A DNA stretch of 64,000 nucleotides, taken from contig NC_003552.1 in assembly GCF_000007345.1 (NCBI RefSeq), positions 2,046,001 to 2,110,000 on the forward strand, read 5' to 3'. The DNA is from Methanosarcina acetivorans C2A (GTDB lineage: Archaea > Halobacteriota > Methanosarcinia > Methanosarcinales > Methanosarcinaceae). The notes beneath the pieces are model-generated. The model made no database searches, was not told the origin of the DNA, and saw only the letters and a program-made list of their open reading frames with translations. The position numbers and the translations under genes are program-made. Below are positions 1 through 64,000 of the stretch, piece by piece (within the stretch, counting starts at the first letter, position 1; every line of letters begins with the position of its first letter).

Positions 1-992
1 CTATACAGTAGACTTTTTGGAGGTTCACACTGGTTGGGTATAAACAAGTTTTTGATCTTTTAGTGGTCTGTTTCGTACACAGAAGACTCTAAGACTTTCC
101 AAGATTTTATTTCGTCAAGAGGTAAACATGCCATTGCGAAAAAAATCATGTTAATCTGCTTCTGGTTACTTTTTCTTCTCTGTTGTTTCTTCCACCCCCC
201 GGGTCGCCTATTACAAGTTTTCTATCACAGTTTTGTAGGGTTGTTTTTCTTATATGATAGGAAAACGGTAACCTATTACCTACTTAAAACTATAAATAAC
301 TTTCTATCTCCGAGCAAACACATTACACAAAAAGATATTATGTGAACCCTAACTATTCTGTATTCTGAAAGAAAAACGAGTAAATATGTATCCGAAGTTT
401 TCCATAATAATTTACTAAAATACTCTTCGTGTCCGGAAAAAAGGTATCCTTTGCCCTGAACCGAGCAATTTTTCCCCTGATAGGGACATGGTTCACGTTA
501 AATGTATAAACTCCCGAACTTCTTCACTAATTTTATATACTATGGAAGTGTAGAAATATTTGGCAAGTGTGCATAGCTTGACAACGATGAGAACATGAGG
601 GACGGATCGAATTCGATCCAGTCCCTCCAACAACCTCAAAATTTGAAATGAAAACTTTCCCTCTCCTACTTTCCCCTCCTAATTCCAGCCATTTCTTAAA
701 CTTTTTTTATTTATCCCTGGGCTAGTAAAATAGATGCCGTAAATCGGTCAATTTGGTTCATGGTTGTTTTCTAACCCCACAGCTAAAATACACTTTCCTG
801 GAAAGTATTACATATTATAAAAGTTATCAGAAAATAACAGGTAACAACAGGTATCTAATCTGGAAACACAAGTATGAAAAAGTGAAATTCCAGGTTGACT
901 GCTCTGAAAATTGAGATCAAAAACTTTACATTCTCAATCTTCGTTTTTCATAACCACTTTTTCCAAGACCTGTAAAAAAAAGGAGATAAAAG
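1..992. other. Leading intergenic region
   Basis: No convincing protein gene is seen. The only open frame (148-345, +) has no ribosome binding site and an unstructured, phenylalanine-rich product. A TATA-like stretch near 531-540 sits about 25 bases before a short segment that ends in the strong hairpin at 597-627, so a small transcript from about 562 is possible. The last 20 bases carry the ribosome binding site of the next gene. Confidence 0.5.
597..627. other. Near-perfect 15-bp hairpin with one bulge
   Basis: GAGGGAC (597-603) pairs with GTCCCTC (621-627). Directly inside, GGATCGAA pairs with TTCGATCC (604-619), leaving one bulged A at 620. The DNA is palindromic through its centre. A TATA-like element at 531-540 would start a transcript near 562, so this could be the 3' hairpin of a small RNA. 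A protein-binding operator is also possible. No U-run follows on the plus strand. Confidence 0.6.
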
Positions 993-1688
993 ATGGTAGA
1001 GACCAGCATTACGGAAGTTTTGAAAGATATGGCCTTTAGATCAGGCGCTGATTTTGTCGGCATAGTCGATCCCTCCTGCTTTGAAAATTCTGAGTACACC
1101 GGAAATAAACCCCAGGATGTGATGACAGATCTCCAGTCTGTGATAATTCTGGGGGTTTCCATACCACGGGGAGCTTTTGACACACTGCCCAGAGGCAGAG
1201 CCGAGTATACAAATACTCTTATGGCAGGTACAGCCACATTGAGAATAATTGCTTTTCAAATAGCCAGATTCATTGAAAAGAAGGGATATAAGGCAACGAT
1301 TGCTCCGAGTGAAGGGAGCGAGTTCGGCTACTGGTATGCAGACCGCAAGACCCTTAAAGCGGATTTTTCTTTCAAATACGCCGCATACCATGCAGGCCTG
1401 GGAAACTTCGGCATGAACCATCTTCTCATCACAAAAGATTTTGGGCCTAAAGTCCGTATGACTGCCATCCTGACAGACGCTCCACTGGATGGAGATAAAA
1501 ATACTCAACTGCCTTTTATCAACGATGCATGCAGCGCCTGCATGAAGTGCATCAAAATATGCCCTGCAGGTGCCATTACCGCAGAAGGGGTGATTCACAG
1601 GGAGAAATGCGCTGAGTACATGTTCAATGTTCTCGGTGGACTTCGGTGTGGGCTTTGTATAAAAGTGTGCCCTCTGGATCGGTTTTAA
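993..1688 (+). CDS. Double [4Fe-4S] protein, QueG-like reductase
   Basis: This 231-residue protein carries two ferredoxin-type cluster motifs near the C-terminus. The first is C180-x2-C183-x2-C186-x3-C190-P; the second uses C206 with C219-x2-C222-x3-C226-P. The body before it (residues 1-175) resembles the catalytic region of epoxyqueuosine reductase-like iron-sulfur proteins, but it is much shorter than bacterial QueG (about 380 residues) and lacks the HEAT-repeat tail. A cobamide-linked or other redox role is therefore as likely as queuosine synthesis, which archaea do not perform in the bacterial way. It is soluble and cytoplasmic. The ATG is preceded by GGAGATAA at a good distance. It stands alone, with about 1 kb of non-coding DNA on each side. 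Confidence 0.75.
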   Translation: MVETSITEVLKDMAFRSGADFVGIVDPSCFENSEYTGNKPQDVMTDLQSVIILGVSIPRGAFDTLPRGRAEYTNTLMAGTATLRIIAFQIARFIEKKGYKATIAPSEGSEFGYWYADRKTLKADFSFKYAAYHAGLGNFGMNHLLITKDFGPKVRMTAILTDAPLDGDKNTQLPFINDACSACMKCIKICPAGAITAEGVIHREKCAEYMFNVLGGLRCGLCIKVCPLDRF

Positions 1689-2704
1689 GAATTTCCAAAA
1701 TCCGTTGAAGAAGACTTTCCGAGTCTTATCCTCTTTGCTCTTCTCTTTTCCGGAGCCATGTCTCATTTTTTTCTCCCGGACCCGGAAGGATTGGAACTTA
1801 AAATTCGTCCAGAGAGATGGTCTTAGATACCTTAGACTCAGAAGGATGCCGATTAATATATTTTGAGGCTGAGATCACCAAAAAATCCGGTGTTATTCGA
1901 TCTTAAAAGAAGTTTGGTTTAGAATGAAATGGAAAAATTGGAATAAAATCGAGTAACCTGGAAAAATAGGATAAAAAAGAATACCATCAAGAGTTCAGGT
2001 TCATTACCAATCTCTGGATATTTTGTTATCTGGGGGTTCGTTTTTCCGTTTTTCCGTTTTTCCAAGTTTTTATAAAACTTGTTAGTTCTTAACTATTTTT
2101 ATATTACTTAAAATTTTCCAGCGAAGTGAGAAAGTGGTTTTCTTTGAATAGTTTTTTTTCGGGTAGAAAGACTTATTTTGTTGATCTGAATACCAGAGAG
2201 TGTAAAAAATATAAATAACATAAAAATTAGGAAATAAAATGTAGTAAATAAGATTGAAATTAGGAAATAAAAAGTAGTAAATAATATTGGTGAATTTTGA
2301 TCCGTATCTTCACTCTTTTAATTCGATTCTATTAGTTTCCCGTTTACTCTTCTCCCATTTCCCTTCTGAATTCCACGTAATCTCTTTCTACTTCTTCGAG
2401 TTTTACGGCTTTGAGTTCCATATCTTCGGGTTCATGTTCCATTCATTTGCCCCCATGTTCGAGACCTCAGAAGTCTCTATTTTTTTCGCTGTTAGCTAAA
2501 TTCTTTCATTATGAACTCAACTTAATTATTATTTTTATGAACACCGTATCTTTATATAAATCTTCCTGTTAATCTTGTTCTATTTTGCTGAATATGATAA
2601 GTTTACGGGTTATGATGAGACGTAATAAGTCTACATTTCTTACCGGATACGATATGTCTGCATTTTTTCCTTTTTTATGATGAAAAGAGCAAAGATATTC
2701 TTAA
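1689..2704. other. AT-rich intergenic region
   Basis: About 1 kb without a supported gene. It holds three 8-bp CGTTTTTC units (2039-2062) and a 33-bp tandem duplication (2224-2289). The open frame at 2287-2499 starts inside the duplication, has no ribosome binding site and encodes a Phe/His-rich peptide, so I do not call it. Confidence 0.5.
2224..2289. repeat. 33-bp tandem duplication
   Basis: Two adjacent 33-bp units (2224-2256 and 2257-2289) both begin AAATTAGGAAATAAAA and end with TTG. They differ at two positions. The sequence is AT-rich and non-coding, which suggests replication slippage. Confidence 0.8.
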
Positions 2705-3928
2705 ATGAAAGTTGGAGCATTTTTCTCTCTCATGCATAAAAGTTCGGAACCGGAACTCATCCTTGGCGTCAGAAACCTTGCAGGGCTTGAGGCATGTTCC
2801 AGGTATGCTGATGCCGTCTATTTTTCAACGGACAGGCTCAGCCTGAGGGCAAAGGCAAAAGAGATTTCCCTTGAAAATCTGGAGGATTTTGTTTCTGAGG
2901 TCAGGGCAAAGGGGCTGAAAGCTTATCTGGCCGTAAACTCGACCGTGAACGAAGCCAGGCTTGGTGAAGTCGAAGCCGTGGTAGCTGCAGCGGTAAGAGC
3001 CGGAGTGGACGCAGTTATCGCCTGGGACCCAGCTGTTATCCTCAGGGCTCGTAAAGCCGGGCTCAGGGTCCATATCTCTACCCAGGCAAACGTTACGAAC
3101 CACGAAACAGCTGAGTTTTACAGGAGCCTCGGGGCTGAAAGGATCGTTTTTTCGAGAGAACTTTCCCTTGAGGAGATCCGGCAAATCAGGCAGCAGACGG
3201 AGGTCGAAATCGAAGCTTTCGTTCACGGGGCTATGTGCATGGCGGTTTCGGGCAGGTGTCACCTTTCGGCATATGTCCTTGGAAAATCCGGAAACTGCGG
3301 GGAATGCACCCAGCCCTGCCGCTGGGAATGGGAGCTTCACGGGGAAAACGGGCTAGTTATGGAAAGCAGGGGAAAATACCTTCTCAGTGCAAAAGATTTA
3401 TGTATGATAGGGTATGTGCCGGAACTGATTGAAGCCGGGATAAATGCGTTTAAGGTAGAGGGCAGGCTGCGTGATCCCGGATACCTGGAAGTGGTCTCTC
3501 GCTGCTACAGGGAAGCAATTGATGCCTGCAAAGCAGGAAGCTATACCCCTGAAAAAGTAGAGGTCTGGAGAACCGAATTGGCTTCGGTGTATAACAGGGG
3601 CTTTTCTACCGGGTTTTACTTCGGAGTTCCGGGCCTGGAAGTTTTTTCTCCCGAAAAGGGTATGAATGCCTCGGAAAAGAAACGCAGGGCTGCAGGGATT
3701 GTAGAGAATTATTATCCCAGACAGCAGGCTGCAGCAATAAGACTCCTTGAAGAAGGGCTTACGATAGGGGATGAGATCCTGATCGAAGGCAGTACTACCT
3801 ATCTGAAGCAGCAGGTTCGCTCGATTATGAAAGAAGGCATGAGCCTGCAAAATACCGAAAAAGGGGACGAAGTTGGGCTTGCTGTTGATGGAGTAGTCAG
3901 AAAAAACGACCGAATCTTTATAATCTGA
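2705..3928 (+). CDS. Peptidase U32 family protein
   Basis: This 407-residue cytoplasmic protein has the U32 signature at about residues 170-188 (E-A-F-V-H-G-A-M-C-M, then G-R-C-x-L-S). Cysteines C178, C185, C198, C201 and C205 are placed as in U32 proteins that bind an iron-sulfur cluster. Bacterial members include collagenase-like PrtC and the hydroxylases RlhA and TrhP, which act on 23S rRNA and tRNA. By that analogy an RNA hydroxylation role is more likely than proteolysis, but the archaeal substrate cannot be read from sequence. The N-terminal half forms a TIM-barrel-like domain. The gene begins at ATG with no strong Shine-Dalgarno site. It is monocistronic, with the next gene on the strand over 500 bases away. 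Confidence 0.85.
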   Translation: MKVGAFFSLMHKSSEPELILGVRNLAGLEACSRYADAVYFSTDRLSLRAKAKEISLENLEDFVSEVRAKGLKAYLAVNSTVNEARLGEVEAVVAAAVRAGVDAVIAWDPAVILRARKAGLRVHISTQANVTNHETAEFYRSLGAERIVFSRELSLEEIRQIRQQTEVEIEAFVHGAMCMAVSGRCHLSAYVLGKSGNCGECTQPCRWEWELHGENGLVMESRGKYLLSAKDLCMIGYVPELIEAGINAFKVEGRLRDPGYLEVVSRCYREAIDACKAGSYTPEKVEVWRTELASVYNRGFSTGFYFGVPGLEVFSPEKGMNASEKKRRAAGIVENYYPRQQAAAIRLLEEGLTIGDEILIEGSTTYLKQQVRSIMKEGMSLQNTEKGDEVGLAVDGVVRKNDRIFII

Positions 3929-4464
3929 TCAATTGTATTTGATCAATTGTATTATCTAAGTAAATTAGTATTATTCAATTAAAATATTATAACAGTATCT
4001 ATATATTGGATTCTTCCTTATACGGATTACAGCTTACGAAAACAACTGAAAAGAGTTGGCTCAATTACTCACATAGGGTCAGTCTTTCAATACAGCTCAG
4101 TTGTTCAAAAACTTAGTTATTCAGAAACTTGGTCATTCAGTATATAGCTAGTTATCCAGAAACTTGGTTATTCAGTATAGCTAGTTATCCAGAAACTTGG
4201 CTATTCAGTGTAACTCATTTATTCGGTGTAGGCTCAATATTCAGTATAATGCTCATCTGACAGGACCAACTTCCAGCCGGGTAAATCGCACCTCGATTGG
4301 TAGCCACCATCTGATAATGGTTTACAGCCAGCTCATGGCCTTTGCCGGTCTGTAGACGATTGCGATAAACAACTTAGAGAATTAATTTAGATAAATAGTT
4401 CGATAAATAATTTAGACAAACAACTTCGATAAACAATTATCTGACCGATAAGTAAGGTGATATT
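3929..4464 (+). promoter_or_regulatory. Long mch leader with repeats
   Basis: This 536-base space precedes mch. It holds three 33-35-bp repeats (4114-4214), a GC-richer stretch at about 4262-4360 with several short self-complementary pieces (GCCGGG, GGTAGCCACC, GCCAGC with GGC), and then AT-rich imperfect copies of TTCGATAAACAA (4368-4437). The ribosome binding site AAGGTGAT (4454-4461) ends it. A long 5' untranslated region is an inference; no known riboswitch class was recognised. Confidence 0.45.
4114..4214. repeat. Three tandem 33-35-bp repeats
   Basis: Units at 4114-4148, 4149-4181 and 4182-4214 share TAGTTAT(T/C)CAGAAACTTGG followed by an ATTCAGTRTA tail. Further degenerate ATTCAGTAT and ATTCGGTGTA fragments flank the array on both sides. 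It is not a CRISPR array because there are no unique spacers between units. Confidence 0.85.
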
Positions 4465-5430
4465 TTGATAAGCGTCAACGAAATGGGATCATACGTCATC
4501 GAAGAGATGCTCGACTGGAGTGAAGACCTGAAAACGGAAGTAACCAAGCTTAACAGCGGGGCCACAATCATTGACTGTGGAGTTAAAGCCGAAGGCGGAT
4601 ATGAAGCCGGAATGTACCTGGCAAGACTCTGCCTTGGTGATCTTGCTGACCTTAAATACAGCACCTTTGACCTCAACGGTATCAAATGGCCTGCCATCCA
4701 GGTGGCAACCGACAACCCGTTAATTGCCTGCATGGCTTCCCAGTACGCAGGCTGGAGGATCTCTGTAGGAGATTACTTTGGAATGGGTTCCGGCCCTGCC
4801 CGTGCCCTCGGTCTAAAACCCAAAGAGCTTTACGAAGAAATCGGGTATGAGGATGATTTCGAAGTTGCGGTCCTTGTAATGGAGTCCGACAAGCTTCCTG
4901 ATGAGAAAGTGGTTGAGTACATTGCAAAGCACTGCGGCGTGGAGCCGGAAAACGTCATGATCGCCGTTGCCCCGACAGCTTCCATTGCAGGCTCGGTCCA
5001 GATCTCAGCCCGTGTTGTGGAAACCGGGATCCACAAGTTCGAATCCATTGGTTTTGATATCAACTGTATCAAGAGCGGGTACGGAATTGCCCCCATAGCC
5101 CCGGTTGTCGGAAACGATGTCCAGTGCATGGGCTCAACAAATGACTGTGTGATCTACTGCGGTGAGACCAACTACACAGTCCGCTTCGAAGGCGAGCTGG
5201 CCGAACTCGAAGACTTTGTAAAGAAAGTCCCATCAACCACCTCCAATGACTTCGGAAAGCCCTTCTACCAGACCTTCAAAGCCGCAAACTTCGACTTCTT
5301 CAAAGTTGACGCAGGTATGTTCGCTCCTGCCAGGGTCACTGTAAACGATCTCAAGAGCACAAAGACCATTTCAAGCGGCGGGCTCTATCCCGAAATCCTG
5401 CTTGAGTCCTTCGGAATCAGAAACGTTTAA
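4465..5430 (+). CDS. mch: Methenyl-H4MPT cyclohydrolase
   Basis: Mch interconverts N5,N10-methenyl- and N5-formyl-tetrahydromethanopterin (tetrahydrosarcinapterin in Methanosarcina), a core C1 step of methanogenesis. The 321-residue product is full length for the family and recognisable throughout, including the N-terminal [16 protein letters not shown], the glycine-rich [14 protein letters not shown] segment and the conserved C-terminal [11 protein letters not shown] and [10 protein letters not shown] segments. The start is TTG at 4465, chosen because AAGGTGAT lies just upstream and the protein begins exactly where Mch proteins do. The enzyme is cytoplasmic. The gene is transcribed alone behind a long repeat-bearing leader and is followed by T-rich tracts that probably terminate transcription. 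Confidence 0.97.
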
Positions 5431-5600
5431 AGAGCATTTGTTCTTTTTACTTTTCTTTTTTTTTCTTTTTTTCCATTTCTTGCTATTTTTTTCTTTTTTC
5501 CATTTCTTGCTGTTTTTTCTCGTTTTTTTCTGCTCCTTTATCCATTGCCTCTATTTTTCTTATTTCCTCTGTTTTTTCTGCCTTTTTCTCTGTTTTTGCC
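5431..5600 (+). terminator. T-rich termination region after mch
   Basis: Immediately after the mch stop the plus strand has many runs of 5-9 T, including a repeated TTTTTTCCATTTCTTGCT-like unit near 5466-5512. Oligo-T tracts are the main intrinsic termination signal in archaea, so this is a strong terminator candidate for a highly expressed gene. The open frame that crosses it is only an artefact of T/C-rich sequence. Confidence 0.6.
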
Positions 5601-5781
5601 CTATCCTGAGATAATTGCGGTGCTTAACTCAACTTATTTATGGGAATGTTTCCAATCTTATTGTGGAAGTAGATGATACTGTAAATTGATACTGTAAAGA
5701 AAGTCCCCGAAAAGCAGGCTTTTATGAAGTATCGATAAGAAGATTTAGGATAAAAAGGAGAAGAGTTAGGAGAAGATTTTA

Positions 5782-6249
5782 ATGCCGATAATAAACACCT
5801 CTCAGGGAGTAGGAGGCATCCTGAACAGCTTCAAGGGTCTCATAGACGGAGTAGAAAAAATTACATTTGTGGGAACTCCGGGGTTCTGCACCCCATTTGC
5901 AGAACTTCTGGGTTTTGTGGTCAGGGACAAAAAACTTGCTTTTATCCCCAACCTGGACTTTGAAAAAGCCAGGTCAATCTCCATGACCCCCGAGGGAATA
6001 CAGCTTGGAGAACCCATAGACGCCCATGCTGACACTGTTGTCCTGCTCGGAGGGCTTGCGATGCCAAAGATCGGCGTCAGCCCGGAAAAAGCTAAAGAAA
6101 TCACAGAAAAGGTTCTGGAAGGTTCGGCGAAAAGAAAAATCATCGGAGTCTGTTTCCAGGCAATGTTTACGCTGCAGAAATGGGACGAGATTATCAACTT
6201 TGATTATATAATTAATGCCGACCTGGCTGTTGAAGTGCTTCAACCCTGA
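5782..6249 (+). CDS. DUF2124 family protein
   Basis: This 155-residue soluble protein matches the DUF2124 family, which is found mainly in methanogens. It has a Rossmann-like alternating pattern: a first strand IEKITFVGTPG-like around residues 25-35 with a GFCTPFAELL segment, a VVLLGGLAMPKIG segment around residues 87-99, and IIGVCFQAMF near residue 124. The glycine-rich loops suggest binding of a nucleotide or small metabolite, but no reaction is known. AGGAGAAG lies seven bases before the ATG. Its place just after mch is suggestive of a C1-metabolism link, although a 350-base terminator-like gap separates them. Confidence 0.8.
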   Translation: MPIINTSQGVGGILNSFKGLIDGVEKITFVGTPGFCTPFAELLGFVVRDKKLAFIPNLDFEKARSISMTPEGIQLGEPIDAHADTVVLLGGLAMPKIGVSPEKAKEITEKVLEGSAKRKIIGVCFQAMFTLQKWDEIINFDYIINADLAVEVLQP

Positions 6250-6368
6250 AACTTAAAGCCACAAATGCAGAAAAAACAAAATTACTACTTAAAGCCGGTG
6301 AGTAAACTGCTTATAACAGTTTGCCAACAAATTCTTTTTTTCATCCTTTTTTATCGGACTTAGACGTA

Positions 6369-6728
6369 TTAATCAGGTTCTGTTCTACTTTCGTCATCCG
6401 GTGCTAACAGATAAACCACCCCTGCAATCAAAAGGGCAGGAGACGACATAAACCTCAAGAACATACTTAAAAAATTTACCACTGTTTCTAGATTTCCAGT
6501 GGATTCAGCCCACCCCTCGGTAGCTGGCCAAAGGGGAATCATAGCATCGGCTGCGTTTGTACGAGTAGGGTCAAGATAATAATAAACGTTAAGCGGAACT
6601 CCAAATGTCAATTCAATTGTTAAAATAAATAATTCCGATGCAATAAAACTCAAAATAGCAAGTTTAGTTTTATACACATAAAAAATATTTACATTATATG
6701 GTATAAAAGTTTCCGGTGTTTTGTACAT
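6369..6728 (-). CDS. Small two-helix membrane protein
   Basis: I do not recognise this 119-residue protein. It has two hydrophobic segments that could span the membrane: residues about 22-44 (KLAILSFIASELFILTIELT-like) and about 85-108 (FLSMFLRFMSSPALLIAGVV-like). A polar, proline- and tryptophan-containing loop lies between them, and the tail is acidic. The ATG lies inside a 28-bp direct repeat (6705-6732 and 6743-6770). The upstream copy also contains an ATG, opening a 12-codon minigene whose TAA overlaps this gene's ATG (TAATG). The gene is convergent with the DUF2124 gene. Coding status is plausible but not certain. Confidence 0.5.
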   Translation of the reverse strand: MYKTPETFIPYNVNIFYVYKTKLAILSFIASELFILTIELTFGVPLNVYYYLDPTRTNAADAMIPLWPATEGWAESTGNLETVVNFLSMFLRFMSSPALLIAGVVYLLAPDDESRTEPD

Positions 6729-6770
6729 TATAATAATATAAAAAAAGTTTCCAGTGTTCGGTTCATTATA
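6705..6770. repeat. 28-bp direct repeat over a start codon
   Basis: Copies at 6705-6732 and 6743-6770 share AAAAGTTTCC(G/A)GTGTT and end CATTATA, with six differences. On the minus strand each copy carries TATAATG, so the duplication has doubled the start codon and first codons (M-x-x-T-x-E-T-F) of the small membrane protein gene. Confidence 0.75.
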
Positions 6771-6892
6771 CTAAAAATGATACTGTATGTTTCTTTTTAA
6801 TACCTCTTCTTCATCCCATACCTTTTAATAGCCCCACTGCCGTAAATATGCAGAATTACATACTGTAAATTCATATTCAGGTGACTTTTCCA

Positions 6893-8050
6893 ATGTATTC
6901 TGACCGCATAAACGCATTACCACCATATCTTTTTGCAGCGATTGATGAAGCTAAGGACGAAATGATTGCAAAGGGGGTAGACGTGATCGACCTTGGAGTG
7001 GGAGACCCTGACCTTCCGACCCACCCGCACATTGTGGAGGCCATGCGCGAGGCTGTTTGCGACCCCAAGACTCACCAGTACCCTTCTTATGCCGGCATGC
7101 CGGAGTTTCGGGAGGCTGCGGCTGAATGGTGCAAAAAATATAAGGGAATTGAACTTGACCCTGCAACCGAAGTCCTTTCCCTGATAGGGTCAAAGGAAGC
7201 AGTTGCTCATATCCCGCTCGCCTTTGTCAACCCAGGAGACGTCGTGCTCTATACCGATCCCGGGTATCCTGTATATAAGATCGGTACTCTTTTTGCAGGA
7301 GGAGAGCCGTATTCACTGCCTCTGAAGGCTGAGAACAGCTTCCTGCCTGACCTGGACTCAATTCCGGCAGATATCCTGAAAAGGGCGAAGCTCTTCTTCT
7401 TCAATTACCCGAACAATCCAACATCGGCAACTGCGGACATGAAATTCTTTGAAAAGGTTGTTGAGTTCTGCAAGAAAAACGACATCATTGCGGTGCATGA
7501 CAATGCCTACAGCCAGATGGTCTACGACGGGTACGATGCCCCTTCCTTCCTAGCAGCAGAAGGGGCAATGGACATAGGGATCGAGCTTTACTCCCACTCC
7601 AAGACCTACAACATGACCGGCTGGAGACTCGGGTTTGCCGTAGGAAGCAAAGCCCTAATAAAGGGGCTCGGGAAGGTTAAGTCCAACGTGGATTCCGGCG
7701 TTTTTGATGCAATCCAGATAGCAGGCATTGCAGCTCTTTCCTCTTCCCAGGCCTGCGTTGACGATACCAATAAAATCTATGAAGAAAGGCGCAACGTCCT
7801 GATTGAAGGGCTTACAGCCATGGGCCTTGAAGTAAAACCCCCAAAAGCAACCTTCTACGTCTGGGCTCCTGTCCCGACAGGTTTTACTTCAATAGAGTTT
7901 GCAAAACTCCTCCTGGAAGAAGCCGGAATCGTCGCAACTCCCGGAGTCGGCTTCGGAGACGCTGGCGAAGGTTACGTCAGGTTTGCCCTCACCAAGCCGG
8001 TCGAGAGGATCAAAGAAGCTGTAGAAAGGATGAAGAAACTGCAGTTCTAA
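6893..8050 (+). CDS. dapL: LL-diaminopimelate aminotransferase
   Basis: DapL converts tetrahydrodipicolinate directly to LL-diaminopimelate using glutamate and PLP, a short route to lysine used by methanogens. The 385-residue class I/II aminotransferase starts MYSDRINALPPYLF and has the GDPDLPTH cofactor/substrate loop, the FNYPNNPTSA motif, an HDNAYS segment and the Schiff-base lysine in SHSKTYNMTGWRLG (about K237). Length and order fit fold-type I DapL. I placed the start at ATG 6893 because AGGTGA (6879-6884) lies eight bases before it; the GTG at 6881 is itself part of that ribosome binding site. The enzyme is cytoplasmic. The gene is monocistronic and convergent with the SAMP/AOR operon. 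Confidence 0.92.
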   Translation: MYSDRINALPPYLFAAIDEAKDEMIAKGVDVIDLGVGDPDLPTHPHIVEAMREAVCDPKTHQYPSYAGMPEFREAAAEWCKKYKGIELDPATEVLSLIGSKEAVAHIPLAFVNPGDVVLYTDPGYPVYKIGTLFAGGEPYSLPLKAENSFLPDLDSIPADILKRAKLFFFNYPNNPTSATADMKFFEKVVEFCKKNDIIAVHDNAYSQMVYDGYDAPSFLAAEGAMDIGIELYSHSKTYNMTGWRLGFAVGSKALIKGLGKVKSNVDSGVFDAIQIAGIAALSSSQACVDDTNKIYEERRNVLIEGLTAMGLEVKPPKATFYVWAPVPTGFTSIEFAKLLLEEAGIVATPGVGFGDAGEGYVRFALTKPVERIKEAVERMKKLQF

Positions 8051-8198
8051 GCAATCCGGAAAATCCCTGAAACCGGACTCGCCGTAATTCAAATAACTCA
8101 AAACAGTCAAAACAGGCGGCATACTGAAAAAGCTGCCTAAAATCTCCTTTTTATATCCGAGTTTATTTCAAGGTTTTGATCAGAGTTTCCATATTTAC

Positions 8199-8250
8199 TG
8201 TTCTTTTCTGTTTGTTCTTTTCTGTTTGTTCTTTTCTGTTTGTTCTTTCC
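8199..8250. repeat. 14-bp tandem repeat
   Basis: The unit TGTTCTTTTCTGTT occurs three times exactly (8199-8212, 8213-8226, 8227-8240) and then in part. It lies between the convergent dapL and MoaD-like genes. The T-rich tracts could terminate plus-strand transcription from dapL. Confidence 0.85.
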
Positions 8251-8260
8251 CGTATTCCTT

Positions 8261-8545
8261 TCATCCCCCGGCAACTGGAGGGACAAAGACCATCACGTCC
8301 CCTGCTTTTAATTCGGTCTCGAACCCATCCAGGAAGTCGGTGTTTCTTCCGTTGACAAGGAACCTTACTTTCGGAATCCCGCCTGCAGTTGTGCCTGTTG
8401 TGGCTTCTTTGAACTCCGGCCCGTAGCGGGCTTGAAGAGCCTGCAGGGCGGTTCCGACGGTGTCGCCGGGAAGGATCTCAAGTTCTATTTCGGGTTTGCC
8501 GGTAATTTCACGGATAGTTGCAAGGAACTTTACGTGGATTTTCAA
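8261..8545 (-). CDS. Ubiquitin-like MoaD/SAMP family protein
   Basis: This 94-residue beta-grasp protein ends in the exposed diglycine (PPVAGG) that MoaD/ThiS and small archaeal modifier proteins use after adenylation as a thiocarboxylate or for conjugation. The fold is visible as an N-terminal strand (MKIHVKFLATIREITG), a helix around GTALQALQARYG, and the NGRNTDFLDGFETELKAGDVMVFVPP segment typical of SAMP1/MoaD. It lies 69 bases downstream of a tungsten aldehyde oxidoreductase gene on the same strand, which supports sulfur donation to that enzyme's pterin cofactor. Protein modification is an equally known role of the family and cannot be excluded. No E1-like activating gene is nearby. Confidence 0.85.
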   Translation of the reverse strand: MKIHVKFLATIREITGKPEIELEILPGDTVGTALQALQARYGPEFKEATTGTTAGGIPKVRFLVNGRNTDFLDGFETELKAGDVMVFVPPVAGG

Positions 8546-8614
8546 GCCTATCTCTCCGAAAAAAGGAATAAAACGATTTGAAAGAAAATAATAAAAAAGT
8601 GAGAAGGAGGGAGC

Positions 8615-10438
8615 TCAGGCAATCTCAAGTTCATCCAGCTTCTCTTTTGTGGGTTTTCCGTCAACCCAGCCCCGGATAGTATAATACTCATTGATCATTT
8701 CCGGGACGTGGGAGATCTGCCCTTTGGAGGGGCCTGCCGGGACCGGCTCTTCGGTAAGGCGCTTTGGAAGGACGTCCTCTTTCCGGTCAAACCCGTACAT
8801 GTTATTCATCAAGCGTTCGAGATTTGTGACCCTTTCCCCGAGTTTCAGGAGTTTGTCGGCGTCAAGGTCAAAACCCGTAATCGCTGCCAGCATCCCCGCA
8901 TACTCGGGCAGGCCGAGAGCAAACGAGGTAAAGAGGCAGACAACAGAGGAGTTGATAGCTGATGTCAGGTCCTGCAGGATAATGGTCCACCTGGGCTTGT
9001 CCTCGACTGCATAGGGGTCGAGTTTTTCGGGCAGCTCCAGGATTTCGGGAGAGATCATGTAGCCGTAGACGTGGTCTCCACCGCGGTTTGCAGTTGCGTA
9101 GTTCAGGCCTATTCCCTGGATGGCTCTGGGGTCATAGGCCGGAAGCTCCATACCCTTGACAGCAATGGAGAGTTCCGGAGCCCCGTATTTTTCTGCAAGC
9201 TTTTTCGAACCCAGGGCAAGGTCAGCCCCTATACCTGCGCGGTAGGCAGTCCTCCAGATGGCTTCAATCATTGAGCTGGGGTCTCCAAAGCGCAGGTTCA
9301 TGCCCTGGAGCTTCTCTTCCGGGATCTTTCCTCTCTCCACGAGTTCCATGGCACAGGCAATTGTATCGCCCATGGAAATCGTATCAAGCCCCAGCTCATC
9401 GCAGAGGTGGTTTGCCTTAATAAGAGCGTCCAGCTCTGTTATGCCGCAATTGGAACCGAAGGCAAAGATAGTCTCATACTCCGGTCCCTCGGTATTCCGG
9501 ATACTAAAAGGTCCGTCCGGCACATCGGACTTTCGTCCGCAGACAATCGGACAGCCCCAGCAGCCGTATCTCCCTGTCAGGTATTTTTTTACAAGGGTCT
9601 CTCCGCTCTGTTCGTCAGCTTCCGGGAAATAAGCTTCCTGGAAGTTCCGTGTCGGGTAGGCTCCACTCTCATTGATGAGATTCACAAGGACCGCGGTCCC
9701 GTAGGTGTGAAGCCCTCCATCGGGAGCTGTAACCGGGTTCTCCCTGATCTTTTTCATGGCTTCCGCAACCCTCTCTTTCAGAAGTTCGGGGTTTGCAGGT
9801 TCAACCCTCTGGCTCCCGGAAACCACGATTGCCTTCAACTTCTTACTCCCCATGACAGCCCCGAGCCCGGTCCTCCCTGCAGTCCGGTACTTGTCGTTCA
9901 TGATACAGGAAAATGAAAGCAGGTTTTCTCCCCCGGGCCCAATGCATGCAATCGAGGTCTTCCTAGGATTTTCTGTTCTTCCGGTAAGTTCGTCCGTGAC
10001 TGCGTGGACTGTCATGCCCCAGAGTTCCGGAGCCGGCACAAGCTCGGCTTTTCCTTCCACAATGCTCAGGTAGACAGGCTCTTTCGAAATTCCCCGGACA
10101 ACTACTGCGTCATATCCTGTAAACTTCAGGTAAGGACCCCATTTTCCTCCTGAGTTCCCGCTCCCTACTGTTCCTGTCTGGGGTGATTTGCTGCAGACAA
10201 CATGGTAGCGCCCACTTGTGGGGACCTTTTCCCCGGTAGCCGGCCCGGTTGCAAACACAAGCAGGTTATCAGGGTCAAAGGGCTGCATATCAGCTCTGAA
10301 TTCATCATATACAAGTTTCAGGCCGAGCCCCTTGCCTCCGAGGTACATCTTTGCCATTTCTTCGTCAAGCGGAAGGTCTTTGAGCTCGCCGCTGTCAAGA
10401 TTAACATCAAGAATTTTTCCGTTATAGCCCCCAGGCAT
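8615..10438 (-). CDS. aor: Aldehyde:ferredoxin oxidoreductase (tungsten)
   Basis: The product (607 residues) is an AOR-family enzyme that oxidises aldehydes to carboxylates and passes electrons to ferredoxin. It binds a tungsten bis-pterin and one [4Fe-4S] cluster. The N-terminal AOR domain begins MPGGYNGKILDVNL and has the glycine-rich GGKGLGLKL and TGPATGEKVPTSGR pterin-binding segments. The cluster motif is C293-x2-C296-x3-C300 (CWGCPIVC), with a later cysteine near AINSSVVC. I start at 10438 because AGGAGG precedes that ATG; the longer frame adds a non-conserved, charged extension. A minus-strand TATA (10658-10667) implies a leader of about 200 bases. It is followed by the MoaD-like gene, probably as one operon. 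The physiological aldehyde is unknown. Confidence 0.93.
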   Translation of the reverse strand: MPGGYNGKILDVNLDSGELKDLPLDEEMAKMYLGGKGLGLKLVYDEFRADMQPFDPDNLLVFATGPATGEKVPTSGRYHVVCSKSPQTGTVGSGNSGGKWGPYLKFTGYDAVVVRGISKEPVYLSIVEGKAELVPAPELWGMTVHAVTDELTGRTENPRKTSIACIGPGGENLLSFSCIMNDKYRTAGRTGLGAVMGSKKLKAIVVSGSQRVEPANPELLKERVAEAMKKIRENPVTAPDGGLHTYGTAVLVNLINESGAYPTRNFQEAYFPEADEQSGETLVKKYLTGRYGCWGCPIVCGRKSDVPDGPFSIRNTEGPEYETIFAFGSNCGITELDALIKANHLCDELGLDTISMGDTIACAMELVERGKIPEEKLQGMNLRFGDPSSMIEAIWRTAYRAGIGADLALGSKKLAEKYGAPELSIAVKGMELPAYDPRAIQGIGLNYATANRGGDHVYGYMISPEILELPEKLDPYAVEDKPRWTIILQDLTSAINSSVVCLFTSFALGLPEYAGMLAAITGFDLDADKLLKLGERVTNLERLMNNMYGFDRKEDVLPKRLTEEPVPAGPSKGQISHVPEMINEYYTIRGWVDGKPTKEKLDELEIA

Positions 10439-10657
10439 GTAATTCCTCCTGTCTGGTAAATTTAGCATAAAGGATAAGCAGCCTTTCCGGCTCACTTTAT
10501 CCGTCTCATTCGTCCGTTCACTTATCCGGCCTGCTTTGTCAGAAGCTTCCTGTTCGACCATGTATTTCAGCTGTTCAGAAAAAATCTCGTATGGATAGCC
10601 GAAGCTTCATTAACTATATCCTTTAAACATAGCCGGGTACATTTGAATATATACCCT

Positions 10658-10667
10658 CTTATATATG
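10658..10667 (-). promoter_or_regulatory. Probable TATA box of the aor operon
   Basis: On the minus strand this reads CATATATAAG. It lies about 220 bases before the ribosome-bound ATG of the aldehyde oxidoreductase, predicting a transcript start near 10635 and an untranslated leader of about 200 bases. Confidence 0.45.
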
Positions 10668-10706
10668 TCGAAGTTCCTTAATAAAAGTGTTCTAGCCGCC
10701 CCAACA

Positions 10707-11468
10707 TCACGCTTTTGTAATATACTCATGCCTGACCTCGGCTCTTGTGATTTTCGGCACTTTTCCCCACATTCCTATGTACTCCCCCTGAATCACAAGT
10801 GCCCCTTTTATCCCCTGCACGGTTTTTACAACCTTGAATGCAACCTCAACAGCTTCCTTTCCTATCCCGACCTCATTCCCCAGTGCCGTTGCAGCCGCAT
10901 CCGCAAGAGAAACATCATCCGAAAAAATTGCCGCTGCGTCCGCCATCCCGAAACTGATCGAAGGACCCACCGTCCCTGCCGAGGTACAGACTCCTGTGAT
11001 CGAGTCCCTGGGCTCGAAAATTAAGCCCAGGTTTTTTATAGGAGACTGCCCCGCATAAATCCCGACCACAACCGAACGGTCATTGATAAGTGCAATATCC
11101 CCGCCGTTATCAACAATAGCATATTTTGCTCCGGCCTTTACCATTGCTTCCACAGCAAGGGCTGAAATTGTGCCTGCAACCGCACTCATGGGCCCGATTC
11201 CCATAGTGTTTCCGGCTTTTACCATCCTCCGGACTACTTCAGGAGCATTTTCCGGGCATTCGTAAGGTTCGAGGGTGAACTGAAAATAAGGGTCTGCAAG
11301 TATGTAGGTCTCAAGAGTTGCCCTGTGGACCCTGATAGCTTCTTTTGCGGCTTCGATGTGAGCAGGGTCATCAGCCGCAATCGTGACAATGGTTTCCCTT
11401 AACTGGAAATGCTCTTTTATCGGGGCTCTTACAGGTTCTTTAGCGGGTTTTTGCGTGGGTTCTGGCAT
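10707..11468 (-). CDS. UPF0280 family protein (ApbE-like fold)
   Basis: This 253-residue protein belongs to UPF0280, an archaeal family related to the ApbE/thiamine-biosynthesis-lipoprotein fold. Members of that superfamily bind FAD or transfer FMN. Recognisable segments are [18 protein letters not shown] around residues 92-109, [12 protein letters not shown] around 117-128 and [21 protein letters not shown] around 160-180. The last corresponds to the conserved serine/threonine-glycine and metal-binding region of ApbE-like proteins. There is no lipobox or signal peptide, so it is cytoplasmic, unlike periplasmic ApbE. It is co-directional with and upstream of the aldehyde oxidoreductase gene, 270 bases away and behind a separate promoter. 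The function is unproven. Confidence 0.85.
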
Positions 11469-11992
11469 GCTGATTCACTTGGGGTTTATTGCTTAAAAAA
11501 GAAATGTTTTTCTGAACCGACTTCCTGGGAGTGAAGCGGAACAGGAAAATGGGGGTTTAATGAAAACCGGAATTCAACGAAAACCGGGGTTTCCTGATAA
11601 CGGTTAAACTATCCGGGTCCGGAAGGAATTTCTCCGTTTTTCTTTCCCTGAGCCGCACCGGGTCTGAGCCGCCAACCAGCAAGATAAAAAGTTTCCACAA
11701 AAAGGTACCGCAATAAAGAGAAATAAATATTGGAAAAATTCCACCTGTCCAGAAGAATCTGTACTTTGCCTCAAAAACCGTTTTTCAATTCACATGTAAA
11801 TATCAGCGTCTCCGCCAGCTTGTCTGGCGGCCCTTCACAAAAAACAGAAAAAGAAAAGAAAGTGGAAATTTCTCGGTTTCCCGGGTAACTTTTACATGTT
11901 AGTTCCTTACAGGCGTATCCAGTCGTTTTTACTTACTGCTTCAGCCGAATATTCTAAATTTTTATGTGTTTTTTTATGTGCTTTTTTAGAAC
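11469..11992. other. Intergenic region with isolated GC hairpin
   Basis: No protein gene is seen in these 524 bases. A perfect 7-bp hairpin, CCGCCAG-cttgt-CTGGCGG, occupies 11812-11830. On the minus strand a T-rich tract precedes rather than follows it, so it does not look like a standard terminator for the flanking genes. Confidence 0.5.
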
Positions 11993-12400
11993 TTATTCTT
12001 CTTTTTTGATCCCGGTAATATCACGCATGATACCTTCGCTGAAGAGGGGCTTGCCATCTTGATCCTTGATGATCGTAAAGTGGTCGGCAAAACAGCGGTA
12101 TTTCCCGTCCTTATGCTTGAACCGGTATTCCAGGGTTCCGAAGCCGATATCAATCGCATGGGCGAACCCTGTAGTAACGAGGGAGAGGTCATCGGGATGA
12201 ATGAGATCCGAAGACTTACTGATGCTGCCCATTTCGATCATCTCTCGGGCAGAGTAACCGGCAATCTTCTCTATCACCGGGCTCATGAAATCAACGCTAT
12301 CGGTCTGAAGGTTCCGCCGGTATTCCACATCCGTGGAGTTTTCCTCTGCTTGCTTATTTTCAATTGTATGAGTTTCAGAATTCCTTAACTTTTCGTCCAT
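11993..12400 (-). CDS. Stand-alone PAS domain protein
   Basis: This 135-residue protein is essentially one PAS_3-type fold (residues about 28-130). It has the FMSPVIEKIAGYS helix segment, an IHPDDL motif, the LEYRFKHKDGKYRCFADH strand pair and the closing GIMRDITGIKKEE that normally leads to a next domain in Methanosarcina sensor kinases. No kinase, HAMP or effector region follows, and the reading frame ends right after the linker sequence. It may be a real single-domain sensor partner or a fragment left from a larger histidine kinase. The N-terminal 25 residues are hydrophilic and charged. No ligand can be predicted. Confidence 0.65.
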   Translation of the reverse strand: MDEKLRNSETHTIENKQAEENSTDVEYRRNLQTDSVDFMSPVIEKIAGYSAREMIEMGSISKSSDLIHPDDLSLVTTGFAHAIDIGFGTLEYRFKHKDGKYRCFADHFTIIKDQDGKPLFSEGIMRDITGIKKEE

Positions 12401-12557
12401 TCGGTATCCCCAATCAGAAATATGACTTTGAAAGGTTGTATTTGATTATGTGTTAGTATCTTTTTATCACTATATCAACATTTCCTTACAGTTTTCACGT
12501 AAATTATGAAAACAAATATATTCAATAAGTTTTCCTTGAATTGAGAGAATAAGCTAA

Positions 12558-12605
12558 TCACATAGCACGCATATTACATAACGTGCATATCACATAATAC
12601 GCAGA
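12558..12605. repeat. Three 16-bp tandem repeats
   Basis: Degenerate 16-bp units TCACATAGCACGCATA, TTACATAACGTGCATA and TCACATAATACGCAGA lie at 12558-12573, 12574-12589 and 12590-12605, about 75-120 bases before the NosD-like gene. Regularly spaced copies upstream of a start could bind a regulator, but the regulator is unknown. Confidence 0.6.
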
Positions 12606-12676
12606 TTTCAAAAGAAATAAGTGTATACTGGGTCCAAATTTTTGATATTCTTTGCTGTTGAAAATGGGGAAATGGA

Positions 12677-13861
12677 ATGATAATTAAACATAACATACGA
12701 ATTTTCATTAGTATATCTATTTTATTTCTGACTATAACTGCAGGCATTGTATCAGCTACTGATATCTATGTTTATCCGGAAGATTCGATTCAGGATGCTG
12801 TCAAAAATGCTTATTCTGGCGACACAATTATTGTGTTTCCGGGAACCTATGCAGAGAACATAGAAGTTAATAAGTCGGTCACTATAAAATCAAAATCCGG
12901 AAATCCCAGTGACACGATTATCAGAGCTGCAAATCCGGGTAATCACATATTTCATGCAACTGCAAGCAATGTTGCTATCCTGGGTTTTACCATAACAGGT
13001 GCTTTTGAAGAACCAGAGAATCGTTATTTTCCGGATGCCGGCATCAATGTCAGTACCTTCAATGAAACTACAGGCAAAGACGAAGTTGTCTATTCATCTG
13101 AAGGACAATGGGCTCTCATACCTAAAAACTGGGCAGGAATTTATGTTGATAATACTGATAACACCATAATCAACAACAATATTTTTTTGGGGAACAATCG
13201 AGGTATTTTGCTAAATTCATCAAGTAATAATTTATTAGAAAATAATACTGCAATTGATAATGACGGTGCAATTTCAATCTGGGATTTTAGTAATTTCAAC
13301 ATTGTCAGGAATAATAACATAAGTGCGGATGAAAAATATAGGATGGATAAATACGGAATCAGTTTGAAAGAATCCGATGGCAATGAAGTTTATAATAATA
13401 ATCTATTGCGGCTTGGTATAACACTGCTTCAATCAGACGCTAACAAAATAGTCAATAATACAATAAATCCTGGGGGAATAGGAATTACCCTCATCGAATC
13501 CGACAAGAATGAACTTAGCCTAAACTCCATATCCACATCCAGTACCGGCATATTTTTACGGGAAAATTCCAGTTTCAATAAATTAACTGATAATACCATG
13601 TTTGACAACTTTATGGGGATCGAACTGCAAACATATAGCAACAACAACACAATTTCCAAAAACACATTAAATAATGATGAGGATATTTATTATTCGGATG
13701 ACAGCAACAATAATAATATTTCCAAAAATAACATAGACTACGGTAAATATCTTAAAAGAACATATAATAAATATATTAAAGGAGTATACGGGGGATACAT
13801 CGTATTAAAACTCACCGTCTTCGGCATGATTTATTTGTTCTTTTTTATGTTTCGAAAATGA
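12677..13861 (+). CDS. NosD-type beta-helix surface protein
   Basis: This 394-residue secreted protein has an N-terminal signal peptide (residues 1-27, ending IVSATD). A first CASH/NosD region follows (YVYPEDSIQDAVKNAYSGDT and VFPGTYAENI), then parallel beta-helix repeats rich in NNN, NN-I and ENNTA-like turns through about residue 360. The C-terminus has a membrane-spanning segment (YIVLKLTVFGMIYLFFFMF) and a short basic tail, so it is probably anchored with the helix outside the cell. There are many N-x-S/T sequons. In Methanosarcina such proteins are numerous; a carbohydrate-binding or adhesive role is inferred from the fold. The gene is monocistronic and more AT-rich than its metabolic neighbours. 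Confidence 0.8.
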   Translation: MIIKHNIRIFISISILFLTITAGIVSATDIYVYPEDSIQDAVKNAYSGDTIIVFPGTYAENIEVNKSVTIKSKSGNPSDTIIRAANPGNHIFHATASNVAILGFTITGAFEEPENRYFPDAGINVSTFNETTGKDEVVYSSEGQWALIPKNWAGIYVDNTDNTIINNNIFLGNNRGILLNSSSNNLLENNTAIDNDGAISIWDFSNFNIVRNNNISADEKYRMDKYGISLKESDGNEVYNNNLLRLGITLLQSDANKIVNNTINPGGIGITLIESDKNELSLNSISTSSTGIFLRENSSFNKLTDNTMFDNFMGIELQTYSNNNTISKNTLNNDEDIYYSDDSNNNNISKNNIDYGKYLKRTYNKYIKGVYGGYIVLKLTVFGMIYLFFFMFRK

Positions 13862-14241
13862 GGACTTTAAAAACCTTTCATAAATAACTAAATGGAATCA
13901 GGATTTGGAGTTTTTCTATAAATCCCCGGAATCTATAAATCCCCAAAAATATCAGCCTGTAGTAGCAGGTTGTCGTAAATTCCAAAAATAAGAAACGATT
14001 CGCATAAAGAATAAAGCCAGGAATGAAAGCTTGAAAACGCTGATAAAAAGTACGAAAAAAACGCACATGAAATTTCGAATTACAGGCACAAAAATGAAAG
14101 CACTCCGTAACTTTCATGCTAATGAATACACTCAGAAATTTTTATGCCAAAGATGAGCCGAAAAGCTGTATCCTAAAAACCGTTTTCTTTTCTCCCCTGT
14201 CCATTATACGCTATTGTCTACTCATTCTGGCTTAACTTCGC
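13862..14241. other. Intergenic region between convergent genes
   Basis: About 380 bases with no supported gene. TCTATAAATCCCC occurs twice (from 13914 and 13931). A minus-strand open frame here is short, lysine/phenylalanine-rich in other frames and lacks a ribosome binding site. Confidence 0.4.
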
Positions 14242-15168
14242 TCAATTTACTCCCCTTCCCTCAAAATTCAACACACCTTCGTTGCCTTCAAAATGGCCTT
14301 CTTTCAGACCTTCAAATTCCTGGGGCTTTTTTCCCGAATTGTTTTTAATATGGAGCACCCGCTGTGGAAAGGGAACTTCTATGCCGTTTTCTTCAAGAGT
14401 ACATTTTATGTCCCAGAGAAGTCTGGTTTTAAGCCCGAACCATTCGCTCACAGGAGCCCAGATCCTGACAACTATTTTCACCGCACTATCTCCCAGGTCG
14501 CTTACAAAAACCGAGGGTGAGGGGTTTTGAAGGGCGAAAGGCTCCTTATCAATAAGGTCCTTGATGAGCCAGATTGCGGCATTGGCATCGTCACTGTAGC
14601 GGATCCCAATTGTGTATTCGAACCTTCTGACCGGGTGTCCTACAATGTTTGTGATATTTGTGGTGAAGACCTGCTGGTTTGGCAGGCGGACGAGAAGCCC
14701 GTCGTAGGTGCGGATAAGGGTGGAGATTATGCGGATATCGGTGACATAGCCGGCAGTCCCGTTGATTTCCACCTGGTCCCCTATTTTTATGGGCCTCTCA
14801 ACCATCAGGAAAAAGCCCGAAACCAGGTTTCCGACAATGTTCTGGCTTGCAAAACCGAGGATAATACCTGTTATTCCTCCTGCCAGCAGAAGCCCTGAGG
14901 GATTAAGTCCTATTAAGGGAAGCGCTGCAATGAAAACGATAACCAGAGAGCCATAATAAATGAGTTTGAGGATCGGTTCCCCCACATCTTTACTGATCCG
15001 GTCTTTAAGAGACCTGCGCAGGTAAATTGTTAGCACTCTGAATAGGAGGACTGAAAAAGAAATAATGAGAACAAACGTTATCAGATCCGCCGGGGTAACC
15101 GGACCCTCTGAAGTTGAGTACAGGTCATTGTCAAGAAAATTAATATCAGGGAAGATCAAAAGCCCCAC
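14242..15168 (-). CDS. MscS family mechanosensitive channel
   Basis: This 308-residue protein is a small-conductance mechanosensitive channel. Three membrane segments occupy about residues 28-105. The pore helix region reads GLLLAGGITGIILGFASQNIVGNLVSG, with the alanine/glycine packing typical of MscS TM3. The beta domain follows (RPIKIGDQVEINGTAGYVTDIRI, about 120-143) and then the alpha/beta C-terminal domain to about residue 270. It protects the cell from osmotic downshock by opening under membrane tension. The gene overlaps the end of the upstream DUF432 gene by 13 bases, so the two are probably translated together and may work in one complex. It is one of three MscS-related genes within 10 kb. 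Confidence 0.92.
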   Translation of the reverse strand: MGLLIFPDINFLDNDLYSTSEGPVTPADLITFVLIISFSVLLFRVLTIYLRRSLKDRISKDVGEPILKLIYYGSLVIVFIAALPLIGLNPSGLLLAGGITGIILGFASQNIVGNLVSGFFLMVERPIKIGDQVEINGTAGYVTDIRIISTLIRTYDGLLVRLPNQQVFTTNITNIVGHPVRRFEYTIGIRYSDDANAAIWLIKDLIDKEPFALQNPSPSVFVSDLGDSAVKIVVRIWAPVSEWFGLKTRLLWDIKCTLEENGIEVPFPQRVLHIKNNSGKKPQEFEGLKEGHFEGNEGVLNFEGRGVN

Positions 15169-15899
15169 CCCATATAGAATTTAAGAGGTACAAAGCCAAG
15201 CTTCTGGAGCCCGTAAACCCCAAAAGCCTCTTTTCTGGTTTTTCGGTCTTTGACAAGAGCACCCTTCAGCTCCCCGTTTATGGGCTGCGGCTCAAAACCC
15301 GTTTCAGCTGTATTCCGGTTGAGGATATCCATTCTGGCTCTCATGAAGACGTCCCCGTCATAGTACAGCTTCATCCCGTAGGCACTGAAAACAGCTTTTG
15401 ATATTGAGGCCCATTCCGAGGAGGTATTGCGTAGAGTAAGCTCCATAACTCCTTCCTGCAGGGGATTGAGTAAAGGAGAGACTGAATATAACCTGCTTTT
15501 CCAGTACTTGCAGACAACCCCATTCGAAACCTCCCCGTAAAGGGTAAATTTCTGCTTCACCAGGGTAAAAACATCCAGAAGCTGGGGGCTCTTATTCCCA
15601 TTATCCGAGATAAAAACGCCTATTTCTACCGGAAAAGTCAAAAAAACCTGTTTTTTCTCCCCTTCCGCAAGGATCAGGGTTTTTTCAAACTCTATCAGTA
15701 GATTCGGAGTAATTTCTTTCGGAGTGTTCAGAGGTTCCACAGGGTTTATGATAATTCGCTTTCTATCCCCAAGGATGAGCTTTTCCACTTCATCATTTCC
15801 CAAAATCCTTCTGTATGTCCATCGGTCTCCGGTTTTTTCTACGGAGATCGAGATTCCTTCCTGTTCTACTGAAAATGGAGGATCGTAGTAGCCGTACAT
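15156..15899 (-). CDS. DUF432 domain protein
   Basis: This 247-residue protein resembles the DUF432 family of archaeal proteins. It starts MYGYYDPPFSVEQEGISISV and is rich in predicted beta strands, with no signal peptide or membrane helix visible. It includes a YRRILGNDEVEKLIL segment near residue 29, VEPLNTPKEIT near residue 53 and a C-terminal GLQKLGFVPLKFYMGWGF. The function is unknown. The 13-base overlap with the downstream MscS gene implies translational coupling and a role linked to that channel, for example a cytosolic regulator; that is inference from position only. Family assignment is from recall of the motif pattern and is less certain than the channel call. Confidence 0.65.
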   Translation of the reverse strand: MYGYYDPPFSVEQEGISISVEKTGDRWTYRRILGNDEVEKLILGDRKRIIINPVEPLNTPKEITPNLLIEFEKTLILAEGEKKQVFLTFPVEIGVFISDNGNKSPQLLDVFTLVKQKFTLYGEVSNGVVCKYWKSRLYSVSPLLNPLQEGVMELTLRNTSSEWASISKAVFSAYGMKLYYDGDVFMRARMDILNRNTAETGFEPQPINGELKGALVKDRKTRKEAFGVYGLQKLGFVPLKFYMGWGF

Positions 15900-16539
15900 A
15901 GTATTCCAGCAGTTAGCATATATTTATTCAATTTCTAAATTTCTTAATATTACAGCCTAACCATTATAAAAAAATTACTTTAAATAAATTTTATAGGATT
16001 GTAGGTAATGACGGTTCGTGATTAACTGATTAATTACTGGTTGATTATCCGGTTGATTGTCCGGTTGATTATCCGGTTGATTAACTGGTTATCTCCTCCG
16101 GATTCCTGGAGAGATCTTTCAGTTTTTCTCTTCCTTTGCCGCCCAGGGCCTTGACAAGCCGGCCAGCCGGATAAATAACAACTTGAAAAAAGTGTCCCAA
16201 TCGAAAGATACAGCCCACTTTCCGCAGTAAATTTTCGCATATTCACATTTTTTCCTGCTATCGATTTTCAATAAAAAGTGGATTTATTGGACTTTTATGC
16301 AGGAGGTAAAGCAGCTATATGGTGTATCATAGAGACAAAAAAACGATATCATTCAATTTTCACCAAGTTCCATTAAAAGTCCAAATTAATTGGATTTGTT
16401 TCAAAAACGCTATCAGGGAAAATATTGATTTTTGAAAAAATACTGCAGAATGTGGGATACAGTATATCGAAGAAATCCCATCGGATGAAAGGGCATGTTT
16501 CATAACCCCGGAGATCAGGGAATTCGGGAAATCTGGGAC
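15900..16539. other. Intergenic region with repeats
   Basis: No convincing gene in 640 bases. It contains a 12-bp tandem array (16037-16084) and an inverted pair of AAGTCCA-type sequences (about 16279-16297 and 16373-16390) that resembles sequence near 28.0 kb. The open frame at 16034-16246 (-) ends in the repeat array (NRIINRTINRIINQ) and is rejected. Confidence 0.45.
16037..16084. repeat. 12-bp tandem repeat, four units
   Basis: CTGGTTGATTAT, CCGGTTGATTGT, CCGGTTGATTAT and CCGGTTGATTAA follow one another without spacers, with a partial fifth unit (CTGGTTATCT). The array lies in a non-coding region. Confidence 0.85.
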
Positions 16540-17610
16540 TTAGATCCACCTTTTCTTTTTAAAATAAAAAAACATGCTTATTCCCAGTAACATCATGCTA
16601 AGCATGACTACAGGGTAACCCCAGTGCCACCTGAGTTCAGGCATGTAATCAAAATTCATACCGTATACTCCTGCAATGAAGGTCAAAGGAATGAAGATAG
16701 TGGCTATAATTGTCAGAACTTTCATGATGTCGTTCATCCTGTTGCTCACGCTGGACAGGTAGACATCGACCATTGAGGCAAGGATATCCCGGAAAGCTTC
16801 TATTGAGTCTATGACCTGGATGGTATGGTCGTAAATATCCCTCAGATAAATCTGCGTCGCTTCCGTGATAAGCTCGGACTCTACTTTCTGGAGGCCGTTA
16901 ATAAGTTCCCTGAGGGGCCAGACTGATTTGCGAAGGAGAATCATATCTCTTCTGTATTTCTGGATTATTTTCAGGGTATCGGGGTCCGGGTCTCTGACGA
17001 GTTCGTCTTCAAGATCCTCTATTTTTTCCCCGAAATGTTCGAGAATCAGAAAATAATTGTCGATTATAGCGTCAATAAGGCCGTAGGCAAGGTAGTCCAC
17101 CCCACCCTTTCGCAGGCGAGAAGCGGGATTTTTGAGCCTTTCCCTGAGAAGATCAAAAACGTCTCCTTCCCTTTCCTGAAAAGACAGGATATAGTTGGGC
17201 CCGATAATGATGCTCACCTGGTCGATAACAATTTCTTCGTTTTCCGTATCGAGGAGCATCATTTTTAAGACAGTGTAGATGTAGGAATCGTAGTCTTCCA
17301 TCTTGGGGCGCTGCCCCGCGTTGAGTATGTCCTCGAGAGTCAGGGGGTGGATCTTAAAACAGCTCCCGAGTTTTTCTATAACCTCAATCCTGTCGAGCCC
17401 GTCAACATTTATCCATAATTTCATTCCGGGCTGGTTTTTGAGGGCCTGGCACTCATCTATGGTCTGCAGTTCTTTTTCTATCAGTTCCTCGTCGTTATAG
17501 ATCCAGACCCGAATTGTGACTTTTTCTGCCTTTTTTTCTCCTACATGCACAAGAGTTCCGGGGGCAAGCCCGACTTTTGACTGTTTCCTTCTGAAAGTTC
17601 CCGATTTCAC
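16540..17610 (-). CDS. corA: CorA family Mg2+/Co2+ transporter
   Basis: This 356-residue protein is a CorA-type divalent cation channel. A long cytoplasmic N-terminal domain (about 1-290) contains the elongated helices (PDTLKIIQKYRRDMILLRKSV). The first transmembrane helix (IATIFIPLTFIAGVYGMNF) ends in the Y-G-M-N signature (G317-M-N319) that forms the selectivity loop. A second helix (YPVVMLSMMLLGISMFFYF) and the lysine/arginine-rich tail KKKRW follow. Length and topology are full. It imports magnesium and possibly cobalt, relevant to a cobamide-rich methanogen. It lies in a cluster of mechanosensitive channel genes on both strands but is not obviously in an operon with them. Confidence 0.94.
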   Translation of the reverse strand: MKSGTFRRKQSKVGLAPGTLVHVGEKKAEKVTIRVWIYNDEELIEKELQTIDECQALKNQPGMKLWINVDGLDRIEVIEKLGSCFKIHPLTLEDILNAGQRPKMEDYDSYIYTVLKMMLLDTENEEIVIDQVSIIIGPNYILSFQEREGDVFDLLRERLKNPASRLRKGGVDYLAYGLIDAIIDNYFLILEHFGEKIEDLEDELVRDPDPDTLKIIQKYRRDMILLRKSVWPLRELINGLQKVESELITEATQIYLRDIYDHTIQVIDSIEAFRDILASMVDVYLSSVSNRMNDIMKVLTIIATIFIPLTFIAGVYGMNFDYMPELRWHWGYPVVMLSMMLLGISMFFYFKKKRWI

Positions 17611-17893
17611 GGCTCTGCCTCACCTTTGAACAAAAAATAAACACTTAAGTTAATGGAAATTTCATCAATTTAAGCTCTGTGCCTGGTCTTTTTTTGAATA
17701 CGATTATTCGGCTTTTGAAGCAAATTGGATTATTTTCAGTGTAAGGTGGCTCTTAACTTAAAAGCGAGTTATTTAAATGTTTGTAGTTAAATATAATTAT
17801 ATATATCACAGTATAATATGTACTAGATTTTTTCCAAAATTAGGGGAAATTGGAAAGATTTTCAGTTTAAAGCTAAAGTATAGGGGTATTAAT

Positions 17894-18814
17894 ATGGTTG
17901 GAACAGAAATTACGGATAGTCTGTATGCTATGTTTGACCAGTTCATAGCTTTTATTCCTACATTGGTAGCCATAATTATTCTTATTATTGTAGGAATAAT
18001 ATTGGGAAAGTTTCTCGGAAAGATCGGTGCGAAAATACTGGACAAAATAGGACTTGATGATCTGGTTGACAAAACCGTGATAGGTGGAATGATAAAACGA
18101 GGACAGATGAGTACGGTAGGCTTTTTTGATGCAGTCATCCGCTGGTTCGTCTACATCATCTTCGCTTTAATCATTCTGGATATTCTGAACATCGGGGTTG
18201 TGAATAATTTCGTTGATCTCGTAATATTCTACATCCCGCTTGTAATCTCTGCTCTCATTGTCCTGCTTATAGGTTTGCTGATTGTGGACTTCATTAGCGA
18301 CCTGCTCAAGAATCTACTTATTTCGACCGGAGTAGATGAGAAACTTGAACAGACAACTTTTGGAGCTTCGATTAAATCCGGGGGGTTGACAGCTTCAGGC
18401 ATTGTGGCTGGAATTTTCAGAATATTTGGGTATCTGATTTTCCTGACGGCTGCGTCTGATATCCTGCGGTTAAATATGATTAGCATTCTGTTGATAGATA
18501 TTACTCAATACTTGCCACGTGTCATCATAGCTATCCTGATTCTGGTGATAGGAATTCTTTCTATAGACATAGTAATGGACTACCTGAGTAATACTGTCAA
18601 GGGCATGGAGATAGAAGGAGCAGATATCATTCTTCCTCTCCTCAGAGGTTTCCTGCTTCTTATTGTGATTCTGGTTGCTCTGGATACGATGCTAATTGAT
18701 ACCAGTATTCTCTACCTGTTCTTCGGACCGCTGGCATGGGGAATTGCATTTGTGGTGGCATTCAAATACGGAGTCAAAGACGCTATTGTTGCGTATGCCA
18801 GAGAAAGGAAGTAA
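17894..18814 (+). CDS. Multi-helix membrane protein, MscS-linked TM-helix family
   Basis: This 306-residue membrane protein is built from repeated hydrophobic hairpins and resembles the 'conserved TM helix' family often found beside or fused to MscS channels. Two copies of a glycine-rich helix plus amphipathic segment can be aligned: GKFLGKIGAKILDKIGLDDLVDKT (from about residue 38) and VDFISDLLKNLLISTGVDEKLEQT-like (from about 138). A third partial copy lies near 225-245. There is no MscS beta domain. I start at ATG 17894 because a GGGGT motif lies a few bases before it; the upstream frame is poor in coding features. The stop codon lies in the loop of a terminator-like hairpin. Confidence 0.7.
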   Translation: MVGTEITDSLYAMFDQFIAFIPTLVAIIILIIVGIILGKFLGKIGAKILDKIGLDDLVDKTVIGGMIKRGQMSTVGFFDAVIRWFVYIIFALIILDILNIGVVNNFVDLVIFYIPLVISALIVLLIGLLIVDFISDLLKNLLISTGVDEKLEQTTFGASIKSGGLTASGIVAGIFRIFGYLIFLTAASDILRLNMISILLIDITQYLPRVIIAILILVIGILSIDIVMDYLSNTVKGMEIEGADIILPLLRGFLLLIVILVALDTMLIDTSILYLFFGPLAWGIAFVVAFKYGVKDAIVAYARERK

Positions 18815-18826
18815 TTGCTTCCTTTC
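18803..18826 (+). terminator. Terminator hairpin containing the stop codon
   Basis: GAAAGGAAG (18803-18811) pairs perfectly with CTTCCTTTC (18818-18826) around the loop TAATTG, and ATTTTTC follows. The TAA of the preceding gene is the first part of the loop. This has the shape of a rho-independent terminator, which is unusual in archaea, where T-tracts alone suffice. Confidence 0.6.
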
Positions 18827-19362
18827 ATTTTTCTTTAAATGACTGGCTCCTGCTTTTATTTGATTTATATATAAAATGAGTATTGTATCTATCTAATACA
18901 GGCTCATCTTCAACTTTAGAAGGCTATTTTTTAGATACAAACAAAAAATAATAATTCTTTTATCTCTCTTCTGCTTTTTCCTGAAATTGAGAGATTTTAT
19001 TGAGAAAAAGGCTGTAACCGTTTTTCGAAAAGGGCTGATTGAAAGAATAGAGAGTTTTAAACCCGGGTATGAATGATGAAGGGGCTTTTCTTACGGGAAA
19101 ATCTGGTAAAAATTTTAATCTCAGGCTGATTTATTAGAGGACTTTTATTATTATAAGATTTAAACAAATTTTTATAAAAATGCAGTCTTTCTTTGTAATA
19201 TAATATTAATAAGAAAATACAAATACTCTTTGTATGATATATAAAATTGGAAGTCATACATATTCACACGAAATAAAACTTCAGCCAGACAAAAACGGGG
19301 GTATAGATCTGATAGAGAATGGATACAGGGTCTGCTGAAGGGAAAAATCGGGGGGAATTTGG
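18827..19362. other. AT-rich intergenic region
   Basis: Over 500 bases of AT-rich DNA before the fasciclin gene. TATA-like tracts occur at about 18866-18873 and 19196-19207. No supported gene or clear structure is seen. Confidence 0.4.
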
Positions 19363-19404
19363 ATTAGATCGGGATTTACCAGTTTAACTTGTGCTTTTAT
19401 TAGT

Positions 19405-22038
19405 TTGCTATTATTAAGCGCAGCTACCTGTACCGGTTCGGCACAGGATGACGGGACAACCACCATACTGGACTTGATAGGGGAAAATGGAAATTTCACT
19501 ATCATCTCAGGTTTCTTCAATAACAGCAGCCTCAATACTACCCTTGCCGGGGAAGAACCTTATACGGTGTTTGTTCCGACGGACGCCGCTTTTGAGAATG
19601 TGTCGAGAACCACACTTGAGGGCCTAAAAGAAGACCCTGCCGCCCTTGAACAGGTGCTTCTTTATCACGTCACAAACGGGACTCTGATGGCAGAAGACCT
19701 GGTTAACGTAAGCAACGTCACAACCCTTCAGGGAAGCGACCTGCCTGTCAATGCCACTGAAGAAGGGGTATTCGTAGGAGACGCAAAGGTCATAGTTCCA
19801 GACATCAATGCCAGCAACGGAGTAGTTCATGCAATAGATGCAGTACTTATCCCGCCTGAAGAAAAGGGACAAAATCTGACAGTACTCTATAACGATACTG
19901 TAAACCTGACTGAAGGAAATGTCGTGTTCAGGCCGGATACTGTCAATAATTATACAATAGACAATCTCACAGACTTCGGAGCTCTATATGCAACGGGACT
20001 CAACTTTAACGCTGCCTTAGCACAGAACATGACCGGAAATGTGACTAACATGACCAACGTGTCATTTGTGCTTAAGAGCATGGAAGGGGTCGAGAACAAT
20101 AACACTACCGGAGAGAGGTGGTTTATCTACATCAACGGCGAACCGGCTGAAGAAAACTTAGGACTGAACCCTGTAAGTGCCGGGGATAAACTCAGCTTCT
20201 GGTATACAACAGAAGCTGGTGGAGAAGCCAGTGCAACCTATGTAGCTAACATTACCATCGCTGTAGAAGAAGGGATGGAACCTGAGCCGGAACAAAACTT
20301 TACAGTACTCTATAATGATACCGTGAACCTGGCTGAAGGAAACTTCACCTTCATGCCGGCAAATGCCACTCAGCCCTATACAATAGGCAACCTCACGGAC
20401 TTCGGAGCTCTATATGCAACGGGACTCGATTTGAACGTGTCTTTAATGCAGAACATGACTGAAGGAAACATGACCGGAAATGCAACCGAAAACATGACCG
20501 GAAATGCAACCGAAAACATGACTGATGGAAACATGACCGGAAATGCAACCGAAAACATGACCGGAAATGCAACCGAAAACATGACTGATGGAAACATGAC
20601 CGGAAATGCAACCGAAAACATGACCGGAAATGCAACCGAAAACATGACTGATGGAAACATGACCGGAAATGCAACCGAAAACATGACTGACGGAAATGCA
20701 ACCGAAAACATGACTGAAGGAAACATGACCGGAAATGTAACCGAAAACATGACTGACAACATGACTAACGTGTCATTTGTGCTTGAGGGCATAGAGGGAA
20801 TCGAGAACAATAATACTACCGGAGAGATGTGGTTCCTCTGCATCAACGGAGAGCCAGCTGAAGCAGACTTCGGAATGAACCCTGTAAGTGCCGGGGACAA
20901 TCTCAGCTTCTGGTACACAACAGAGGAAGGTGGAGAAGCCGCAATCGAGAATGCAACCTACGTGGTTAACATCACTGTTAACGAAATGATGGCAAGAGAA
21001 ACCATCATCCAGGCAGCACAGAACCAGACGAGATTAACTACGTTTGTAAACGCAACGAAGGCTGCAAACCTGACGCAGGCCCTGAACGAAACCGGCCCGT
21101 TTACGGTCTTTGTTCCGAGCAACGAAGCCTTCGATCAGCTGCCTGCACAAACACGTGATCAGCTTATGAACAATACCACCCTGCTAAGGAAAGTTCTTTC
21201 CTATCATGTGGCCAGCGGAGAGTATACCCGTGAACAGCTTGCCAGCATGGATGCCGTTGATAATATTCAGGGCGGCACGCTCGACATCAATATGGTAGGG
21301 GACAATATCACAATACAAAACTCGACTATCGAGCAGATAATCATTGTGAAAAATGGAGTTATCTACATAATCGATAAAGTGATCATCCCTCCGGACAGCG
21401 GGATTCCTTCCGATGGAAACCAGACCGATGGAAACCAGACCGATGGAAACCAGACTGACGGAAATCAGACCGATGGAAATCAGACCGATGGAAATCTGAC
21501 TGACGGAAACCAGACTGAAGATCTGGGAGGAGATTGGTACTTCTTCTCAGTCCCCTTCGAAGCCAACAATACAAGCGTTGATTATCTGCTTTCGGATGTG
21601 AACTATAGCTCACTGATTTACTACAACGCTTCAACCAAACTCTTCGAAGACGTCTCAAACATTGAACCTCTGAAGGGCTACTGGATCAATGTCCCCAACG
21701 GAACCGAGTTCAATGCTGAAGATCAGTTTGCTTCCGTTGAGAAAAAGCTGGTTACCGTTCCGCCGAGCCTGCAGACCTATCAGGGTTGGAACGCGCTGGG
21801 TTCACCTGTAAACGAGACTGTCTCTGCACAAACTGCGTTTGCATCCATTAACGACACGTATGCAAAAGTTGTCGGGCCCTGGGTGCCGGGCAATAACACT
21901 ACGGGTTACTACCAGTATGTCGCATACAACGACCTTAACGGGACCCTGGAAGAAAACCAGTTAGGTGCGGACGAATTAGAAGTCGAACCTTATCAGGGTT
22001 ACTGGGTCTTTGTGAAAGAGGAAAGCCTGTATGCTTGA
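19405..22038 (+). CDS. Large fasciclin/DUF4430 surface glycoprotein
   Basis: This protein of about 880 residues is secreted and very rich in N-x-S/T sequons. Domains in order: FAS1 (about 20-152, with PYTVFVPTDAAFENV and LYHVTNGTL), a DUF4430-like beta domain (155-292, GALYATGL and YINGEPAEENLG), a second DUF4430-like copy split by an Asn/Met/Thr repeat array (297-530), a second FAS1 (535-665, GPFTVFVPSNEAFDQLP), DGNQT pentapeptide repeats (670-710) and a C-terminal beta region (WYFFSVPFEANN to the end). FAS1 domains mediate adhesion. No C-terminal membrane anchor is seen. The start is problematic: TTG 19405 gives only half a signal peptide, while in-frame sequence back to an ATT at 19363, seven bases after GGGGG, encodes a complete one. 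Confidence 0.85.
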   Translation: MLLLSAATCTGSAQDDGTTTILDLIGENGNFTIISGFFNNSSLNTTLAGEEPYTVFVPTDAAFENVSRTTLEGLKEDPAALEQVLLYHVTNGTLMAEDLVNVSNVTTLQGSDLPVNATEEGVFVGDAKVIVPDINASNGVVHAIDAVLIPPEEKGQNLTVLYNDTVNLTEGNVVFRPDTVNNYTIDNLTDFGALYATGLNFNAALAQNMTGNVTNMTNVSFVLKSMEGVENNNTTGERWFIYINGEPAEENLGLNPVSAGDKLSFWYTTEAGGEASATYVANITIAVEEGMEPEPEQNFTVLYNDTVNLAEGNFTFMPANATQPYTIGNLTDFGALYATGLDLNVSLMQNMTEGNMTGNATENMTGNATENMTDGNMTGNATENMTGNATENMTDGNMTGNATENMTGNATENMTDGNMTGNATENMTDGNATENMTEGNMTGNVTENMTDNMTNVSFVLEGIEGIENNNTTGEMWFLCINGEPAEADFGMNPVSAGDNLSFWYTTEEGGEAAIENATYVVNITVNEMMARETIIQAAQNQTRLTTFVNATKAANLTQALNETGPFTVFVPSNEAFDQLPAQTRDQLMNNTTLLRKVLSYHVASGEYTREQLASMDAVDNIQGGTLDINMVGDNITIQNSTIEQIIIVKNGVIYIIDKVIIPPDSGIPSDGNQTDGNQTDGNQTDGNQTDGNQTDGNLTDGNQTEDLGGDWYFFSVPFEANNTSVDYLLSDVNYSSLIYYNASTKLFEDVSNIEPLKGYWINVPNGTEFNAEDQFASVEKKLVTVPPSLQTYQGWNALGSPVNETVSAQTAFASINDTYAKVVGPWVPGNNTTGYYQYVAYNDLNGTLEENQLGADELEVEPYQGYWVFVKEESLYA
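20461..20760 (+). repeat. 63-bp coding repeats (NMTDGNMTGNATE array)
   Basis: The array is made from 21-codon units encoding NMTDGNMTGNATENMTGNAT plus E. Three full copies run from about 20515, with shorter variants on either side. Sub-units NMTGNATE of 24 bp repeat inside each unit. Copies are nearly identical at DNA level, which indicates recent slippage or recombination. Each unit carries several glycosylation sequons. Confidence 0.9.
21413..21512 (+). repeat. 15-bp coding repeats (DGNQT)
   Basis: GATGGAAACCAGACC and close variants repeat about six to seven times in frame, encoding (DGNQT)n with one DGNLT variant. The array forms a hydrophilic, sequon-bearing linker between the second fasciclin domain and the C-terminal region. 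Confidence 0.9.
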
Positions 22039-22395
22039 GGAGGTCACCTGAAATAAGTGTAGAAATAAGTGTATGGATAAACTTAAGAGACCCGTAAAAA
22101 CCACTAAAAAAGAGTAAAAATTAGTAAAACCGGAAAACACAAGAAAACCAAAAAAACAGGAAAAAACCCTTAGGAAAAAAGTATTTACAAGAGAAAAAGG
22201 AAGCTTCAATTATGGAACTTCTTTTTTACTCAAATCTCTTTTTACCTGAATTTACTTCTTATTTTAATTATTTTTCCCTTGTCCAGCTGACTTTTTATTC
22301 GTTCAAGAGGCTTCAATTCACTTTTAAAGAGCTTTCTTTGAACTTCTTTAATTTCTTAATTTTTAAAATCAATATTTATATAAAGCTTCCTGCCA
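22039..22395. promoter_or_regulatory. Intergenic region with MscS promoter
   Basis: No gene is seen. A long A-rich stretch after the fasciclin stop (22088-22196) is followed by a T-rich region. A TATA box, AATATTTATATAAA (22371-22384), lies about 25 bases before the second possible start codon (22408) of the following MscS gene. Confidence 0.55.
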
Positions 22396-23535
22396 ATGGT
22401 TGAGCGCATGCTAATCCTGGATAATCTTAACAATATTTCGAATACTACTCTTAAAGCAAACATTTCTAACTTTGACGGATTATTAAATACGGCTTTCACA
22501 TGGTTTTCGGACAACCTCGGTACGCTGATCTTTATAGTGTTCATAGGCATGGGCACCATCCTTGTTGCAAGGACCGTAAACCACCTTATGGAAAGTTACT
22601 TCAAAAAGGCAAGCAGCAAGCTGAGGATGGATATCACTGCTTTTCGGATGTTCAGGCATATTACGGTTGCAGCAATCTATTTTCTCGGGCTGATTGTTAT
22701 TATATTCAGCATCCCTGACCTTCGCAGCCTCTCTGTAGCCCTCTTTACCGGGGCAGGGCTTGCCGGTATCATTATAGGTTTTGCAGCCCAGAGCACGCTG
22801 AGCAACATTATTGCAGGTATTTCTCTAACTATCTTCCAACCTTTTAGGGTTGGAGACCGACTGAACATTATGAATGAATACGGAAAGGTTGCTGACCTCA
22901 ACCTCAGACATACGGTAATCATAACCTGGGATAACAGGCGTCTTATTATCCCGAACTCGGTAATCAGCAACGAGGCGGTTATTAACTGGACCATAGAAGA
23001 CCCTGCAGTTATATGGCCTATAGATATAGGGATAAGCTACGACTCCGATATCAGCCTGGCAAGAAAAATCATGATCGAAGAGGCCCGAAAGCATCCCCTG
23101 GTAATGCCTCCACAGACTCTCGAATACAGCATTGTAAAGCCCAGTTTCCTGAAACCCGAGACTCTTGCAAACGGGCTTATGGATCTGTCCGTGCTTCATA
23201 CCGTAGATCCGGATTTCAAGGAAAGAGGAGAGGTTAAGGTACAACTCACAGAACTCGGAGATTTTGCCGTAAATCTCCGCCTCTATGTCTGGTTTAAGGA
23301 TAGGAGTGATGCCTACAGTTCAGGGTGCGAGATCAGAGAAGCAATAAAGAAACGCTTTGACAGCGAAGGCATCGAAATTCCATTCCCCTACAGGACTATC
23401 GTGTACAAGACCGATATCGAAAGAGAGAAGGCTCCTGGAAAAGCTGCTACGGCGGGAGATAGTAAAGTTTCATATGCTCCACGAAGCAGGTTAACTGATA
23501 TTGGTGACAAATTAGAGGATGAAAATGGTCAATAA
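22396..23535 (+). CDS. MscS family mechanosensitive channel
   Basis: This 379-residue channel has a longer N-terminal region than the one at 14.2 kb. Membrane segments lie at about residues 38-62, 86-108 and 112-150. The pore helix reads LFTGAGLAGIIIGFAAQSTLSNIIAGI. The beta domain follows (QPFRVGDRLNIMNEYGKVADLNLR) with an IIPNSVISNEAVINW segment, then a C-terminal alpha/beta domain and a charged tail after residue 340. It should open under membrane tension to release solutes. The start is uncertain: ATG 22396 and ATG 22408 are both in frame, and the TATA at 22371-22384 would place the transcript start near 22403, favouring 22408 as an almost leaderless start. Confidence 0.92.
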   Translation: MVERMLILDNLNNISNTTLKANISNFDGLLNTAFTWFSDNLGTLIFIVFIGMGTILVARTVNHLMESYFKKASSKLRMDITAFRMFRHITVAAIYFLGLIVIIFSIPDLRSLSVALFTGAGLAGIIIGFAAQSTLSNIIAGISLTIFQPFRVGDRLNIMNEYGKVADLNLRHTVIITWDNRRLIIPNSVISNEAVINWTIEDPAVIWPIDIGISYDSDISLARKIMIEEARKHPLVMPPQTLEYSIVKPSFLKPETLANGLMDLSVLHTVDPDFKERGEVKVQLTELGDFAVNLRLYVWFKDRSDAYSSGCEIREAIKKRFDSEGIEIPFPYRTIVYKTDIEREKAPGKAATAGDSKVSYAPRSRLTDIGDKLEDENGQ

Positions 23536-23703
23536 GACTGAACCGGTTCAATAAGACTGAATCGGTTCAATAAAACTGAAACAGGCCCGGGGCCAGTATC
23601 AAAGGGTAGATTCAGGGTTAAAAAAGGCAGCAGCAGGGTAAGAAAGAGGTCGGTCAAAAGCCGATCAAAGGTTGATTTAAAAAAATTAAATGATGAAAGG
23701 AAT

Positions 23704-25011
23704 TTAAAGTTCCCTTTCATCGATCACTCTTTTTGTCTTTTTCATGCTTCTTGGAAGTTCTCCGATTATTACGCCTACAATATCCACGGTAACCCCGATA
23801 AAGTCCTTGAAGGCTTTTCCCAAAGCTTTTTCGGTTTTTGCTTTTATTTCAGGGTCTTCGGCTCCTTCAATTTCAACCCTGAAGGTCATGCTGTCCCTGC
23901 CGTCTTTGCGGGTAAGGAGGATCTGGTACTCACTGCTGACACCTGGGACCCTGTGGATGATGTCCTCGATCTGGCCGGGGTAGATATTTACGGCTTTGAA
24001 CTTTATGCGGTCGTCCGACCGTCCTAAAATCCGGTCAATTCTCGGGAAGGGGCAGCCGCATTTACAGAGCCCTGGGATTATTCGGGTCAGGTCTCTTGTC
24101 CTGTAGCGGATCAGGGGAGCTCCTTCCTTTGTTAGGGTGGTAATTACAAGCTCTCCGAGGGTGCCGTCCGGCAGCTGTTCGCAGGTGATGGGGTCGATGA
24201 TCTCAAAAAGCAGGTGGTCAGACCAGTAGTGCATCCCTTCGTGGTAGGAGCAGTCAAGGGCAATTCCGGGCCCGTAGATTTCGGTCAGCCCGTAGATGTC
24301 AAAGGTCTCGACCCCTAGTTCTGTTTCGATCCGGCTACGCATCTTTCCGCTCCAGCGCTCGGACCCGATAACCCCTACCTTGAGGTGGATCCGGTCTTTC
24401 AAGCCGCGCTTTTCAATCTCTTCGGCAAGCAAAAGCGCGTACGAAGAGGTACTTGCAAGTGCTGTGGACTTGAGGTCAACAAACATTTCAAGTTGTTTCT
24501 CAGTATTTCCAGGGCCTGTAGGGATTGCCATTGCTCCGAGACGCTCGGCTCCTAGCTGGAACCCTATCCCTGCAGTCCAGAGTCCGTATCCGGGAGTTAT
24601 CTGGATCCTATCCTGGTTGGTGAGCCCTGCCAGCATGTAGCAGCGCATCATCTGCTCGGCCCAGACATCGACGTCTTTCCTGGTATAGGGGATAATGACA
24701 GGTTTGCCGGTTGTCCCTGAAGACGAGTGGATCCTTACGACTTCGGAATCCGGAACTGCCTGAAGCCCGAGGGGATAAGCGTCCCTCAGTTCCTCTTTGT
24801 GGGTAAAAGGCAGGAGTTTGAGGTCCTCAAGCGACTGGATTTTCTCGATATCCACGTTTGCTTCTTTGAACTTTTTCTGGTAAAAGGGACTGCCTTCAAC
24901 CGCCCGTTTAAGCAGGCTTTTCAGTTTTGCAAGGGTATCTTCTTCAGAGATTTTGGGATGGTAGAGCTGGACTTCCGGGTCGAGCTCAGAATCCAAAGAT
25001 GCTTCATACAT
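23704..25011 (-). CDS. paaK: Phenylacetate-CoA ligase family enzyme
   Basis: The 435-residue product belongs to the ANL adenylate-forming superfamily, PaaK type. The AMP/phosphate loop is SSSGTTGKP at residues 96-104; a YGLTEIYGPGIALDC motif and the GRSDDRIKFKAVNIYPGQIED hinge and C-terminal region are present. Such enzymes form aryl-acetyl-CoA from the acid, ATP and CoA. It is the last gene of an iorA-iorB-paaK operon, six bases after iorB, with AAGGTGAA before its ATG. The indolepyruvate oxidoreductase makes or uses arylacetyl-CoA, so the ligase probably lets the cell take up aryl acids for reductive aromatic amino acid synthesis. This is inferred from context; the exact aryl substrate is open. 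Confidence 0.9.
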   Translation of the reverse strand: MYEASLDSELDPEVQLYHPKISEEDTLAKLKSLLKRAVEGSPFYQKKFKEANVDIEKIQSLEDLKLLPFTHKEELRDAYPLGLQAVPDSEVVRIHSSSGTTGKPVIIPYTRKDVDVWAEQMMRCYMLAGLTNQDRIQITPGYGLWTAGIGFQLGAERLGAMAIPTGPGNTEKQLEMFVDLKSTALASTSSYALLLAEEIEKRGLKDRIHLKVGVIGSERWSGKMRSRIETELGVETFDIYGLTEIYGPGIALDCSYHEGMHYWSDHLLFEIIDPITCEQLPDGTLGELVITTLTKEGAPLIRYRTRDLTRIIPGLCKCGCPFPRIDRILGRSDDRIKFKAVNIYPGQIEDIIHRVPGVSSEYQILLTRKDGRDSMTFRVEIEGAEDPEIKAKTEKALGKAFKDFIGVTVDIVGVIIGELPRSMKKTKRVIDEREL

Positions 25012-25017
25012 TTGATT

Positions 25018-25629
25018 TCACCTTCTGTTCCCTATCAGGGTGCCTGGCTTAATTTTTTCAATCGCACCTTCAAACGCAGCCCTGTTTACAGCCCTGTGTT
25101 TTTCAGGAATTTCGGTTTCAAGTACCGAGAGAATGGTTTCCTTTGAAAATGGAAGCATTCCTGCACCTGCAGCCGCTCCCAGCATTGCGACATTGGCTGC
25201 CCTGTATGTGCCTGCCTCTTCTGCAAGCCGGGTAAAATCAAGGCAGAGCATGTCCGGAATGAGGGCTTTCAGAAAGGCCAGCAAAGCTTCGGGGGCATAT
25301 TCGGGACTTCCCGGAGGTTTTGATGCAGGAGCTATGGCATGAGAATTTGACAGGATTTTTCCACCCTTTTTCAGGAAAGGCAGGTTTCTTACGGTTTCTG
25401 CAGGTTCGAGCCCTATGAGCAGGTCGGCCTGCCCTGCAGGAATAAGGGAGCCTGAGATCTCGTCTCCGATCCTTATATGGCTGCTTACCGATCCTTCCCT
25501 CTGGGACATGCCTATGGTTTCGGCAGTACTCACCCTGAACCCGGCTTTCATTGCAGCAAGTGCAAGCATGCGGGAAGCAAGCACAACACCCTGTCCTCCG
25601 ACGCCTGCAATCAGGATGTCGTATTTCAT
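25018..25629 (-). CDS. iorB: Indolepyruvate oxidoreductase beta subunit
   Basis: IorB (203 residues) is the gamma-type subunit of the 2-oxoacid:ferredoxin oxidoreductase family. The N-terminal glycine motif MKYDILIAGVGGQGVVLASR is diagnostic, followed by a SQREGSVSSHIRIGD segment and a conserved LLIGLEPAET loop. With IorA it catalyses reversible conversion of arylpyruvates and CoA to arylacetyl-CoA, CO2 and reduced ferredoxin. The start ATG overlaps the stop of iorA (ATGA, 25626-25629), with GGTGAAG upstream, so the two are translationally coupled. The protein is cytoplasmic and of normal family length. Confidence 0.93.
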   Translation of the reverse strand: MKYDILIAGVGGQGVVLASRMLALAAMKAGFRVSTAETIGMSQREGSVSSHIRIGDEISGSLIPAGQADLLIGLEPAETVRNLPFLKKGGKILSNSHAIAPASKPPGSPEYAPEALLAFLKALIPDMLCLDFTRLAEEAGTYRAANVAMLGAAAGAGMLPFSKETILSVLETEIPEKHRAVNRAAFEGAIEKIKPGTLIGNRR

Positions 25630-27485
25630 TTCTTCACCCCATCTTCGCTTATGGATTCCGAAGGACAGATCTGGGCACAGAGCCCGCAGCCGTTGCAGCT
25701 GTCCAGGATGAAGGGTTTTTCTTCTCCCGGAGGGAGGAATATTGCAGGGCAGCCCAGCTGCTTTATGCAGAACCCGCAGCCTGTGCAGCTTTCAGTATCG
25801 ATTGTAAGTTTTATCCCGGATTTTGTAATCCCGACACAGTTTCCTTTGAACACGATCGCAGAAGGCCCTTTGAATTCCATGGCTTCCTTTGCTGCCTCAA
25901 TGCAGCCTTCAAGGTTGACTGTTTCCACGGTCCTTACAGAGCCGATCCCACAGCTCCGGATCACCCCGGCAATGTCGATGGCTTTAGAAGGGTTCCCGAG
26001 GACGGTAACCCCGATCCCCGGATGAGGCTGGTGTCCTGTCATGGCTGTTGTCCGGTTGTCAAGGACGGCAAGGGTAACATCGGCTCCGTTGTAGACTGCA
26101 TTTATCACAGCCGGAATGCCTGAATGGAAAAAAGTCGAATCCCCTATGAAAGCTACCTGTTTCACCTCAGAGTTCGTGCGGGAAAGCCCTCCTGCAATGC
26201 TCATTCCTGCCCCCATGCAGAGGCAGGTCTCAACCATGTTGAGAGGGAAGGCGTTTCCAAGGGTATAACAGCCGATATCCCCGGAAAAAATAGTCTCGAC
26301 CTGAGAATCCTTTTTAAGCTGCTTTGCAGCCTGTTTGAAAGCGTAAAAAACAGTCCTGTGCATGCAGCCCGCACAGAGGGTTGGAGCCCGAACCGGTAGG
26401 GGCGGGAGCTCTTCCCTTAAAACGGCAGGAGAAGCATGGGAGAGGCGGGAAGGCTCTCCGAGCTTGGAAAGCACTTTGTTGATGCCATCAATAACGATGT
26501 CCACATTGTATTCCCCCCCCACCGGGAAAAATCCGTTCTTTTTTCCGTAAACGTCAACCGGCAGGTGAGCTTTTCCTATAAGCTGGAGGGCCTGTTCTTC
26601 GAGGTAAGGGTCAAGTTCTTCGACCACGATCAGTTTTTCGACCCCTTTTAAGAAGGAAAGAGCTGCCTGTTCGGGGAATGGGTGCACTGTCCCGACTCTG
26701 AAAAGGGTGAAAAGCCCTTCAAAACCCTTTACAGCCTCTTTTACGTAGAGGGCTGAAACCCCCGAGGCTATTATCCCTATTTTCCCGCTTCCCGAAACGG
26801 AATTGTACGGAAGTTCCGAAAAGCGCTCGGAAAGCTGCACCTGTACGTTTTCAAGCCAGGGGTGCCGCTCTGTAGTAAGCCTCGGAAAAATCGTCCAGCG
26901 CCTGTCCTTTACAAAGCCCTCGCAGGAAGCTTCGACCGGGGCAGGTTCTGCAACTGCAAGTTCGACGTCCTCGCAGCTGTGAGAGACCCGTGTAGTGGTC
27001 CTGAGTATGACAGGAACTTCGAATTCATGCGAAAGCTCAAAAGCCAGCTTTGTAAGCTCATACGCTTCCTGCGGGTTTGCAGGGTCAAGAACAGGGATGT
27101 TTGCAAAATGCCCGAAAACCCTCGTATCCTGCTCGGTCTGCGAGGAATGAGGCCCAGGATCGTCTGCAACAAGCAGGACAAGAGCCCCCTTTACCCCGAT
27201 GTAGCTCAGGCTCATCAGGGGGTCGGATGCGACATTTAACCCGACCTGCTTCATGGTCACAAGCGCCTTTGCCCCGGAATAAGCCGCTCCCACAGCCGTT
27301 TCAAGCGCAACCTTTTCGTTGCTCGACCACTCGGTATAAATCCCGCACCTGTCCGCATACCGGACAACTGTCTCCAGAGCTTCGGTAGAGGGTGTCCCCG
27401 GATACCCCGTAACTACCTGTACGCCGGCTTCTATTGCTCCAAGTGCAATGGCTTCATTACCCATTAACAGTTTTTTCTCAGTCAA
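25626..27485 (-). CDS. iorA: Indolepyruvate oxidoreductase alpha subunit
   Basis: IorA (619 residues) is the catalytic subunit. The N-terminal pyrimidine-binding domain holds GYPGTPSTEALE (about 22-33). The thiamine diphosphate domain holds CAGCMHR (about 364-370), GDIGCYTLG and the FIGDSTFFHSG/NAVYNGADVTLAVLDN segment that binds Mg2+ and the pyrophosphate. The C-terminus is ferredoxin-like with CTGCGFCIKQLGCP and CNGCGLCAQICP, two [4Fe-4S] clusters. The enzyme oxidises aryl pyruvates from Trp, Phe and Tyr, or runs in reverse for their synthesis. TTG 27485 is used, with GATGAG about nine bases before it; ATG 27464 is the alternative. It is the first gene of the iorA-iorB-paaK operon. Confidence 0.95.
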   Translation of the reverse strand: MTEKKLLMGNEAIALGAIEAGVQVVTGYPGTPSTEALETVVRYADRCGIYTEWSSNEKVALETAVGAAYSGAKALVTMKQVGLNVASDPLMSLSYIGVKGALVLLVADDPGPHSSQTEQDTRVFGHFANIPVLDPANPQEAYELTKLAFELSHEFEVPVILRTTTRVSHSCEDVELAVAEPAPVEASCEGFVKDRRWTIFPRLTTERHPWLENVQVQLSERFSELPYNSVSGSGKIGIIASGVSALYVKEAVKGFEGLFTLFRVGTVHPFPEQAALSFLKGVEKLIVVEELDPYLEEQALQLIGKAHLPVDVYGKKNGFFPVGGEYNVDIVIDGINKVLSKLGEPSRLSHASPAVLREELPPLPVRAPTLCAGCMHRTVFYAFKQAAKQLKKDSQVETIFSGDIGCYTLGNAFPLNMVETCLCMGAGMSIAGGLSRTNSEVKQVAFIGDSTFFHSGIPAVINAVYNGADVTLAVLDNRTTAMTGHQPHPGIGVTVLGNPSKAIDIAGVIRSCGIGSVRTVETVNLEGCIEAAKEAMEFKGPSAIVFKGNCVGITKSGIKLTIDTESCTGCGFCIKQLGCPAIFLPPGEEKPFILDSCNGCGLCAQICPSESISEDGVKK

Positions 27486-28212
27486 ATAAACTCATCTCGG
27501 ATCGCGGGTAATACATTAATGAACTGGATAAAGTTTGACAAGCCTCAAAGGAAATAAAATGAGGTTGAAAACAAACCTGAGTTCCCAAAGAATCTGATAA
27601 AATTGTTTTGAGAACCCGAGAAAATACATCAGGATATTTCGCCGTATTTTTACGTTATTGATATGCGACGCACATCTATGTACAATGTTGCCCGGAAGAA
27701 GAACGTAAAATTTGAATATAAAGTTTTTGTTTTTGAGAGTTTGTAAAATCGATCTAGATTACCTGACCTGCGAAACAAAGAAAATGAATAGGATCACCTG
27801 AAAAGGTTTCAAACAAATTAAAAAAGAAAATAAAATACAGGATAAGAGCTCGCTAATGCCTTGAAGTTCCGTATCTAAGAGTTTAATGTTGGTGAATGAA
27901 CTATTGACTGTATGCTTCAAACAGACCCCAGTAACTGGCTGGAAAAAGCTTCGTTATCCTGGTGTAATGCTACATCCAACCGTTTTCTACTATTTCGTAG
28001 AAGTCCAATAAATTAATGTTTAACTGGGAATCGACCTCTGGATAAATTGTGAAAATATTGATTTTAATTAGAAAAGTGGACTTCAGTTGATTATGGTTAA
28101 CTATTTATAACCTAACAAAATTATAATTCAGTAGTTTTTATATTATTAATTTTAATTTATTTGGGGTATATTTTCTCGTTCAATGAGTTAATTCGAATAA
28201 CGGGGGGAAGTT
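27486..28212. other. Intergenic region between divergent genes
   Basis: About 730 bases containing the iorA promoter on the minus side and the promoter of the Met/Asn-rich protein on the plus side. At 28006-28086 an AAGTCCA inverted pair and GAAAATATTGATTTT (28051-28065) recur from the region near 16.4 kb. GGGGGAAGTT (28202-28211) is the ribosome binding site of the next gene. No other gene is seen. Confidence 0.45.
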
Positions 28213-29256
28213 ATGAAAATAAAAGTAATAGTTTATTTGCTAGCGATATGCATAATTTTTTCTGCTGTACCTGTACAGGCACAAACTAACACGATCGAGA
28301 ATACGAATAATACATATCTGACCGTGACCGAAGATACGGATAAAACCTTCATGTGTAACATAACCGGAAACGCATTTGTGGTCGGTACGTCGGGCAATAT
28401 AACTGAAAACATGACTGAAAATGTGACTGATAACCAGACTGAAAATACAATAAGAAACCCTATCGAAACCCAAACTTCAAACGCTACCGGAAAAACGGAA
28501 AACGTGACCAACCTCATGACATGTAATGTAACCGGAAAGTTAGCTATAATCAAAGATATGCTCAACATGACAGAAAACGTGGTTATGCTAGGGAAAATAG
28601 ATGATATGCCTGGAAAAGTGGTCATAATCGGAAAAATGGACAAAACTGAGGCCGACGAAAAAGTTGTCAACATTACCGGAATGGAAGGAAAAGTAGACTA
28701 CATGACTGTGCTCATGAAAGGAAACATGAACGGAACCATAAAATGCAATATGACAGAAAATGTGGCCAGCATGACAGAGAACACGAGCAGCATGACTGTG
28801 CTCATGAAGGGAAATATGACTGGGATCATAACAGGTGATCTGAATAAAAAAGTGATCAAAATCAAGAACAGTGGTAATACGGCTGGAACGACCGAAAACA
28901 TGATCGATATGACCAAAATGGTCGGAAACATGAGTGCAACAGCCGAACCAATGAAATATAATATTACTGGAAACATGATTTTAATCAAAAATACGAATAA
29001 TATGACTGAGGCGCCTGAAACTGCGGATGACATTACGGATATATCCGAAGATATGGAAGAAATAAAAAAGATGGATCAAAAAATAGATAATATGACAGAG
29101 ATGTCTGAAAATATTGATAAAGTAAAAGAAATGGATGAAAATATGAACAATATGACCGGAATGGAATGGAAAAATAATAATTCAAATGTATCAATAATTA
29201 CAGTCACCAATGTGTTTACCAATGTAATTAATATTACTCAAATTGGATTAAACTAA
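28213..29256 (+). CDS. Secreted Met/Asn/Thr-rich repetitive protein
   Basis: I do not recognise a domain in this 347-residue protein. A clear signal peptide (1-24, ending VQAQT) is followed by low-complexity sequence made from degenerate N-M-T-E-N and G-N-M-T-G motifs, with unusually many methionines and N-x-T sequons. Loose internal units begin MTVLMKGNM (twice, about 177 and 196) or end NITGNM. From about residue 275 it becomes acidic and coiled-coil-like (DISEDMEEIKKMDQKIDNM). The NMTEN/GNMTG vocabulary matches the repeat array inside the fasciclin protein 8 kb upstream. It is probably an extracellular glycoprotein. No membrane anchor is seen. The start is well supported by GGGGGAAGTT. Confidence 0.7.
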   Translation: MKIKVIVYLLAICIIFSAVPVQAQTNTIENTNNTYLTVTEDTDKTFMCNITGNAFVVGTSGNITENMTENVTDNQTENTIRNPIETQTSNATGKTENVTNLMTCNVTGKLAIIKDMLNMTENVVMLGKIDDMPGKVVIIGKMDKTEADEKVVNITGMEGKVDYMTVLMKGNMNGTIKCNMTENVASMTENTSSMTVLMKGNMTGIITGDLNKKVIKIKNSGNTAGTTENMIDMTKMVGNMSATAEPMKYNITGNMILIKNTNNMTEAPETADDITDISEDMEEIKKMDQKIDNMTEMSENIDKVKEMDENMNNMTGMEWKNNNSNVSIITVTNVFTNVINITQIGLN

Positions 29257-29698
29257 TGAAGTGTTTTAGTATTTCCTCTTTCCTTTTTCCTTTTTTTCAT
29301 GCAAAGTGAGAAAAGTTTAACTGCATTGAAATAAATTCTTTTTCAATTGTTAGAGACAACAAAATATTTGCTTTTGGCTTCTTGCTGTTATAAAGAGCTT
29401 TTAAAATTACATTCATTCACAAAAATCGTTACACTTTTCAAAGAGGCAGTTCATTTGATAATCCATATTGCATACTTCTTTGTCTCGGGTTAGTGAGTTG
29501 AGTGTAAGTTTTTACATAAGAGCCTATAATTGAAAACAACTTCTTTTATACGGGGGACGCCAGGCGAGAAAAGAGCTGGTATATGAACAAGGTGGCCGTA
29601 TTCTTCGCCTTGATAGGCACTGATTGAAAAAAGAATATTTCTATTTTTTGCCGGAAGTTCTCATTTTCCGGGGTATCTATGTTTAAGCTTTAGCAGAG
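29257..29698. other. Intergenic region before first Yip1 gene
   Basis: No protein gene in about 440 bases. A GC-richer patch at about 29551-29625 has short self-complementary pieces (CAAGG 29588-29592 with CCTTG 29608-29612), which might form a leader-independent RNA structure. Confidence 0.35.
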
Positions 29699-29699
29699 C

Positions 29700-29710
29700 A
29701 AATATAAATA
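29700..29710 (+). promoter_or_regulatory. TATA box, leaderless Yip1 promoter
   Basis: AAATATAAATA is centred about 27 bases before the ATG at 29733. That is the usual archaeal TATA-to-transcript-start distance, so the mRNA should start at or next to the ATG. The same promoter sequence, at the same spacing, occurs before the paralogue at 31902. Confidence 0.65.
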
Positions 29711-29732
29711 GAACTTCGTAATATTATTTATT

Positions 29733-30269
29733 ATGATAAACGTCGATTATATCAAAACCTGGAAAGAGGTTATGAAAAGCCCGTCTCATTTTTACAGCGA
29801 AATGCCGAAGACAGGAGGATACTTTTATCCTATTGTTTTTGCAATAGGCAGTGTAGCCATAATGTTATTTTGTGTATTGCTTATTTATCCCCTTATTTTC
29901 CCTGAAATAGGTAACACCATAAAATTAACTTATATGGAGATATCTCTGATCGTAATATTTCTTTTTGTGATGTATATTCTTGGCCTTCTTATGAACTCTG
30001 CCATACTTTATATTACTTATAAAATTCTTGGGGGAAAGGGAAGTTATGAAGGTACTGTAGGGGTCGTATGTTATGCAACTGCTGCACTTGTACTTGCCTG
30101 GATACCTCTTATTGGCTTGATTTTCGGGTTTTATCAGACTTATCTCTATCTTGTGGGAGGTAAGTTCATACATGGTATGGGCATATTCAGATCTGCAATA
30201 GCTTTAATTATGTCCTTGTTACTGGTTTTTGTTTTTGCAGGGCTTGTCTCTATGAGTGTCTTTGCTTAA
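29733..30269 (+). CDS. Yip1 domain membrane protein
   Basis: This 178-residue membrane protein has the Yip1-type pattern: a short cytoplasmic N-terminus (DYIKTWKEVMKSPSHFYSEMP) and five hydrophobic segments at about residues 29-52, 65-86, 98-120 (with a GGKGSYEGTVGVVCYATA motif), 125-145 and 152-175. Archaeal Yip1 proteins are widespread and of unknown function; eukaryotic members act in vesicle traffic. No Shine-Dalgarno site is present, in line with a leaderless transcript. A paralogue with about half-identical sequence and the same promoter lies 2.2 kb downstream, separated by a propeller/PKD gene on the other strand. The pair arose by duplication that included the promoter. Confidence 0.8.
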   Translation: MINVDYIKTWKEVMKSPSHFYSEMPKTGGYFYPIVFAIGSVAIMLFCVLLIYPLIFPEIGNTIKLTYMEISLIVIFLFVMYILGLLMNSAILYITYKILGGKGSYEGTVGVVCYATAALVLAWIPLIGLIFGFYQTYLYLVGGKFIHGMGIFRSAIALIMSLLLVFVFAGLVSMSVFA

Positions 30270-30357
30270 CCGTGCTTTCGATTGCAGAATCATTTCCGAG
30301 GATCAGTTCCGAAGCTTTCAGGTTTTGTAATTCCTTCAACTTTCCCCTCTTTTTATT

Positions 30358-31593
30358 TCATTCCGACACTCTAATACATCCTTTCACGGTTAGGGTATCT
30401 TTCCCGGCAGCATTCGTTGCCGTCAGGCTGACGGTGTATTCCCCTGCCTTCCTGAACGTATGGGTTGCAGTTTGAGCGTGTTTTGATTGAATGCCGTCTC
30501 CGAAGTCCCAGTACCAGCTTGTGGGTGTGCCTCCGGTACTGGTGTCGGTGAACAGTACCGTTAATGGGGATTTACCGGATGTCGCGTTAGCAGTGAAAGA
30601 AGCCTGGGGTTTTATGGGTTCGGCTGAAAGGTCGTACATGTAAATAGCACTCTGGTTGGTACGCCTATCCTGCCAAACTATCCTGTTCCCATAAATAGCA
30701 GGACTGGATGCTGATCCGTTTGTGGAAATACGAGTTTCATTGGCAGTGGACATATCGTACATGTAAATGTCACTCATACAATTGCGTTCATCTCTCCACA
30801 CTACCCTGTCCCCATAGATGTCAGGATCAAACGGATCTGACGGAGAGTTAACACCACTCACTTCATTAGTGGAGAGGTCATATATGACAATGCAGTAATA
30901 ATTAGCGCCATATTCGTGAGATACTAATTTGTCTCCATATATCACACAGCCATATGAGTACCATGTTTCAAATTTTGTCTTGTTACCGGTGGATACATTG
31001 TACATCCATATAGGACCACTATCCCCGAAAAATCCGCTGTCGTTGGCCCACACTATTCTATCCTCATAGATATCAGGACTTCCATAATGACATCCATAGT
31101 TACTGATTTGGGTCCGGGTGAATGTAGACAGATCATACATATGGACTTTATAAGTTCTATTCTTAGGGTTTTCGTTGTCGATATATTCCTGCCATACTGT
31201 TACATTACCGTAAATAGCAGGCTTACTCCCCGTCCTGTAGTTACTATCACCTGTTACATTCTCGGTAATCAGAAATTTTCCACCGGTTGATATGTTGTAA
31301 ACACAAAGATTGGGGTTTTCAGTGCTGTTATCCAGCCACACAACTTTGTCCCCATAGACGGCAGGGTGACTTGTTGAAGACGAGTTAAGTTCGGTGTCAG
31401 TTTTATTGCTTATGTCATAAAGATGAATACTACCGTTTGATGACCACACTACTCTGTCGCCATAAATATCAGGCTCATGTCCGGCCCCAAGTCGGTTTTC
31501 CTGTCCGGCTGATGCAACTGTCGGGACCAGAATCAAAGAAACAAAAATCAAAAAAACAAAAGCTAAAGGTATCAAAAAGAGTTTACTTTTCAC
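30358..31593 (-). CDS. Surface beta-propeller protein with PKD domain
   Basis: This 411-residue secreted protein has a signal peptide (1-29, ending ASAGQ) and a TolB/WD-like propeller (about 30-320). The propeller is built of repeats reading P-x-I-Y-G-D-R-V-V-W followed by an I-Y-M-Y-D-L/M-S strand. One PKD domain follows (about 328-411) with FTDTSTGGTPTSWYWDFGDG and HTFRKAGEYTVSLTATN. There is no membrane anchor or sorting tail, so attachment would be non-covalent. PKD domains mediate protein or carbohydrate contacts on the cell surface. The propeller units are the same type as in the 970-residue protein at 37.8 kb. It is convergent with the first Yip1 gene. Confidence 0.85.
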   Translation of the reverse strand: MKSKLFLIPLAFVFLIFVSLILVPTVASAGQENRLGAGHEPDIYGDRVVWSSNGSIHLYDISNKTDTELNSSSTSHPAVYGDKVVWLDNSTENPNLCVYNISTGGKFLITENVTGDSNYRTGSKPAIYGNVTVWQEYIDNENPKNRTYKVHMYDLSTFTRTQISNYGCHYGSPDIYEDRIVWANDSGFFGDSGPIWMYNVSTGNKTKFETWYSYGCVIYGDKLVSHEYGANYYCIVIYDLSTNEVSGVNSPSDPFDPDIYGDRVVWRDERNCMSDIYMYDMSTANETRISTNGSASSPAIYGNRIVWQDRRTNQSAIYMYDLSAEPIKPQASFTANATSGKSPLTVLFTDTSTGGTPTSWYWDFGDGIQSKHAQTATHTFRKAGEYTVSLTATNAAGKDTLTVKGCIRVSE

Positions 31594-31868
31594 TCATTTC
31601 CCCCCGAATTAAATCTAAAGCAGCGACTCACTCTGCTTTTCATTTTCGCATTTTCATTACTATAAATCAGGGGAGCTAAAAATATAAACCAATCTTTATA
31701 AAATAAATTTCCAGGGGAAGTTTAAGGGAAAGTTTAAAGGGAAGTTTAAAGGGAATTTCAATTTCTACAGCAACTCTTCAGCCGTTTGCGGGCGATTCAA
31801 GAGAACTGTGTCCACAAACTTCCTTCATATTATTTTTTCACGTGGGCGGGCTTTGAACTCCACAGATC
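31594..31868. other. Intergenic region, short tandem repeat
   Basis: It holds the minus-strand promoter of the propeller gene. GGGAAGTTTAAA-type units repeat three to four times at about 31712-31760. No gene is seen. Confidence 0.4.
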
Positions 31869-31879
31869 AAATATAAATA
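31869..31879 (+). promoter_or_regulatory. TATA box of second Yip1 gene
   Basis: AAATATAAATA recurs here followed by GAACTTC and TAATATTTATTATG-like sequence, with the same distance to ATG 31902 as in the first copy. It shows the promoter was duplicated with the gene. Confidence 0.65.
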
Positions 31880-31901
31880 GAACTTCACAATATTATTTAT
31901 T

Positions 31902-32426
31902 ATGATTAATCTTGATTATATCGGAACCTGGAAAGAGGTTATGAAAAGTCCCTCTCATTTTTACAGCAAAATGCCAAGGACCGGAGGATACGCTGCCCCT
32001 ATCCTTTTTGCAGTAGTTAATGTTGCCATATACTCGCTTTTTTACCTGCTTTTTAATCCCGGAGCATACGATATCGGCGGCTTCAGTTCTCCAATGATAT
32101 TTGCAGTCGCGCTTCTGGCACCTGTAGTCGGTGTTGTTGCTCTCTTCCTTGATGCTACACTGATTCACATTATTCAAAAAGTTTTTGGGGGAAAGGGGAA
32201 TTACGAAGGTACCTTAAGGTTCGTATTTTATGCATCTGCTGCGACCTCTCTCCTCTGGATTCCTCTTGCAGGCGGGATTTTCGGAGTTTACCAGCTATAT
32301 CTCTACGTTGTGGGCGGCAGGGTTGTGCATGAAGTAAGCCTTGAAAGGTCTGCTCTGGCTGTGTTTCTGTCCATTTTGCTGGTTATTGTATTCATAATGC
32401 TGGTTTCTTCGAGTGGCTTTGTCTAA
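31902..32426 (+). CDS. Yip1 domain membrane protein, paralogue
   Basis: The 174-residue product is a paralogue of the protein at 29733. The first 30 residues are nearly the same (DYIGTWKEVMKSPSHFYSKMPRTGGY), the GGKGNYEGTLRFVFYASAATSLLW segment is conserved, and the five membrane segments are at matching places. It differs most in the second and third helices. It has no Shine-Dalgarno site and a TATA box 27 bases before the ATG. The function is unknown. Possibly the two form hetero-oligomers, but this is only an inference from the pairing. A hairpin and T-tract lie about 130 bases after the stop. Confidence 0.8.
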   Translation: MINLDYIGTWKEVMKSPSHFYSKMPRTGGYAAPILFAVVNVAIYSLFYLLFNPGAYDIGGFSSPMIFAVALLAPVVGVVALFLDATLIHIIQKVFGGKGNYEGTLRFVFYASAATSLLWIPLAGGIFGVYQLYLYVVGGRVVHEVSLERSALAVFLSILLVIVFIMLVSSSGFV

Positions 32427-32557
32427 CTCTGTTATTGACATTGTTACCGGTTCTGTTATTAATTGTGAACTTTTGTCTGTAATCCGGTGATAGCACTGTC
32501 GAACACCTGCCGTTCAGAGTAAAATACTCAAAATTGAATCCGGACCGAAGTAAGGGC

Positions 32558-32640
32558 GGGAATTGAGAGTTCGCAGAACCTGGAGGTTACCGTCTTTTCA
32601 TGATTTACGGCTCTCGATTCCCTGCTTCTTATTTTTTGAT
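32558..32640 (+). terminator. Long hairpin with T-tract
   Basis: GGGAATTGAGAG (32558-32569) pairs with CTCTCGATTCCC (32611-32622) with one G-T pair. An inner CCGT/ACGG pairing is also present. CTTCTTATTTTTTG follows and its TTCTTATTTTTTGATC unit is repeated. It probably ends plus-strand transcription, and it lies just beyond the stop of the convergent small gene. Confidence 0.5.
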
Positions 32641-32645
32641 CTTTC

Positions 32646-32864
32646 TTATTTTTTGATCATTTCCTTGACTTTCTTAGTATTTTCGATGGATTTTTTCTTT
32701 AGCTCGATCATCTTTTCCATTTTATCTATTTTTATCTCCATCCACTGTATTTTCATATCCATTTTCATTAACATAACTTCTTTTTTCTGATCTTCAGTCA
32801 GAAGCTCCCAGAGCTCGAACATTCCGTGATGCATCTGGGCTTTTCCTGCCATTTCTTCTACCAT
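32646..32864 (-). CDS. Small Met/Lys-rich helical protein
   Basis: I do not recognise this 72-residue protein. It is predicted to be almost all helix: a first segment MVEEMAGKAQMHHGMFELWELL with a hydrophobic face, then an amphipathic lysine- and methionine-rich helix (EVMLMKMDMKIQWMEIKIDK and on) with a coiled-coil-like heptad pattern. GGGGGT lies six bases before the ATG, which supports real translation. It is monocistronic. The high methionine content recalls metal-binding or DNA/RNA-associated small proteins, but nothing specific can be claimed. Confidence 0.65.
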   Translation of the reverse strand: MVEEMAGKAQMHHGMFELWELLTEDQKKEVMLMKMDMKIQWMEIKIDKMEKMIELKKKSIENTKKVKEMIKK

Positions 32865-33178
32865 AAAATTACCCCCGTTACAATGGTATCCATTTTACTA
32901 ACATCTTCGTTATCTTTCATACCCGGAAACCGCTAAAGATCTTCGGGTATCACAAAGAGATTATTATTACTGACATATAATAACTACAGAAATATAAATT
33001 AGAATCCAATAATAATTAAAAGCAGCGTTTGAAAAGGAAAGGGTGGCAAGGGATGTACTGACAATCCCATATTTCGTTTGTAGGTTGTCCCGAACAGCCG
33101 GGCATTCAATGTGGGTCAGTATGCATCAAAGTTTTTCTCCTGCTTTCCGCAATAATCCTCGTTAATAATCTTCGTTAT

Positions 33179-33856
33179 TTATGCGATCTTTCTCCCGAAC
33201 ATCACTGCAAACTGATAGTACTTATATACACAGCTGACATCACGGAAGCCTGCTTCTTTAAGCCAATCCAGTTGCTGGCTAAGGCTTGTATCCTTATCGA
33301 GCTTAACTCTCTCGTAACCCGCCAGTATTTCTTCTTCGGACAAACCGCTTGTTTCGACATATTGTCTCCAGGTCGTTTTATTCAGTTTTTCTATGAAAGG
33401 GGTTTCTCCATGCACCTGATCGGCATTAATGAAAATCCCGTTCTCTTTGAGTATGGAGTAACTCTTTTTGTAAAGTTCCTCCTTTTCTTCATCCTCCAAG
33501 TGATGAATGGATAGGGCTGAAATTACGATATCATATTTGTCCGCGAAATCATATTTTGAATAGTCTGCTGCAATGTATTTGATGTTGGAGTTTTTTCCGA
33601 ATCTGTCTTTTGCCATATCCAGCATCTTTTCCGAGATGTCAATAAGAGTAAAGGATGCTTCCGGATATCTTTTCATCAGAAATGCCGATAGAAGACCTGT
33701 TCCTGCACCTATGTCCAGGATACTTGGATTTTCAGTATATACTGATGCCACGGATACTGTTGCTCCGTAAAAGTCATCGAAGCAGGGGATGAACTTCCTT
33801 CTCTGTTCATCGTACTTTTTTGAAATAGCATCAAACTTTTGTTGAATTTCGCTCAT
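33179..33856 (-). CDS. Class I SAM-dependent methyltransferase
   Basis: This 225-residue soluble enzyme has the seven-strand methyltransferase fold. Motif I is ILDIGAGTGLLSAFL (about residues 46-60), the acidic residue ending strand 2 is in FTLIDISEKML (about 70-80), IKYAADYSKYD-like motif II follows, and YDIVISALSIHHLED (about 108-122) is motif IV. The C-terminal part forms a helical substrate lid. The substrate is not evident; the closest-looking relatives are small-molecule or ubiE/type-11/12 methyltransferases. GGAGGA lies before the ATG. It is monocistronic on the minus strand, flanked by two small coiled-coil genes. Confidence 0.88.
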   Translation of the reverse strand: MSEIQQKFDAISKKYDEQRRKFIPCFDDFYGATVSVASVYTENPSILDIGAGTGLLSAFLMKRYPEASFTLIDISEKMLDMAKDRFGKNSNIKYIAADYSKYDFADKYDIVISALSIHHLEDEEKEELYKKSYSILKENGIFINADQVHGETPFIEKLNKTTWRQYVETSGLSEEEILAGYERVKLDKDTSLSQQLDWLKEAGFRDVSCVYKYYQFAVMFGRKIA

Positions 33857-34130
33857 TTTTTCCTCCGGGTTTCAGTATCAAGGACAGGTTTTTCTGTTCT
33901 TTTTTACTGCCATTTTCGTTCTTACAGTACTTTTTGTTCTTACAGCACTTTCTTTTCTTCCTGAAAATTACCTTTTCACTGCATATGCCTTTGTCCCGCA
34001 TATACTTAATTCATTATTGAGGTTTCTTGCATTCAATAGTTGTTTCCAGCCTCTCGTGAAATTAATTTGGGCACGCTCTCGATAAAGTTAAAAAAATAAT
34101 CTATTTATATTTCGAGACATTGTTAGAAGC

Positions 34131-34379
34131 ATGTATCTCAAAGATGAAGAGCTAATGAAAGATCAGCAGAGTCGCGAATTTGGCGTCTTCGGAGATGTTC
34201 TGCGGGAGCTGCAAATGGAAGAAATGGAGGAAACCGAGACTTGCCTGGTGGAAATCCAGGAAACCGTTGTCAAAGAAAACACGATGGAGATTCTTGCCGA
34301 AATCAGGGCAACATTAAAAGAGATTGCAGAGACGCAGAAGGAAATACTCGAAGAGATTAAAAAGAACAGGCCCGAATAA
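34131..34379 (+). CDS. Small acidic coiled-coil protein
   Basis: I do not recognise this 82-residue protein. It is acidic and almost wholly helical, with glutamate-rich heptads (LRELQMEEMEETETCLVEIQ and EILAEIRATLKEIAETQKEI) that predict a coiled coil. A single cysteine sits at about residue 38. A TATA-like TTTATATTT at 34104-34112 lies about 23 bases before the ATG and there is no Shine-Dalgarno site, so a near-leaderless transcript is likely. Its codon use and lack of repeats suggest a real gene. The function is unknown. Confidence 0.6.
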   Translation: MYLKDEELMKDQQSREFGVFGDVLRELQMEEMEETETCLVEIQETVVKENTMEILAEIRATLKEIAETQKEILEEIKKNRPE

Positions 34380-34762
34380 ATCTCAACTCATACTTTCTTT
34401 TTCGCCTGGGAGAAGACTTTTAATTTTCAACTTTCACTTTTAACTTATGAAAGCTTAAAGATTTTAAATAAAATCCATTCAGGGCTATAAACAGGTTCCA
34501 TGATAATGCATAGATCTCAGGATGGAAAAGAAAATTTTCAGTGAGTACTTTTGGAAGTGGGGATATTTAAGAGGTTTAATTTGTTTTAGAGAGATCCTTA
34601 CATACGACTGTTCCCCACTACCAATAAAATATAATGGTGAAGTCGTATTTATACTTCACTTCTATTTATACTTAACTTCTGTTAGTTTCACAGCTTCTGT
34701 CATTCTCACGTATTTAATATTCTGTCCGAAAACCGGGTTTTTTCAGCCGAAACTCGGAGCTT
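34380..34762. other. Intergenic region between convergent genes
   Basis: No gene is supported. An open frame from 34522 runs into the malic enzyme gene on the opposite strand and has no ribosome binding site. T-rich tracts near 34395-34447 may stop plus-strand transcription. Confidence 0.4.
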
Positions 34763-35935
34763 TCAAAGTTCGTCTTCAAGGCTTCTCCTTGCAGCACAGC
34801 TTTCAAGTGAAGCATTGGCAACGGCTTTTGCAACTGCAGGCACCACATGCTTATCAAGGGGTTCCGGGATTATGTAGTCTTCCGAGAGCTCACCGACAGA
34901 CACAACATTTGCAAGGGCATGGGCTGCTGCCATTTCCATTTCAGGGGTTATCTTCCTGGCACAGGTCCCGAGAGCCCCTTTGAAGACTCCGGGGAAACTC
35001 AGGCAGTTATTGAGCTGGTTTGGAAAGTCCGACCTGCCGGTAGCAACAATTCTTGCCCCCGCCCTTTTTGCAGCATCGGGCATGATTTCAGGAGTGGGGT
35101 TTGCCATTGCCATTACAATGGCGTCGTTGGCCATCGAGCTGATCATCTCCTCGGTTACGATCCCTCCGACTGAAACTCCGATAAAGAGGTCAGTGCCGGG
35201 GAAGGCTTCTTTGAGTCCGCCTTTCAGTTTTCCGGGGTTCGTAAGCGTGGCAATTTCCGCTTTTATGGGGTTCATGTCCTTTTCCCGTCCTTCATATACA
35301 ATTCCCTGGCTGTCGCAGGTAAGGATTTTTGCAGGATCTGCGCCTGCTCGGACCAGGAACCTGAAAATAGCAACCCCTGCAGCTCCAAGGCCTGTAATAA
35401 GTATTTTCAGCTCTCCAAGCTCCTTTTTGACTATTTTAAGAGCGTTCAGGAGCCCGGCAAATACGACAATGGCTGCCCCGTGCTGGTCGTCATGGATTAC
35501 AGGAATGTCAAGCTCTTCACGCAGGCGACTCTCGATTTCGAAACAGCGGGGGGCACTGATATCTTCGAGGTTGATACCCCCGAAAGCCGGAGCCAGGTAT
35601 TTTACCGCTTTTATCACTTCTTCGGTGTCCTGAGTGTTGAGACAGATCGGAAAAGCGTCTATGCCGGCAAATTCCTTGAAAATGATCGCCTTTCCTTCCA
35701 TTACCGGCAGAGCTGCACACGGACCTATGTTTCCAAGCCCGAGCACTGCTGACCCGTCCGTTACAACAGCTACCGTATTTTTCTTGATAGTGTAAAGGTA
35801 AACAAGACTGGGATTCTCCTTTATTTTCCGGCATGGCTCAGCGACCCCGGGCGTATAGGCAACACTGAGGTCGTGGATTGTACGGAGGCGGACCTTGCTT
35901 TCAACTTCAAGTACGCCCCCAAGTCTCCTGTGCAT
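34763..35935 (-). CDS. Malic enzyme (malate dehydrogenase, decarboxylating)
   Basis: Malic enzyme converts malate to pyruvate and CO2 with reduction of NAD(P). The 390 residues called contain the catalytic YTPGVAEPC segment, the substrate lysine region SAVLGLGNIGP, the HDDQHGAA metal/substrate motif and the Rossmann glycine loop ITGLGAAGVAIFRF. The NPTPEIMPDAAKRAGARIVATGRSD segment is typical of short bacterial/archaeal enzymes. The start is doubtful: ATG 35935 begins inside the conserved N-terminal helix (ESLAMHRRLGG), and the frame stays open upstream for about 70 codons with no ATG, GTG or TTG. A one-base change in a C5 run (36094-36098) would join it to an ATG at 36119. Confidence 0.9.
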   Translation of the reverse strand: MHRRLGGVLEVESKVRLRTIHDLSVAYTPGVAEPCRKIKENPSLVYLYTIKKNTVAVVTDGSAVLGLGNIGPCAALPVMEGKAIIFKEFAGIDAFPICLNTQDTEEVIKAVKYLAPAFGGINLEDISAPRCFEIESRLREELDIPVIHDDQHGAAIVVFAGLLNALKIVKKELGELKILITGLGAAGVAIFRFLVRAGADPAKILTCDSQGIVYEGREKDMNPIKAEIATLTNPGKLKGGLKEAFPGTDLFIGVSVGGIVTEEMISSMANDAIVMAMANPTPEIMPDAAKRAGARIVATGRSDFPNQLNNCLSFPGVFKGALGTCARKITPEMEMAAAHALANVVSVGELSEDYIIPEPLDKHVVPAVAKAVANASLESCAARRSLEDEL

Positions 35936-36271
35936 GGCGAGCGATTCCTGATATAATGAAGCATGTATATCACTCTCATTTTCCGCGTCCTTTCCGGAGT
36001 CCTTTTGAGATTCTCCTCCGGAATTTTTCTCTCTATTTTCTTCCAGCTCTCTTTCCGAAGCTGAAACCGGGTAAATGTCTTTTATTCCGAAAACCCCCTG
36101 TTGTATTGTAGCAAACCATGTGTCTGGAGTGGGAAAGCTCCGGCTAAACTACCTGCACAAAATATAATGATACATTATGATTTATAGAAATATAATGATT
36201 TGTAAAAATAAGAGCCAAATTCAAGGGGAAATGTATCCGGAATAAAGAACTCAGGTCCGGCTTCAGTTCTG
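35936..36271 (-). other. Upstream open extension of malic enzyme frame
   Basis: In the malic enzyme frame the minus strand has no stop from 35936 back to about 36150. It encodes hydrophilic sequence (GVFGIKDIYPVSASE, then Glu/Ser-rich, then DIHASLYQESLA) that runs smoothly into the enzyme. No standard start codon is in frame. ATG 36119 reads into it only after loss of one G in GGGGG. A TATA-like AATATAATG (about 36161-36169 on plus) lies 45 bases upstream. Confidence 0.5.
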
Positions 36272-36404
36272 AATTTCAAAATTCAGATTTAATTCTAAAA
36301 TTCAGATTTAATTCCAAAATTCAGATTTAATTCCAAAACTCAGATGTAATCCCAAAACTCAGATGTAATTCCAAAACTCGACAGGAGTCCCAAAACTCAA
36401 TGAC
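36272..36404. repeat. 19-bp tandem repeat, seven units
   Basis: Units of the type AATTCCAAAATTCAGATTT start at 36272, 36291, 36310, 36329, 36348, 36367 and 36386 with increasing divergence (…ACTCAGATGT, then ACTCGACAGG). The array lies 90 bases before the JAMM protease gene and next to the malic enzyme promoter region. Confidence 0.85.
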
Positions 36405-36494
36405 GAATTGTTCTTTTTTCCTCCCGATAATTTCCTCGGTTTTAATATTCCGCTTTCCAGAAAGACATATACCATTTCAGGAGAATTACTCTAC

Positions 36495-36890
36495 ATGCAG
36501 ATTAAAGGTATTGCCCGTGATACTCTTGATTTTATCCTCGAAGCCAGCAAATCAATGGCTCCGGAAGAGTTTGCCGGGCTTTTGCAGGAGCAGGACGGAA
36601 TAATCACCGAGGTGCTTATCCTGCCCGGGACCGAATCCAGTAATACAAACGCAGTTATCAGGCTTTATATGATGCCTAATGTAAAAGCCGTAGGCTCTGT
36701 CCACAGCCATCCGGGAGCGAACCGGAGGCCCTCAAAAGCTGATCTGCGCCTATTCTCAAAAACCGGAAACTGCCATATTATAGCGGGCCGCCCGTACGGC
36801 AGGGAGAGCTGGACCTGCTATGACAGGGAAGGAAATGTCAGGGACCTTCCTGTCCTTGATGTAGAATTCGAAGAGGACGAGGAAATTTGA
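36495..36890 (+). CDS. JAMM/MPN+ metalloprotease
   Basis: This 131-residue protein is a minimal Mov34/MPN/PAD-1 (JAB1) domain with a complete catalytic JAMM motif: Glu near residue 24-25 (MAPEEFAGLL), then H70-x-H72 with seven residues to S80 and two to D83 (HSHPGANRRPSKAD). The zinc enzyme cleaves isopeptide or peptide bonds. In archaea JAMM proteins remove SAMP/ubiquitin-like modifiers or process the C-terminus of MoaD-like proteins, and a SAMP/MoaD-like gene is present at 8.3 kb in this window. I start at ATG 36495, seven bases or so after AGGAGAAT. The longer open frame has no ribosome binding site. The C-terminus is acidic. The protein is cytoplasmic. Confidence 0.85.
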   Translation: MQIKGIARDTLDFILEASKSMAPEEFAGLLQEQDGIITEVLILPGTESSNTNAVIRLYMMPNVKAVGSVHSHPGANRRPSKADLRLFSKTGNCHIIAGRPYGRESWTCYDREGNVRDLPVLDVEFEEDEEI

Positions 36891-37216
36891 ACAAATAGAA
36901 AATTTAAACAAATAGTGAATCCTCGCAAATCATTTAGCATAATACCTTTTTAATATCCCTATTCCGTTTTTCCGGAGAAATCTTCACTATTTTTTTCATG
37001 TCCACGCTCAAAAAGGCAATATTTTCCTCCGAACCAGCCGGCTGTCTGTCTTATTGCTACCAAAAACATTTTATTTACATATACACATTATTTATAGGAT
37101 ACACTCTTTGCCTTTATTTGAGGGAGAGCAGTTTGCGCTTCAAAGATTGTGTCCCGGAAACACATCTGAAACTCAAGAATCAGATGGCCTTCACGTATCT
37201 GGAGGTAGTAATCCTA

Positions 37217-37390
37217 ATGCCTACATGCCAAGACTGCAGATTTTATACGGCCATTGATGAGATAAAAGGCGAATGTTTCAGCCTCGGATTTGAAGTACGC
37301 GGGAAAACCGATTCCAAGAAGTGCCCGGAGCGGGCTTTCAGGCCAAATAAAGGTCCCAAATCGAAAAAAGCCGAAGCGTCCAGGTATTAA
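37217..37390 (+). CDS. Small cysteine-rich protein
   Basis: This 57-residue protein begins MPTCQDCRFYTAIDEIKGEC and has four cysteines at C4, C7, C20 and C36, enough to bind one iron-sulfur cluster or a zinc ion. The C-terminal third is lysine-rich. The spacing (CxxC, x12, C, x15, C) looks like small iron-sulfur or rubredoxin-like accessory subunits, but I do not recognise a named family. The start is ATG 37217, supported by GGAGGT at 37201-37206; the frame is open further upstream to 36998 but without features. It lies downstream of the JAMM gene on the same strand, more than 300 bases away. Confidence 0.65.
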   Translation: MPTCQDCRFYTAIDEIKGECFSLGFEVRGKTDSKKCPERAFRPNKGPKSKKAEASRY

Positions 37391-37768
37391 AATGAATGCG
37401 AATCGGGGACGAAGAAAGCTCGGTTAAATGAGGTAGAAAGTGTAAAAGTATATTGATCGAGCATCCAGATGGAAAAAATGCCGGAAAGCGCAAAAAACTT
37501 TTTTCTGCTTGCCGGACTCAAATGAATTATAAGTTCAGTTCCATTCAATCTTTCCTTTTTATATCTCCTTTTTACCTTTGCGTTTCTTTCTATACTAACT
37601 TTTGATATTTTATTAAAACTTTCCAGGTCCTATCAATTACTAAGAATGATATTGTGAAGGCTGATCCTGATACCTGGCAAAGAAAAACAAATGCGTCTCC
37701 TTTGTCATGTATGCTCAGTAACTTCCTATGTATTTTTATGCTAATATCTATGTTAATATCTATGTTTT

Positions 37769-40681
37769 TCAATTTCCCTTTCTTTCGTCCTCGGAGACTA
37801 CGATATATTCAGGAATGAGTCTGGTGTTGCTGCCGTTTTCATTCGTTACTGTGAGACTTACATCATACTTTCCCGGTTCAGTGAATGTGTGAGTTGCATT
37901 CAGAGCATGTTTTGAATTAATACCGTCTCCGAAATCCCAGAACCAGTAAATCGGTGCACCCGTACTGCTGTCAGTAAATAATACTTTTAAAGGTGCATTT
38001 CCTGATGTTATATTCGCAAAAAAGTCAGCAACAGGTGTTTTTAGCGATGGATCAGCTTCAGAGAGAGTACACATATAAATATCCGCATTTTTTATGTCGG
38101 GAAAAACATCAACACTATATTCATTACGCCAATCCGTCCAGACTATCCTGTCCCCATAGATCGCAGGGTCTGACTGCTCTGATTTGTTTGTGGTGATCTG
38201 AGTTTCCGCGTTAGTAGATAGATCGTACATGTAGATATCGGCATTTCTGTTACGATCATCTACCCACACCATCCTGTCTCCATAAATAGCAAAATCCTCC
38301 AGAAAGCCGTTGTTGATAGTGATTTGAGTTTCCTTAGTAGTGGAGAGGTTATACATATAGATCTCCCCTTTCCCATTGCGATTATCCTTCCAAACTATAT
38401 TGTCTCCGTAGACAGCGGGATAATACTGATTCGAATTATTGGTGGTTATCCGAGTTTCCGTAGAAGTCGAGATATTATACATGTAGATATCCGTGGGATT
38501 ATAACTGCCCTTTCCATTGCGAGAGTCCTGCCACACTATTCTGTCCCCATAAATAGAAGGATTATCCTGATGCGATTCGTTTGTGGTTATCCGGGTTTCT
38601 TTTGATGCGGAAAGATCATACATGTAAATATCTCCGTTTCCATTGCGGGTATCTGTCCAGACTATCCTATCTCCGTAAATATCAGGATAGAAAGCTTTTC
38701 CGCTGTTAGTAATCTGAATTTCTTTTGAAGTGGAAAGATCATACATGTGGATATCGGATCTGTCCAGTACACTGGGACTGCTGGTACTGCGATATTCCTG
38801 CCAGACTATCCTGTCCCCATAGATTGCAGGCACCGTATTGAGGTTATAGTGTGAATTATCGGTTGTAATCTGAGTTTCTCTGGATGTGGAGAGATCGTAC
38901 ACGTAGATATTGTAGCGCCCTCTCCCGGTTCGATCATCGAAAAATACTATCTTATCCCTGTAAATAGCAGGCATCGTCTGATTTGATTTATTTGTGGTGA
39001 TTTGAGCCTCCTTGAGAGTGTATTGAGGTCTATCGGACGCTACTATTGGATATAATCTCGAGAAAGTACCGTTTGCATTGTTTACTGTCAAATTGACAGT
39101 ATAGGCACCGGACACCGGGTATACATAAACTGCTGTTTTATCTGTCGAGTCAGTGATTCCGTCATTATCTAAATCCCATGTCCTGAATGTTGCATTTTGC
39201 GAAAAATCTGTAAACAGGACGGAAAGAGGCACATAACCACCGGTTACGTTGGTACTGAAGTCTGCAACGGGAAATACTGGCTGATCCTGTCCAGATATGG
39301 AGACGAGAGGAAGATAATCAACATCATACGCACTGGCCGTGTAGGTCGAGTCCCCAATCCCATCTTTATTCCGGTCGTTGCAGTTTTGGGAAAAACCGGT
39401 CCCGTCAGGTTTTGCCCAGTAATTGCCACCAAGGAAGGGTCCACCTACAATGTTAGTGCCTGAGGTTTTTGTGGTATCCAGGACGATAGAATTTTTTCCA
39501 GTTTTAATGTTTGTTGCCTTTGCAGTATAATAGTTGCCTGTATAGTTGCCGGTGTCGTTAAAGAAGTTGATAGTATTATTGAATATATTGTTGTAGAACC
39601 AATTAGTTCCATTATATGGAAGAGGCTCGTAGCTAACCTGTTTTATATATACTCCATATTGCCTGTTTAGCTCTATCCTGTTGCCGGTAACCAGATTACT
39701 CGAAGAGTCGCCTTCTAATGATATTCCTATATTGTTGTTTGAAATGGTGTTGTTTAAAAGTGAATTTGATCCTGCCTGATCTATGGTTGAGCCGCTTAAC
39801 AGTATCCCAATATTGTTTTTTGAAATAGTATTATTTAGAAATGAGTTGCCTCCGGAGTCTCCGGCATAAATTCCCCGTTCATTGGACGTCAGGGTATTAT
39901 TGTAAATGGTGTTAGATCCCGAGAGCCAGACCAGAAAAATACCATTAGTACAATTTACAATTGTATTGTTTTCGACCTTATTGGAAGAAGACTCAGAAAA
40001 GAGAATCCCATAACCATTATCCATCCCATTTGAAATATAATTGCCTAGAATCTCGCATCCAGGACCTTCAGTTACCCCTATGCTCCCATTCAGAAGTGTA
40101 TTGTTAAGCAAAACACAATTATATGATCCGTGATGAACCCCAATACCTCCATTAACAATTAGATTGTCAGAAATTGTAAAATTAGAATCTGCTTCAGGAC
40201 CAGATATATAGATACCTGAGTTTAAAATTACATTTTTCTCAATAATTGAATTGTAACACTCATCAGCCCAGATACCCGATTCCAAAATGTTATTCTTAAC
40301 AGTGCAATTTTCAATTTTAGCATACCAGAGTTCGCCCTTACAACCTTGCAAAACTAAATTTTCCTGTATGCTAAACCCTTTTACGGTAATATTGTTTACA
40401 CTTAGTTTAAAAGTCCGAACAGTAGTATCCTCAGGATTTTCGGACTTGGAAAGGACGCTTATGTTCTGTATCCCTATATCCACACTCTCATTATAGAAAC
40501 CAGGACAAACAAGAATTATATCTCCTGAAAATGAATTGTTTACGGCTTCCTGTATCGATTTAAAATCTGCACCTGAACCGTTGTTACCCACCGTAATCTC
40601 TCTGGCGGATGCAGAGCTGCAACTCGCAACCATAAGAAAAATGGCAAACACTAAAAAAATAGTTGATTTATTTGCCCACAC
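37769..40681 (-). CDS. Large mosaic surface protein: NosD, PKD, propeller, PKD
   Basis: At 970 residues this is the largest gene in the window. Order: signal peptide (1-27, ending SASAR), NosD/CASH beta-helix (about 30-400, with FKSIQEAVNNSFSGDIILV and many NNT-I turns), a first PKD-like domain (about 470-555, FRTWDLDNDGITD), a propeller of seven or so repeats (about 565-880, P-x-I-Y-G-D-R-I-V-W … I-Y-M-Y-D-L-S) and a final PKD (about 888-965, FTDSSTGAPIYWFWDFGDG). It is exported and heavily sequon-rich, with no anchor. The start is GTG 40681 with GGGGGAAG before it. The propeller repeats closely match those of the protein at 30.4 kb. It is probably an adhesin or exopolysaccharide-binding protein. 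Confidence 0.88.
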   Translation of the reverse strand: MWANKSTIFLVFAIFLMVASCSSASAREITVGNNGSGADFKSIQEAVNNSFSGDIILVCPGFYNESVDIGIQNISVLSKSENPEDTTVRTFKLSVNNITVKGFSIQENLVLQGCKGELWYAKIENCTVKNNILESGIWADECYNSIIEKNVILNSGIYISGPEADSNFTISDNLIVNGGIGVHHGSYNCVLLNNTLLNGSIGVTEGPGCEILGNYISNGMDNGYGILFSESSSNKVENNTIVNCTNGIFLVWLSGSNTIYNNTLTSNERGIYAGDSGGNSFLNNTISKNNIGILLSGSTIDQAGSNSLLNNTISNNNIGISLEGDSSSNLVTGNRIELNRQYGVYIKQVSYEPLPYNGTNWFYNNIFNNTINFFNDTGNYTGNYYTAKATNIKTGKNSIVLDTTKTSGTNIVGGPFLGGNYWAKPDGTGFSQNCNDRNKDGIGDSTYTASAYDVDYLPLVSISGQDQPVFPVADFSTNVTGGYVPLSVLFTDFSQNATFRTWDLDNDGITDSTDKTAVYVYPVSGAYTVNLTVNNANGTFSRLYPIVASDRPQYTLKEAQITTNKSNQTMPAIYRDKIVFFDDRTGRGRYNIYVYDLSTSRETQITTDNSHYNLNTVPAIYGDRIVWQEYRSTSSPSVLDRSDIHMYDLSTSKEIQITNSGKAFYPDIYGDRIVWTDTRNGNGDIYMYDLSASKETRITTNESHQDNPSIYGDRIVWQDSRNGKGSYNPTDIYMYNISTSTETRITTNNSNQYYPAVYGDNIVWKDNRNGKGEIYMYNLSTTKETQITINNGFLEDFAIYGDRMVWVDDRNRNADIYMYDLSTNAETQITTNKSEQSDPAIYGDRIVWTDWRNEYSVDVFPDIKNADIYMCTLSEADPSLKTPVADFFANITSGNAPLKVLFTDSSTGAPIYWFWDFGDGINSKHALNATHTFTEPGKYDVSLTVTNENGSNTRLIPEYIVVSEDERKGN

Positions 40682-41061
40682 CGTTACTTCCCCCTTTAAA
40701 CCAGAAATATGAAATGATAAAGTCCCATGAAATCCTGAGAACTGACTATTTATGGAATTACCTTATTTTCCGGATATTATATAATTAATCCATTATTCAA
40801 GGAAAGTATAACAGGTTGAGAAGTTATATTAAATATAAATCTTTAATAACCATTGGTTTTGAGTTTTATTTTCTTTTATTTCTTGGTTTTTGCATAATTT
40901 TAAGGAACTAAGCGTTACTGCTTATTGAAGAGATGCAGATTACTCAAGAGGTGATTATAGGTCAGGCTGCTTCTTTTGACATATAATCAGGATAATTGGA
41001 ATAACAAATTCCACGGAAAAAGGTGCTCTTCCCCTGGCTTTTCGCCTGAAGTCTCGGTTTT
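40682..41061. other. Intergenic region
   Basis: About 380 bases between two minus-strand genes. It contains the ribosome binding site and probable promoter of the mosaic surface gene on the minus strand, and an AT-rich stretch. No gene or clear secondary structure is seen. Confidence 0.4.
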
Positions 41062-43290
41062 TCAGCTGTTTTGTTCTTTTATATGGGGCGCAGTATCGTT
41101 ACCATCGCTTTTCTTACCGTTTATAGGAATTGCGAATGCAAAGGTGCTCCCCTCGCCGGGGACGCTCCTGAACCAGACGTATCCTCTGTGCATTTGCACT
41201 ATCTGTTTAACTAAATAAAGGCCAAGCCCCGTTCCCTGATGTTGTTTTGAGGCAAAGTAATCGACCTGGCTGAAGGGCTTGAAGAGTTTATGCTGGTCCT
41301 CGGGTTTGATACCGGCTCCGATATCTGTAACAGTTATTTCTACCTTGTCTCCTTTCATTCTTGCCCCGACATTTACAGGACTGTTTTCACTGGCGAACTT
41401 AATAGCGTTATCAACCAGGTTGTACATTATCTGGGCAAACTTGGCTTCATCTGCATAGAGGTTTGTAAGCCTGCTGTCAACCTCGATTTCAATCTGGATA
41501 CTTTTTCGGTCTGCTATTGGGGCCAGGAGATTCTTTATTGTGTTGAGCTTACCGGCAAGTTCAAATTCCGTATAATCAAGCTCCATTTTTCCGGCTTCTA
41601 CTTTAGAAAGATCCAGAATGTCATTGATCAGGCTCAGAAGATGCTTTCCACTCTTTGAAATATTGCCTGCGTACCTTAGCTGCTTTTCATTCAACTCGCC
41701 GAAAATCTGTTCGCACAGCAAGTCTGAAAAGCCTATGATTGAGTTAAGGGGAGTCCTCAGTTCATGGCTAATATTTGCCAGAAACTCGCTCTTGGTACGG
41801 TTTGCAATTTCTGCGATTTGTTTTTCCTGAATCAGTTTTTCTACCGCTTTCTTCCCGGTAATGTCTCTGAAGGTTTCCAGGACGCCTATGATCTTGCCGT
41901 CATCATCAGTCACCGGGGTGGCCTGGATAGACCAGGAGTTTCCGTCCTCTGTAGTAAATTCTCCCGACTCTTTATTACCTGATGAAAAAATCTCTTCAAG
42001 CGGCAGGTGTTCAACCAGAGGGCCGCTCATGCTCGGAATAGCTTTAAGGTGGATTCCCTTTGCTTTTTCAAGGTCCATGTGCATGTATTCAAGCGCAGCT
42101 TTGTTTGCCCAGACGATGTTAAGCTGGGGATTTACGAAAATGACCATCTCGTTTAAAGAATCAAGCAGGACTTTCTTCTCCCTTTCCTGTACCTTTAATT
42201 CCTGCTCTGCCAGTTCGATTTCATTTAACATCCCGTTAATTTCTTTTGCCAGGCGATAAAGTTCATCGTTGTCTTTCAGGTCCAATCTTCTGGAAAGATC
42301 TTTTTCCGACCTGACTTTTGTAACGAAATTATCAATCTCAGTCAGTCTTGAAACAAAAAAATTGTCAAGGGCAAATTTAACTCCCACTCCTGTCACAAGC
42401 CCGGTTAGCAAAAGAAAAAAATACATAGAATTCAGGGCTCTTTTGCTATTCATGTAAAGGTCCCTTGGAAAATCAGTTCGCATAATAATGGCAGGTTGAC
42501 CTGAAACGTCCGATAACTCAAAATATCCTGCAATTTTCTCTTCGCTAAGGGGTTCGACAATAACTCTGTCCGACAAATCGGAAGAATTTTGAAATTTTCC
42601 CTGAAAATCGGGTGGCATCTTTTCATCGACCCTGTACATCAAAATCGAAGAGTAGGTAGATTCTCTAAAATAATTGAGTAGGTCTATGTCGAAGTACCTC
42701 CCGAAAATTAATGTGCCCTTCATGGGCCCTTCATATCTTGTTGTAAGAATAGGGTGGCAGGAAACAAACATTGGGGATCTATTGAGCAAAACATAACCGC
42801 GGATAACGTCATCTTCTGATTTTGTTGAAAGCACTCCGCTCTCGACCAGTTCAAGAAGATCTACCGGAACTGGCGTTTCCTCTCCTGTGTTAATGTCTAT
42901 GGATTTTGAGTAGACGAGCTTTCCGGTTTCATTTACGAAAAGCATAACATTTACTTTGAGTCCGTCAAGGGTCTGGTTCTGAAGGTTTACGTTTATATAC
43001 TCCTGATTCCCATCTTCGATAAAACGGTAAGTATCATCCCAGCAGGCCCAATCCTGAGCCATGTTATTAATATAACTTTGTTCGGTATAAACAGCGTTCT
43101 GCACCCTTTCAACATTCTTCAATGTATCTGCCTTTTCAAGCCCCAAAAAATTAGAAAGCTGTATATTATAGGTAAATGCAAATGTTGCAGTAAGAACTGC
43201 AAAAATTAAAATTGTTATTATAAAAATCTTTTTACTAATATCGATCCCAAACACCCCATAGACTCTGAATAATGAAAAGCTGAAAAGCAA
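41062..43290 (-). CDS. CHASE4-HAMP-PAS sensor histidine kinase
   Basis: This 742-residue membrane kinase has a first membrane helix (about 21-42), an extracytoplasmic CHASE4 domain (50-275, with the DWACWDDTYRFIEDGN signature at 80-95), a second helix (288-306), HAMP (307-360), a PAS domain (375-480, closing ETFRDITGKK), HisKA with the phosphorylated H509 in SHELRTPLN, and HATPase (N-box YNLVDNAIKF, G1 DIGAG, G2 GTGLGL). It should autophosphorylate in response to an extracellular ligand. No response regulator is adjacent, as is common in Methanosarcina. The start is uncertain: TTG 43290 opens the frame, but the GTG at about 43254 just before FGIDISKK is a possible later start. Confidence 0.92.
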   Translation of the reverse strand: MLFSFSLFRVYGVFGIDISKKIFIITILIFAVLTATFAFTYNIQLSNFLGLEKADTLKNVERVQNAVYTEQSYINNMAQDWACWDDTYRFIEDGNQEYINVNLQNQTLDGLKVNVMLFVNETGKLVYSKSIDINTGEETPVPVDLLELVESGVLSTKSEDDVIRGYVLLNRSPMFVSCHPILTTRYEGPMKGTLIFGRYFDIDLLNYFRESTYSSILMYRVDEKMPPDFQGKFQNSSDLSDRVIVEPLSEEKIAGYFELSDVSGQPAIIMRTDFPRDLYMNSKRALNSMYFFLLLTGLVTGVGVKFALDNFFVSRLTEIDNFVTKVRSEKDLSRRLDLKDNDELYRLAKEINGMLNEIELAEQELKVQEREKKVLLDSLNEMVIFVNPQLNIVWANKAALEYMHMDLEKAKGIHLKAIPSMSGPLVEHLPLEEIFSSGNKESGEFTTEDGNSWSIQATPVTDDDGKIIGVLETFRDITGKKAVEKLIQEKQIAEIANRTKSEFLANISHELRTPLNSIIGFSDLLCEQIFGELNEKQLRYAGNISKSGKHLLSLINDILDLSKVEAGKMELDYTEFELAGKLNTIKNLLAPIADRKSIQIEIEVDSRLTNLYADEAKFAQIMYNLVDNAIKFASENSPVNVGARMKGDKVEITVTDIGAGIKPEDQHKLFKPFSQVDYFASKQHQGTGLGLYLVKQIVQMHRGYVWFRSVPGEGSTFAFAIPINGKKSDGNDTAPHIKEQNS

Positions 43291-43619
43291 GAAGAAATTA
43301 ATATTAAAAAGGTGGAATAAGTATATAAGCCTAGTTTCACATTATAAGAAAATTCATTATTATGTAACACTTTTTTCTTCAAATCCACGCTGCAATTATA
43401 TATAAAAAATTAGAATGAATTTAAGTATTATTAATAAAAATTTGATTATATTGGTGGTAAAATCCCCAGGATCCTGAAATCATGGGTTTTTGCCTCTGCT
43501 TTACACACTTATTTTGAGAACAGGGCATTAAAAGCAGTAACAGATAGATCCGTGCACGTGACCCGGAAAGTCCGGGAATATGCCCTGGAGGCGCAGTTCT
43601 TACTTCCTGCGCGCCCCGT
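43291..43619. other. Intergenic region with RNA-like fold
   Basis: The AT-rich part at 43291-43450 holds the kinase promoter. 43521-43615 is GC-rich and strongly self-complementary (see the ncRNA candidate). The minus-strand open frame 43421-43642 crosses it but has no conserved features. Confidence 0.5.
43521..43615 (-). ncRNA. Structured RNA candidate downstream of pcc1
   Basis: An 8-bp outer stem (CAGGGCAT 43521-43528 with ATGCCCTG 43580-43587) encloses a perfect hairpin, CCCGGA-aag-TCCGGG (43562-43576), and the palindrome CGTGCACG. A second hairpin, GGCGCAG (43590-43596) with CTGCGC (43607-43612), adjoins it. The strand is not determined. On the minus strand it would be the 3' end of the pcc1 transcript. 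It may be a terminator complex or a separate small RNA. I do not recognise an RNA family. Confidence 0.4.
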
Positions 43620-43865
43620 TCAGGCTTTAGCTGTGACTTCAAGGACTTCCTGAGCGATCTGGATAAGCCTGAACCAGGTATTCAGGGCAGAACGCAGGGA
43701 AACCGCATCTTCGGCTTTAACCGTAAGTACAAGGCGATCAGCGCCTTTAAGGGTCAGCCCTATTTTTGATCTTTCAGAAAAGTTCTCGTTAAGTTCCGGA
43801 AGGACAGCCTGATAGATCTTCTCGGCAGTTTCGGTTTCAAATGTAAACTCTGCGGAAAGTTTCAA
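43620..43865 (-). CDS. pcc1: KEOPS complex subunit Pcc1
   Basis: Pcc1 is the dimerising subunit of KEOPS, which makes the N6-threonylcarbamoyl adenosine of ANN-decoding tRNAs. The 81-residue protein has the family's alpha/beta layout: a first strand KLSAEFTFETETAEKIYQAV, a strand GLTLKGADRLVLTVKAEDAVSLRSALNTWFRLI-like core and a short C-terminal helix. The start codon is TTG 43865, with AGGAGG seven bases before it. It lies downstream of the Brix gene on the same strand (about 130 bases), the usual archaeal neighbour order, but the ribosomal protein and rpoP genes normally upstream are absent here. The protein is cytoplasmic. Confidence 0.88.
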   Translation of the reverse strand: MKLSAEFTFETETAEKIYQAVLPELNENFSERSKIGLTLKGADRLVLTVKAEDAVSLRSALNTWFRLIQIAQEVLEVTAKA

Positions 43866-43996
43866 AAAATTCCTCCTTTTAGAATTCAGTCCTCAAAATC
43901 GGCTGGAAATTCCTGAATTGCCTGAAATTTCCGAACATTCAGAACAAAATGAAATTCCAGCATCTTCAGAAAAAAGGATTGAAAAAGGGTATTTGG

Positions 43997-44470
43997 TCAG
44001 TACTTTTTAAAACCTTTGACGTTTAGCTTAAAAAGAGACTTCCCGCTGCCCGTGAAATCAATCTCTTTTTCCCCTGCTACCAGTACTGTGGAAAGGGGAG
44101 GGAGCTGATCGACTTCTTCACTTTCGACCCTCTTAAAATGGAAAAAAGACTCAAATGCGTCAGCAATCTCTCCCTGGCCTGCAAGCACCGGTTCAAGATC
44201 CGGAAACCAGTAAGAACCGATGTCCTCAGAATACCAGTCCGAAAACCTGAGGGAAAAGAGAAGTTTCCCTGCATCGTCGTAAAAGCCGAGTTCTCCGGGA
44301 TTCCCGTGGTATTCTCCCACGACTATGAGAGGTCCGCCCTCTGCAAACCCTATAAGTTCCTGCATACCCATCTTGCCGCGGGTAATGCATCTACCGGTAA
44401 TGAAGCGTGATAGAAGTTTGCAAAGTGTCCGGGTCTTTGCAGAAGGTTTGCGAGAAGTAGTAATTAACAT
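43997..44470 (-). CDS. Brix domain ribosome biogenesis protein
   Basis: This 157-residue protein is an archaeal minimal Brix/IMP4-like factor that binds rRNA during ribosome assembly. The N-terminus [21 protein letters not shown] is characteristic, followed by [16 protein letters not shown] and [20 protein letters not shown] (Brix strands). The C-terminus ends in a conserved [12 protein letters not shown]-type strand. AGGGGAAGT stands directly before the ATG. It is transcribed with pcc1 just downstream. Both genes are housekeeping, so the 2.6-kb non-coding block upstream marks the boundary of a variable region. Confidence 0.85.
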
Positions 44471-44922
44471 ACTTCCCCTGACGAGATTTTAGTATTTTTC
44501 ACTTTCGCTCCACCTGTAAATCATTTTTATTTCTGCTTACAGTGGAGGTGAGTATATGGGAATACATGATTATCAAGTTAACGTAAGCTTCCGCGGATAA
44601 AAGAGAGAATACGGACTGCAGGATATTCTGGAATAATAAGTCTATTCTGAATTTTGAAAATTATCTTTTTGCCGAAGGTTTGAAACTTCCTGGTAAAAAT
44701 ATATGACTACTTTGAACATTATTTCAGAAACTACCAGAAAATATTTTTTGTAATGGAGGAACTCGATGTTCATCCCACGTTCCGCAATATTTTATAGATT
44801 ATCAACATTTCTCATGATAGCTTTTTTGAGCGGATTAAAGCATTTAGACTTTGAATAAAACTTGATGAAAATCGATATTTTGTCAGTTAAATCGGAAGGA
44901 TTACTCCTCCTTTTTCCTCCAG

Positions 44923-44956
44923 GAACCGTACTTGAAAGTTTCCCTTCACACGGCCC
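44923..44956 (-). ncRNA. Group II intron domain V motif
   Basis: On the minus strand this 34-base hairpin folds as expected for domain V: lower stem GGGCCGTG with TACGGTTC (8 bp, three G-T pairs), a two-base AG bulge on the 3' side, upper stem TGAAGG with CTTTCA, and a GAAA tetraloop. Length, bulge and GNRA loop match the family exactly. The catalytic triad, normally AGC or CGC, reads GGC here, which suggests decay. A weak domain VI-like hairpin follows. No reverse transcriptase frame is nearby, so it is an ORF-less or degenerate intron. Confidence 0.65.
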
Positions 44957-45332
44957 GAGTGTTTTCAAATCCTTTCGGTATCAGACTGAGGCAAAGTTTG
45001 AACTCCTGTCCAATCCATTACGGGTTGACAGTCGTTTTTTACCGAATCCTCTACCCTCAATGCCATCGTAATCCCTCAATATAGTCGTACCTATTATGGG
45101 AGCATTTAGGGCTTACCAGTTCCATAATACAAATAATGTGAATACTTAAATTGTAATTTTCTGGTAACAGATAACTCATTAATGTTTTTCTATTGATGAA
45201 ACACAGAAATAAAGAGTTATCTATATTTAATTAACAATACCTTTGATTTTTTTATATGACTTAACCCAAGCTCTGATTTTTAAATCACATAACCTTCTCC
45301 TAAAATTGGATTATGCGTTGAAATTAAAGCGC

Positions 45333-45419
45333 ATAAGCTACAGGTTTTAATTTTGAGATCACAAGCATCTGAGCTGGCAGATTTGCGGAGTTAAGCTTAC
45401 ACGTTTTAATTTTAGGAAC
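45333..45419. repeat. 25-bp interrupted direct repeat
   Basis: ATAAGCTACAGGTTTTAATTTTGAG (45333-45357) and TTAAGCTTACACGTTTTAATTTTAGGAAC (45391-45419) share most of their bases. Both lie inside the proposed intron. Confidence 0.6.
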
Positions 45420-45687
45420 TCAGGTCCGATTAGCCTCTTCGGCTGATCGATAACCGGTTGTCTCCCCACAGGCCCGGCTTCTCTAATAAAGACTCTGATT
45501 GTGTTTTTTGCGATATTAGTCCGCTGGCTTTTTTACGACCTATCAACACAATATCGTTTTTATACCCATCCAGTATAAAAATGAGAATTTTTACTTTAAA
45601 ATAGAAAAGTAATGACCCCATATTCTGAAAATCAAACCTGTATGAATATATAATCTATTTTATCACAAATTTTTTCCCCGGTTGTAA

Positions 45688-45821
45688 AGAGTCTATCTGC
45701 AAAGTCAATAATGGCATGTTGCAAAGTTACAACAGGTCTATAATATCCGAATGGTCGCTCCGGTTGCACATCAGCTGTTGTAAAAGTTACAGCAAACAAT
45801 ATGACTTTTTAGATAGACTCT
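45688..45821. mobile_element. 134-bp MITE-like inverted-repeat element
   Basis: The ends AGAGTCTATCTGCAAAGTCA (45688-45707) and TGACTTTTTAGATAGACTCT (45802-45821) are inverted repeats matching at 18 of 20 bases. Inside, a second imperfect inversion involves TTGCAAAGTTACAACAG and CTGTTGTAAAAGTTACAG. There is no coding sequence. Size and structure fit a miniature inverted-repeat transposable element mobilised by a DDE transposase elsewhere in the genome. No clear target duplication was identified. Confidence 0.65.
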
Positions 45822-46320
45822 AAGAGTACGAATGTGTTAATAATATTTAATATTTTGTTATGATATATGAAATTAGTTTCTATTATAATAACTAATTGTG
45901 ATTTAATTTATATTATTTCCGATTAATTGTAATTAATTTTAATTAAAATCTTACTAATTACTTATTCACTGGCTAGCTTTCGAATATCCAAATAGGAAAC
46001 GATAATTCTTCCTGAAATGGATTGAGAGATCTCGGTTCTGGTAACTTCTTTTTTCTATCCGGTCTGCCCCGTCTTAAATTGAAAAAAAGTATCAATGGAT
46101 GTTGTCAAATAAAATCAATTCATTTTCATATACGAGAAAGAGAAGACACATTAAATAAGGGATAATACAATTAATTGTTTCTTCTCTGGCTGATTACAGT
46201 AAGGATATTAAATAACAACTATTTTCTCTTATCTGATATTAAAAATATCAATAAAAATAATACTTCATTGGACTAACTGAATAGAAAATATTAAATACTA
46301 TGCATTAATACATATATTTT

Positions 46321-46461
46321 CAGAAGCGTTTCTAAAAGATAGAAACGTCTTCTGAGATAATGAGCAGTTTAATACCGAAGGTTTCCTGCCTGCAGAAGAA
46401 GTTTTAAGCAGGTAGGGAACTGACGGTGTAGGGCGAAGCCAGATAAATTGTCCTTTTGCCC
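46321..46461 (+). ncRNA. Triple-hairpin small RNA candidate
   Basis: Hairpin 1 (46321-46354) pairs CAGAAG-CGTTTCTA with TAGAAACG-(T)-CTTCTG, 14 bp with one bulge and an AAAGA loop. Hairpin 2 pairs GTTTCCTGCCTGC (46381-46393) with GCAGGTAGGGAAC (46408-46420), 13 bp including two G-T pairs. A weaker third pairs GGGC (46431-46434) with GCCC (46458-46461). G-T pairs in a long stem suggest selection on RNA. An AT-rich box at about 46284-46297 lies about 28 bases before hairpin 1. I do not recognise the family, and the strand is inferred from that box. Confidence 0.55.
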
Positions 46462-46905
46462 AATATCAAGTATTTCCCACAATCTTTTCTGAAGTATTTT
46501 CTGGCTATCGCCTGAAAACTGTGGTGGTTCTGAGTTTTTAAGGTTATTCGGTTTGACCGGAGGTTAGTTACACTCAATTGCTCTCAGTTTTAGTTGCTCT
46601 TTGTTATCCCCATTTATTCCTATCTTCTTATCAGCCGCTAACGAGAGGCTGGTATGTGTGAATTTTCATGTTCAGGGATTTAACCTAAAAAGGGGAATCA
46701 TATCCTGTAATTGATATTATTGAATTTCCTGTGTCAGGGTCATTTTTAAATTTTGTCACTGTTTCGACGAATTTTTCGTGTTTGGCTTTGTGAGTTCTTT
46801 TTTCATTGAAGGAAGGAAACAAATTCTTACCCTATGACTACTGTATTCTATTCACCTCTTTATTACAAGGGGAGCGCAGAGGGTCACGAATACTCCGATC
46901 TTTAC

Positions 46906-47015
46906 AGGCTGTCCGACAATTACCTCGATAATAAAAGAATTCCTTTTTTGATTTAAGGGCTTATTTGCTTCCTTTTTAGCACTTTTTATTACTATCAATA
47001 ATTGTCGGCCAGCCT
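46906..47015. mobile_element. 110-bp MITE-like inverted-repeat element
   Basis: AGGCTGTCCGACAATTA (46906-46922) and TAATTGTCGGCCAGCCT (46999-47015) are inverted repeats with one mismatch. Similarity continues inward (GATAATAAAAG against TTTTTATTACTATC). There is no coding sequence. The ends differ from those of the 45.7-kb element, so a different transposase family would be involved. Confidence 0.6.
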
Positions 47016-47082
47016 CTTAGGGTTGGGTGGCCGCACGCAAGTTGATTTCTTCGGTGCAGGCTAACCCTGAGTTTGTCAGAAG

Positions 47083-48267
47083 TTAGTTTTCTGTGCCCGT
47101 GTCATTATGAGCAGCTCCCGGATACCAGCTTTTCTCCTGCAAGGAGTGGATCAAAGCCAGGTAAAGATCTCGAAGTTTTTCTTCATAGCCTTCAATTTCT
47201 GCCAGAAAACCGGACCCTCCTTCCTCAAGACTCTTGGTTGCGGTTGACTCCAGGTTTTCAGCAGATTCTTTCAATTTTTCCCTTGCTCTTGTAACTGGAG
47301 CGGCACTCATATTCTTTTCAGTTTCGTTCGCTTTTTCACCTGTCACGGCAAAGTGAGAGAAACCCGTAGTTTCGGCTTCCAGATAAAGATTTTCTACATC
47401 CTCCTTCACTTTCTTCGTAAGCAAAGGCTTCCATTCCTCGCCGTCAAAGTGTGCCAGGACAATTGAATTTACATCGATACCGTTTTCCATGACCCACGTT
47501 TTGTCCACTCTGAAACCGATAACGGCATTTTCGATATTTTCCGGTGTTGCAACACCTTCGTTTCCAACCCAGATATTCAGGTATTTGTAGACCTCACCAT
47601 CGGGTGTGTCTGAAGTAAGAGTGGACCGCTCTTTCAACATCTCAATGATGGTTGTGATCTTTCCGAGGGTTTTTTTGGCATCAAACTCCACATACTTTAC
47701 GCAGGTGGCATCCTCTGTGAAATTAAACCTTGCACGACTGCCAGCTGTTACATACTGCTGTGAGAGTTCTCTGGCTTCTACGTTACTGGCAGGTTCCGGA
47801 GATCCCCCTCCTCCTCCTCCGGAAGAACTGCCACCTGAAGAGCTCTTTCCGGAGGAACTACTCCCTGAGCTTGAGATCTCGATATGGACAGGAATCATAA
47901 TCCCTGTTCCAACATCTCCGCCGGGTACGGTACATGGGACTTTTATCTTGCAGTCTACGTCCTCTTTAGCCGAAGCCGGAACATTGAGCGTTACCTTAAC
48001 TTCTTTATTTTCCCCTGCTTTCAGCTCAAAAGAAGAGACAGAAAATGTAAACCAGCTACTGTAAGTGCTGTCATCGATGAAAACGTTATATGTTGCAGTT
48101 TCAGTCCCTGTGTTTATCACATATAACGACTGCTCTGCCGAACTTCCCGGAGCAAGCATGTAACTCATGTTACCGGGGCTTACCCCGATTCCTATGTCAG
48201 AAGCAGTAGCAACGACCTGCATCGAGACCATAAAAGCAATGATAAATAACACAACTTTCATTCTCAT
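47083..48267 (-). CDS. PGF-pre-PGF domain surface protein
   Basis: This 394-residue secreted protein has a signal peptide (1-22), an Ig/NEW3-like beta domain (about 25-130, with YMLAPGSSAEQSLYVINTGTE and KAGENKEVKVTLNVPASA) and a serine/glycine linker (about 133-155). A PGF-pre-PGF domain follows (about 157-310), recognised by YVEFDAKKTLGKITTIIEML and GFSHFAVTG. That domain usually precedes a PGF-CTERM sorting tail, but here the chain continues as a charged helical segment (REKLKESAENLES and on) and ends without the tripartite tail. It is therefore released or held by other contacts. GAGGT stands before the ATG. It is monocistronic. Confidence 0.85.
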   Translation of the reverse strand: MRMKVVLFIIAFMVSMQVVATASDIGIGVSPGNMSYMLAPGSSAEQSLYVINTGTETATYNVFIDDSTYSSWFTFSVSSFELKAGENKEVKVTLNVPASAKEDVDCKIKVPCTVPGGDVGTGIMIPVHIEISSSGSSSSGKSSSGGSSSGGGGGGSPEPASNVEARELSQQYVTAGSRARFNFTEDATCVKYVEFDAKKTLGKITTIIEMLKERSTLTSDTPDGEVYKYLNIWVGNEGVATPENIENAVIGFRVDKTWVMENGIDVNSIVLAHFDGEEWKPLLTKKVKEDVENLYLEAETTGFSHFAVTGEKANETEKNMSAAPVTRAREKLKESAENLESTATKSLEEGGSGFLAEIEGYEEKLRDLYLALIHSLQEKSWYPGAAHNDTGTEN

Positions 48268-48707
48268 TCATAAACCTCAAGATTTCCGGGCTCCTGTTAT
48301 GATCGAACTTCTTCACGATCGGACTGTGATTCTAAATTATTTTTTTCTGCCGGATTTATATCTTAAATTGAACTTCCGTTGATTGTAATGTATGTTCAGT
48401 TACTTTGTAATTTATGTTTAGTCCATAATTAATTTACAAATATTACATATCTTGAGATTCTTATATTAAAAATATTTGTTTTTGTTTTATTTATTCTAAA
48501 ATAGAACATCATATTATTTGATTTAGTACATATTTTGTGTTAATTATTTGTTATCACCTAACTGAAACCCTCCTGAAATGTCATCTTGTTCCTGCTCGTC
48601 TCAAAATCAAATTAATCTGGAGAAATCTCGATTCCTGCAGGATAAAATGAATTTTTGAGCTTTTCCGTATTTATTGCAGGATTGTTGCTCCCGCTGCAGA
48701 CAAAAAT
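48268..48707. other. AT-rich intergenic region
   Basis: 440 bases between two minus-strand genes. It contains the promoter of the PGF-pre-PGF gene and several TATA-like AT tracts around 48420-48550. No gene is seen. Confidence 0.4.
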
Positions 48708-49883
48708 TCAGTATTCTGAGGTGGATTCCAGAGAATTTTCTGCAAGAGTTATGACCTTCCGCTTCAGATCCTCAAGATTTGTAAAAAATCCGGTGTATTC
48801 TCCTGAAAAGAGTTCATGTTGAAGCCTTCTCCCGAGTTCGTCGTCCATTTCGGGCTTTAGATGCAGGACCAGAGACCCCGGGGCATAGTTCACTGCAGTT
48901 GCAAGTTCGTCACAGTCCCCGTCCGTAATCCCCAGAACAGGGATTCCAAATCTGTATAGGATATTTCCTGCAAGCTCCGTTGTGTCATCTCCAATAGTAA
49001 TGGCAAGCCCTGCTCCTTCAATTAGCTCAAATGCACGCTCTGCGCAGTGGTCTATAAGGATAACCTTCACACCGCTCTCCGGGGTTTGTTCCTGTAAAAA
49101 ACCTTTTTTCAGAGGAAGATTTTTCTCCAGCCCTCTGGTTTTATTTTCGAGCGGGTTTTTGCAGACATCCGAACTTTTTCGGGAAGCTGAGGTTTTTACC
49201 CATGCTCTTACAAGGTCTAAGGGCACTCTTTCTCCATGCTTATGAAGGATTTCAATTCCCTGTTCCTTTATGATTCCTCCTTCCATTGAAGTAAGAAATC
49301 CATTTTCAGCTACAAGGGCGACCTCCGAGGAAGTAGCTTTTCCAACCACAATTCCTTCGACCATTATGTTTGCCCCCGGGAAAGTTGAGATTCTTCTCAC
49401 AACCCGTTTTCCCTGGTTACTTATCTCTATATTGTTGACTGGCAGAGGGGGCCTGGAAATTTTAAGGTTAAGAAGATTGGAGAGTTTTTTTGCATGGGGA
49501 CCCGCAGCCCTGTTCCAGGGTATAAGTTCCCCATCAAAGCATCCTGGCCTTTCAATCTGGATCAGGGGTTTCTCATCAGGATTTTTTATATTCGAAACCA
49601 CAATCCTTCCGAAAGTCCGGCCTGTTTGAAGTTCGCGGCCGTGGTTCAGAAGGCACACAAGGTCGTTTGATCCGAAAAGAGTCTCAATGCAGGCACTGGG
49701 TTTCAGAAACTGTTCTATTTCGATCAGATCTTCAAGACCGGCATCAATCGCCGCAACTTTCCCCATAGTACCGCAGAGGCAGGCATTTATGCAATTTTCC
49801 CTGGAAAGAAGGGCAAGAATGTCTTTTACCGTCTGGGGAGAATCCATAAGCTGGAGGTTATGAATCACAATTCCAATTTGCAT
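48708..49883 (-). CDS. DUF2117 family protein
   Basis: This 391-residue soluble protein matches the methanogen-associated DUF2117 family. The N-terminus MQIGIVIHNLQLMDSPQTVKD starts an alpha/beta domain with a CLCGTMGKVAAIDAGLEDLI segment near residue 36. The middle has FGRIVVSNIKNPDEKPLIQIERPGCFDGELIPWN-type sequence, and the C-terminal domain has KVILIDHCAERAF and ITIGDDTTELAGNILYRFGIPVLGITDGDCD. The GDDTTE and GITDGDCDE stretches look like a nucleotide- or metal-binding site. A variable, lysine/serine-rich insert lies around residues 235-270. No reaction is known. It is monocistronic and conserved in gene content across methanogens as far as I recall. Confidence 0.8.
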   Translation of the reverse strand: MQIGIVIHNLQLMDSPQTVKDILALLSRENCINACLCGTMGKVAAIDAGLEDLIEIEQFLKPSACIETLFGSNDLVCLLNHGRELQTGRTFGRIVVSNIKNPDEKPLIQIERPGCFDGELIPWNRAAGPHAKKLSNLLNLKISRPPLPVNNIEISNQGKRVVRRISTFPGANIMVEGIVVGKATSSEVALVAENGFLTSMEGGIIKEQGIEILHKHGERVPLDLVRAWVKTSASRKSSDVCKNPLENKTRGLEKNLPLKKGFLQEQTPESGVKVILIDHCAERAFELIEGAGLAITIGDDTTELAGNILYRFGIPVLGITDGDCDELATAVNYAPGSLVLHLKPEMDDELGRRLQHELFSGEYTGFFTNLEDLKRKVITLAENSLESTSEY

Positions 49884-50294
49884 ACATTTAAAACATACAT
49901 AGTCAAACTAATTATACTAATCGAATTAATTTTGTGTTAATAATTCGATACTCATTTCGAAATTAGTAGGGGCATTTACTTCTGCACAATTAACATTCCC
50001 GGCAGATAGTAGAAGATCCAGTGGGTACATAGAGTTTGAAGAAGTCTTATAATTTCATCGGGGATTGTCTGAGAGACATGTATACGCCATCCGGCACAGA
50101 GTCGTTTAAGAAGAAATTTCGATCAAAAATCAAAAAAGTTATATATTCATAATTTATGTTAATTAATTTAAATATTGTATCATGAAATAATGAATATATC
50201 AATATTTTTTACCTATATATTTTACGCTTATGTAATTTAATACTAACTTCATATGTGATCTGGCACCTGCTCCCAGGGCAGGAATATAAAGGGA
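49884..50294. other. Intergenic region between divergent genes
   Basis: About 410 bases, with the promoter of the DUF2117 gene on the minus side and the promoter of the permease operon on the plus side. The last 150 bases are extremely AT-rich (50140-50240). No gene is seen. Confidence 0.4.
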
Positions 50295-51500
50295 TTGGTG
50301 AATGGTTTGATTGAAGAGTTCGCAATGGCAATACGGCAGTTGCGCCTTAAAAAACTAAGAACCTTGCTTATTCTCCTCGGAATTGCTATAGGAGTTGCAA
50401 CGGTAGTAGCTGTCGTTTCTTTCGGGGAAGGTCTTCGTATCAATGCAGTCGAAGAAATCCAGAAGTCCCGGGACCTGACTCTGATTGAAGTTTCTCCGGG
50501 GATCAGAGGCGACGGTCTTGTCCTTATAAGCAACTCGAAAGTAGAGGAGATTAAGGAACACGCAGAGCTTGTCTGCCCTTACGTAAAGGACGCTTACGTC
50601 AGCCCTTCGGGGACTTATTTTGAATTGTTCGGGGTCCAGGAAGTTTACAGGTCTGCAAACGAGCTCGAGCTGGCCGGTGGGACCTGGTTTGACAGCGGAG
50701 AGGACAGCGAAGAGAACCGGATCGTTCTTGGAAGTGACCTATGGGAAAAACTGGAAAAAATAGACGGGGCAAAAATTGGGACCCCGATTACAGCAAGTCT
50801 GCGCCTTTACGGAGAAGACGGCAGACCTCTTGATAAGAAAGTAACTTTTACTCCCGTGGGCCATCTGAAACCCTCCGGAAACGAAATCGATTCAGGAGCT
50901 TTCATGAAGCTTGAATCTGCAAAAGAACTCAGTGAAAAGGAGCATTATGACGGAATTCTGATAAAGGTGGAAAGTTCTTCCCTGGTCCACGAAACAAGGG
51001 AGCAGGTAGAAAAACTGGGACTTTCCACCTCAAGTGCCCAGGACGAAATCGACTCGGTCAACAGGATCATGAACGGGGTTACTCTTGTCCTTGCCTTTTT
51101 CTCAAGCATTTCCCTGCTCGTAGGCGGGTTGATGGTTATCAATACAATGGTGATCTCAGTCTACGAACGAACCCGGGAAATAGGGATTTCAAAAGCTCTC
51201 GGAGCTTCGGAGTCGGATATCCTGCGGATGTTTTTAGCCGAATGTCTCTTTATAGGAACCCTGGGAGGATTTTTAGGGGACTTTTTTGGGGTTCTTTTCG
51301 CAACCCTCATAGATAGGGCAGGAAGAGCTCTCCTGATGTCGAGGCTTGAAATAGGAAGTATTGAACACCTGACTGCCCTGAACTTCAAGATTCTTGCGGC
51401 CGGGATCCTGATCTCCTTACTCGTATCCGTAATCTCGGGGCTCTACCCTGCCTGGAGAGCCTCAAAACTGGATCCTGTAAGAGCTTTAAGGCAGCTTTGA
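50295..51500 (+). CDS. MacB/FtsX-type ABC transporter permease
   Basis: This 401-residue permease has the four-helix MacB/LolC topology: a first helix (about 20-45, LRTLLILLGIAIGVATVVAVVSFG), a large extracytoplasmic MacB-like domain (about 50-255) and three C-terminal helices (about 258-285, 312-340 and 362-387) with the FtsX signature YERTREIGISKALGASESDILRMFLAE. Such systems use ATP to drive a mechanical movement of the outer domain, exporting or releasing lipids, peptides or surface proteins. No ATPase is adjacent, but a MacB-type ATPase gene lies at 61.3 kb at the far end of the same locus. TTG 50295, GTG 50298 and TTG 50307 are possible starts. It opens a three-gene operon. Confidence 0.9.
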   Translation: MVNGLIEEFAMAIRQLRLKKLRTLLILLGIAIGVATVVAVVSFGEGLRINAVEEIQKSRDLTLIEVSPGIRGDGLVLISNSKVEEIKEHAELVCPYVKDAYVSPSGTYFELFGVQEVYRSANELELAGGTWFDSGEDSEENRIVLGSDLWEKLEKIDGAKIGTPITASLRLYGEDGRPLDKKVTFTPVGHLKPSGNEIDSGAFMKLESAKELSEKEHYDGILIKVESSSLVHETREQVEKLGLSTSSAQDEIDSVNRIMNGVTLVLAFFSSISLLVGGLMVINTMVISVYERTREIGISKALGASESDILRMFLAECLFIGTLGGFLGDFFGVLFATLIDRAGRALLMSRLEIGSIEHLTALNFKILAAGILISLLVSVISGLYPAWRASKLDPVRALRQL

Positions 51501-51560
51501 AAAAAGAACAGGCAATTTTTCAGGAGCAATTACAGGAACAATTTTTCAGGAGACACCACC

Positions 51561-52493
51561 GTGGATACCGGGAAAAAAATTTTAATAGCTGGGCTTCTAG
51601 GAGTAGGACTGCTGTTCCTGATTCTCTTCTTTTCGGGAAACGGGGGCTGGCAGGGAGACGGCATCCCCCCATATACAATCGCAGAAGGAACTGTTAGGGG
51701 AGAGGTATATGTCGACGGCGGGCACGGCTATACCGGAGAAAATCCTTATCTCCAGTATTTCGAACTGCCTCTGGGAGATGTAAAGTATGCAAGGCTTTAC
51801 GTGCCTGTCTGGAACTACGACAGTGGAGACAGTATCCGGGTGACGGTCAATGGAAAAGAACTTGCTGTAAGACAGGAACCTGATTATGCTTCGGCATGGG
51901 GTACAGCTCTCTACTGTCTCGAGTCCAATACTTCCCTTGGCCCCGGGTTAAATGAAGTCTCGGTCCTATCCGAAAACCCGGGAGGAGGTCCATATGGCAT
52001 CACCCTGGTTGCCGTTTGCGAGAACAGATCCCTGCCTCCTGTCAGGTTCTGGATCAACGAAGGCAACTATGCCCTTACCTATACGAATAAACAGGACAGG
52101 GTAACAAGCACCTTTAAAGGTGCATCTCCAGGGAAAAATGCAAGCCTTTACGCTATGCTGGTTGCAGGCACCGAAGGAGAAAAGGATGATCTCTATTTCG
52201 ATTCCTTAAAGATCGGTAGCGATGTGGGGAACTCCTCGCAGGGAAAGTACTTTGACCTGTATTCGACTTCGGTTTCCCCGAAAAGTACGGAAAGTATCCT
52301 GAGCTTCGAAAGGGGAGAGGAAGGCTATCTCCATCCCTGCGTTGCAGTCCTTGTTTCAGAATCGGAATCAGACAGTGAATTTCTCAAACTTCATGAGCAG
52401 AAAAGCTCAACAGGAGGACAGATCCCGTATTCTGTAATCGTCGTATCCATTCTAGCCTGCCTGGCGCTTGTCCTGAGGTTCAGGAAGAAATGA
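51561..52493 (+). CDS. DUF3344 surface protein with two membrane anchors
   Basis: The 310-residue protein is one of four DUF3344-type proteins in this locus. A membrane/signal segment (residues 7-26) is followed by the DUF3344 domain (about 35-280): GIPPYTIAEGTVRGEVYVDGG, a YARLYVPVWNYDSGD strand and an EGYLHPCVAVLV closing strand. A C-terminal helix (about 285-304, SVIVVSILACLALVLRF) and the basic tail RKK anchor it. It is exposed on the cell surface. The start is GTG 51561 with AGGAGA before it. It lies 60 bases after the permease gene and 76 before the S-component fusion, so all three are probably one operon. The fold's ligand is unknown. Confidence 0.82.
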   Translation: MDTGKKILIAGLLGVGLLFLILFFSGNGGWQGDGIPPYTIAEGTVRGEVYVDGGHGYTGENPYLQYFELPLGDVKYARLYVPVWNYDSGDSIRVTVNGKELAVRQEPDYASAWGTALYCLESNTSLGPGLNEVSVLSENPGGGPYGITLVAVCENRSLPPVRFWINEGNYALTYTNKQDRVTSTFKGASPGKNASLYAMLVAGTEGEKDDLYFDSLKIGSDVGNSSQGKYFDLYSTSVSPKSTESILSFERGEEGYLHPCVAVLVSESESDSEFLKLHEQKSSTGGQIPYSVIVVSILACLALVLRFRKK

Positions 52494-52569
52494 TGTTTTG
52501 AGAACAGAAGCCCCTTACCAGAATTAAAAAAAGGCAGACGAAAAGAGGTAAAACGAAAAGAGGTAAAAT

Positions 52570-53661
52570 ATGAAATACGGACGGATTCTCACATTAATGC
52601 TTGCAATTATCCTGGCAGCTTTCTGGGTTCCCGGAGTTTCTGCATCAGATGAAGTTTCAGGCTCAGCTTCCTCCTCTCTCGGGTTAGGCCTGGAAATCCC
52701 CCTTGACAAAGATCAGGCTCCCGATGTCCTTGTAGCTGGACACTCCTGGGAAAGAGCCCGGCTAAACCTTGAGAATCCGGGCACTGAAACCCTGAATAAC
52801 ATAACCGTGTTCATCGAAGTTCCGGAAGGTCTGGAAACCAGCATTCCTTCCCAGCCGTATCAGATAAAAATAGAAGGGCAGCAAATTACGGCTGAAATCG
52901 GGGAACTGGCTTCTGGACAAAGTGCAAGTCTCCTTCTGGACATAAAGCCTCCTGTTTCCGTTGAGTTCAAAAAAGAGGCCACATTCACGATTAAGGCAAT
53001 CTACTCCGGAGGGGAGCAGCAAAGCAAGCACACCGTCAGCCTCATACCTCCACCCTCCTGGCTTACTTATTTTACTATCCTGGCAAGCCTCCTGCTTTTT
53101 GCAGGCATTCTGGCTGCATTCAAACGCTCAGGAGTTCTTGACCTCTTTTCAACTGTTGACCTGATAACCATAGCTCTTCTTGCAGCCGTTATTGCCGTTG
53201 TGTTCCGCTATCTGAGCAAGCTCATCAACCTGGGCTGGTTTGACGGGCTGGTCATTGCAATTCCCACCGTTGTCCTTATGGTGGTCGCCCTGCAGCTGGT
53301 CCGAAAGCCCGGGACTGCAACCCTGCTCTTTACCTGTGTCCTGCTCATAAGCATGGTTGTCTGGGGTTCCCATATTATGTGGCTTGGCTTTTACCTTGCC
53401 GAAGGAGTTGTCGTTGACCTCCTGGTCATCCTCTTCGGGATGGACTATGCCGACCGACGCCTGACCGCCGTAATCTACGGCATATCAAGAGGGGCGGTCT
53501 CAACCCTTGTTTTTTATCTGCTCTATGCACCTGTTGAGTGGAAAATCTCCTATGCGCCCTGGTATATAGGGCTTCAGCTCTTACTTGCATGTGCAGGGGG
53601 GTTAATTGGGGGATTGCTCGGTTACGATACGGCGGTAAAAATGAGCGGGGCAAGGCTTTAA
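52570..53661 (+). CDS. NEW3/CARDB-like domain fused to ECF S-like component
   Basis: The 363-residue protein has a signal peptide (1-26), an extracellular beta-sandwich of NEW3/CARDB type (about 45-157: ARLNLENPGTETLNNITVFI, GELASGQSASLLLDI) and then six hydrophobic segments. The first (163-184) is an anchor. The remaining five (about 195-355) resemble the substrate-binding S component of ECF transporters, especially the YkoE-like group: TVDLITIALLAAVIAVVF, then LQLVRKPGTATLLF, a GSHIMWLGFYLAEG helix and a GGLIGGLLGY glycine helix. ECF ATPase and EcfT genes are the next neighbours, which supports this. The extracellular domain fused to an S component is unusual. The substrate is unknown. GAGGT precedes the ATG. 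Confidence 0.7.
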   Translation: MKYGRILTLMLAIILAAFWVPGVSASDEVSGSASSSLGLGLEIPLDKDQAPDVLVAGHSWERARLNLENPGTETLNNITVFIEVPEGLETSIPSQPYQIKIEGQQITAEIGELASGQSASLLLDIKPPVSVEFKKEATFTIKAIYSGGEQQSKHTVSLIPPPSWLTYFTILASLLLFAGILAAFKRSGVLDLFSTVDLITIALLAAVIAVVFRYLSKLINLGWFDGLVIAIPTVVLMVVALQLVRKPGTATLLFTCVLLISMVVWGSHIMWLGFYLAEGVVVDLLVILFGMDYADRRLTAVIYGISRGAVSTLVFYLLYAPVEWKISYAPWYIGLQLLLACAGGLIGGLLGYDTAVKMSGARL

Positions 53662-55502
53662 AATAAGCTCACCTCTTCTCCACTATCGTTTTCTTCAACT
53701 ATTTTTTCGATTTCCGTGGGCCTGCAAGCCGAAAGTTCAGGACAGCGGGCCTTAAGGAAGCTTTTCAGGTCGGAAACGGTAAGCAGCCGGGGAATGTCTA
53801 TTCCCAGTTTCCTGAGGTCAAGGGCAAGCCTTGCAGGAAGGGGAGGGAGAAGCCCGGCTGCACCCAGCTCTTCAGGGCTTGAAAATACCTCGGCTGTCGG
53901 GCCGTCCAGGAAGATTTTTCCCTGTTTCATCACAACAACCCTTTCCGCATACTCCGCTGCAAGCTCCATGTCATGGGTTATGAGAATCACGGTTTTTCCG
54001 AGCCCGTTAAGTTTCCTGATTTTATCCAGGAACTTACGGATATGCCCCCTGTCCTGCCCTGTGGTAGGCTCGTCCAGGATCAGCAGGTCCGGTTCAAGGG
54101 CAAGAATGGAAGCTACTGCCAGGCGCTGGCGCTGCCCTCTTGAGAGCGCGTGAGGGTGCCTGTTCCTGTAAGCCGAAAGTTCCATCATTTCCAGGGCAGA
54201 ATCTGCCAGCTTTTTGATTTTCTCTTCCGGCATTCCCAGGTTCTCAAGCCCGAAACAGACTTCTTCAAAAACGCTGTTGGTAAATATTTGAGAGTCCGGG
54301 TTCTGGAAAAGGTAACCTACCTGCTTTGAAAGCCGGGCAGTGGAATACCCGCTTATGTCTTTTCCATCGAGGAGGATTCTACCGGAGGCAGGCCTGTAAA
54401 ATCCTATAAGGTGGCCTGCAAGGGTTGTCTTTCCTGCCCCATTGTGCCCGAGCAGGGCAAGAAATTCCCCACGTTTGATTTCAAGGTTGAGTTTTTCAAA
54501 AGCTTCCGAACCGTCCTCATGCCTGTAGCAAAGCTGTTCAATCAGGACATGAGGAGGGGTATTTCGGGGCTGCGGTGCGGGAGCTGGAATTTCGGATTCT
54601 CTTTTCTCAAGGTCTTCGGGGTGGATTTCTACCTCAGACGCCTGCAGAAGTTCTGTCAGCCGTTTCAGAAGAGTTTCATAAGCAGGAATACTTGAATTTT
54701 CGGAGAAAAAGCCCAGGAAGCGTGCAATCTCTGTGAACTGGGGAGGATGAATCCCGAGCTTTCGGAGTTTTTCCTCCTCGCGGCACAGGATTTCAAATGG
54801 TTTTCCATCCAGAATGACCCTTCCTTCATCCATAACAAGCATGCGGTCTACCATTTCAAAAACAGCATCGAGTTTGTGTTCGATCAGAATGAGAGTGGTC
54901 CTGTTTTCTGCATTCAGATGTTTGAGCAGTTCAAGCACCTCCCCGGTACCTGCAGGGTCCAGGTCCGAGGTTGGTTCGTCAAGGACCAGGATTTCCGGCT
55001 GCATTGCCAGGTTTCCTCCGATCGCGGTCCTCTGTTTTTCCCCTCCCGAAAGCGTGAAGATAAAATGGTCTTCCAGACCTTTAAGCCCTACTTCTTTTAG
55101 CACTTTTTTCACTCGGATTCGGATTTCTTCCCCGGGCAGCCCGAGATTTTCAGGCCCGAAAGCAAGGTCTTCGGCCACGGTCAGGGAGAACAGCTGGGTT
55201 TCGGGGTTCTGGAATACCATTCCTACTTCAAGGGCCAGACTGTGGACTTTTTCATGTGTCAGGTCTTTTCCCCGGAGCAGGACGCGCCCTGAAAAGCTGC
55301 CCCCCGAAACCTCAGGTACCAGCCTGTTAAGGCAGCGCACAAGAGTACTTTTTCCACAGCCGCTAGGGCCTGCAAGGAGCACGAACTCTCCTTTTTTAAG
55401 CTCAAGATTCACATCCGAAAGAGCAGCGGCATCCGAATATGGATAGTTGTATGTAATTTTTTCAAGTCTGACTTGCGGAGAGGTGTCTTTCGAGGGATCC
55501 AT
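53658..55502 (-). CDS. ecfA: ECF transporter fused double ATPase
   Basis: This 614-residue cytoplasmic protein contains two complete ABC ATPase domains. Domain 1 has Walker A GPSGCGKST (45-53), Q-loop FQNPETQLFS, signature LSGGEKQR (151-158) and Walker B LVLDEP (172-177). Domain 2 has GHNGAGKTT (352-360), FQNPDSQIFT, LSRGQRQR (453-460, glycine to arginine in the signature) and LILDEP (474-479). The FQNPxxQxF loops are typical of CbiO/EcfA. Fused pairs are typical of YkoD-like systems for thiamine precursors and some metal ECFs. It energises uptake with EcfT and the S-like protein. Its stop overlaps the stop of the convergent S-component gene by four bases. Confidence 0.93.
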   Translation of the reverse strand: MDPSKDTSPQVRLEKITYNYPYSDAAALSDVNLELKKGEFVLLAGPSGCGKSTLVRCLNRLVPEVSGGSFSGRVLLRGKDLTHEKVHSLALEVGMVFQNPETQLFSLTVAEDLAFGPENLGLPGEEIRIRVKKVLKEVGLKGLEDHFIFTLSGGEKQRTAIGGNLAMQPEILVLDEPTSDLDPAGTGEVLELLKHLNAENRTTLILIEHKLDAVFEMVDRMLVMDEGRVILDGKPFEILCREEEKLRKLGIHPPQFTEIARFLGFFSENSSIPAYETLLKRLTELLQASEVEIHPEDLEKRESEIPAPAPQPRNTPPHVLIEQLCYRHEDGSEAFEKLNLEIKRGEFLALLGHNGAGKTTLAGHLIGFYRPASGRILLDGKDISGYSTARLSKQVGYLFQNPDSQIFTNSVFEEVCFGLENLGMPEEKIKKLADSALEMMELSAYRNRHPHALSRGQRQRLAVASILALEPDLLILDEPTTGQDRGHIRKFLDKIRKLNGLGKTVILITHDMELAAEYAERVVVMKQGKIFLDGPTAEVFSSPEELGAAGLLPPLPARLALDLRKLGIDIPRLLTVSDLKSFLKARCPELSACRPTEIEKIVEENDSGEEVSLF

Positions 55503-55612
55503 ACTATCATGCAGCTTTTTACACCTTGGAGTTTAAAATCCTTATGAAAAGTAAGAAATAGTTTGATTGTCATTCAATTTTGTATGAAGTTCCCCGGAGG
55601 AGGAATTGCGCC

Positions 55613-56476
55613 TTGAAGTGGCTCTTTCGTTATGAACAAAAAGACAGCCCTCTTCACAGGCTGGACCCGAGAGTGAAGCTGCTCTGGCTTTTCGGGGTAT
55701 CGGTCCTGAGTGTTGTCCTCGGGACTCCTTATTTGCTGGTGGCCCTGTTCGCCTCTACCCTACCTTTCTGGTTCGTCCTGAGACCCTCAAAAAGCAGGGT
55801 AAAGGCAATGCTCATCGTCTTTGGGAGTATCGGGCTGGGTTTTATTCTCTCGCAGGCCCTTTTCTACTACTGGGCAAGAGAGCCGCTGTTCACCCTCGTA
55901 CCTTCTTCCTTTCCCCTGCTGGGCCCCCTTACGGGAGGGATCTACTTCTATGCTGACGGGGCCGTCTACGGGCTGTATCAGTCTTTCCGTTTTATGACTT
56001 CTCTGAGCGCTGCAATGCTGGTGTTGGCCACAAGCCATCCCTCGGGGCTTATCTCCGGGCTAGTCAGATTTTTCGAAATAAGAGTAGGAGGAAAAAATTA
56101 CAGGATAGGCCTTCCCTACGAGCTTGCATTCATGCTATCTTCCGCAGTTAGCTTTGCCCCCACGCTGCTTGAAGAAAGCGGGATAATCCTCAATGCGATG
56201 CAGGCAAGAGGGCTTGAGTTAAAAGGCGGGGTCCGTACGAAAGTAAAGGCCCTGAAATACATCCTTGTCCCTCTCGTGGTTAATATACTCCGGGCAGGGC
56301 GAAAACTCGCAGTCGCAGCTGACACCCGGGGTTTTCGGGCAAACAGGCACAGGACCTACGTAAATGAGCTCAGGTTGAAAAGCAATGATTACCTTTTCCT
56401 TGCATACACAATCCTTTTTACGGCAGCCGGGCTTTACCTGAGTTATTCGGGGTTCGGAGGGACAGTCCCGGTCTGA
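55613..56476 (+). CDS. ecfT: ECF transporter T component
   Basis: EcfT (287 residues) is the coupling membrane subunit of ECF transporters (CbiQ family). It has the N-terminal SPLHRLDPRVKLLWLFGVSVLSV helix, further helices to about residue 120, and the two cytoplasmic coupling helices with A-R-G motifs: MQARGLELKGGVR (near residue 200) and ADTRGFRANRHRT (near 240). The last helix is at about 258-278. The start is TTG 55613, because GGAGGAGG lies eight bases before it; the longer frame has no ribosome binding site. It is divergent from the double ATPase gene, with 110 bases between them, so the two promoters overlap and may be co-regulated. Confidence 0.92.
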   Translation: MKWLFRYEQKDSPLHRLDPRVKLLWLFGVSVLSVVLGTPYLLVALFASTLPFWFVLRPSKSRVKAMLIVFGSIGLGFILSQALFYYWAREPLFTLVPSSFPLLGPLTGGIYFYADGAVYGLYQSFRFMTSLSAAMLVLATSHPSGLISGLVRFFEIRVGGKNYRIGLPYELAFMLSSAVSFAPTLLEESGIILNAMQARGLELKGGVRTKVKALKYILVPLVVNILRAGRKLAVAADTRGFRANRHRTYVNELRLKSNDYLFLAYTILFTAAGLYLSYSGFGGTVPV

Positions 56477-56518
56477 CCTGAAATGCCCTCCGGAAAAAGC
56501 AGTTCTGAAAAAAGCCCT

Positions 56519-57844
56519 TCATTTTCGGGTATTCTGCTTTCGGTGACCTGCAGCAAGTTTTCCTCCTGCCAAAAAGGCAAGAGTAGAAACTAATTCGAAT
56601 CCGGGAGCACTTTCTGTTTCATCTCCTGGATTTTCTATGCCGGAAGCTTCCGGGTTTTCAGAGTTTTCCTCTGAAGAGGCCTGCACATCTTCTGTCTGCG
56701 AATCTTCCTGTGAATCTTCCTGCGAATCTTCCTGTGCTTCTTCTGTCAGAGAGTCTTTTTCAACCACCAGGAAGGACCCCGAAGGCACCACATAATCTCC
56801 TACAGCCTGGAAAAGGATGGAATTTTCTCCGGATTTCAGGTAGTCCTTTACTTCTCTTGTGTCAATATCCAGGTCAGGGTAAGGCTTACCATTGCAGATT
56901 CCGGGGAATTCGTTCCCATTAATCAGAAGGACATTATCTTCCCAGTTCCCGGACTGAATGATCGTCCAGAGCGTCGCACTGCGAACAGGAAACTGCAGAG
57001 TGGGCCTGAGCATTTCACATATTGTCTGGTTTGGGCTAGCATAGTAAAGCGGATTTCCGTTTTCATCCATCTGGGAATTGAGTTCGTCAGCCCCTTCCCC
57101 TATCCAGTATTCCATATACTTCCCGTTAGGGTCCGTATATACAATAAGCAGCCCCACCCCGTCAAAACAGACATAAGGAATACCTGAGCCCGTGTTTTCA
57201 ATTTCCGTGCTAAAAGTGCCCGAACCGGGAACGTACGCACTCACATCATAAGCCCAGGTACCCGTGGGATAATCATAAATGCCCCAGCCTTTCCTGTCAC
57301 TGTATTCCCGTTCAGGTTCAGGGCTTTCCCCGTTAAAGCTCAGGCTCATCTCGGGATACTTCCCGGTGATCCCTTCGGCACTCCAGGTCCAGTAGACATA
57401 GAGCCTTGCAAATTTCACGGTCGCTCCCTCAGGCAAGTTTACGTTATGTATTACAGAATACACATCTCCGGGATAGACTTTCCCACTGTAGTAGCTATTT
57501 CCTATCGTATAGAAGAGGTCTCCCTGAACCGTATCATGGCTGTATAATTCAAGAGGTTTGTCTCCCACATATCCATTGTTCTCAGGAGACTGGGCCAGGG
57601 CAGAAGGAGCCGCCAACCCGCAGAATAATGTAATCAGGAGACATATTCCGGCAGTTAGAGATAGTATATTCCCTACCTTGCCGAGCTTTTTCTTCCTGTC
57701 TCCGAACCTGTTTTTGCACCTGCTTTTTTCCGTTCTGTCAAAATGCCTGATTTTTGCTTTACATCCTGCATTTATTATTGGATTCTTCCTGATTCTGCAG
57801 GGAAGCCTTCGGTCCCCTTTACGCTTTATACTTCCGGCTTGCAT
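56519..57844 (-). CDS. DUF3344 surface protein with PGF-CTERM-like tail
   Basis: This 441-residue protein has a long basic N-terminal stretch before a signal helix (about residues 58-83, ILSLTAGICLLITLFCGLAA). The DUF3344 domain then begins YVGDKPLELYSHDTVQGDLF and includes KFARLYVYWTWSAEG and VCFDGVGLLIVYTDP. A low-complexity spacer of QEDSQEDSQ repeats follows, and the C-terminus reads APGFELVSTLAFLAGGKLAAG with a basic HRKQ tail. This has the PGF plus hydrophobic plus basic layout of PGF-CTERM sorting signals, which archaeosortases cleave, though the hydrophobic part is poor. The start is ATG 57844, eight bases after AGGTGG. It is convergent with ecfT and divergent from the next DUF3344 gene. 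Confidence 0.8.
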   Translation of the reverse strand: MQAGSIKRKGDRRLPCRIRKNPIINAGCKAKIRHFDRTEKSRCKNRFGDRKKKLGKVGNILSLTAGICLLITLFCGLAAPSALAQSPENNGYVGDKPLELYSHDTVQGDLFYTIGNSYYSGKVYPGDVYSVIHNVNLPEGATVKFARLYVYWTWSAEGITGKYPEMSLSFNGESPEPEREYSDRKGWGIYDYPTGTWAYDVSAYVPGSGTFSTEIENTGSGIPYVCFDGVGLLIVYTDPNGKYMEYWIGEGADELNSQMDENGNPLYYASPNQTICEMLRPTLQFPVRSATLWTIIQSGNWEDNVLLINGNEFPGICNGKPYPDLDIDTREVKDYLKSGENSILFQAVGDYVVPSGSFLVVEKDSLTEEAQEDSQEDSQEDSQTEDVQASSEENSENPEASGIENPGDETESAPGFELVSTLAFLAGGKLAAGHRKQNTRK

Positions 57845-58498
57845 TACTCTTCCCACCTGAAAAGTCACTGATATTCTTTTAGAAATTCAGATCTTTGGTA
57901 ACAATTTAAAATAGTTTCTAATTAAGATATTGAGGTTCTTTTATAACAATTAGAACTAGTAAACAATAAGGTAAACTGAATATATAAATTCTTTTAAAAA
58001 ATAAGTATTTGTGAATATATCATAACATATTTTGTTACTATTTTTCTATTTATGTTCACTAAATGCGGCTTCTATATTCTGGATCCAACTAAATAACCCC
58101 ATGGTGAAACGACCTCAAAAAAGTCTCAAGAAGCCTCAAGAAAGCTTTAAGCAAGCCTCAATTACCTCTCAATAGAGGTCGAATAGGCTGGGAAGTTAAG
58201 AGGTCTGCGGGATTTGAGGCAGTGTTTCAGGCTTTTTTTCAGTTAAATTTCCTGCAGCTTCCCGGGAAATATCCCAGAGTATATTTTTGCATTTAGTAAT
58301 GTCTAACATTTGTAATATTTCATACAAAAAAGAAAAATAGTAATATTTAATAACCTTTACTTCACAGTAATTATTTAATGGTAATATGTTTATTACATTG
58401 ATTACGTCTCAGAGAAAGGAGTTTATAAGAATATAAAATCAGAGGCAGTCTGAATCTCTCTGAGATTCAAATTTCACTCTGTAAGAAAGTGAACGGCA
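57845..58498. promoter_or_regulatory. Shared promoter region of divergent DUF3344 genes
   Basis: About 650 bases separate the two divergent genes. AGCCTCAAG/AAGCCTCAA units recur near 58125-58165, with a short hairpin, ACCTC-tcaata-GAGGT (58173-58188). TATA-like tracts are abundant on both strands (57945-58020 and 58330-58400). Divergence suggests that both genes could share control, but no known operator is recognised. Confidence 0.45.
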
Positions 58499-60286
58499 AT
58501 GAAGACAGAACCTGTAAAGATAACCTTACGATGTATATTCTTGCTCTCAGTTCTACTCTCAGCCCTTCCTGCAGGAGCCGTATACTCTTATGATGGCATA
58601 CCCCTTGCCTCGGACGCTCAGGGCACGTTCAGGGGAGAGATCTACATAGATGGAGGACACGGGCTTTCATTTCCCCCATACTCTCAGGAATTTGACGTAC
58701 CGGATGGCACTCTCCGCTGGGCTCGCCTGTATGTAGGTGTATGGGGAGGTACGGAGAACTATAAAGGTTGGGTCCGACCAGAATTTAACGGGCAAAAGCT
58801 TGAACAGTTGCAGCTTGCCGGGGTCGAGGACCAGAACGAAAATGTATACTGTGCAGGTCACGGGGTTTACTGGGTTTCCTATGACGTCAGCAACATCACG
58901 AAAAACGGGAATAATACTGTAGTGGTCCTTACAAGCAGTGGGGAGCCTGGAAACAAACTGGACGGGAGAGTCTATGGAGCGGTACTTGCCGCAGCCTGTG
59001 AAGACTCAAAAGCGCCCCTCATATCCTACCAGCTCCTGAGCGGAAACGTAAACCTGCACGGGAAAGGCTGGAGCGGGACTCTCGCAAATGTAAACGACCA
59101 GACAGACGTCAATTTTATTTCCTCGCAGATACCGGGCAGCCCGGAAGATGCTACCCTTTCTGTAGTATACCTTACAGGGTCAAGAGGTTTGCCTGATTAT
59201 CTGGAATTCAACGGAGAAATGCTTGGTGTTTCCCCTGCGTACCTAACCGAGAGCTATGGTGGAAAAGCAATGGATATTGCCAATGAGGTTAGCTTTGATG
59301 CCTCGGGAGAAAAGGGCTTTTCTTCCAGTTACTTTGATATAGAGCATTTTGACGTACTCAATTACTTACAAACCGATAATACCGTGTCTTTTGTGAGAGG
59401 ACTTGACCTGGACGGGGATAAGGAAATCGGAATCCAGGAAGGAGAAGATTACCTGCACCCTGTCCTTGCAGCTCTTGTCCTGAGTTCCGGGAGTACCGCT
59501 TCCGTACTTCCTGACCTCTACCCTGAGATGAAAATCCCGGAACAGGAACTGGTAGATGAAAAAACGGCGGAAATTTCCTTTACAATAAACAATCCCGGGG
59601 GGATCTGCGAAGAGAACTGTACGGTAAGCTTCAGGGTTGACGGAACTGAGGTTTTAACTTCCTCTGCCCTGATGGACGCCTCCGGGGTTTACAGGTCTTC
59701 ATTCTCATGGCCGGCAGTCGAAGGGGAACACCTGCTTGAGCTTGCCGTTGACTCCGAAGCCAAAATAAAAGAGTCGGACGAGGAAAATAACGTATGTGCA
59801 TTAAATGTTAGCGTCAAATCAAAGCCTGACCTTTCGGTTTCTCTGGAAGAGCCCGTGAAAATTGAGGCTCAGGAAGAGACTTCATCAGCGTCACTACTTT
59901 TTCTTTCGTTCCTATCTCTTTTCGGAGCCCGGAGAAAAAAACCTCTTTTCCTGCTTTTACTTGCAGTATTCATAATAGCGGCTTTTAGCGGCTGTGTTGA
60001 GGAAACACAGACAGTAGAAAAAACCGCCTACTCTATCCCGCTAAAGATTACAAATAGTGGAGAAGCTTCAGCTCTGGACTTTGATGTAACCCTCTATCTT
60101 GATGGGGAAAGTGTTACTGTCCTGAAGATCCCGGAACTTGAAGGTCAGACTTCAATTGAGGACCGGATCAGAGTTCAGACCCTTAAGGGTGAGCATACCC
60201 TTAGCGTGAAGGTAGATGAGCATAATGACATAGTTGAGTCGGACGAGGATAACAATGGATTTGAGGAAAGCTATTATTTTAATTAA
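58499..60286 (+). CDS. DUF3344-CARDB protein fused to CARDB lipoprotein
   Basis: This 595-residue protein has a signal peptide (1-27), a DUF3344 domain (30-332, GIPLASDAQGTFRGEIYIDGG, RWARLYVGVWGG) and a CARDB-like domain (340-437). Then comes an anomaly: a hydrophobic stretch ending in a basic cap (462-481, LLFLSFLSLFGARRKK), followed at once by a perfect lipoprotein signal peptide (482-499, PLFLLLLAVFIIAAFSGC) and a second CARDB-like domain (505-590). It reads like a complete anchored protein joined in frame to a second lipoprotein with its start lost at an A7 run (59934-59940). If unprocessed, two opposed membrane helices would leave both domains outside. The next gene starts inside its 3' end. 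Confidence 0.82.
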   Translation: MKTEPVKITLRCIFLLSVLLSALPAGAVYSYDGIPLASDAQGTFRGEIYIDGGHGLSFPPYSQEFDVPDGTLRWARLYVGVWGGTENYKGWVRPEFNGQKLEQLQLAGVEDQNENVYCAGHGVYWVSYDVSNITKNGNNTVVVLTSSGEPGNKLDGRVYGAVLAAACEDSKAPLISYQLLSGNVNLHGKGWSGTLANVNDQTDVNFISSQIPGSPEDATLSVVYLTGSRGLPDYLEFNGEMLGVSPAYLTESYGGKAMDIANEVSFDASGEKGFSSSYFDIEHFDVLNYLQTDNTVSFVRGLDLDGDKEIGIQEGEDYLHPVLAALVLSSGSTASVLPDLYPEMKIPEQELVDEKTAEISFTINNPGGICEENCTVSFRVDGTEVLTSSALMDASGVYRSSFSWPAVEGEHLLELAVDSEAKIKESDEENNVCALNVSVKSKPDLSVSLEEPVKIEAQEETSSASLLFLSFLSLFGARRKKPLFLLLLAVFIIAAFSGCVEETQTVEKTAYSIPLKITNSGEASALDFDVTLYLDGESVTVLKIPELEGQTSIEDRIRVQTLKGEHTLSVKVDEHNDIVESDEDNNGFEESYYFN

Positions 60287-61253
60287 CCTCCTGCTACTCA
60301 TTACCCCGGTTTCGGCGTCATATGCAGGCGATAAACCCCTGCAGACGGTCCTCTATGACAAACACCAGGGAGCTCTTGAATTTTCTCTCGGGGACAGCAG
60401 GTACAGCGGGGAGCTTGAACACAATAACAGTTATCAGGTGAACTTTGATATCGAACTCCCGGCCGGGAGTTCCGTAAGGGTTGCGAAGGCTTACGTTTAC
60501 TGGGTCTGGAGCAAAAAAGGACTTGAGGGAATCTATCCGAAATTTAATGCTTCTCTTGTACATTCGGGCACGGTTCTGCCTCTCCAGGGAGGGCAGATGT
60601 ATACGGATACAAAGGGTTTTGTCTCCAGGTACGACTTTTTTTCAGGCGCGAATGCCTTTGATTTGAGCGAGGAAATTTCCGAATCCGGTACTTACTCCAT
60701 CTCGCTTGTAAATTCGGCAGAGGACGGAAGCACCTTTTGTGTGCAGGGAATCGGGCTTCTGCTCGTCTATGAAGGTTCAGAGTTACCTGTAATCGAGTAC
60801 TGGGTCAATGAAGGCTGCGACATGCTGTATGCAGAATACGGGATAGACCCCGAAATGGCCACAACGACAGCTTATTTTGAGGGGGACATCAACTCCGAAA
60901 ATATCGCAACTGCACGCTTGATAACAGTTTCTCCTTCAGGGGGATACAGTTCAGGTACAGGAGCCCGGAACAGGCTTTACTTTAACGAGAAAACCGGGAG
61001 TATTCCGGTTATTGGCGATATCATACAGATCCTGTTCGGTGGAGGAAAAAGCTGGAAGAATATATACCAGACAAACGAAACTGTCCAGGTTGCTCTGGAC
61101 GAAAGGCAGGTAGGGACTTATCTGGAACCTGTAGAAAACTTTGTCAGTATCCAGGATAACGGAGATTACCTTCTGGCAACGAATGCAATACTGGTGCTTG
61201 AATATAAAGAACCTGAAAATAAAGAGCCTGAAAACCCAGGGGAGGGAAGCTGA
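60255..61253 (+). CDS. DUF3344 surface protein without anchor
   Basis: This 332-residue DUF3344 paralogue begins MDLRKAIILINLLLLITPVSAS, a clear signal peptide. The domain reads YAGDKPLQTVLYDKHQGALE, then VAKAYVYWVWSKKGLEG and FCVQGIGLLLVYEGSELPVIEYW. It is closest to the PGF-tailed paralogue at 56.5 kb. The C-terminus ends in EPENKEPENPGEGS with no hydrophobic tail, so it is free or complexed. ATG 60255 overlaps the upstream gene by 32 bases and has GAGGAT six bases before it, which implies translational coupling. It is followed 25 bases later by the ABC ATPase gene in the same operon. The longer open frame (from 60234) has no ribosome site. Confidence 0.8.
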   Translation: MDLRKAIILINLLLLITPVSASYAGDKPLQTVLYDKHQGALEFSLGDSRYSGELEHNNSYQVNFDIELPAGSSVRVAKAYVYWVWSKKGLEGIYPKFNASLVHSGTVLPLQGGQMYTDTKGFVSRYDFFSGANAFDLSEEISESGTYSISLVNSAEDGSTFCVQGIGLLLVYEGSELPVIEYWVNEGCDMLYAEYGIDPEMATTTAYFEGDINSENIATARLITVSPSGGYSSGTGARNRLYFNEKTGSIPVIGDIIQILFGGGKSWKNIYQTNETVQVALDERQVGTYLEPVENFVSIQDNGDYLLATNAILVLEYKEPENKEPENPGEGS

Positions 61254-61278
61254 TTTTTTTACAGGAAAGGGATACGAA

Positions 61279-61953
61279 ATGAATATAGTTGAAACCAGAA
61301 ACTTAGCCAAGTATTACACATTCGATTCAGGGCTGCGCGTTGAAGCTCTCAGGGGAATAAATGTGAACATTGAAGAGGGAGATTTTGTTTCCTTTATGGG
61401 TCCTTCGGGTTCGGGAAAGTCCACCCTGCTTAACATTGTTGGCTGCCTGGACCAGCCGACATCAGGTAATGTTTTTATCGAAGGTCGCGAAATTGATTAC
61501 AGGAATTCTTCCAATCTTGTCCGTCTTCACAGGCAGACAATAGGTTTTATCTTCCAGGCTTTTAACCTCATCTCCACAATGAATGCCATGGAGAACGTCT
61601 GCTACCCCCTGTACTTTAACAGAGTCCCCCACTCCCGGCAAGAAAAGAGGGCAACCGAGCTTCTTAACCTGGTCGGGCTCGGAGACAGGATGCACCACCT
61701 GCCTTCCGAGTTATCAGGAGGGGAACAGCAAAGGGTTGCTATAGCAAGAGCTCTTGCAAACAACCCCAAGCTTATCCTGGCAGACGAACCTACAGGAAAC
61801 CTTGATTCAGGTACCGGGAAAAAGGTCACGGACCTTATGAGAAAAATCAATCGAGAGCAGGGCGTAAGTTTTCTTGTTACGACTCACGACCATGAAATGG
61901 CCAGAACTGCGGACAGGGTGATAAAACTGAAGGATGGGAAAATAACTGATTAA
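61279..61953 (+). CDS. MacB/LolD-type ABC transporter ATPase
   Basis: This 224-residue ATPase is of the LolD/MacB type. Walker A is GPSGSGKST (41-49), followed by LLNIVGCLDQPTSG; the Q-loop is GFIFQAFNLIST, the signature LSGGEQQRVAIARAL (about 142-156), Walker B LILADEPTGNLDS and the switch histidine in TTHDHEMA. It should pair with a FtsX/MacB-type permease. None is adjacent, but the permease at 50.3 kb is the only one in the window and lies at the opposite end of the same locus. The start at ATG 61279 agrees with family N-termini (MNIVETRNLAKYYT); the upstream frame overlaps the preceding gene. It is the last gene of a three-gene operon with two DUF3344 genes. Confidence 0.93.
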   Translation: MNIVETRNLAKYYTFDSGLRVEALRGINVNIEEGDFVSFMGPSGSGKSTLLNIVGCLDQPTSGNVFIEGREIDYRNSSNLVRLHRQTIGFIFQAFNLISTMNAMENVCYPLYFNRVPHSRQEKRATELLNLVGLGDRMHHLPSELSGGEQQRVAIARALANNPKLILADEPTGNLDSGTGKKVTDLMRKINREQGVSFLVTTHDHEMARTADRVIKLKDGKITD

Positions 61954-63293
61954 TTTTTTAATACATGAGACTTTACCAAAGACTTTAATAATGATTTAAA
62001 AGCTAAGAAAAGATCTATAAACGCTTATTTAGCTTATTATTTACTTTAAGAACCTTTAGAAAGACTACTCCATGAATTATTATGCACAATTCCGCTAAAA
62101 TATCTAACCTTAACTCTGCCACAAATAGGGAATAACTTTTTCAGATAACAATGCTCTTGATTATGTTTCACTCCGAATTTTCGGAGATGAATGTGAATTT
62201 TTTTAGACTGTTTCTTCGAAAGCTAAAGATGACAAATTGATGTTTGAGCCTACTGACATCGAATTTAATATAAGCAAAGACGTAAAGATTACTCAAAATT
62301 ATTCCCTAGAGGAACTAACTTTTCTCTATATCTCTTAGTTTGTGTCAGACAAATTTTTCGGCATCTAAAGACTAGACAATACTAAATGTATAAAAAATTT
62401 CTGGTGAAATTGAAAGTAACAGAGAGAAAAATGCATAACTCCGTTAGAAAAACAGTATCAAAAGACAAAATCATCTAATTGGTTTGTTCCCTAAGCGATG
62501 GAGATTTAAGGATCTAATAAATATGAGATTCAATAAAATATTTACGAGAAAATAAAATATTTATGAGAAAATTCAGAGTTTAACTTACAAATCGATCAGC
62601 GAATTATTTATCAGCAAATATTAAAAAATCTATAACCTACCATTCACTAATAAAAAAGGATTAAAATGAATTAAACTAGAAAAAATTGAATAATATCATA
62701 TTAAATCAATTAGAAGTTCTCTAAAATTACTTTTTCAACATAATAAAAGTTATTAATGGATATTATTGAAAGATAAGTACTTTTGATGAAAGTGACAAAA
62801 ACTCAGCTTCAAAAATTATTTGAATTCCACATCACGAGGCAATTATTTTTTACGGTTAAGTAATACAAATTTTAAATATGATAATATTAAATATTATGAA
62901 TATTATCAAAAGTGTTAAATATCTGCTCAACATATGTAGTTCTGTCCAAAAATGTCTGAAGACAACAAAACAGACACGTCTCCTAAATATGTCTGCGAAG
63001 TATTCGACTCTGAGAATTCCTCGCCTGTAAATTATGCAGGTGAGGGGTTTCAGGTAGAGAAAAATATCCGTATCTATTTGTGAATAGTGTCCGAAAGTAT
63101 AATTCAGAGAATTTTATCTGCGTTTTTTGAGAAAAAACCTGGACTCAAACTCCATAGGTTCTGACCCATATTGAAAATAAATGAAGAAAATGTTATGGCA
63201 GCGTACCAAAAGTTGTGGGAAATTTGAGAAAAATTATCTCAATTCCCTTTCATTTTATCAAATTTTCCCATGTTTTTTTATTTTTCTCCTTAA
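61954..63293. other. 1.3-kb gene desert
   Basis: No gene is supported. A 34-codon open stretch from about 62236 (LMFEPTDIEFNISKDVKI, then QNYSLEELTFLYIS and a stop) looks coding-like but is interrupted on both sides, so it may be a gene remnant. A 9-bp hairpin lies at 63019-63045. The rest is AT-rich. Confidence 0.5.
63019..63045. other. 9-bp hairpin in gene desert
   Basis: CCTCGCCTG (63019-63027) pairs with CAGGTGAGG (63037-63045) across a 9-base AT loop, with one G-T pair in the middle. No T-run follows directly. It may belong to an untranslated region or a small RNA. Confidence 0.5.
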
Positions 63294-64000
63294 TCATATC
63301 ATTGCAAACATATCCACTACATCATCGAAGTCTATCCTTCCGTTTCCGTTGAAGTCGAAGTACTCCACCGGCATATTTTCCTCTATCCAGTCCATATTGT
63401 GGAAATAAGCCACTATATCCACGAAACTGAACTCCCCGTTTCCGGTGAGGTCTTCATAGAGCCCATCTCCGTCGAGGTCTCTAGGGGCATATTCCTGGCC
63501 CGGCAGTGGGGACAGAAGGGTTACTTCAATTGTCCCTGCCAGGAGAGCTGGTTCGATAGAGTCTCCGGAATCGTCCTCCAGACGTTTAACTCCTATTGAA
63601 AGGTTCGCAGATCCTTTCTCCTTTCCAGAAACAGTGAGAGTGGCAAGCACAACATCTGCTGCCCCTTCCTTAACGGAATCTTCCAGGTCAACAGTCTTCA
63701 TGTAGATCGAAGTCCCGGGCAGGGTAGAGTTCTCAGTAATCAAAGCCCAGGAAGGGTACTCGATATCAACTATTTCGGCAACAGCCGGGTCGTCGAGAGC
63801 AACGGTCAGGTTGTAGCCTGCAAGACCTGCAGGGAAGTTGCTTGCAACGAGATTTATTTCAGTAGATTCGTTTTCCGAAACTGAGGAACTTTCAGGGTCG
63901 AAATAGAGAGTTACAGTTGACCCGGAAGCTTCGGAAACTTCGATGTAACTCGATTTCAACTCAAAGTCAGAACCTGCATCATTTTCCACAGTCAGATTTA
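63294..64000 (-). CDS. Cohesin/dockerin-type surface protein, 3' part
   Basis: Only the C-terminal 235 residues are in the window. The frame is open through the right edge (…NLTVENDAGSD), so the GTG at 63989 is not the true start. A cohesin-like beta domain (about residues 22-155: VTLYFDPESSSVSENESTEINL, AGYNLTVALDDPAVAEIVDIEYP) is followed by a short linker and a dockerin-like pair of calcium loops: DLDGDGLYEDLTGNGEFSFVDIV and FDFNGNGRIDFDDVVDMFAMI at the very end. Cohesin-dockerin pairing assembles extracellular complexes. Here one protein carries both types, as in several archaeal surface proteins. The upstream part may add more repeats or a signal peptide. Confidence 0.85.
   Translation of the reverse strand, partial: NLTVENDAGSDFELKSSYIEVSEASGSTVTLYFDPESSSVSENESTEINLVASNFPAGLAGYNLTVALDDPAVAEIVDIEYPSWALITENSTLPGTSIYMKTVDLEDSVKEGAADVVLATLTVSGKEKGSANLSIGVKRLEDDSGDSIEPALLAGTIEVTLLSPLPGQEYAPRDLDGDGLYEDLTGNGEFSFVDIVAYFHNMDWIEENMPVEYFDFNGNGRIDFDDVVDMFAMI

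What the first reader, a model, noticed from the sequence alone, without database searches (positions are those of the whole stretch)
44923..44956. Group II intron domain V in a gene-free region
The minus strand shows a 34-base hairpin with 8-bp lower stem, two-base bulge, 6-bp upper stem and GAAA loop, the precise layout of domain V. The catalytic triad is GGC rather than AGC/CGC and no reverse transcriptase is present. It may be one of the ORF-less archaeal introns or a relic.
Basis: partly seen in the sequence, partly recalled or inferred. Interest (0 to 1): 0.6.

Follow-up and report, generated by a model that had tools for sequence, protein, structure and literature searches.

The report
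Broken group II intron fossil
This is the decayed tail end of a self-splicing intron from a family already known in methane-making archaea; it has lost well over half of its RNA and very probably no longer works, so it is a genomic fossil rather than a new kind of element.

Summary
The minus strand at 44956-44923 is a group II intron domain V with the 8-bp / 2-nt bulge / 6-bp / GAAA layout and a GGC triad. It scores 39.3 bits on Rfam RF00029, just under the gathering score of 40.

It is not an intact ORF-less intron. Homology to intact introns runs from 45150 to 44882 (minus). Against these the window copy keeps only positions 320-487 and 651-755. The 5' end with GUGCG, most of domain I, and 163 nt around domain IV are gone.

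A 59-bp end of an IS1-family element lies 32 bp before the truncation point. The copy has also decayed: it differs at 20 of 187 positions invariant in nine full-length introns, which themselves differ at 0-8 in leave-one-out.

Best reading: a dead, 5'-truncated relic of the Methanosarcina ORF-less group II introns, a kind in print since 2003 (cited in PMC4424553). Ordinary.

The parts
44882..45150 (-). Intron relic, 269 nt: intron positions 320-487 (window 45150-44987) joined to 651-755 (window 44986-44882) of the 755-nt family; the first few bases at the 5' edge are uncertain
   Evidence: Alignment with nine full-length introns
44923..44956 (-). Domain V, triad GGC at 44955-44953 (AGC in the other 16 copies of the genome)
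44882..44919 (-). Domain VI: bulged A kept at 44888, two of three basal pairs broken; ends in GAC like the intact copies
44986..44987 (-). Junction where 163 nt (positions 488-650, domain IV region by layout) are missing
45183..45241 (-). First 59 bp of a 740-bp IS1-family insertion sequence, cut on the side that faces the intron
45151..45182 (-). 32 bp between IS end and intron homology, origin not found

Best explanation
A degenerate relic of an ORF-less group II intron. An intron of a family whose intact members still exist in this genome and its relatives once inserted here, presumably moved in trans by the reverse transcriptase of another intron. A deletion running from inside an adjacent IS1-family element into the intron removed its first 319 nt, and another removed 163 nt in the domain IV region. 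Without its 5' splice site and most of domain I the RNA cannot bind exons or splice, so it has been collecting mutations, among them the A-to-G change in the catalytic triad. Shown: homology, missing parts, the IS end, the excess of changes. Inferred: mobilisation in trans, the IS-linked deletion, the order of events, loss of splicing.
For: RF00029 match over the whole model. 106-107 bp at 88.7-89.6% identity to c2, c3 and c4, complete introns of the same genome. Positions 1-319 absent: a search of the genome with positions 1-365 of c3 gives 9 places, none in the window, and c3 against 11.5 kb around the site gives only the two 3' pieces. Relic differs at 20 of 187 columns invariant in nine full-length introns; these differ at 0-8 of 187-195 in leave-one-out, another truncated copy at 20 of 185. 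55 of 62 testable consensus pairs kept, against 57 of 61 to 62 of 62 in eight full-length introns. IS1-family end 32 bp from the break, its cut side facing the intron. RT-encoding introns present in the genome.
Against: The domain V hairpin itself still pairs at all 14 pairs and differs from c3 in only 3 bases, and one pair of domain VI (44914/44891) changed on both sides, which could be read as lingering constraint. GGC triads occur in three other genomes in domain Vs that score well, so GGC alone does not prove death. No direct test of transcription or splicing.
Confidence: 0.92

Rival explanations
1. Dead on arrival: reverse transcription stopped early during insertion and left a 5'-truncated copy; the IS end next to it is independent of the truncation.
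For: Other copies lacking the 5' part exist: L042 (positions 359-764 match) and L093 (546-774 match, none of the 5' part in 8.4 kb upstream).
Against: The IS1-family end is itself cut only 32 bp away with its cut side facing the intron, which a single deletion explains. No target-site evidence for a truncated insertion. L042 also has a diverged 5' edge, so its break was not placed exactly.
Confidence: 0.25
2. One half of a split group II intron that splices in trans with a 5' half made elsewhere.
For: Orphan 5' pieces of the family exist at C1:4106336-4106484 (positions 6-157), C1:238419-238481 (1-62) and C1:2589878-2589938 (1-61), none near any of the 17 RF00029 matches.
Against: None of the pieces supplies positions 158-319, so no complete domain I results. 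Decay of the relic, broken domain VI base and no exon ORF at the site.
Confidence: 0.015
3. A chance hairpin or an unrelated structured RNA.
For: Score under the gathering cut-off.
Against: Sequence homology over 269 nt to complete introns, E about 1e-35 for the best block.
Confidence: 0.001

Closest known systems
ORF-less group II introns c2, c3, c4 of the same genome (L018, L019, L020), very probably among the Methanosarcina acetivorans introns of Dai and Zimmerly 2003 (paper not held; known here only as cited in PMC4424553)
   Same: Domain V and VI sequence (88.7-89.6% over 106-107 bp), the 3' end GAC, no ORF
   Different: The relic lacks positions 1-319 and 488-650, has a GGC triad, and on all 269 shared columns is closer to G001 and G010 (230 identical) than to c3 (208)
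Rfam RF00029 Intron_gpII (domains V and VI)
   Same: Matches the whole model, E 1.3e-5
   Different: 0.7 bit under the gathering score; base of domain VI broken
RT-encoding sibling at C1:5111777-5112253 (L031, L102)
   Same: Shared first 600 nt of the family layout, 77% to the relic over 158 bp
   Different: Has its 5' end and a reverse transcriptase frame

Membership tests
Group II intron, intact and functional | Domain V hairpin with bulge, tetraloop and catalytic triad | tested here: met
   triad is GGC, not AGC or CGC (canonical forms recalled)
Group II intron, intact and functional | Domain VI with bulged branch-point A | tested here: inconclusive
   A kept at 44888, but two of three basal pairs broken and the stem not folded in the relic, unlike c3
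Group II intron, intact and functional | 5' end GUGYG | tested here: not met
   Intact copies begin GTGCG; homology in the window starts at position 320, and no match to positions 1-319 in the window
Group II intron, intact and functional | Complete domain I with exon-binding sites | tested here: not met
   Positions 1-319 missing
Group II intron, intact and functional | Splicing of flanking exons | not testable with these tools
   No RNA data
Relic of the Methanosarcina ORF-less group II intron family | Homology to intact members together with missing domains | tested here: met
Relic of the Methanosarcina ORF-less group II intron family | Excess change at positions invariant in intact members | tested here: met
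   20 of 187 against 0-8 of 187-195

The most novel reading that the evidence does not exclude
The relic is the 3' half of a naturally split group II intron that splices in trans with a distant 5' half in an archaeon, with an active GGC triad.
Probability: 0.015. Interest if true: 0.75.

Novelty: new member of a known kind. Interest (0 to 1): 0.1.

Why it matters
Little on its own. It shows that a domain V search at the curated cut-off can miss a decayed copy, and it adds one fossil to the record of group II intron turnover in Methanosarcina, where complete ORF-less, RT-encoding, truncated and orphan 5' copies occur together.

Tried and rejected
Rfam at the gathering threshold gave nothing; the relaxed search gave the match. 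The weak matches to CRISPR-DR64, sRNA41, SNORD22 and Rev13 (E 3.7-8.7) were taken as chance, and the two plastid domain V families as the same hairpin.

Orthologous site: the 157-aa gene downstream has a match in 29 of 30 genomes of the genus. I compared about 10 kb upstream of it in 9 of these with the own locus. None shares the own DNA upstream of the gene apart from a 127-bp match in G007 far upstream of the relic and, in G004, a truncated intron fragment about 2.3 kb upstream of the gene (L093:8407-8659). No flanking similarity shows that the latter is the same insertion, so the age of the relic was not fixed.

GGC triad elsewhere: one pattern scan found 3 loci, all above the RF00029 cut-off. 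The number of AGC copies under the same pattern was not measured, so rarity is only suggested, and whether the three are intact introns was not settled.

Rows dropped: from the decay count I left out G001b (a near-duplicate of G001a), a third G001 copy, the G004 copy with an insertion (L043) and the RT-encoding sibling; from the consensus fold also c2, because of its insert. The leave-one-out comparison uses eight references for each intact intron and nine for the relic.

Literature: Dai and Zimmerly 2003 and Simon et al. 2008 are not held. Of PMC4424553 and PMC8919778 I saw passages only. Paper searches. Whether this exact fragment is already listed somewhere is unknown.

Searches for tandem repeats gave nothing.

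Full report
What was claimed. A 34-base domain V hairpin on the minus strand at 44956-44923, in a gene-free stretch, with a GGC triad and no reverse transcriptase; either an ORF-less archaeal intron or a relic.

The hairpin is real. It folds with exactly the stated layout and matches all 77 positions of Rfam RF00029 with 39.3 bits, E 1.3e-5, against a gathering score of 40; hence the default scan is silent. The window lies in a single-contig genome of 5,751,492 bases, which is the size I recall for Methanosarcina acetivorans C2A; no call named the organism. The genome holds 17 RF00029 matches, of which this is the weakest and the only one under the cut-off. The 17 domain V hairpins (10 distinct) form standard pairs in 97.1% of cells, with 8 of 14 pairs changed on both sides somewhere; none of 500 shuffles reaches this. 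The window copy alone has G at the first triad position; the other 16 have A.

What it descends from. Three related introns of the same genome (c2 in L018, c3 in L019, c4 in L020) share a block that starts GTGCG and ends after TTACCCGAC, in mostly different flanks; c3 and c4 are 755 nt and c2 carries an insert of about 190 nt. At this length they hold no reverse transcriptase ORF. A sibling at C1:5111777-5112253 shares the first 600 nt and runs on into a reverse transcriptase frame, so proteins that could act in trans exist in the genome.

What is missing. Aligned with the full-length introns, the window copy covers positions 320-487 and 651-755 only, window 45150-44987 and 44986-44882. A genome search with positions 1-365 of c3 found 9 places, none in the window, and c3 against 11.5 kb around the site gave only the two 3' pieces. 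On the 269 shared columns the relic is closest to G001 and G010 (230 identical each) and less close to c3 (208), so over its whole length it belongs to another branch of the family than the three intact copies of its own genome.

How it broke. At 45241-45183, 32 bp before the intron homology, lies the first 59 bp of a 740-bp element present in many copies in the genome. Full copies carry transposase-like frames, and the same 59 bp match a plasmid stretch annotated as an IS1 family transposase at 83%. The cut side of the IS end faces the cut side of the intron, so the simplest history is one deletion from within the IS into the intron. Truncation by an early stop of reverse transcription is the main rival; other truncated or internally deleted copies exist (L042, L093, L060). 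Both lead to the same verdict.

It is decaying. At 187 columns invariant in nine full-length introns the window copy differs at 20. Each of the nine, set against the other eight, differs at 0 to 8 of 187-195. A second truncated copy, in G029, differs at 20 of 185. The comparison is not perfectly even, but the gap is wide. Of 62 consensus pairs with both sides present, 55 pair in the relic, against 57 of 61 to 62 of 62 in eight full-length introns and 56 of 62 in the G029 fragment. In domain VI the bulged A at 44888 survives, but two of three basal pairs are broken, and the basal stem that folds in c3 does not fold here. Against this reading, domain V itself still pairs throughout, and one domain VI pair (44914/44891) changed on both sides.

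The GGC triad. A scan of genome contigs for the GGC form of this domain V shape found 3 loci, one in a Methanosarcinaceae MAG, all over the RF00029 cut-off. GGC is therefore not confined to this relic, but I have no count of AGC forms from the same scan and did not establish whether the three are active.

Verdict. A relic of a known kind. The review PMC4424553 (passages seen) describes nested group II introns in M. acetivorans and cites Dai and Zimmerly 2003, whose title names ORF-less archaeal introns. Nothing here asks for a new mechanism.

Noticed in passing
window 46855-46960, + strand, junction near 46888/46889: An apparently unoccupied target site of a second group II intron family (L009-L012). 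The window reads through GGGGAGCGCAGAGGGTCACG to AATACTCCGATC, whereas in L012 and L010 the same 5' flank is followed by GTGTGCC and about 0.6 kb of intron, whose 3' flank resumes at AATACCCC. The site lies in a hairpin-forming repeat with several copies in the genome; L131 is another uninterrupted copy. The exact junction is uncertain by a base or two.
   Followed up: partly
window 45688-45821: MITE-like element of 134 bp with 20-bp terminal inverted repeats (90% complementary); roughly 15 to 20 partial relatives at 73-87% identity in the genome.
   Followed up: no
window 45425-45560, minus; second copy at C1:5288736-5288869 (L027): A 136-bp stretch repeated once elsewhere at 88% identity, of unknown nature.
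   Followed up: no
C1:4106336-4106484, C1:238419-238481, C1:2589878-2589938 (L104, L105, L106): Orphan 5' ends of the same intron family without a domain V match nearby.
   Followed up: partly
C1:5105045-5112253 (L102) and C1:5706228-5711730 (L103): Clusters of several domain V, intron 5' end and split reverse transcriptase matches, as expected for the nested introns that PMC4424553 mentions for M. acetivorans.
   Followed up: no
L093:8407-8659 (G004): A truncated intron of the same family about 2.3 kb upstream of the orthologue of the window's 157-aa gene; shared origin with the window relic could not be shown.
   Followed up: partly
window 43620-43865, minus: Gene of the Pcc1 family (PF09341, E 2.3e-18) directly after the 157-aa gene, which has no Pfam match but is found in 29 of 30 genomes of the genus.
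   Followed up: no

Follow-up and report, generated by a model that had tools for sequence, protein, structure and literature searches.

A Methanosarcina locus joining a DUF3344–LolD–MacB cassette to a predicted group I ECF unit with its own DUF3344 partner

What does an ECF importer do in the company of a MacB-type permease and four related surface proteins? Nine consecutive genes raise this question at positions 50295-61953 of the window, the 64,000-nucleotide stretch analysed here, which covers 2,046,001-2,110,000 of the single 5,751,492 bp contig of Methanosarcina acetivorans C2A. An earlier note on this DNA had described the nine genes as one coherent locus, in which DUF3344 surface proteins capture a ligand for the ECF unit and a MacB machine acts on them. 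Gene calls and Pfam/TIGR profiles confirm all nine genes and bear out the domains given to them. Since EcfAA and DUF3344b are encoded on the minus strand, the nine do not form one operon. Other Methanosarcina genomes repeat their order, other families also keep the genes together, and the grouping goes beyond chance; what lacks support is a single system of single origin. Rather, the locus joins two older modules, DUF3344c-DUF3344d-LolD-MacB and EcfAA/EcfT/DUF3344a/S. The machines are individually familiar, and what appears new is their combination.

The first module is recognizable in other archaea as a compact cassette. In the window, its permease (50295..51500, plus strand) carries MacB_PCD and FtsX domains (82.8 and 77.7 bits), and its ABC ATPase (likely start 61279, judged from the sequences of relatives; 61279..61953, plus strand) matches ABC_tran and, at 244.1 bits, the LolD profile TIGR02211, below that profile's equivalog cut-off of 307.75. 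Neither gene reaches the equivalog cut-off for LolD or MacB, and Pfam finds no MacA-type membrane-fusion adaptor among the nine genes. A survey of regions of up to 20 kb around DUF3344 matches in other Halobacteriota, with domains checked by Pfam, returns the cassette in the order DUF3344c (~600 aa, DUF3344 plus CARDB), DUF3344d (~340 aa), LolD-like ATPase and MacB-like permease. It occurs in eight families including the window's own, and in other Halobacteriota the gene for a very large DUF3344 protein usually follows next. The permease and the distant ATPase had been taken for a pair in the earlier note, and relatives agree almost without exception: the two are adjacent in L073, L074, L077 and most other distant loci, which marks them as a true pair that has become separated in Methanosarcina. 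Most families carry the cassette without this ECF unit; the two are joined in Methanosarcina, in ANME-2-type Methanosarcinales and in a few Methanomicrobiales.

In ECF importers, the S component binds the substrate and transport is driven by ATP. The parts of such a unit are all present in the second module, and import of a micronutrient, as first proposed, is its natural reading. EcfAA (53658..55502, minus strand) fuses a pair of ECF-type ABC ATPases in one chain and matches TIGR04520 (485.7 bits) and TIGR04521 (475.5 bits) in two stretches each. The T component, EcfT (55580..56476, plus strand), belongs to the CbiQ family (PF02361, 89.9 bits against a cut-off of 25). The S protein (52570..53661, plus strand) combines an extracellular Ig/NEW3-like domain, at about residues 34-160, with a predicted YkoE-type S component at about residues 189-363. 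Its transmembrane part is nearly invariant across the genus and its outer domain is variable.

The assignment of the S component comes from several comparisons of profile and fold. Against the YkoE family PF09819 the window's S protein scores 15.3 bits, under the cut-off of 25.2, while that of one relative passes at 26.9 bits. An hhalign profile comparison of the S proteins with a bacterial PF09819 protein gives 96%; the two share the motif LVRKPGTAT, and the bacterial gene adjoins two EcfA genes and one EcfT gene. A model of the S protein, with a mean pLDDT of only 70, superimposes on YkoE (5edl) with a Z score of 16.5 and an rmsd of 2.7 over 169 aligned residues, within model residues 189-363. 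The remaining top fold matches cover the Ig-like outer domain (34-160) alone; this domain also fills the top rows of a Foldseek search with the whole model, and the YkoE match emerged on a second look. PDB sequence searches with the S protein returned no relative, YkoE included. Neither this protein nor the bacterial PF09819 protein has a relative in the plasmid and viral collections searched. The modelled YkoE fold, together with ATPases fused as in YkoD, makes the unit a group I (YkoEDC-like) importer by predicted structure, with an extra domain outside the membrane and a DUF3344 protein as dedicated partner.

That partner is DUF3344a (51561..52493, plus strand), which has an N-terminal signal or transmembrane segment, one DUF3344 domain, and a C-terminal transmembrane segment with a basic tail. 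A scan of named genome contigs yields 26 convincing relatives of the S protein and one remote bacterial protein. The 26 come from Methanosarcina, ANME-2 cluster archaea, Methanosarcinales metagenome-assembled genomes, Methanoregulaceae and Methanospirillum, and in every one a DUF3344a orthologue lies immediately upstream of the S gene, usually preceded by EcfT, with EcfAA divergent. Across the phylum, the S profile matched nine of 393 genomes, all of which also carry DUF3344. Three ANME-2-type loci hold both modules in a single block, in the order EcfAA (minus strand), EcfT, DUF3344a, S, DUF3344c, DUF3344d, LolD, MacB.

Within Methanosarcina, the S protein occurs in 14 of 31 genomes, and these 14 are also exactly the genomes with close orthologues of EcfT and DUF3344d (each above 500 bits); they are close relatives and not 14 independent events. 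Eight of them retain the order MacB-DUF3344a-S-EcfAA-EcfT-DUF3344b. In the other six, MacB-DUF3344a-S is intact, with EcfT and DUF3344d either at a distance of about 34 kb to 1.1 Mb or on a different contig; the S, T and A parts are dedicated to one another and co-located in most relatives. The earlier note had named the scattering of these genes in related genomes as the outcome that would make the grouping chance. The halves are indeed apart in six genomes, yet both are kept in each, and such joint retention of separated halves is a stronger sign of joint function than synteny. The link between them is thus not chance, and the DUF3344 and ECF genes do belong together. That three unrelated gene sets merely met in one genome is accordingly very improbable: the full nine-gene order is limited to part of Methanosarcina and is broken in six genomes, as such an accident would have it, but the split halves persist together in all 14, and ANME-2-type genomes group the same genes in another order.

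All four DUF3344 proteins exceed the PF11824 gathering cut-off of 27.2 bits, at 84.9, 237.3, 124.2 and 247.3 bits for DUF3344a to DUF3344d. DUF3344b (56519..57868, minus strand) ends in a PGF-CTERM-like tail (APGFEL...); its start codon is uncertain, and a long N-terminal stretch is probably not translated. DUF3344d (60255..61253, plus strand) consists of a signal peptide and one DUF3344 domain; its likely start, at about 60255 from the sequences of relatives, overlaps the end of DUF3344c. Its model (pLDDT 88) predicts two tandem jelly rolls, and the fold matches, to carbohydrate-binding, PNGase F-type and P-domain structures, are of intermediate strength (the best, to a GH86 protein, has Z 9.6 over 118 residues), so that no function is read from the fold. 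The genome encodes 34 DUF3344 domains in total, mostly just downstream of the window, in a run that extends from the locus for about 60 kb. The proteins of this run are about 1000-4000 aa long, and those scanned also contain PKD and CARDB domains and in some cases a beta-helix.

DUF3344c (58499..60286, plus strand) has an unusual layout, in which DUF3344 and CARDB domains are followed by an internal signal-peptide-like segment and a second, C-terminal CARDB domain. Between the two parts lie a basic stretch and a hydrophobic segment; the signal-like segment, RRKKPLFLLLLAVFIIAAFSGC, spans residues 478-499 (59930..59995, plus strand) and ends in a lipobox-like FSGC. Reading by eye, we find a lipobox or an AxA motif after the hydrophobic segment in all 36 orthologues: in Methanosarcina and the ANME-2-type loci the motif reads FSGC or SSGC, three loci of one other family (f9) have LSGC, TCGC or LSAC, and the remainder carry AxA. 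A scripted count gave 16 lipobox matches, of which 15 were accepted. A cleaved signal peptide would be expected to show a lipobox in some orthologues and AxA in others at the same site, and DUF3344c may therefore give rise to two surface proteins, of which the second would be a lipoprotein in some lineages. The alternative is that the segment is a plain membrane hairpin instead of a signal peptide. The internal signal peptide is a separate and easily testable claim on how archaeal surface proteins are made.

What, then, might the system carry? Of 14 near-complete genomes selected for DUF3344, nine have a CobN-family gene no more than 15 kb from a DUF3344 cluster (0.28 expected) and nine have a FecCD permease at such a distance (0.94 expected); CbiQ shows no excess (two of 14, 0.82 expected); the sampled genomes are related, so that P values overstate their independence. 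MacB genes of the same genomes serve as a control. Among 71 MacB_PCD genes, 13 are DUF3344-linked, and seven of these have CobN within 20 kb, against none of the 58 others; the counts for FecCD are identical (7/13 and 0/58). DUF3344 loci of other families also contain genes for ChlI/ChlD-type and periplasmic binding proteins. As single cases, ZnuA/ABC-3 genes occur near DUF3344 in one locus (L103) and CbiM/CbiQ in another (L079). A similar association appears within Methanosarcina, where, in the complete genomes checked, CobN is no more than 8 kb from the closest paralogue of the window's EcfT (33-35% identity). This paralogous block comprises an ABC-2 permease, an ABC ATPase, EcfT, EcfAA, a NEW3 plus S-type protein and CobN, and its S-type protein resembles the window's S in the membrane part (26%, E 3e-5 in a single comparison).

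The window's own locus has neither CobN nor FecCD, and in this genome no CobN match falls in or near it. Two long proteins in the gene neighbourhoods surveyed, of a length that suggested CobN, are in fact carbamoyl-phosphate synthase large chains. Neither of two conserved non-coding blocks marks a regulon: the first has its exact match here only, with a few three-mismatch matches at about the level of a backwards control, and the second matches here only. In methanogens, the functions of CobN homologues are unclear and complete hmu operons are absent (PMC12583661); in M. barkeri, two CobN-type proteins respond to iron and sulfur source (PMC10846266). The metal-type neighbours of the cassette in other families, with the CobN-linked ECF paralogue and the Methanoperedens plasmid and LhaSTA unit described below, favour a metal chelate as ligand, perhaps a tetrapyrrole.

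We tentatively read the locus, with slightly less than even confidence, as a two-module system for surface capture and import, whose cargo is most likely a micronutrient that bears a metal, a tetrapyrrole or another metal chelate being the first choice. Methanogens and ANME archaea need nickel, cobalt, iron and tetrapyrrole cofactors. The large DUF3344 proteins encoded next door would form an outer capture layer, and DUF3344a, anchored beside the S component, would hand the ligand to S, from which module 2 (S, EcfT and the fused double ATPase) would import it. MacB-type permeases pass ATP-driven motion to extracellular parts, so that module 1 most likely acts on the DUF3344 surface proteins; LolD-MacB would move, release or re-set the surface products of DUF3344c and DUF3344d at the cost of ATP. 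Against this reading, the predicted jelly-roll folds of DUF3344 give tetrapyrroles no support. A bolder form of it, which we regard as doubtful, would make DUF3344 an archaeal NEAT/Isd-like relay for metallo-tetrapyrroles (heme-like, corrinoid or F430-type), with interchangeable importers (YkoE-type ECF or FecCD), power or re-setting from MacB/LolD, metal removal or insertion by CobN inside the cell, and DUF3344c as a two-in-one precursor cut at its internal signal peptide. If true, the orphan CobN homologues of archaea would gain a role.

Two other explanations divide the modules differently. The cassette might serve surface assembly or adhesion, MacB/LolD and DUF3344c/d building or anchoring DUF3344/PKD fibres, to which the ECF unit was joined for some other reason such as a shared promoter region. 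We consider this rather unlikely. In its favour, DUF3344 does accompany PKD, CARDB and beta-helix domains in proteins of 1000-4000 aa, the modelled jelly roll is of an adhesive or carbohydrate-binding type, most families keep the cassette without this ECF unit, and one study names DUF3344 as a candidate fibrillar adhesin domain whose function is ambiguous (PMC9210967). It leaves unexplained, however, why DUF3344a accompanies S in 26 of 26 relatives and why CobN and FecCD gather around DUF3344-linked MacB genes and not around others. The ECF unit might, alternatively, import thiamine or a precursor, with the DUF3344 proteins as vitamin-binding receptors and the metal-type neighbours a concern of module 1 only. 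The modelled YkoE fold of S and the group I make-up with ATPases fused as in YkoD speak for thiamine (PMC5037267), and the characterised YkoE binds it through Tyr46, Trp49, Glu77, Gln95 and Asp131 (PMC5037267). This proposal we judge improbable: Rfam at gathering thresholds finds no match in the window, and hence no THI box, S stands far from PF09819 in sequence, and the closest paralogous ECF unit in Methanosarcina adjoins a chelatase gene. The locus would tie an ECF importer to a MacB machine and to a layer of capture proteins outside the cell, and a conserved surface-to-membrane cassette tied to CobN and FecCD genes offers a testable function for DUF3344.

In the literature searched, where only two papers name DUF3344, neither the combination nor the DUF3344a-S pairing nor the DUF3344-LolD-MacB cassette seems to have been described; several known systems resemble portions of the locus. 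YkoEDC, the group I ECF thiamine transporter of Bacillus subtilis (PMC5037267), has an S component of the fold predicted for the archaeal one, a T component and two ATPases fused in one chain, dedicated and co-encoded, whereas the archaeal S adds an extracellular Ig/NEW3 domain and a DUF3344 partner, and the archaeal locus lacks a THI box. LolCDE, MacAB and FtsEX share the MacB_PCD plus FtsX permease and the LolD-type ATPase, here with a partner gene, DUF3344c, that encodes an internal lipobox; unlike them, the archaeal locus has no MacA-type adaptor and scores under the LolD and MacB equivalog cut-offs. In the Hmu heme uptake of Bacteroidota, the CobN-family de-chelatase HmuS (PMC12583661) is encoded beside surface and importer genes, much as CobN is at DUF3344 loci in other archaeal families; those archaea lack complete hmu operons (PMC12583661), and the window's locus lacks CobN. 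According to the excerpted text on the isd locus of Staphylococcus lugdunensis, the ECF unit LhaSTA takes up heme and is encoded in a locus that also holds other importers and multi-domain surface proteins with different anchors; those surface proteins use NEAT domains rather than DUF3344 jelly rolls, the excerpt describes no MacB/LolD pair, and LhaSTA works without Isd proteins (PMC7299338). An archaeal parallel is ORFs 54-79 of a Methanoperedens plasmid, where the available portion of the report places DUF3344 surface proteins near EcfT/EcfA, beside NikR and CbiMNQO; its authors proposed biotin, and that portion describes neither the MacB pair nor the S protein (PMC9674854).

Two strongly conserved non-coding blocks lie within the nine-gene locus, TTATGAAAAGTAAGAAATAG at window positions 55542-55561 and AATAGTAATATTTAATAACCTTTACTT at 58336-58362. 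Each has a single exact match in the genome, and both are likely promoter or operator elements. DUF3344c carries an internal, signal-peptide-like segment (window 59930-59995) ahead of its second CARDB domain; across relatives that include L028, L073, L082 and L085, regions fetched from related genomes, this segment holds a lipobox in part of the lineages and an AxA site in the rest.

A DUF2117 gene and a gene for an Ig-like surface protein flank the locus (window 47083-49883), an arrangement shared by the majority of the Methanosarcina genomes that were read. Several large surface proteins (window 63294-64000, and downstream in regions L024-L026) share the nearly identical C-terminus IEENMPVEYFDFNGNGRIDFDDVVDMFAMI, which looks dockerin-like. 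These proteins contain PKD, CARDB and DUF3344 domains, with NosD/beta-helix domains in some.

Methanosarcina also has a paralogous ECF locus with CobN (region L140, G000:C1:1026000-1045999, and region L142), which comprises an ABC-2 permease, an ABC ATPase, EcfT, EcfAA, a NEW3 plus S-type protein and CobN, together with PQQ-type lipoproteins and an S-layer protein. A ZnuA/ABC-3 importer (L103, 1232-3784) and CbiM/CbiQ genes (L079, 7806-10540) each adjoin a DUF3344 cluster in a single genome. The pairing of an ABC ATPase with an ABC-2 type permease of ~241-247 aa recurs in linkage with CobN (L143, L145, L153 and L140), both in Methanosarcina and in other families, and a product of the CobN step may be the cargo that this pair exports.
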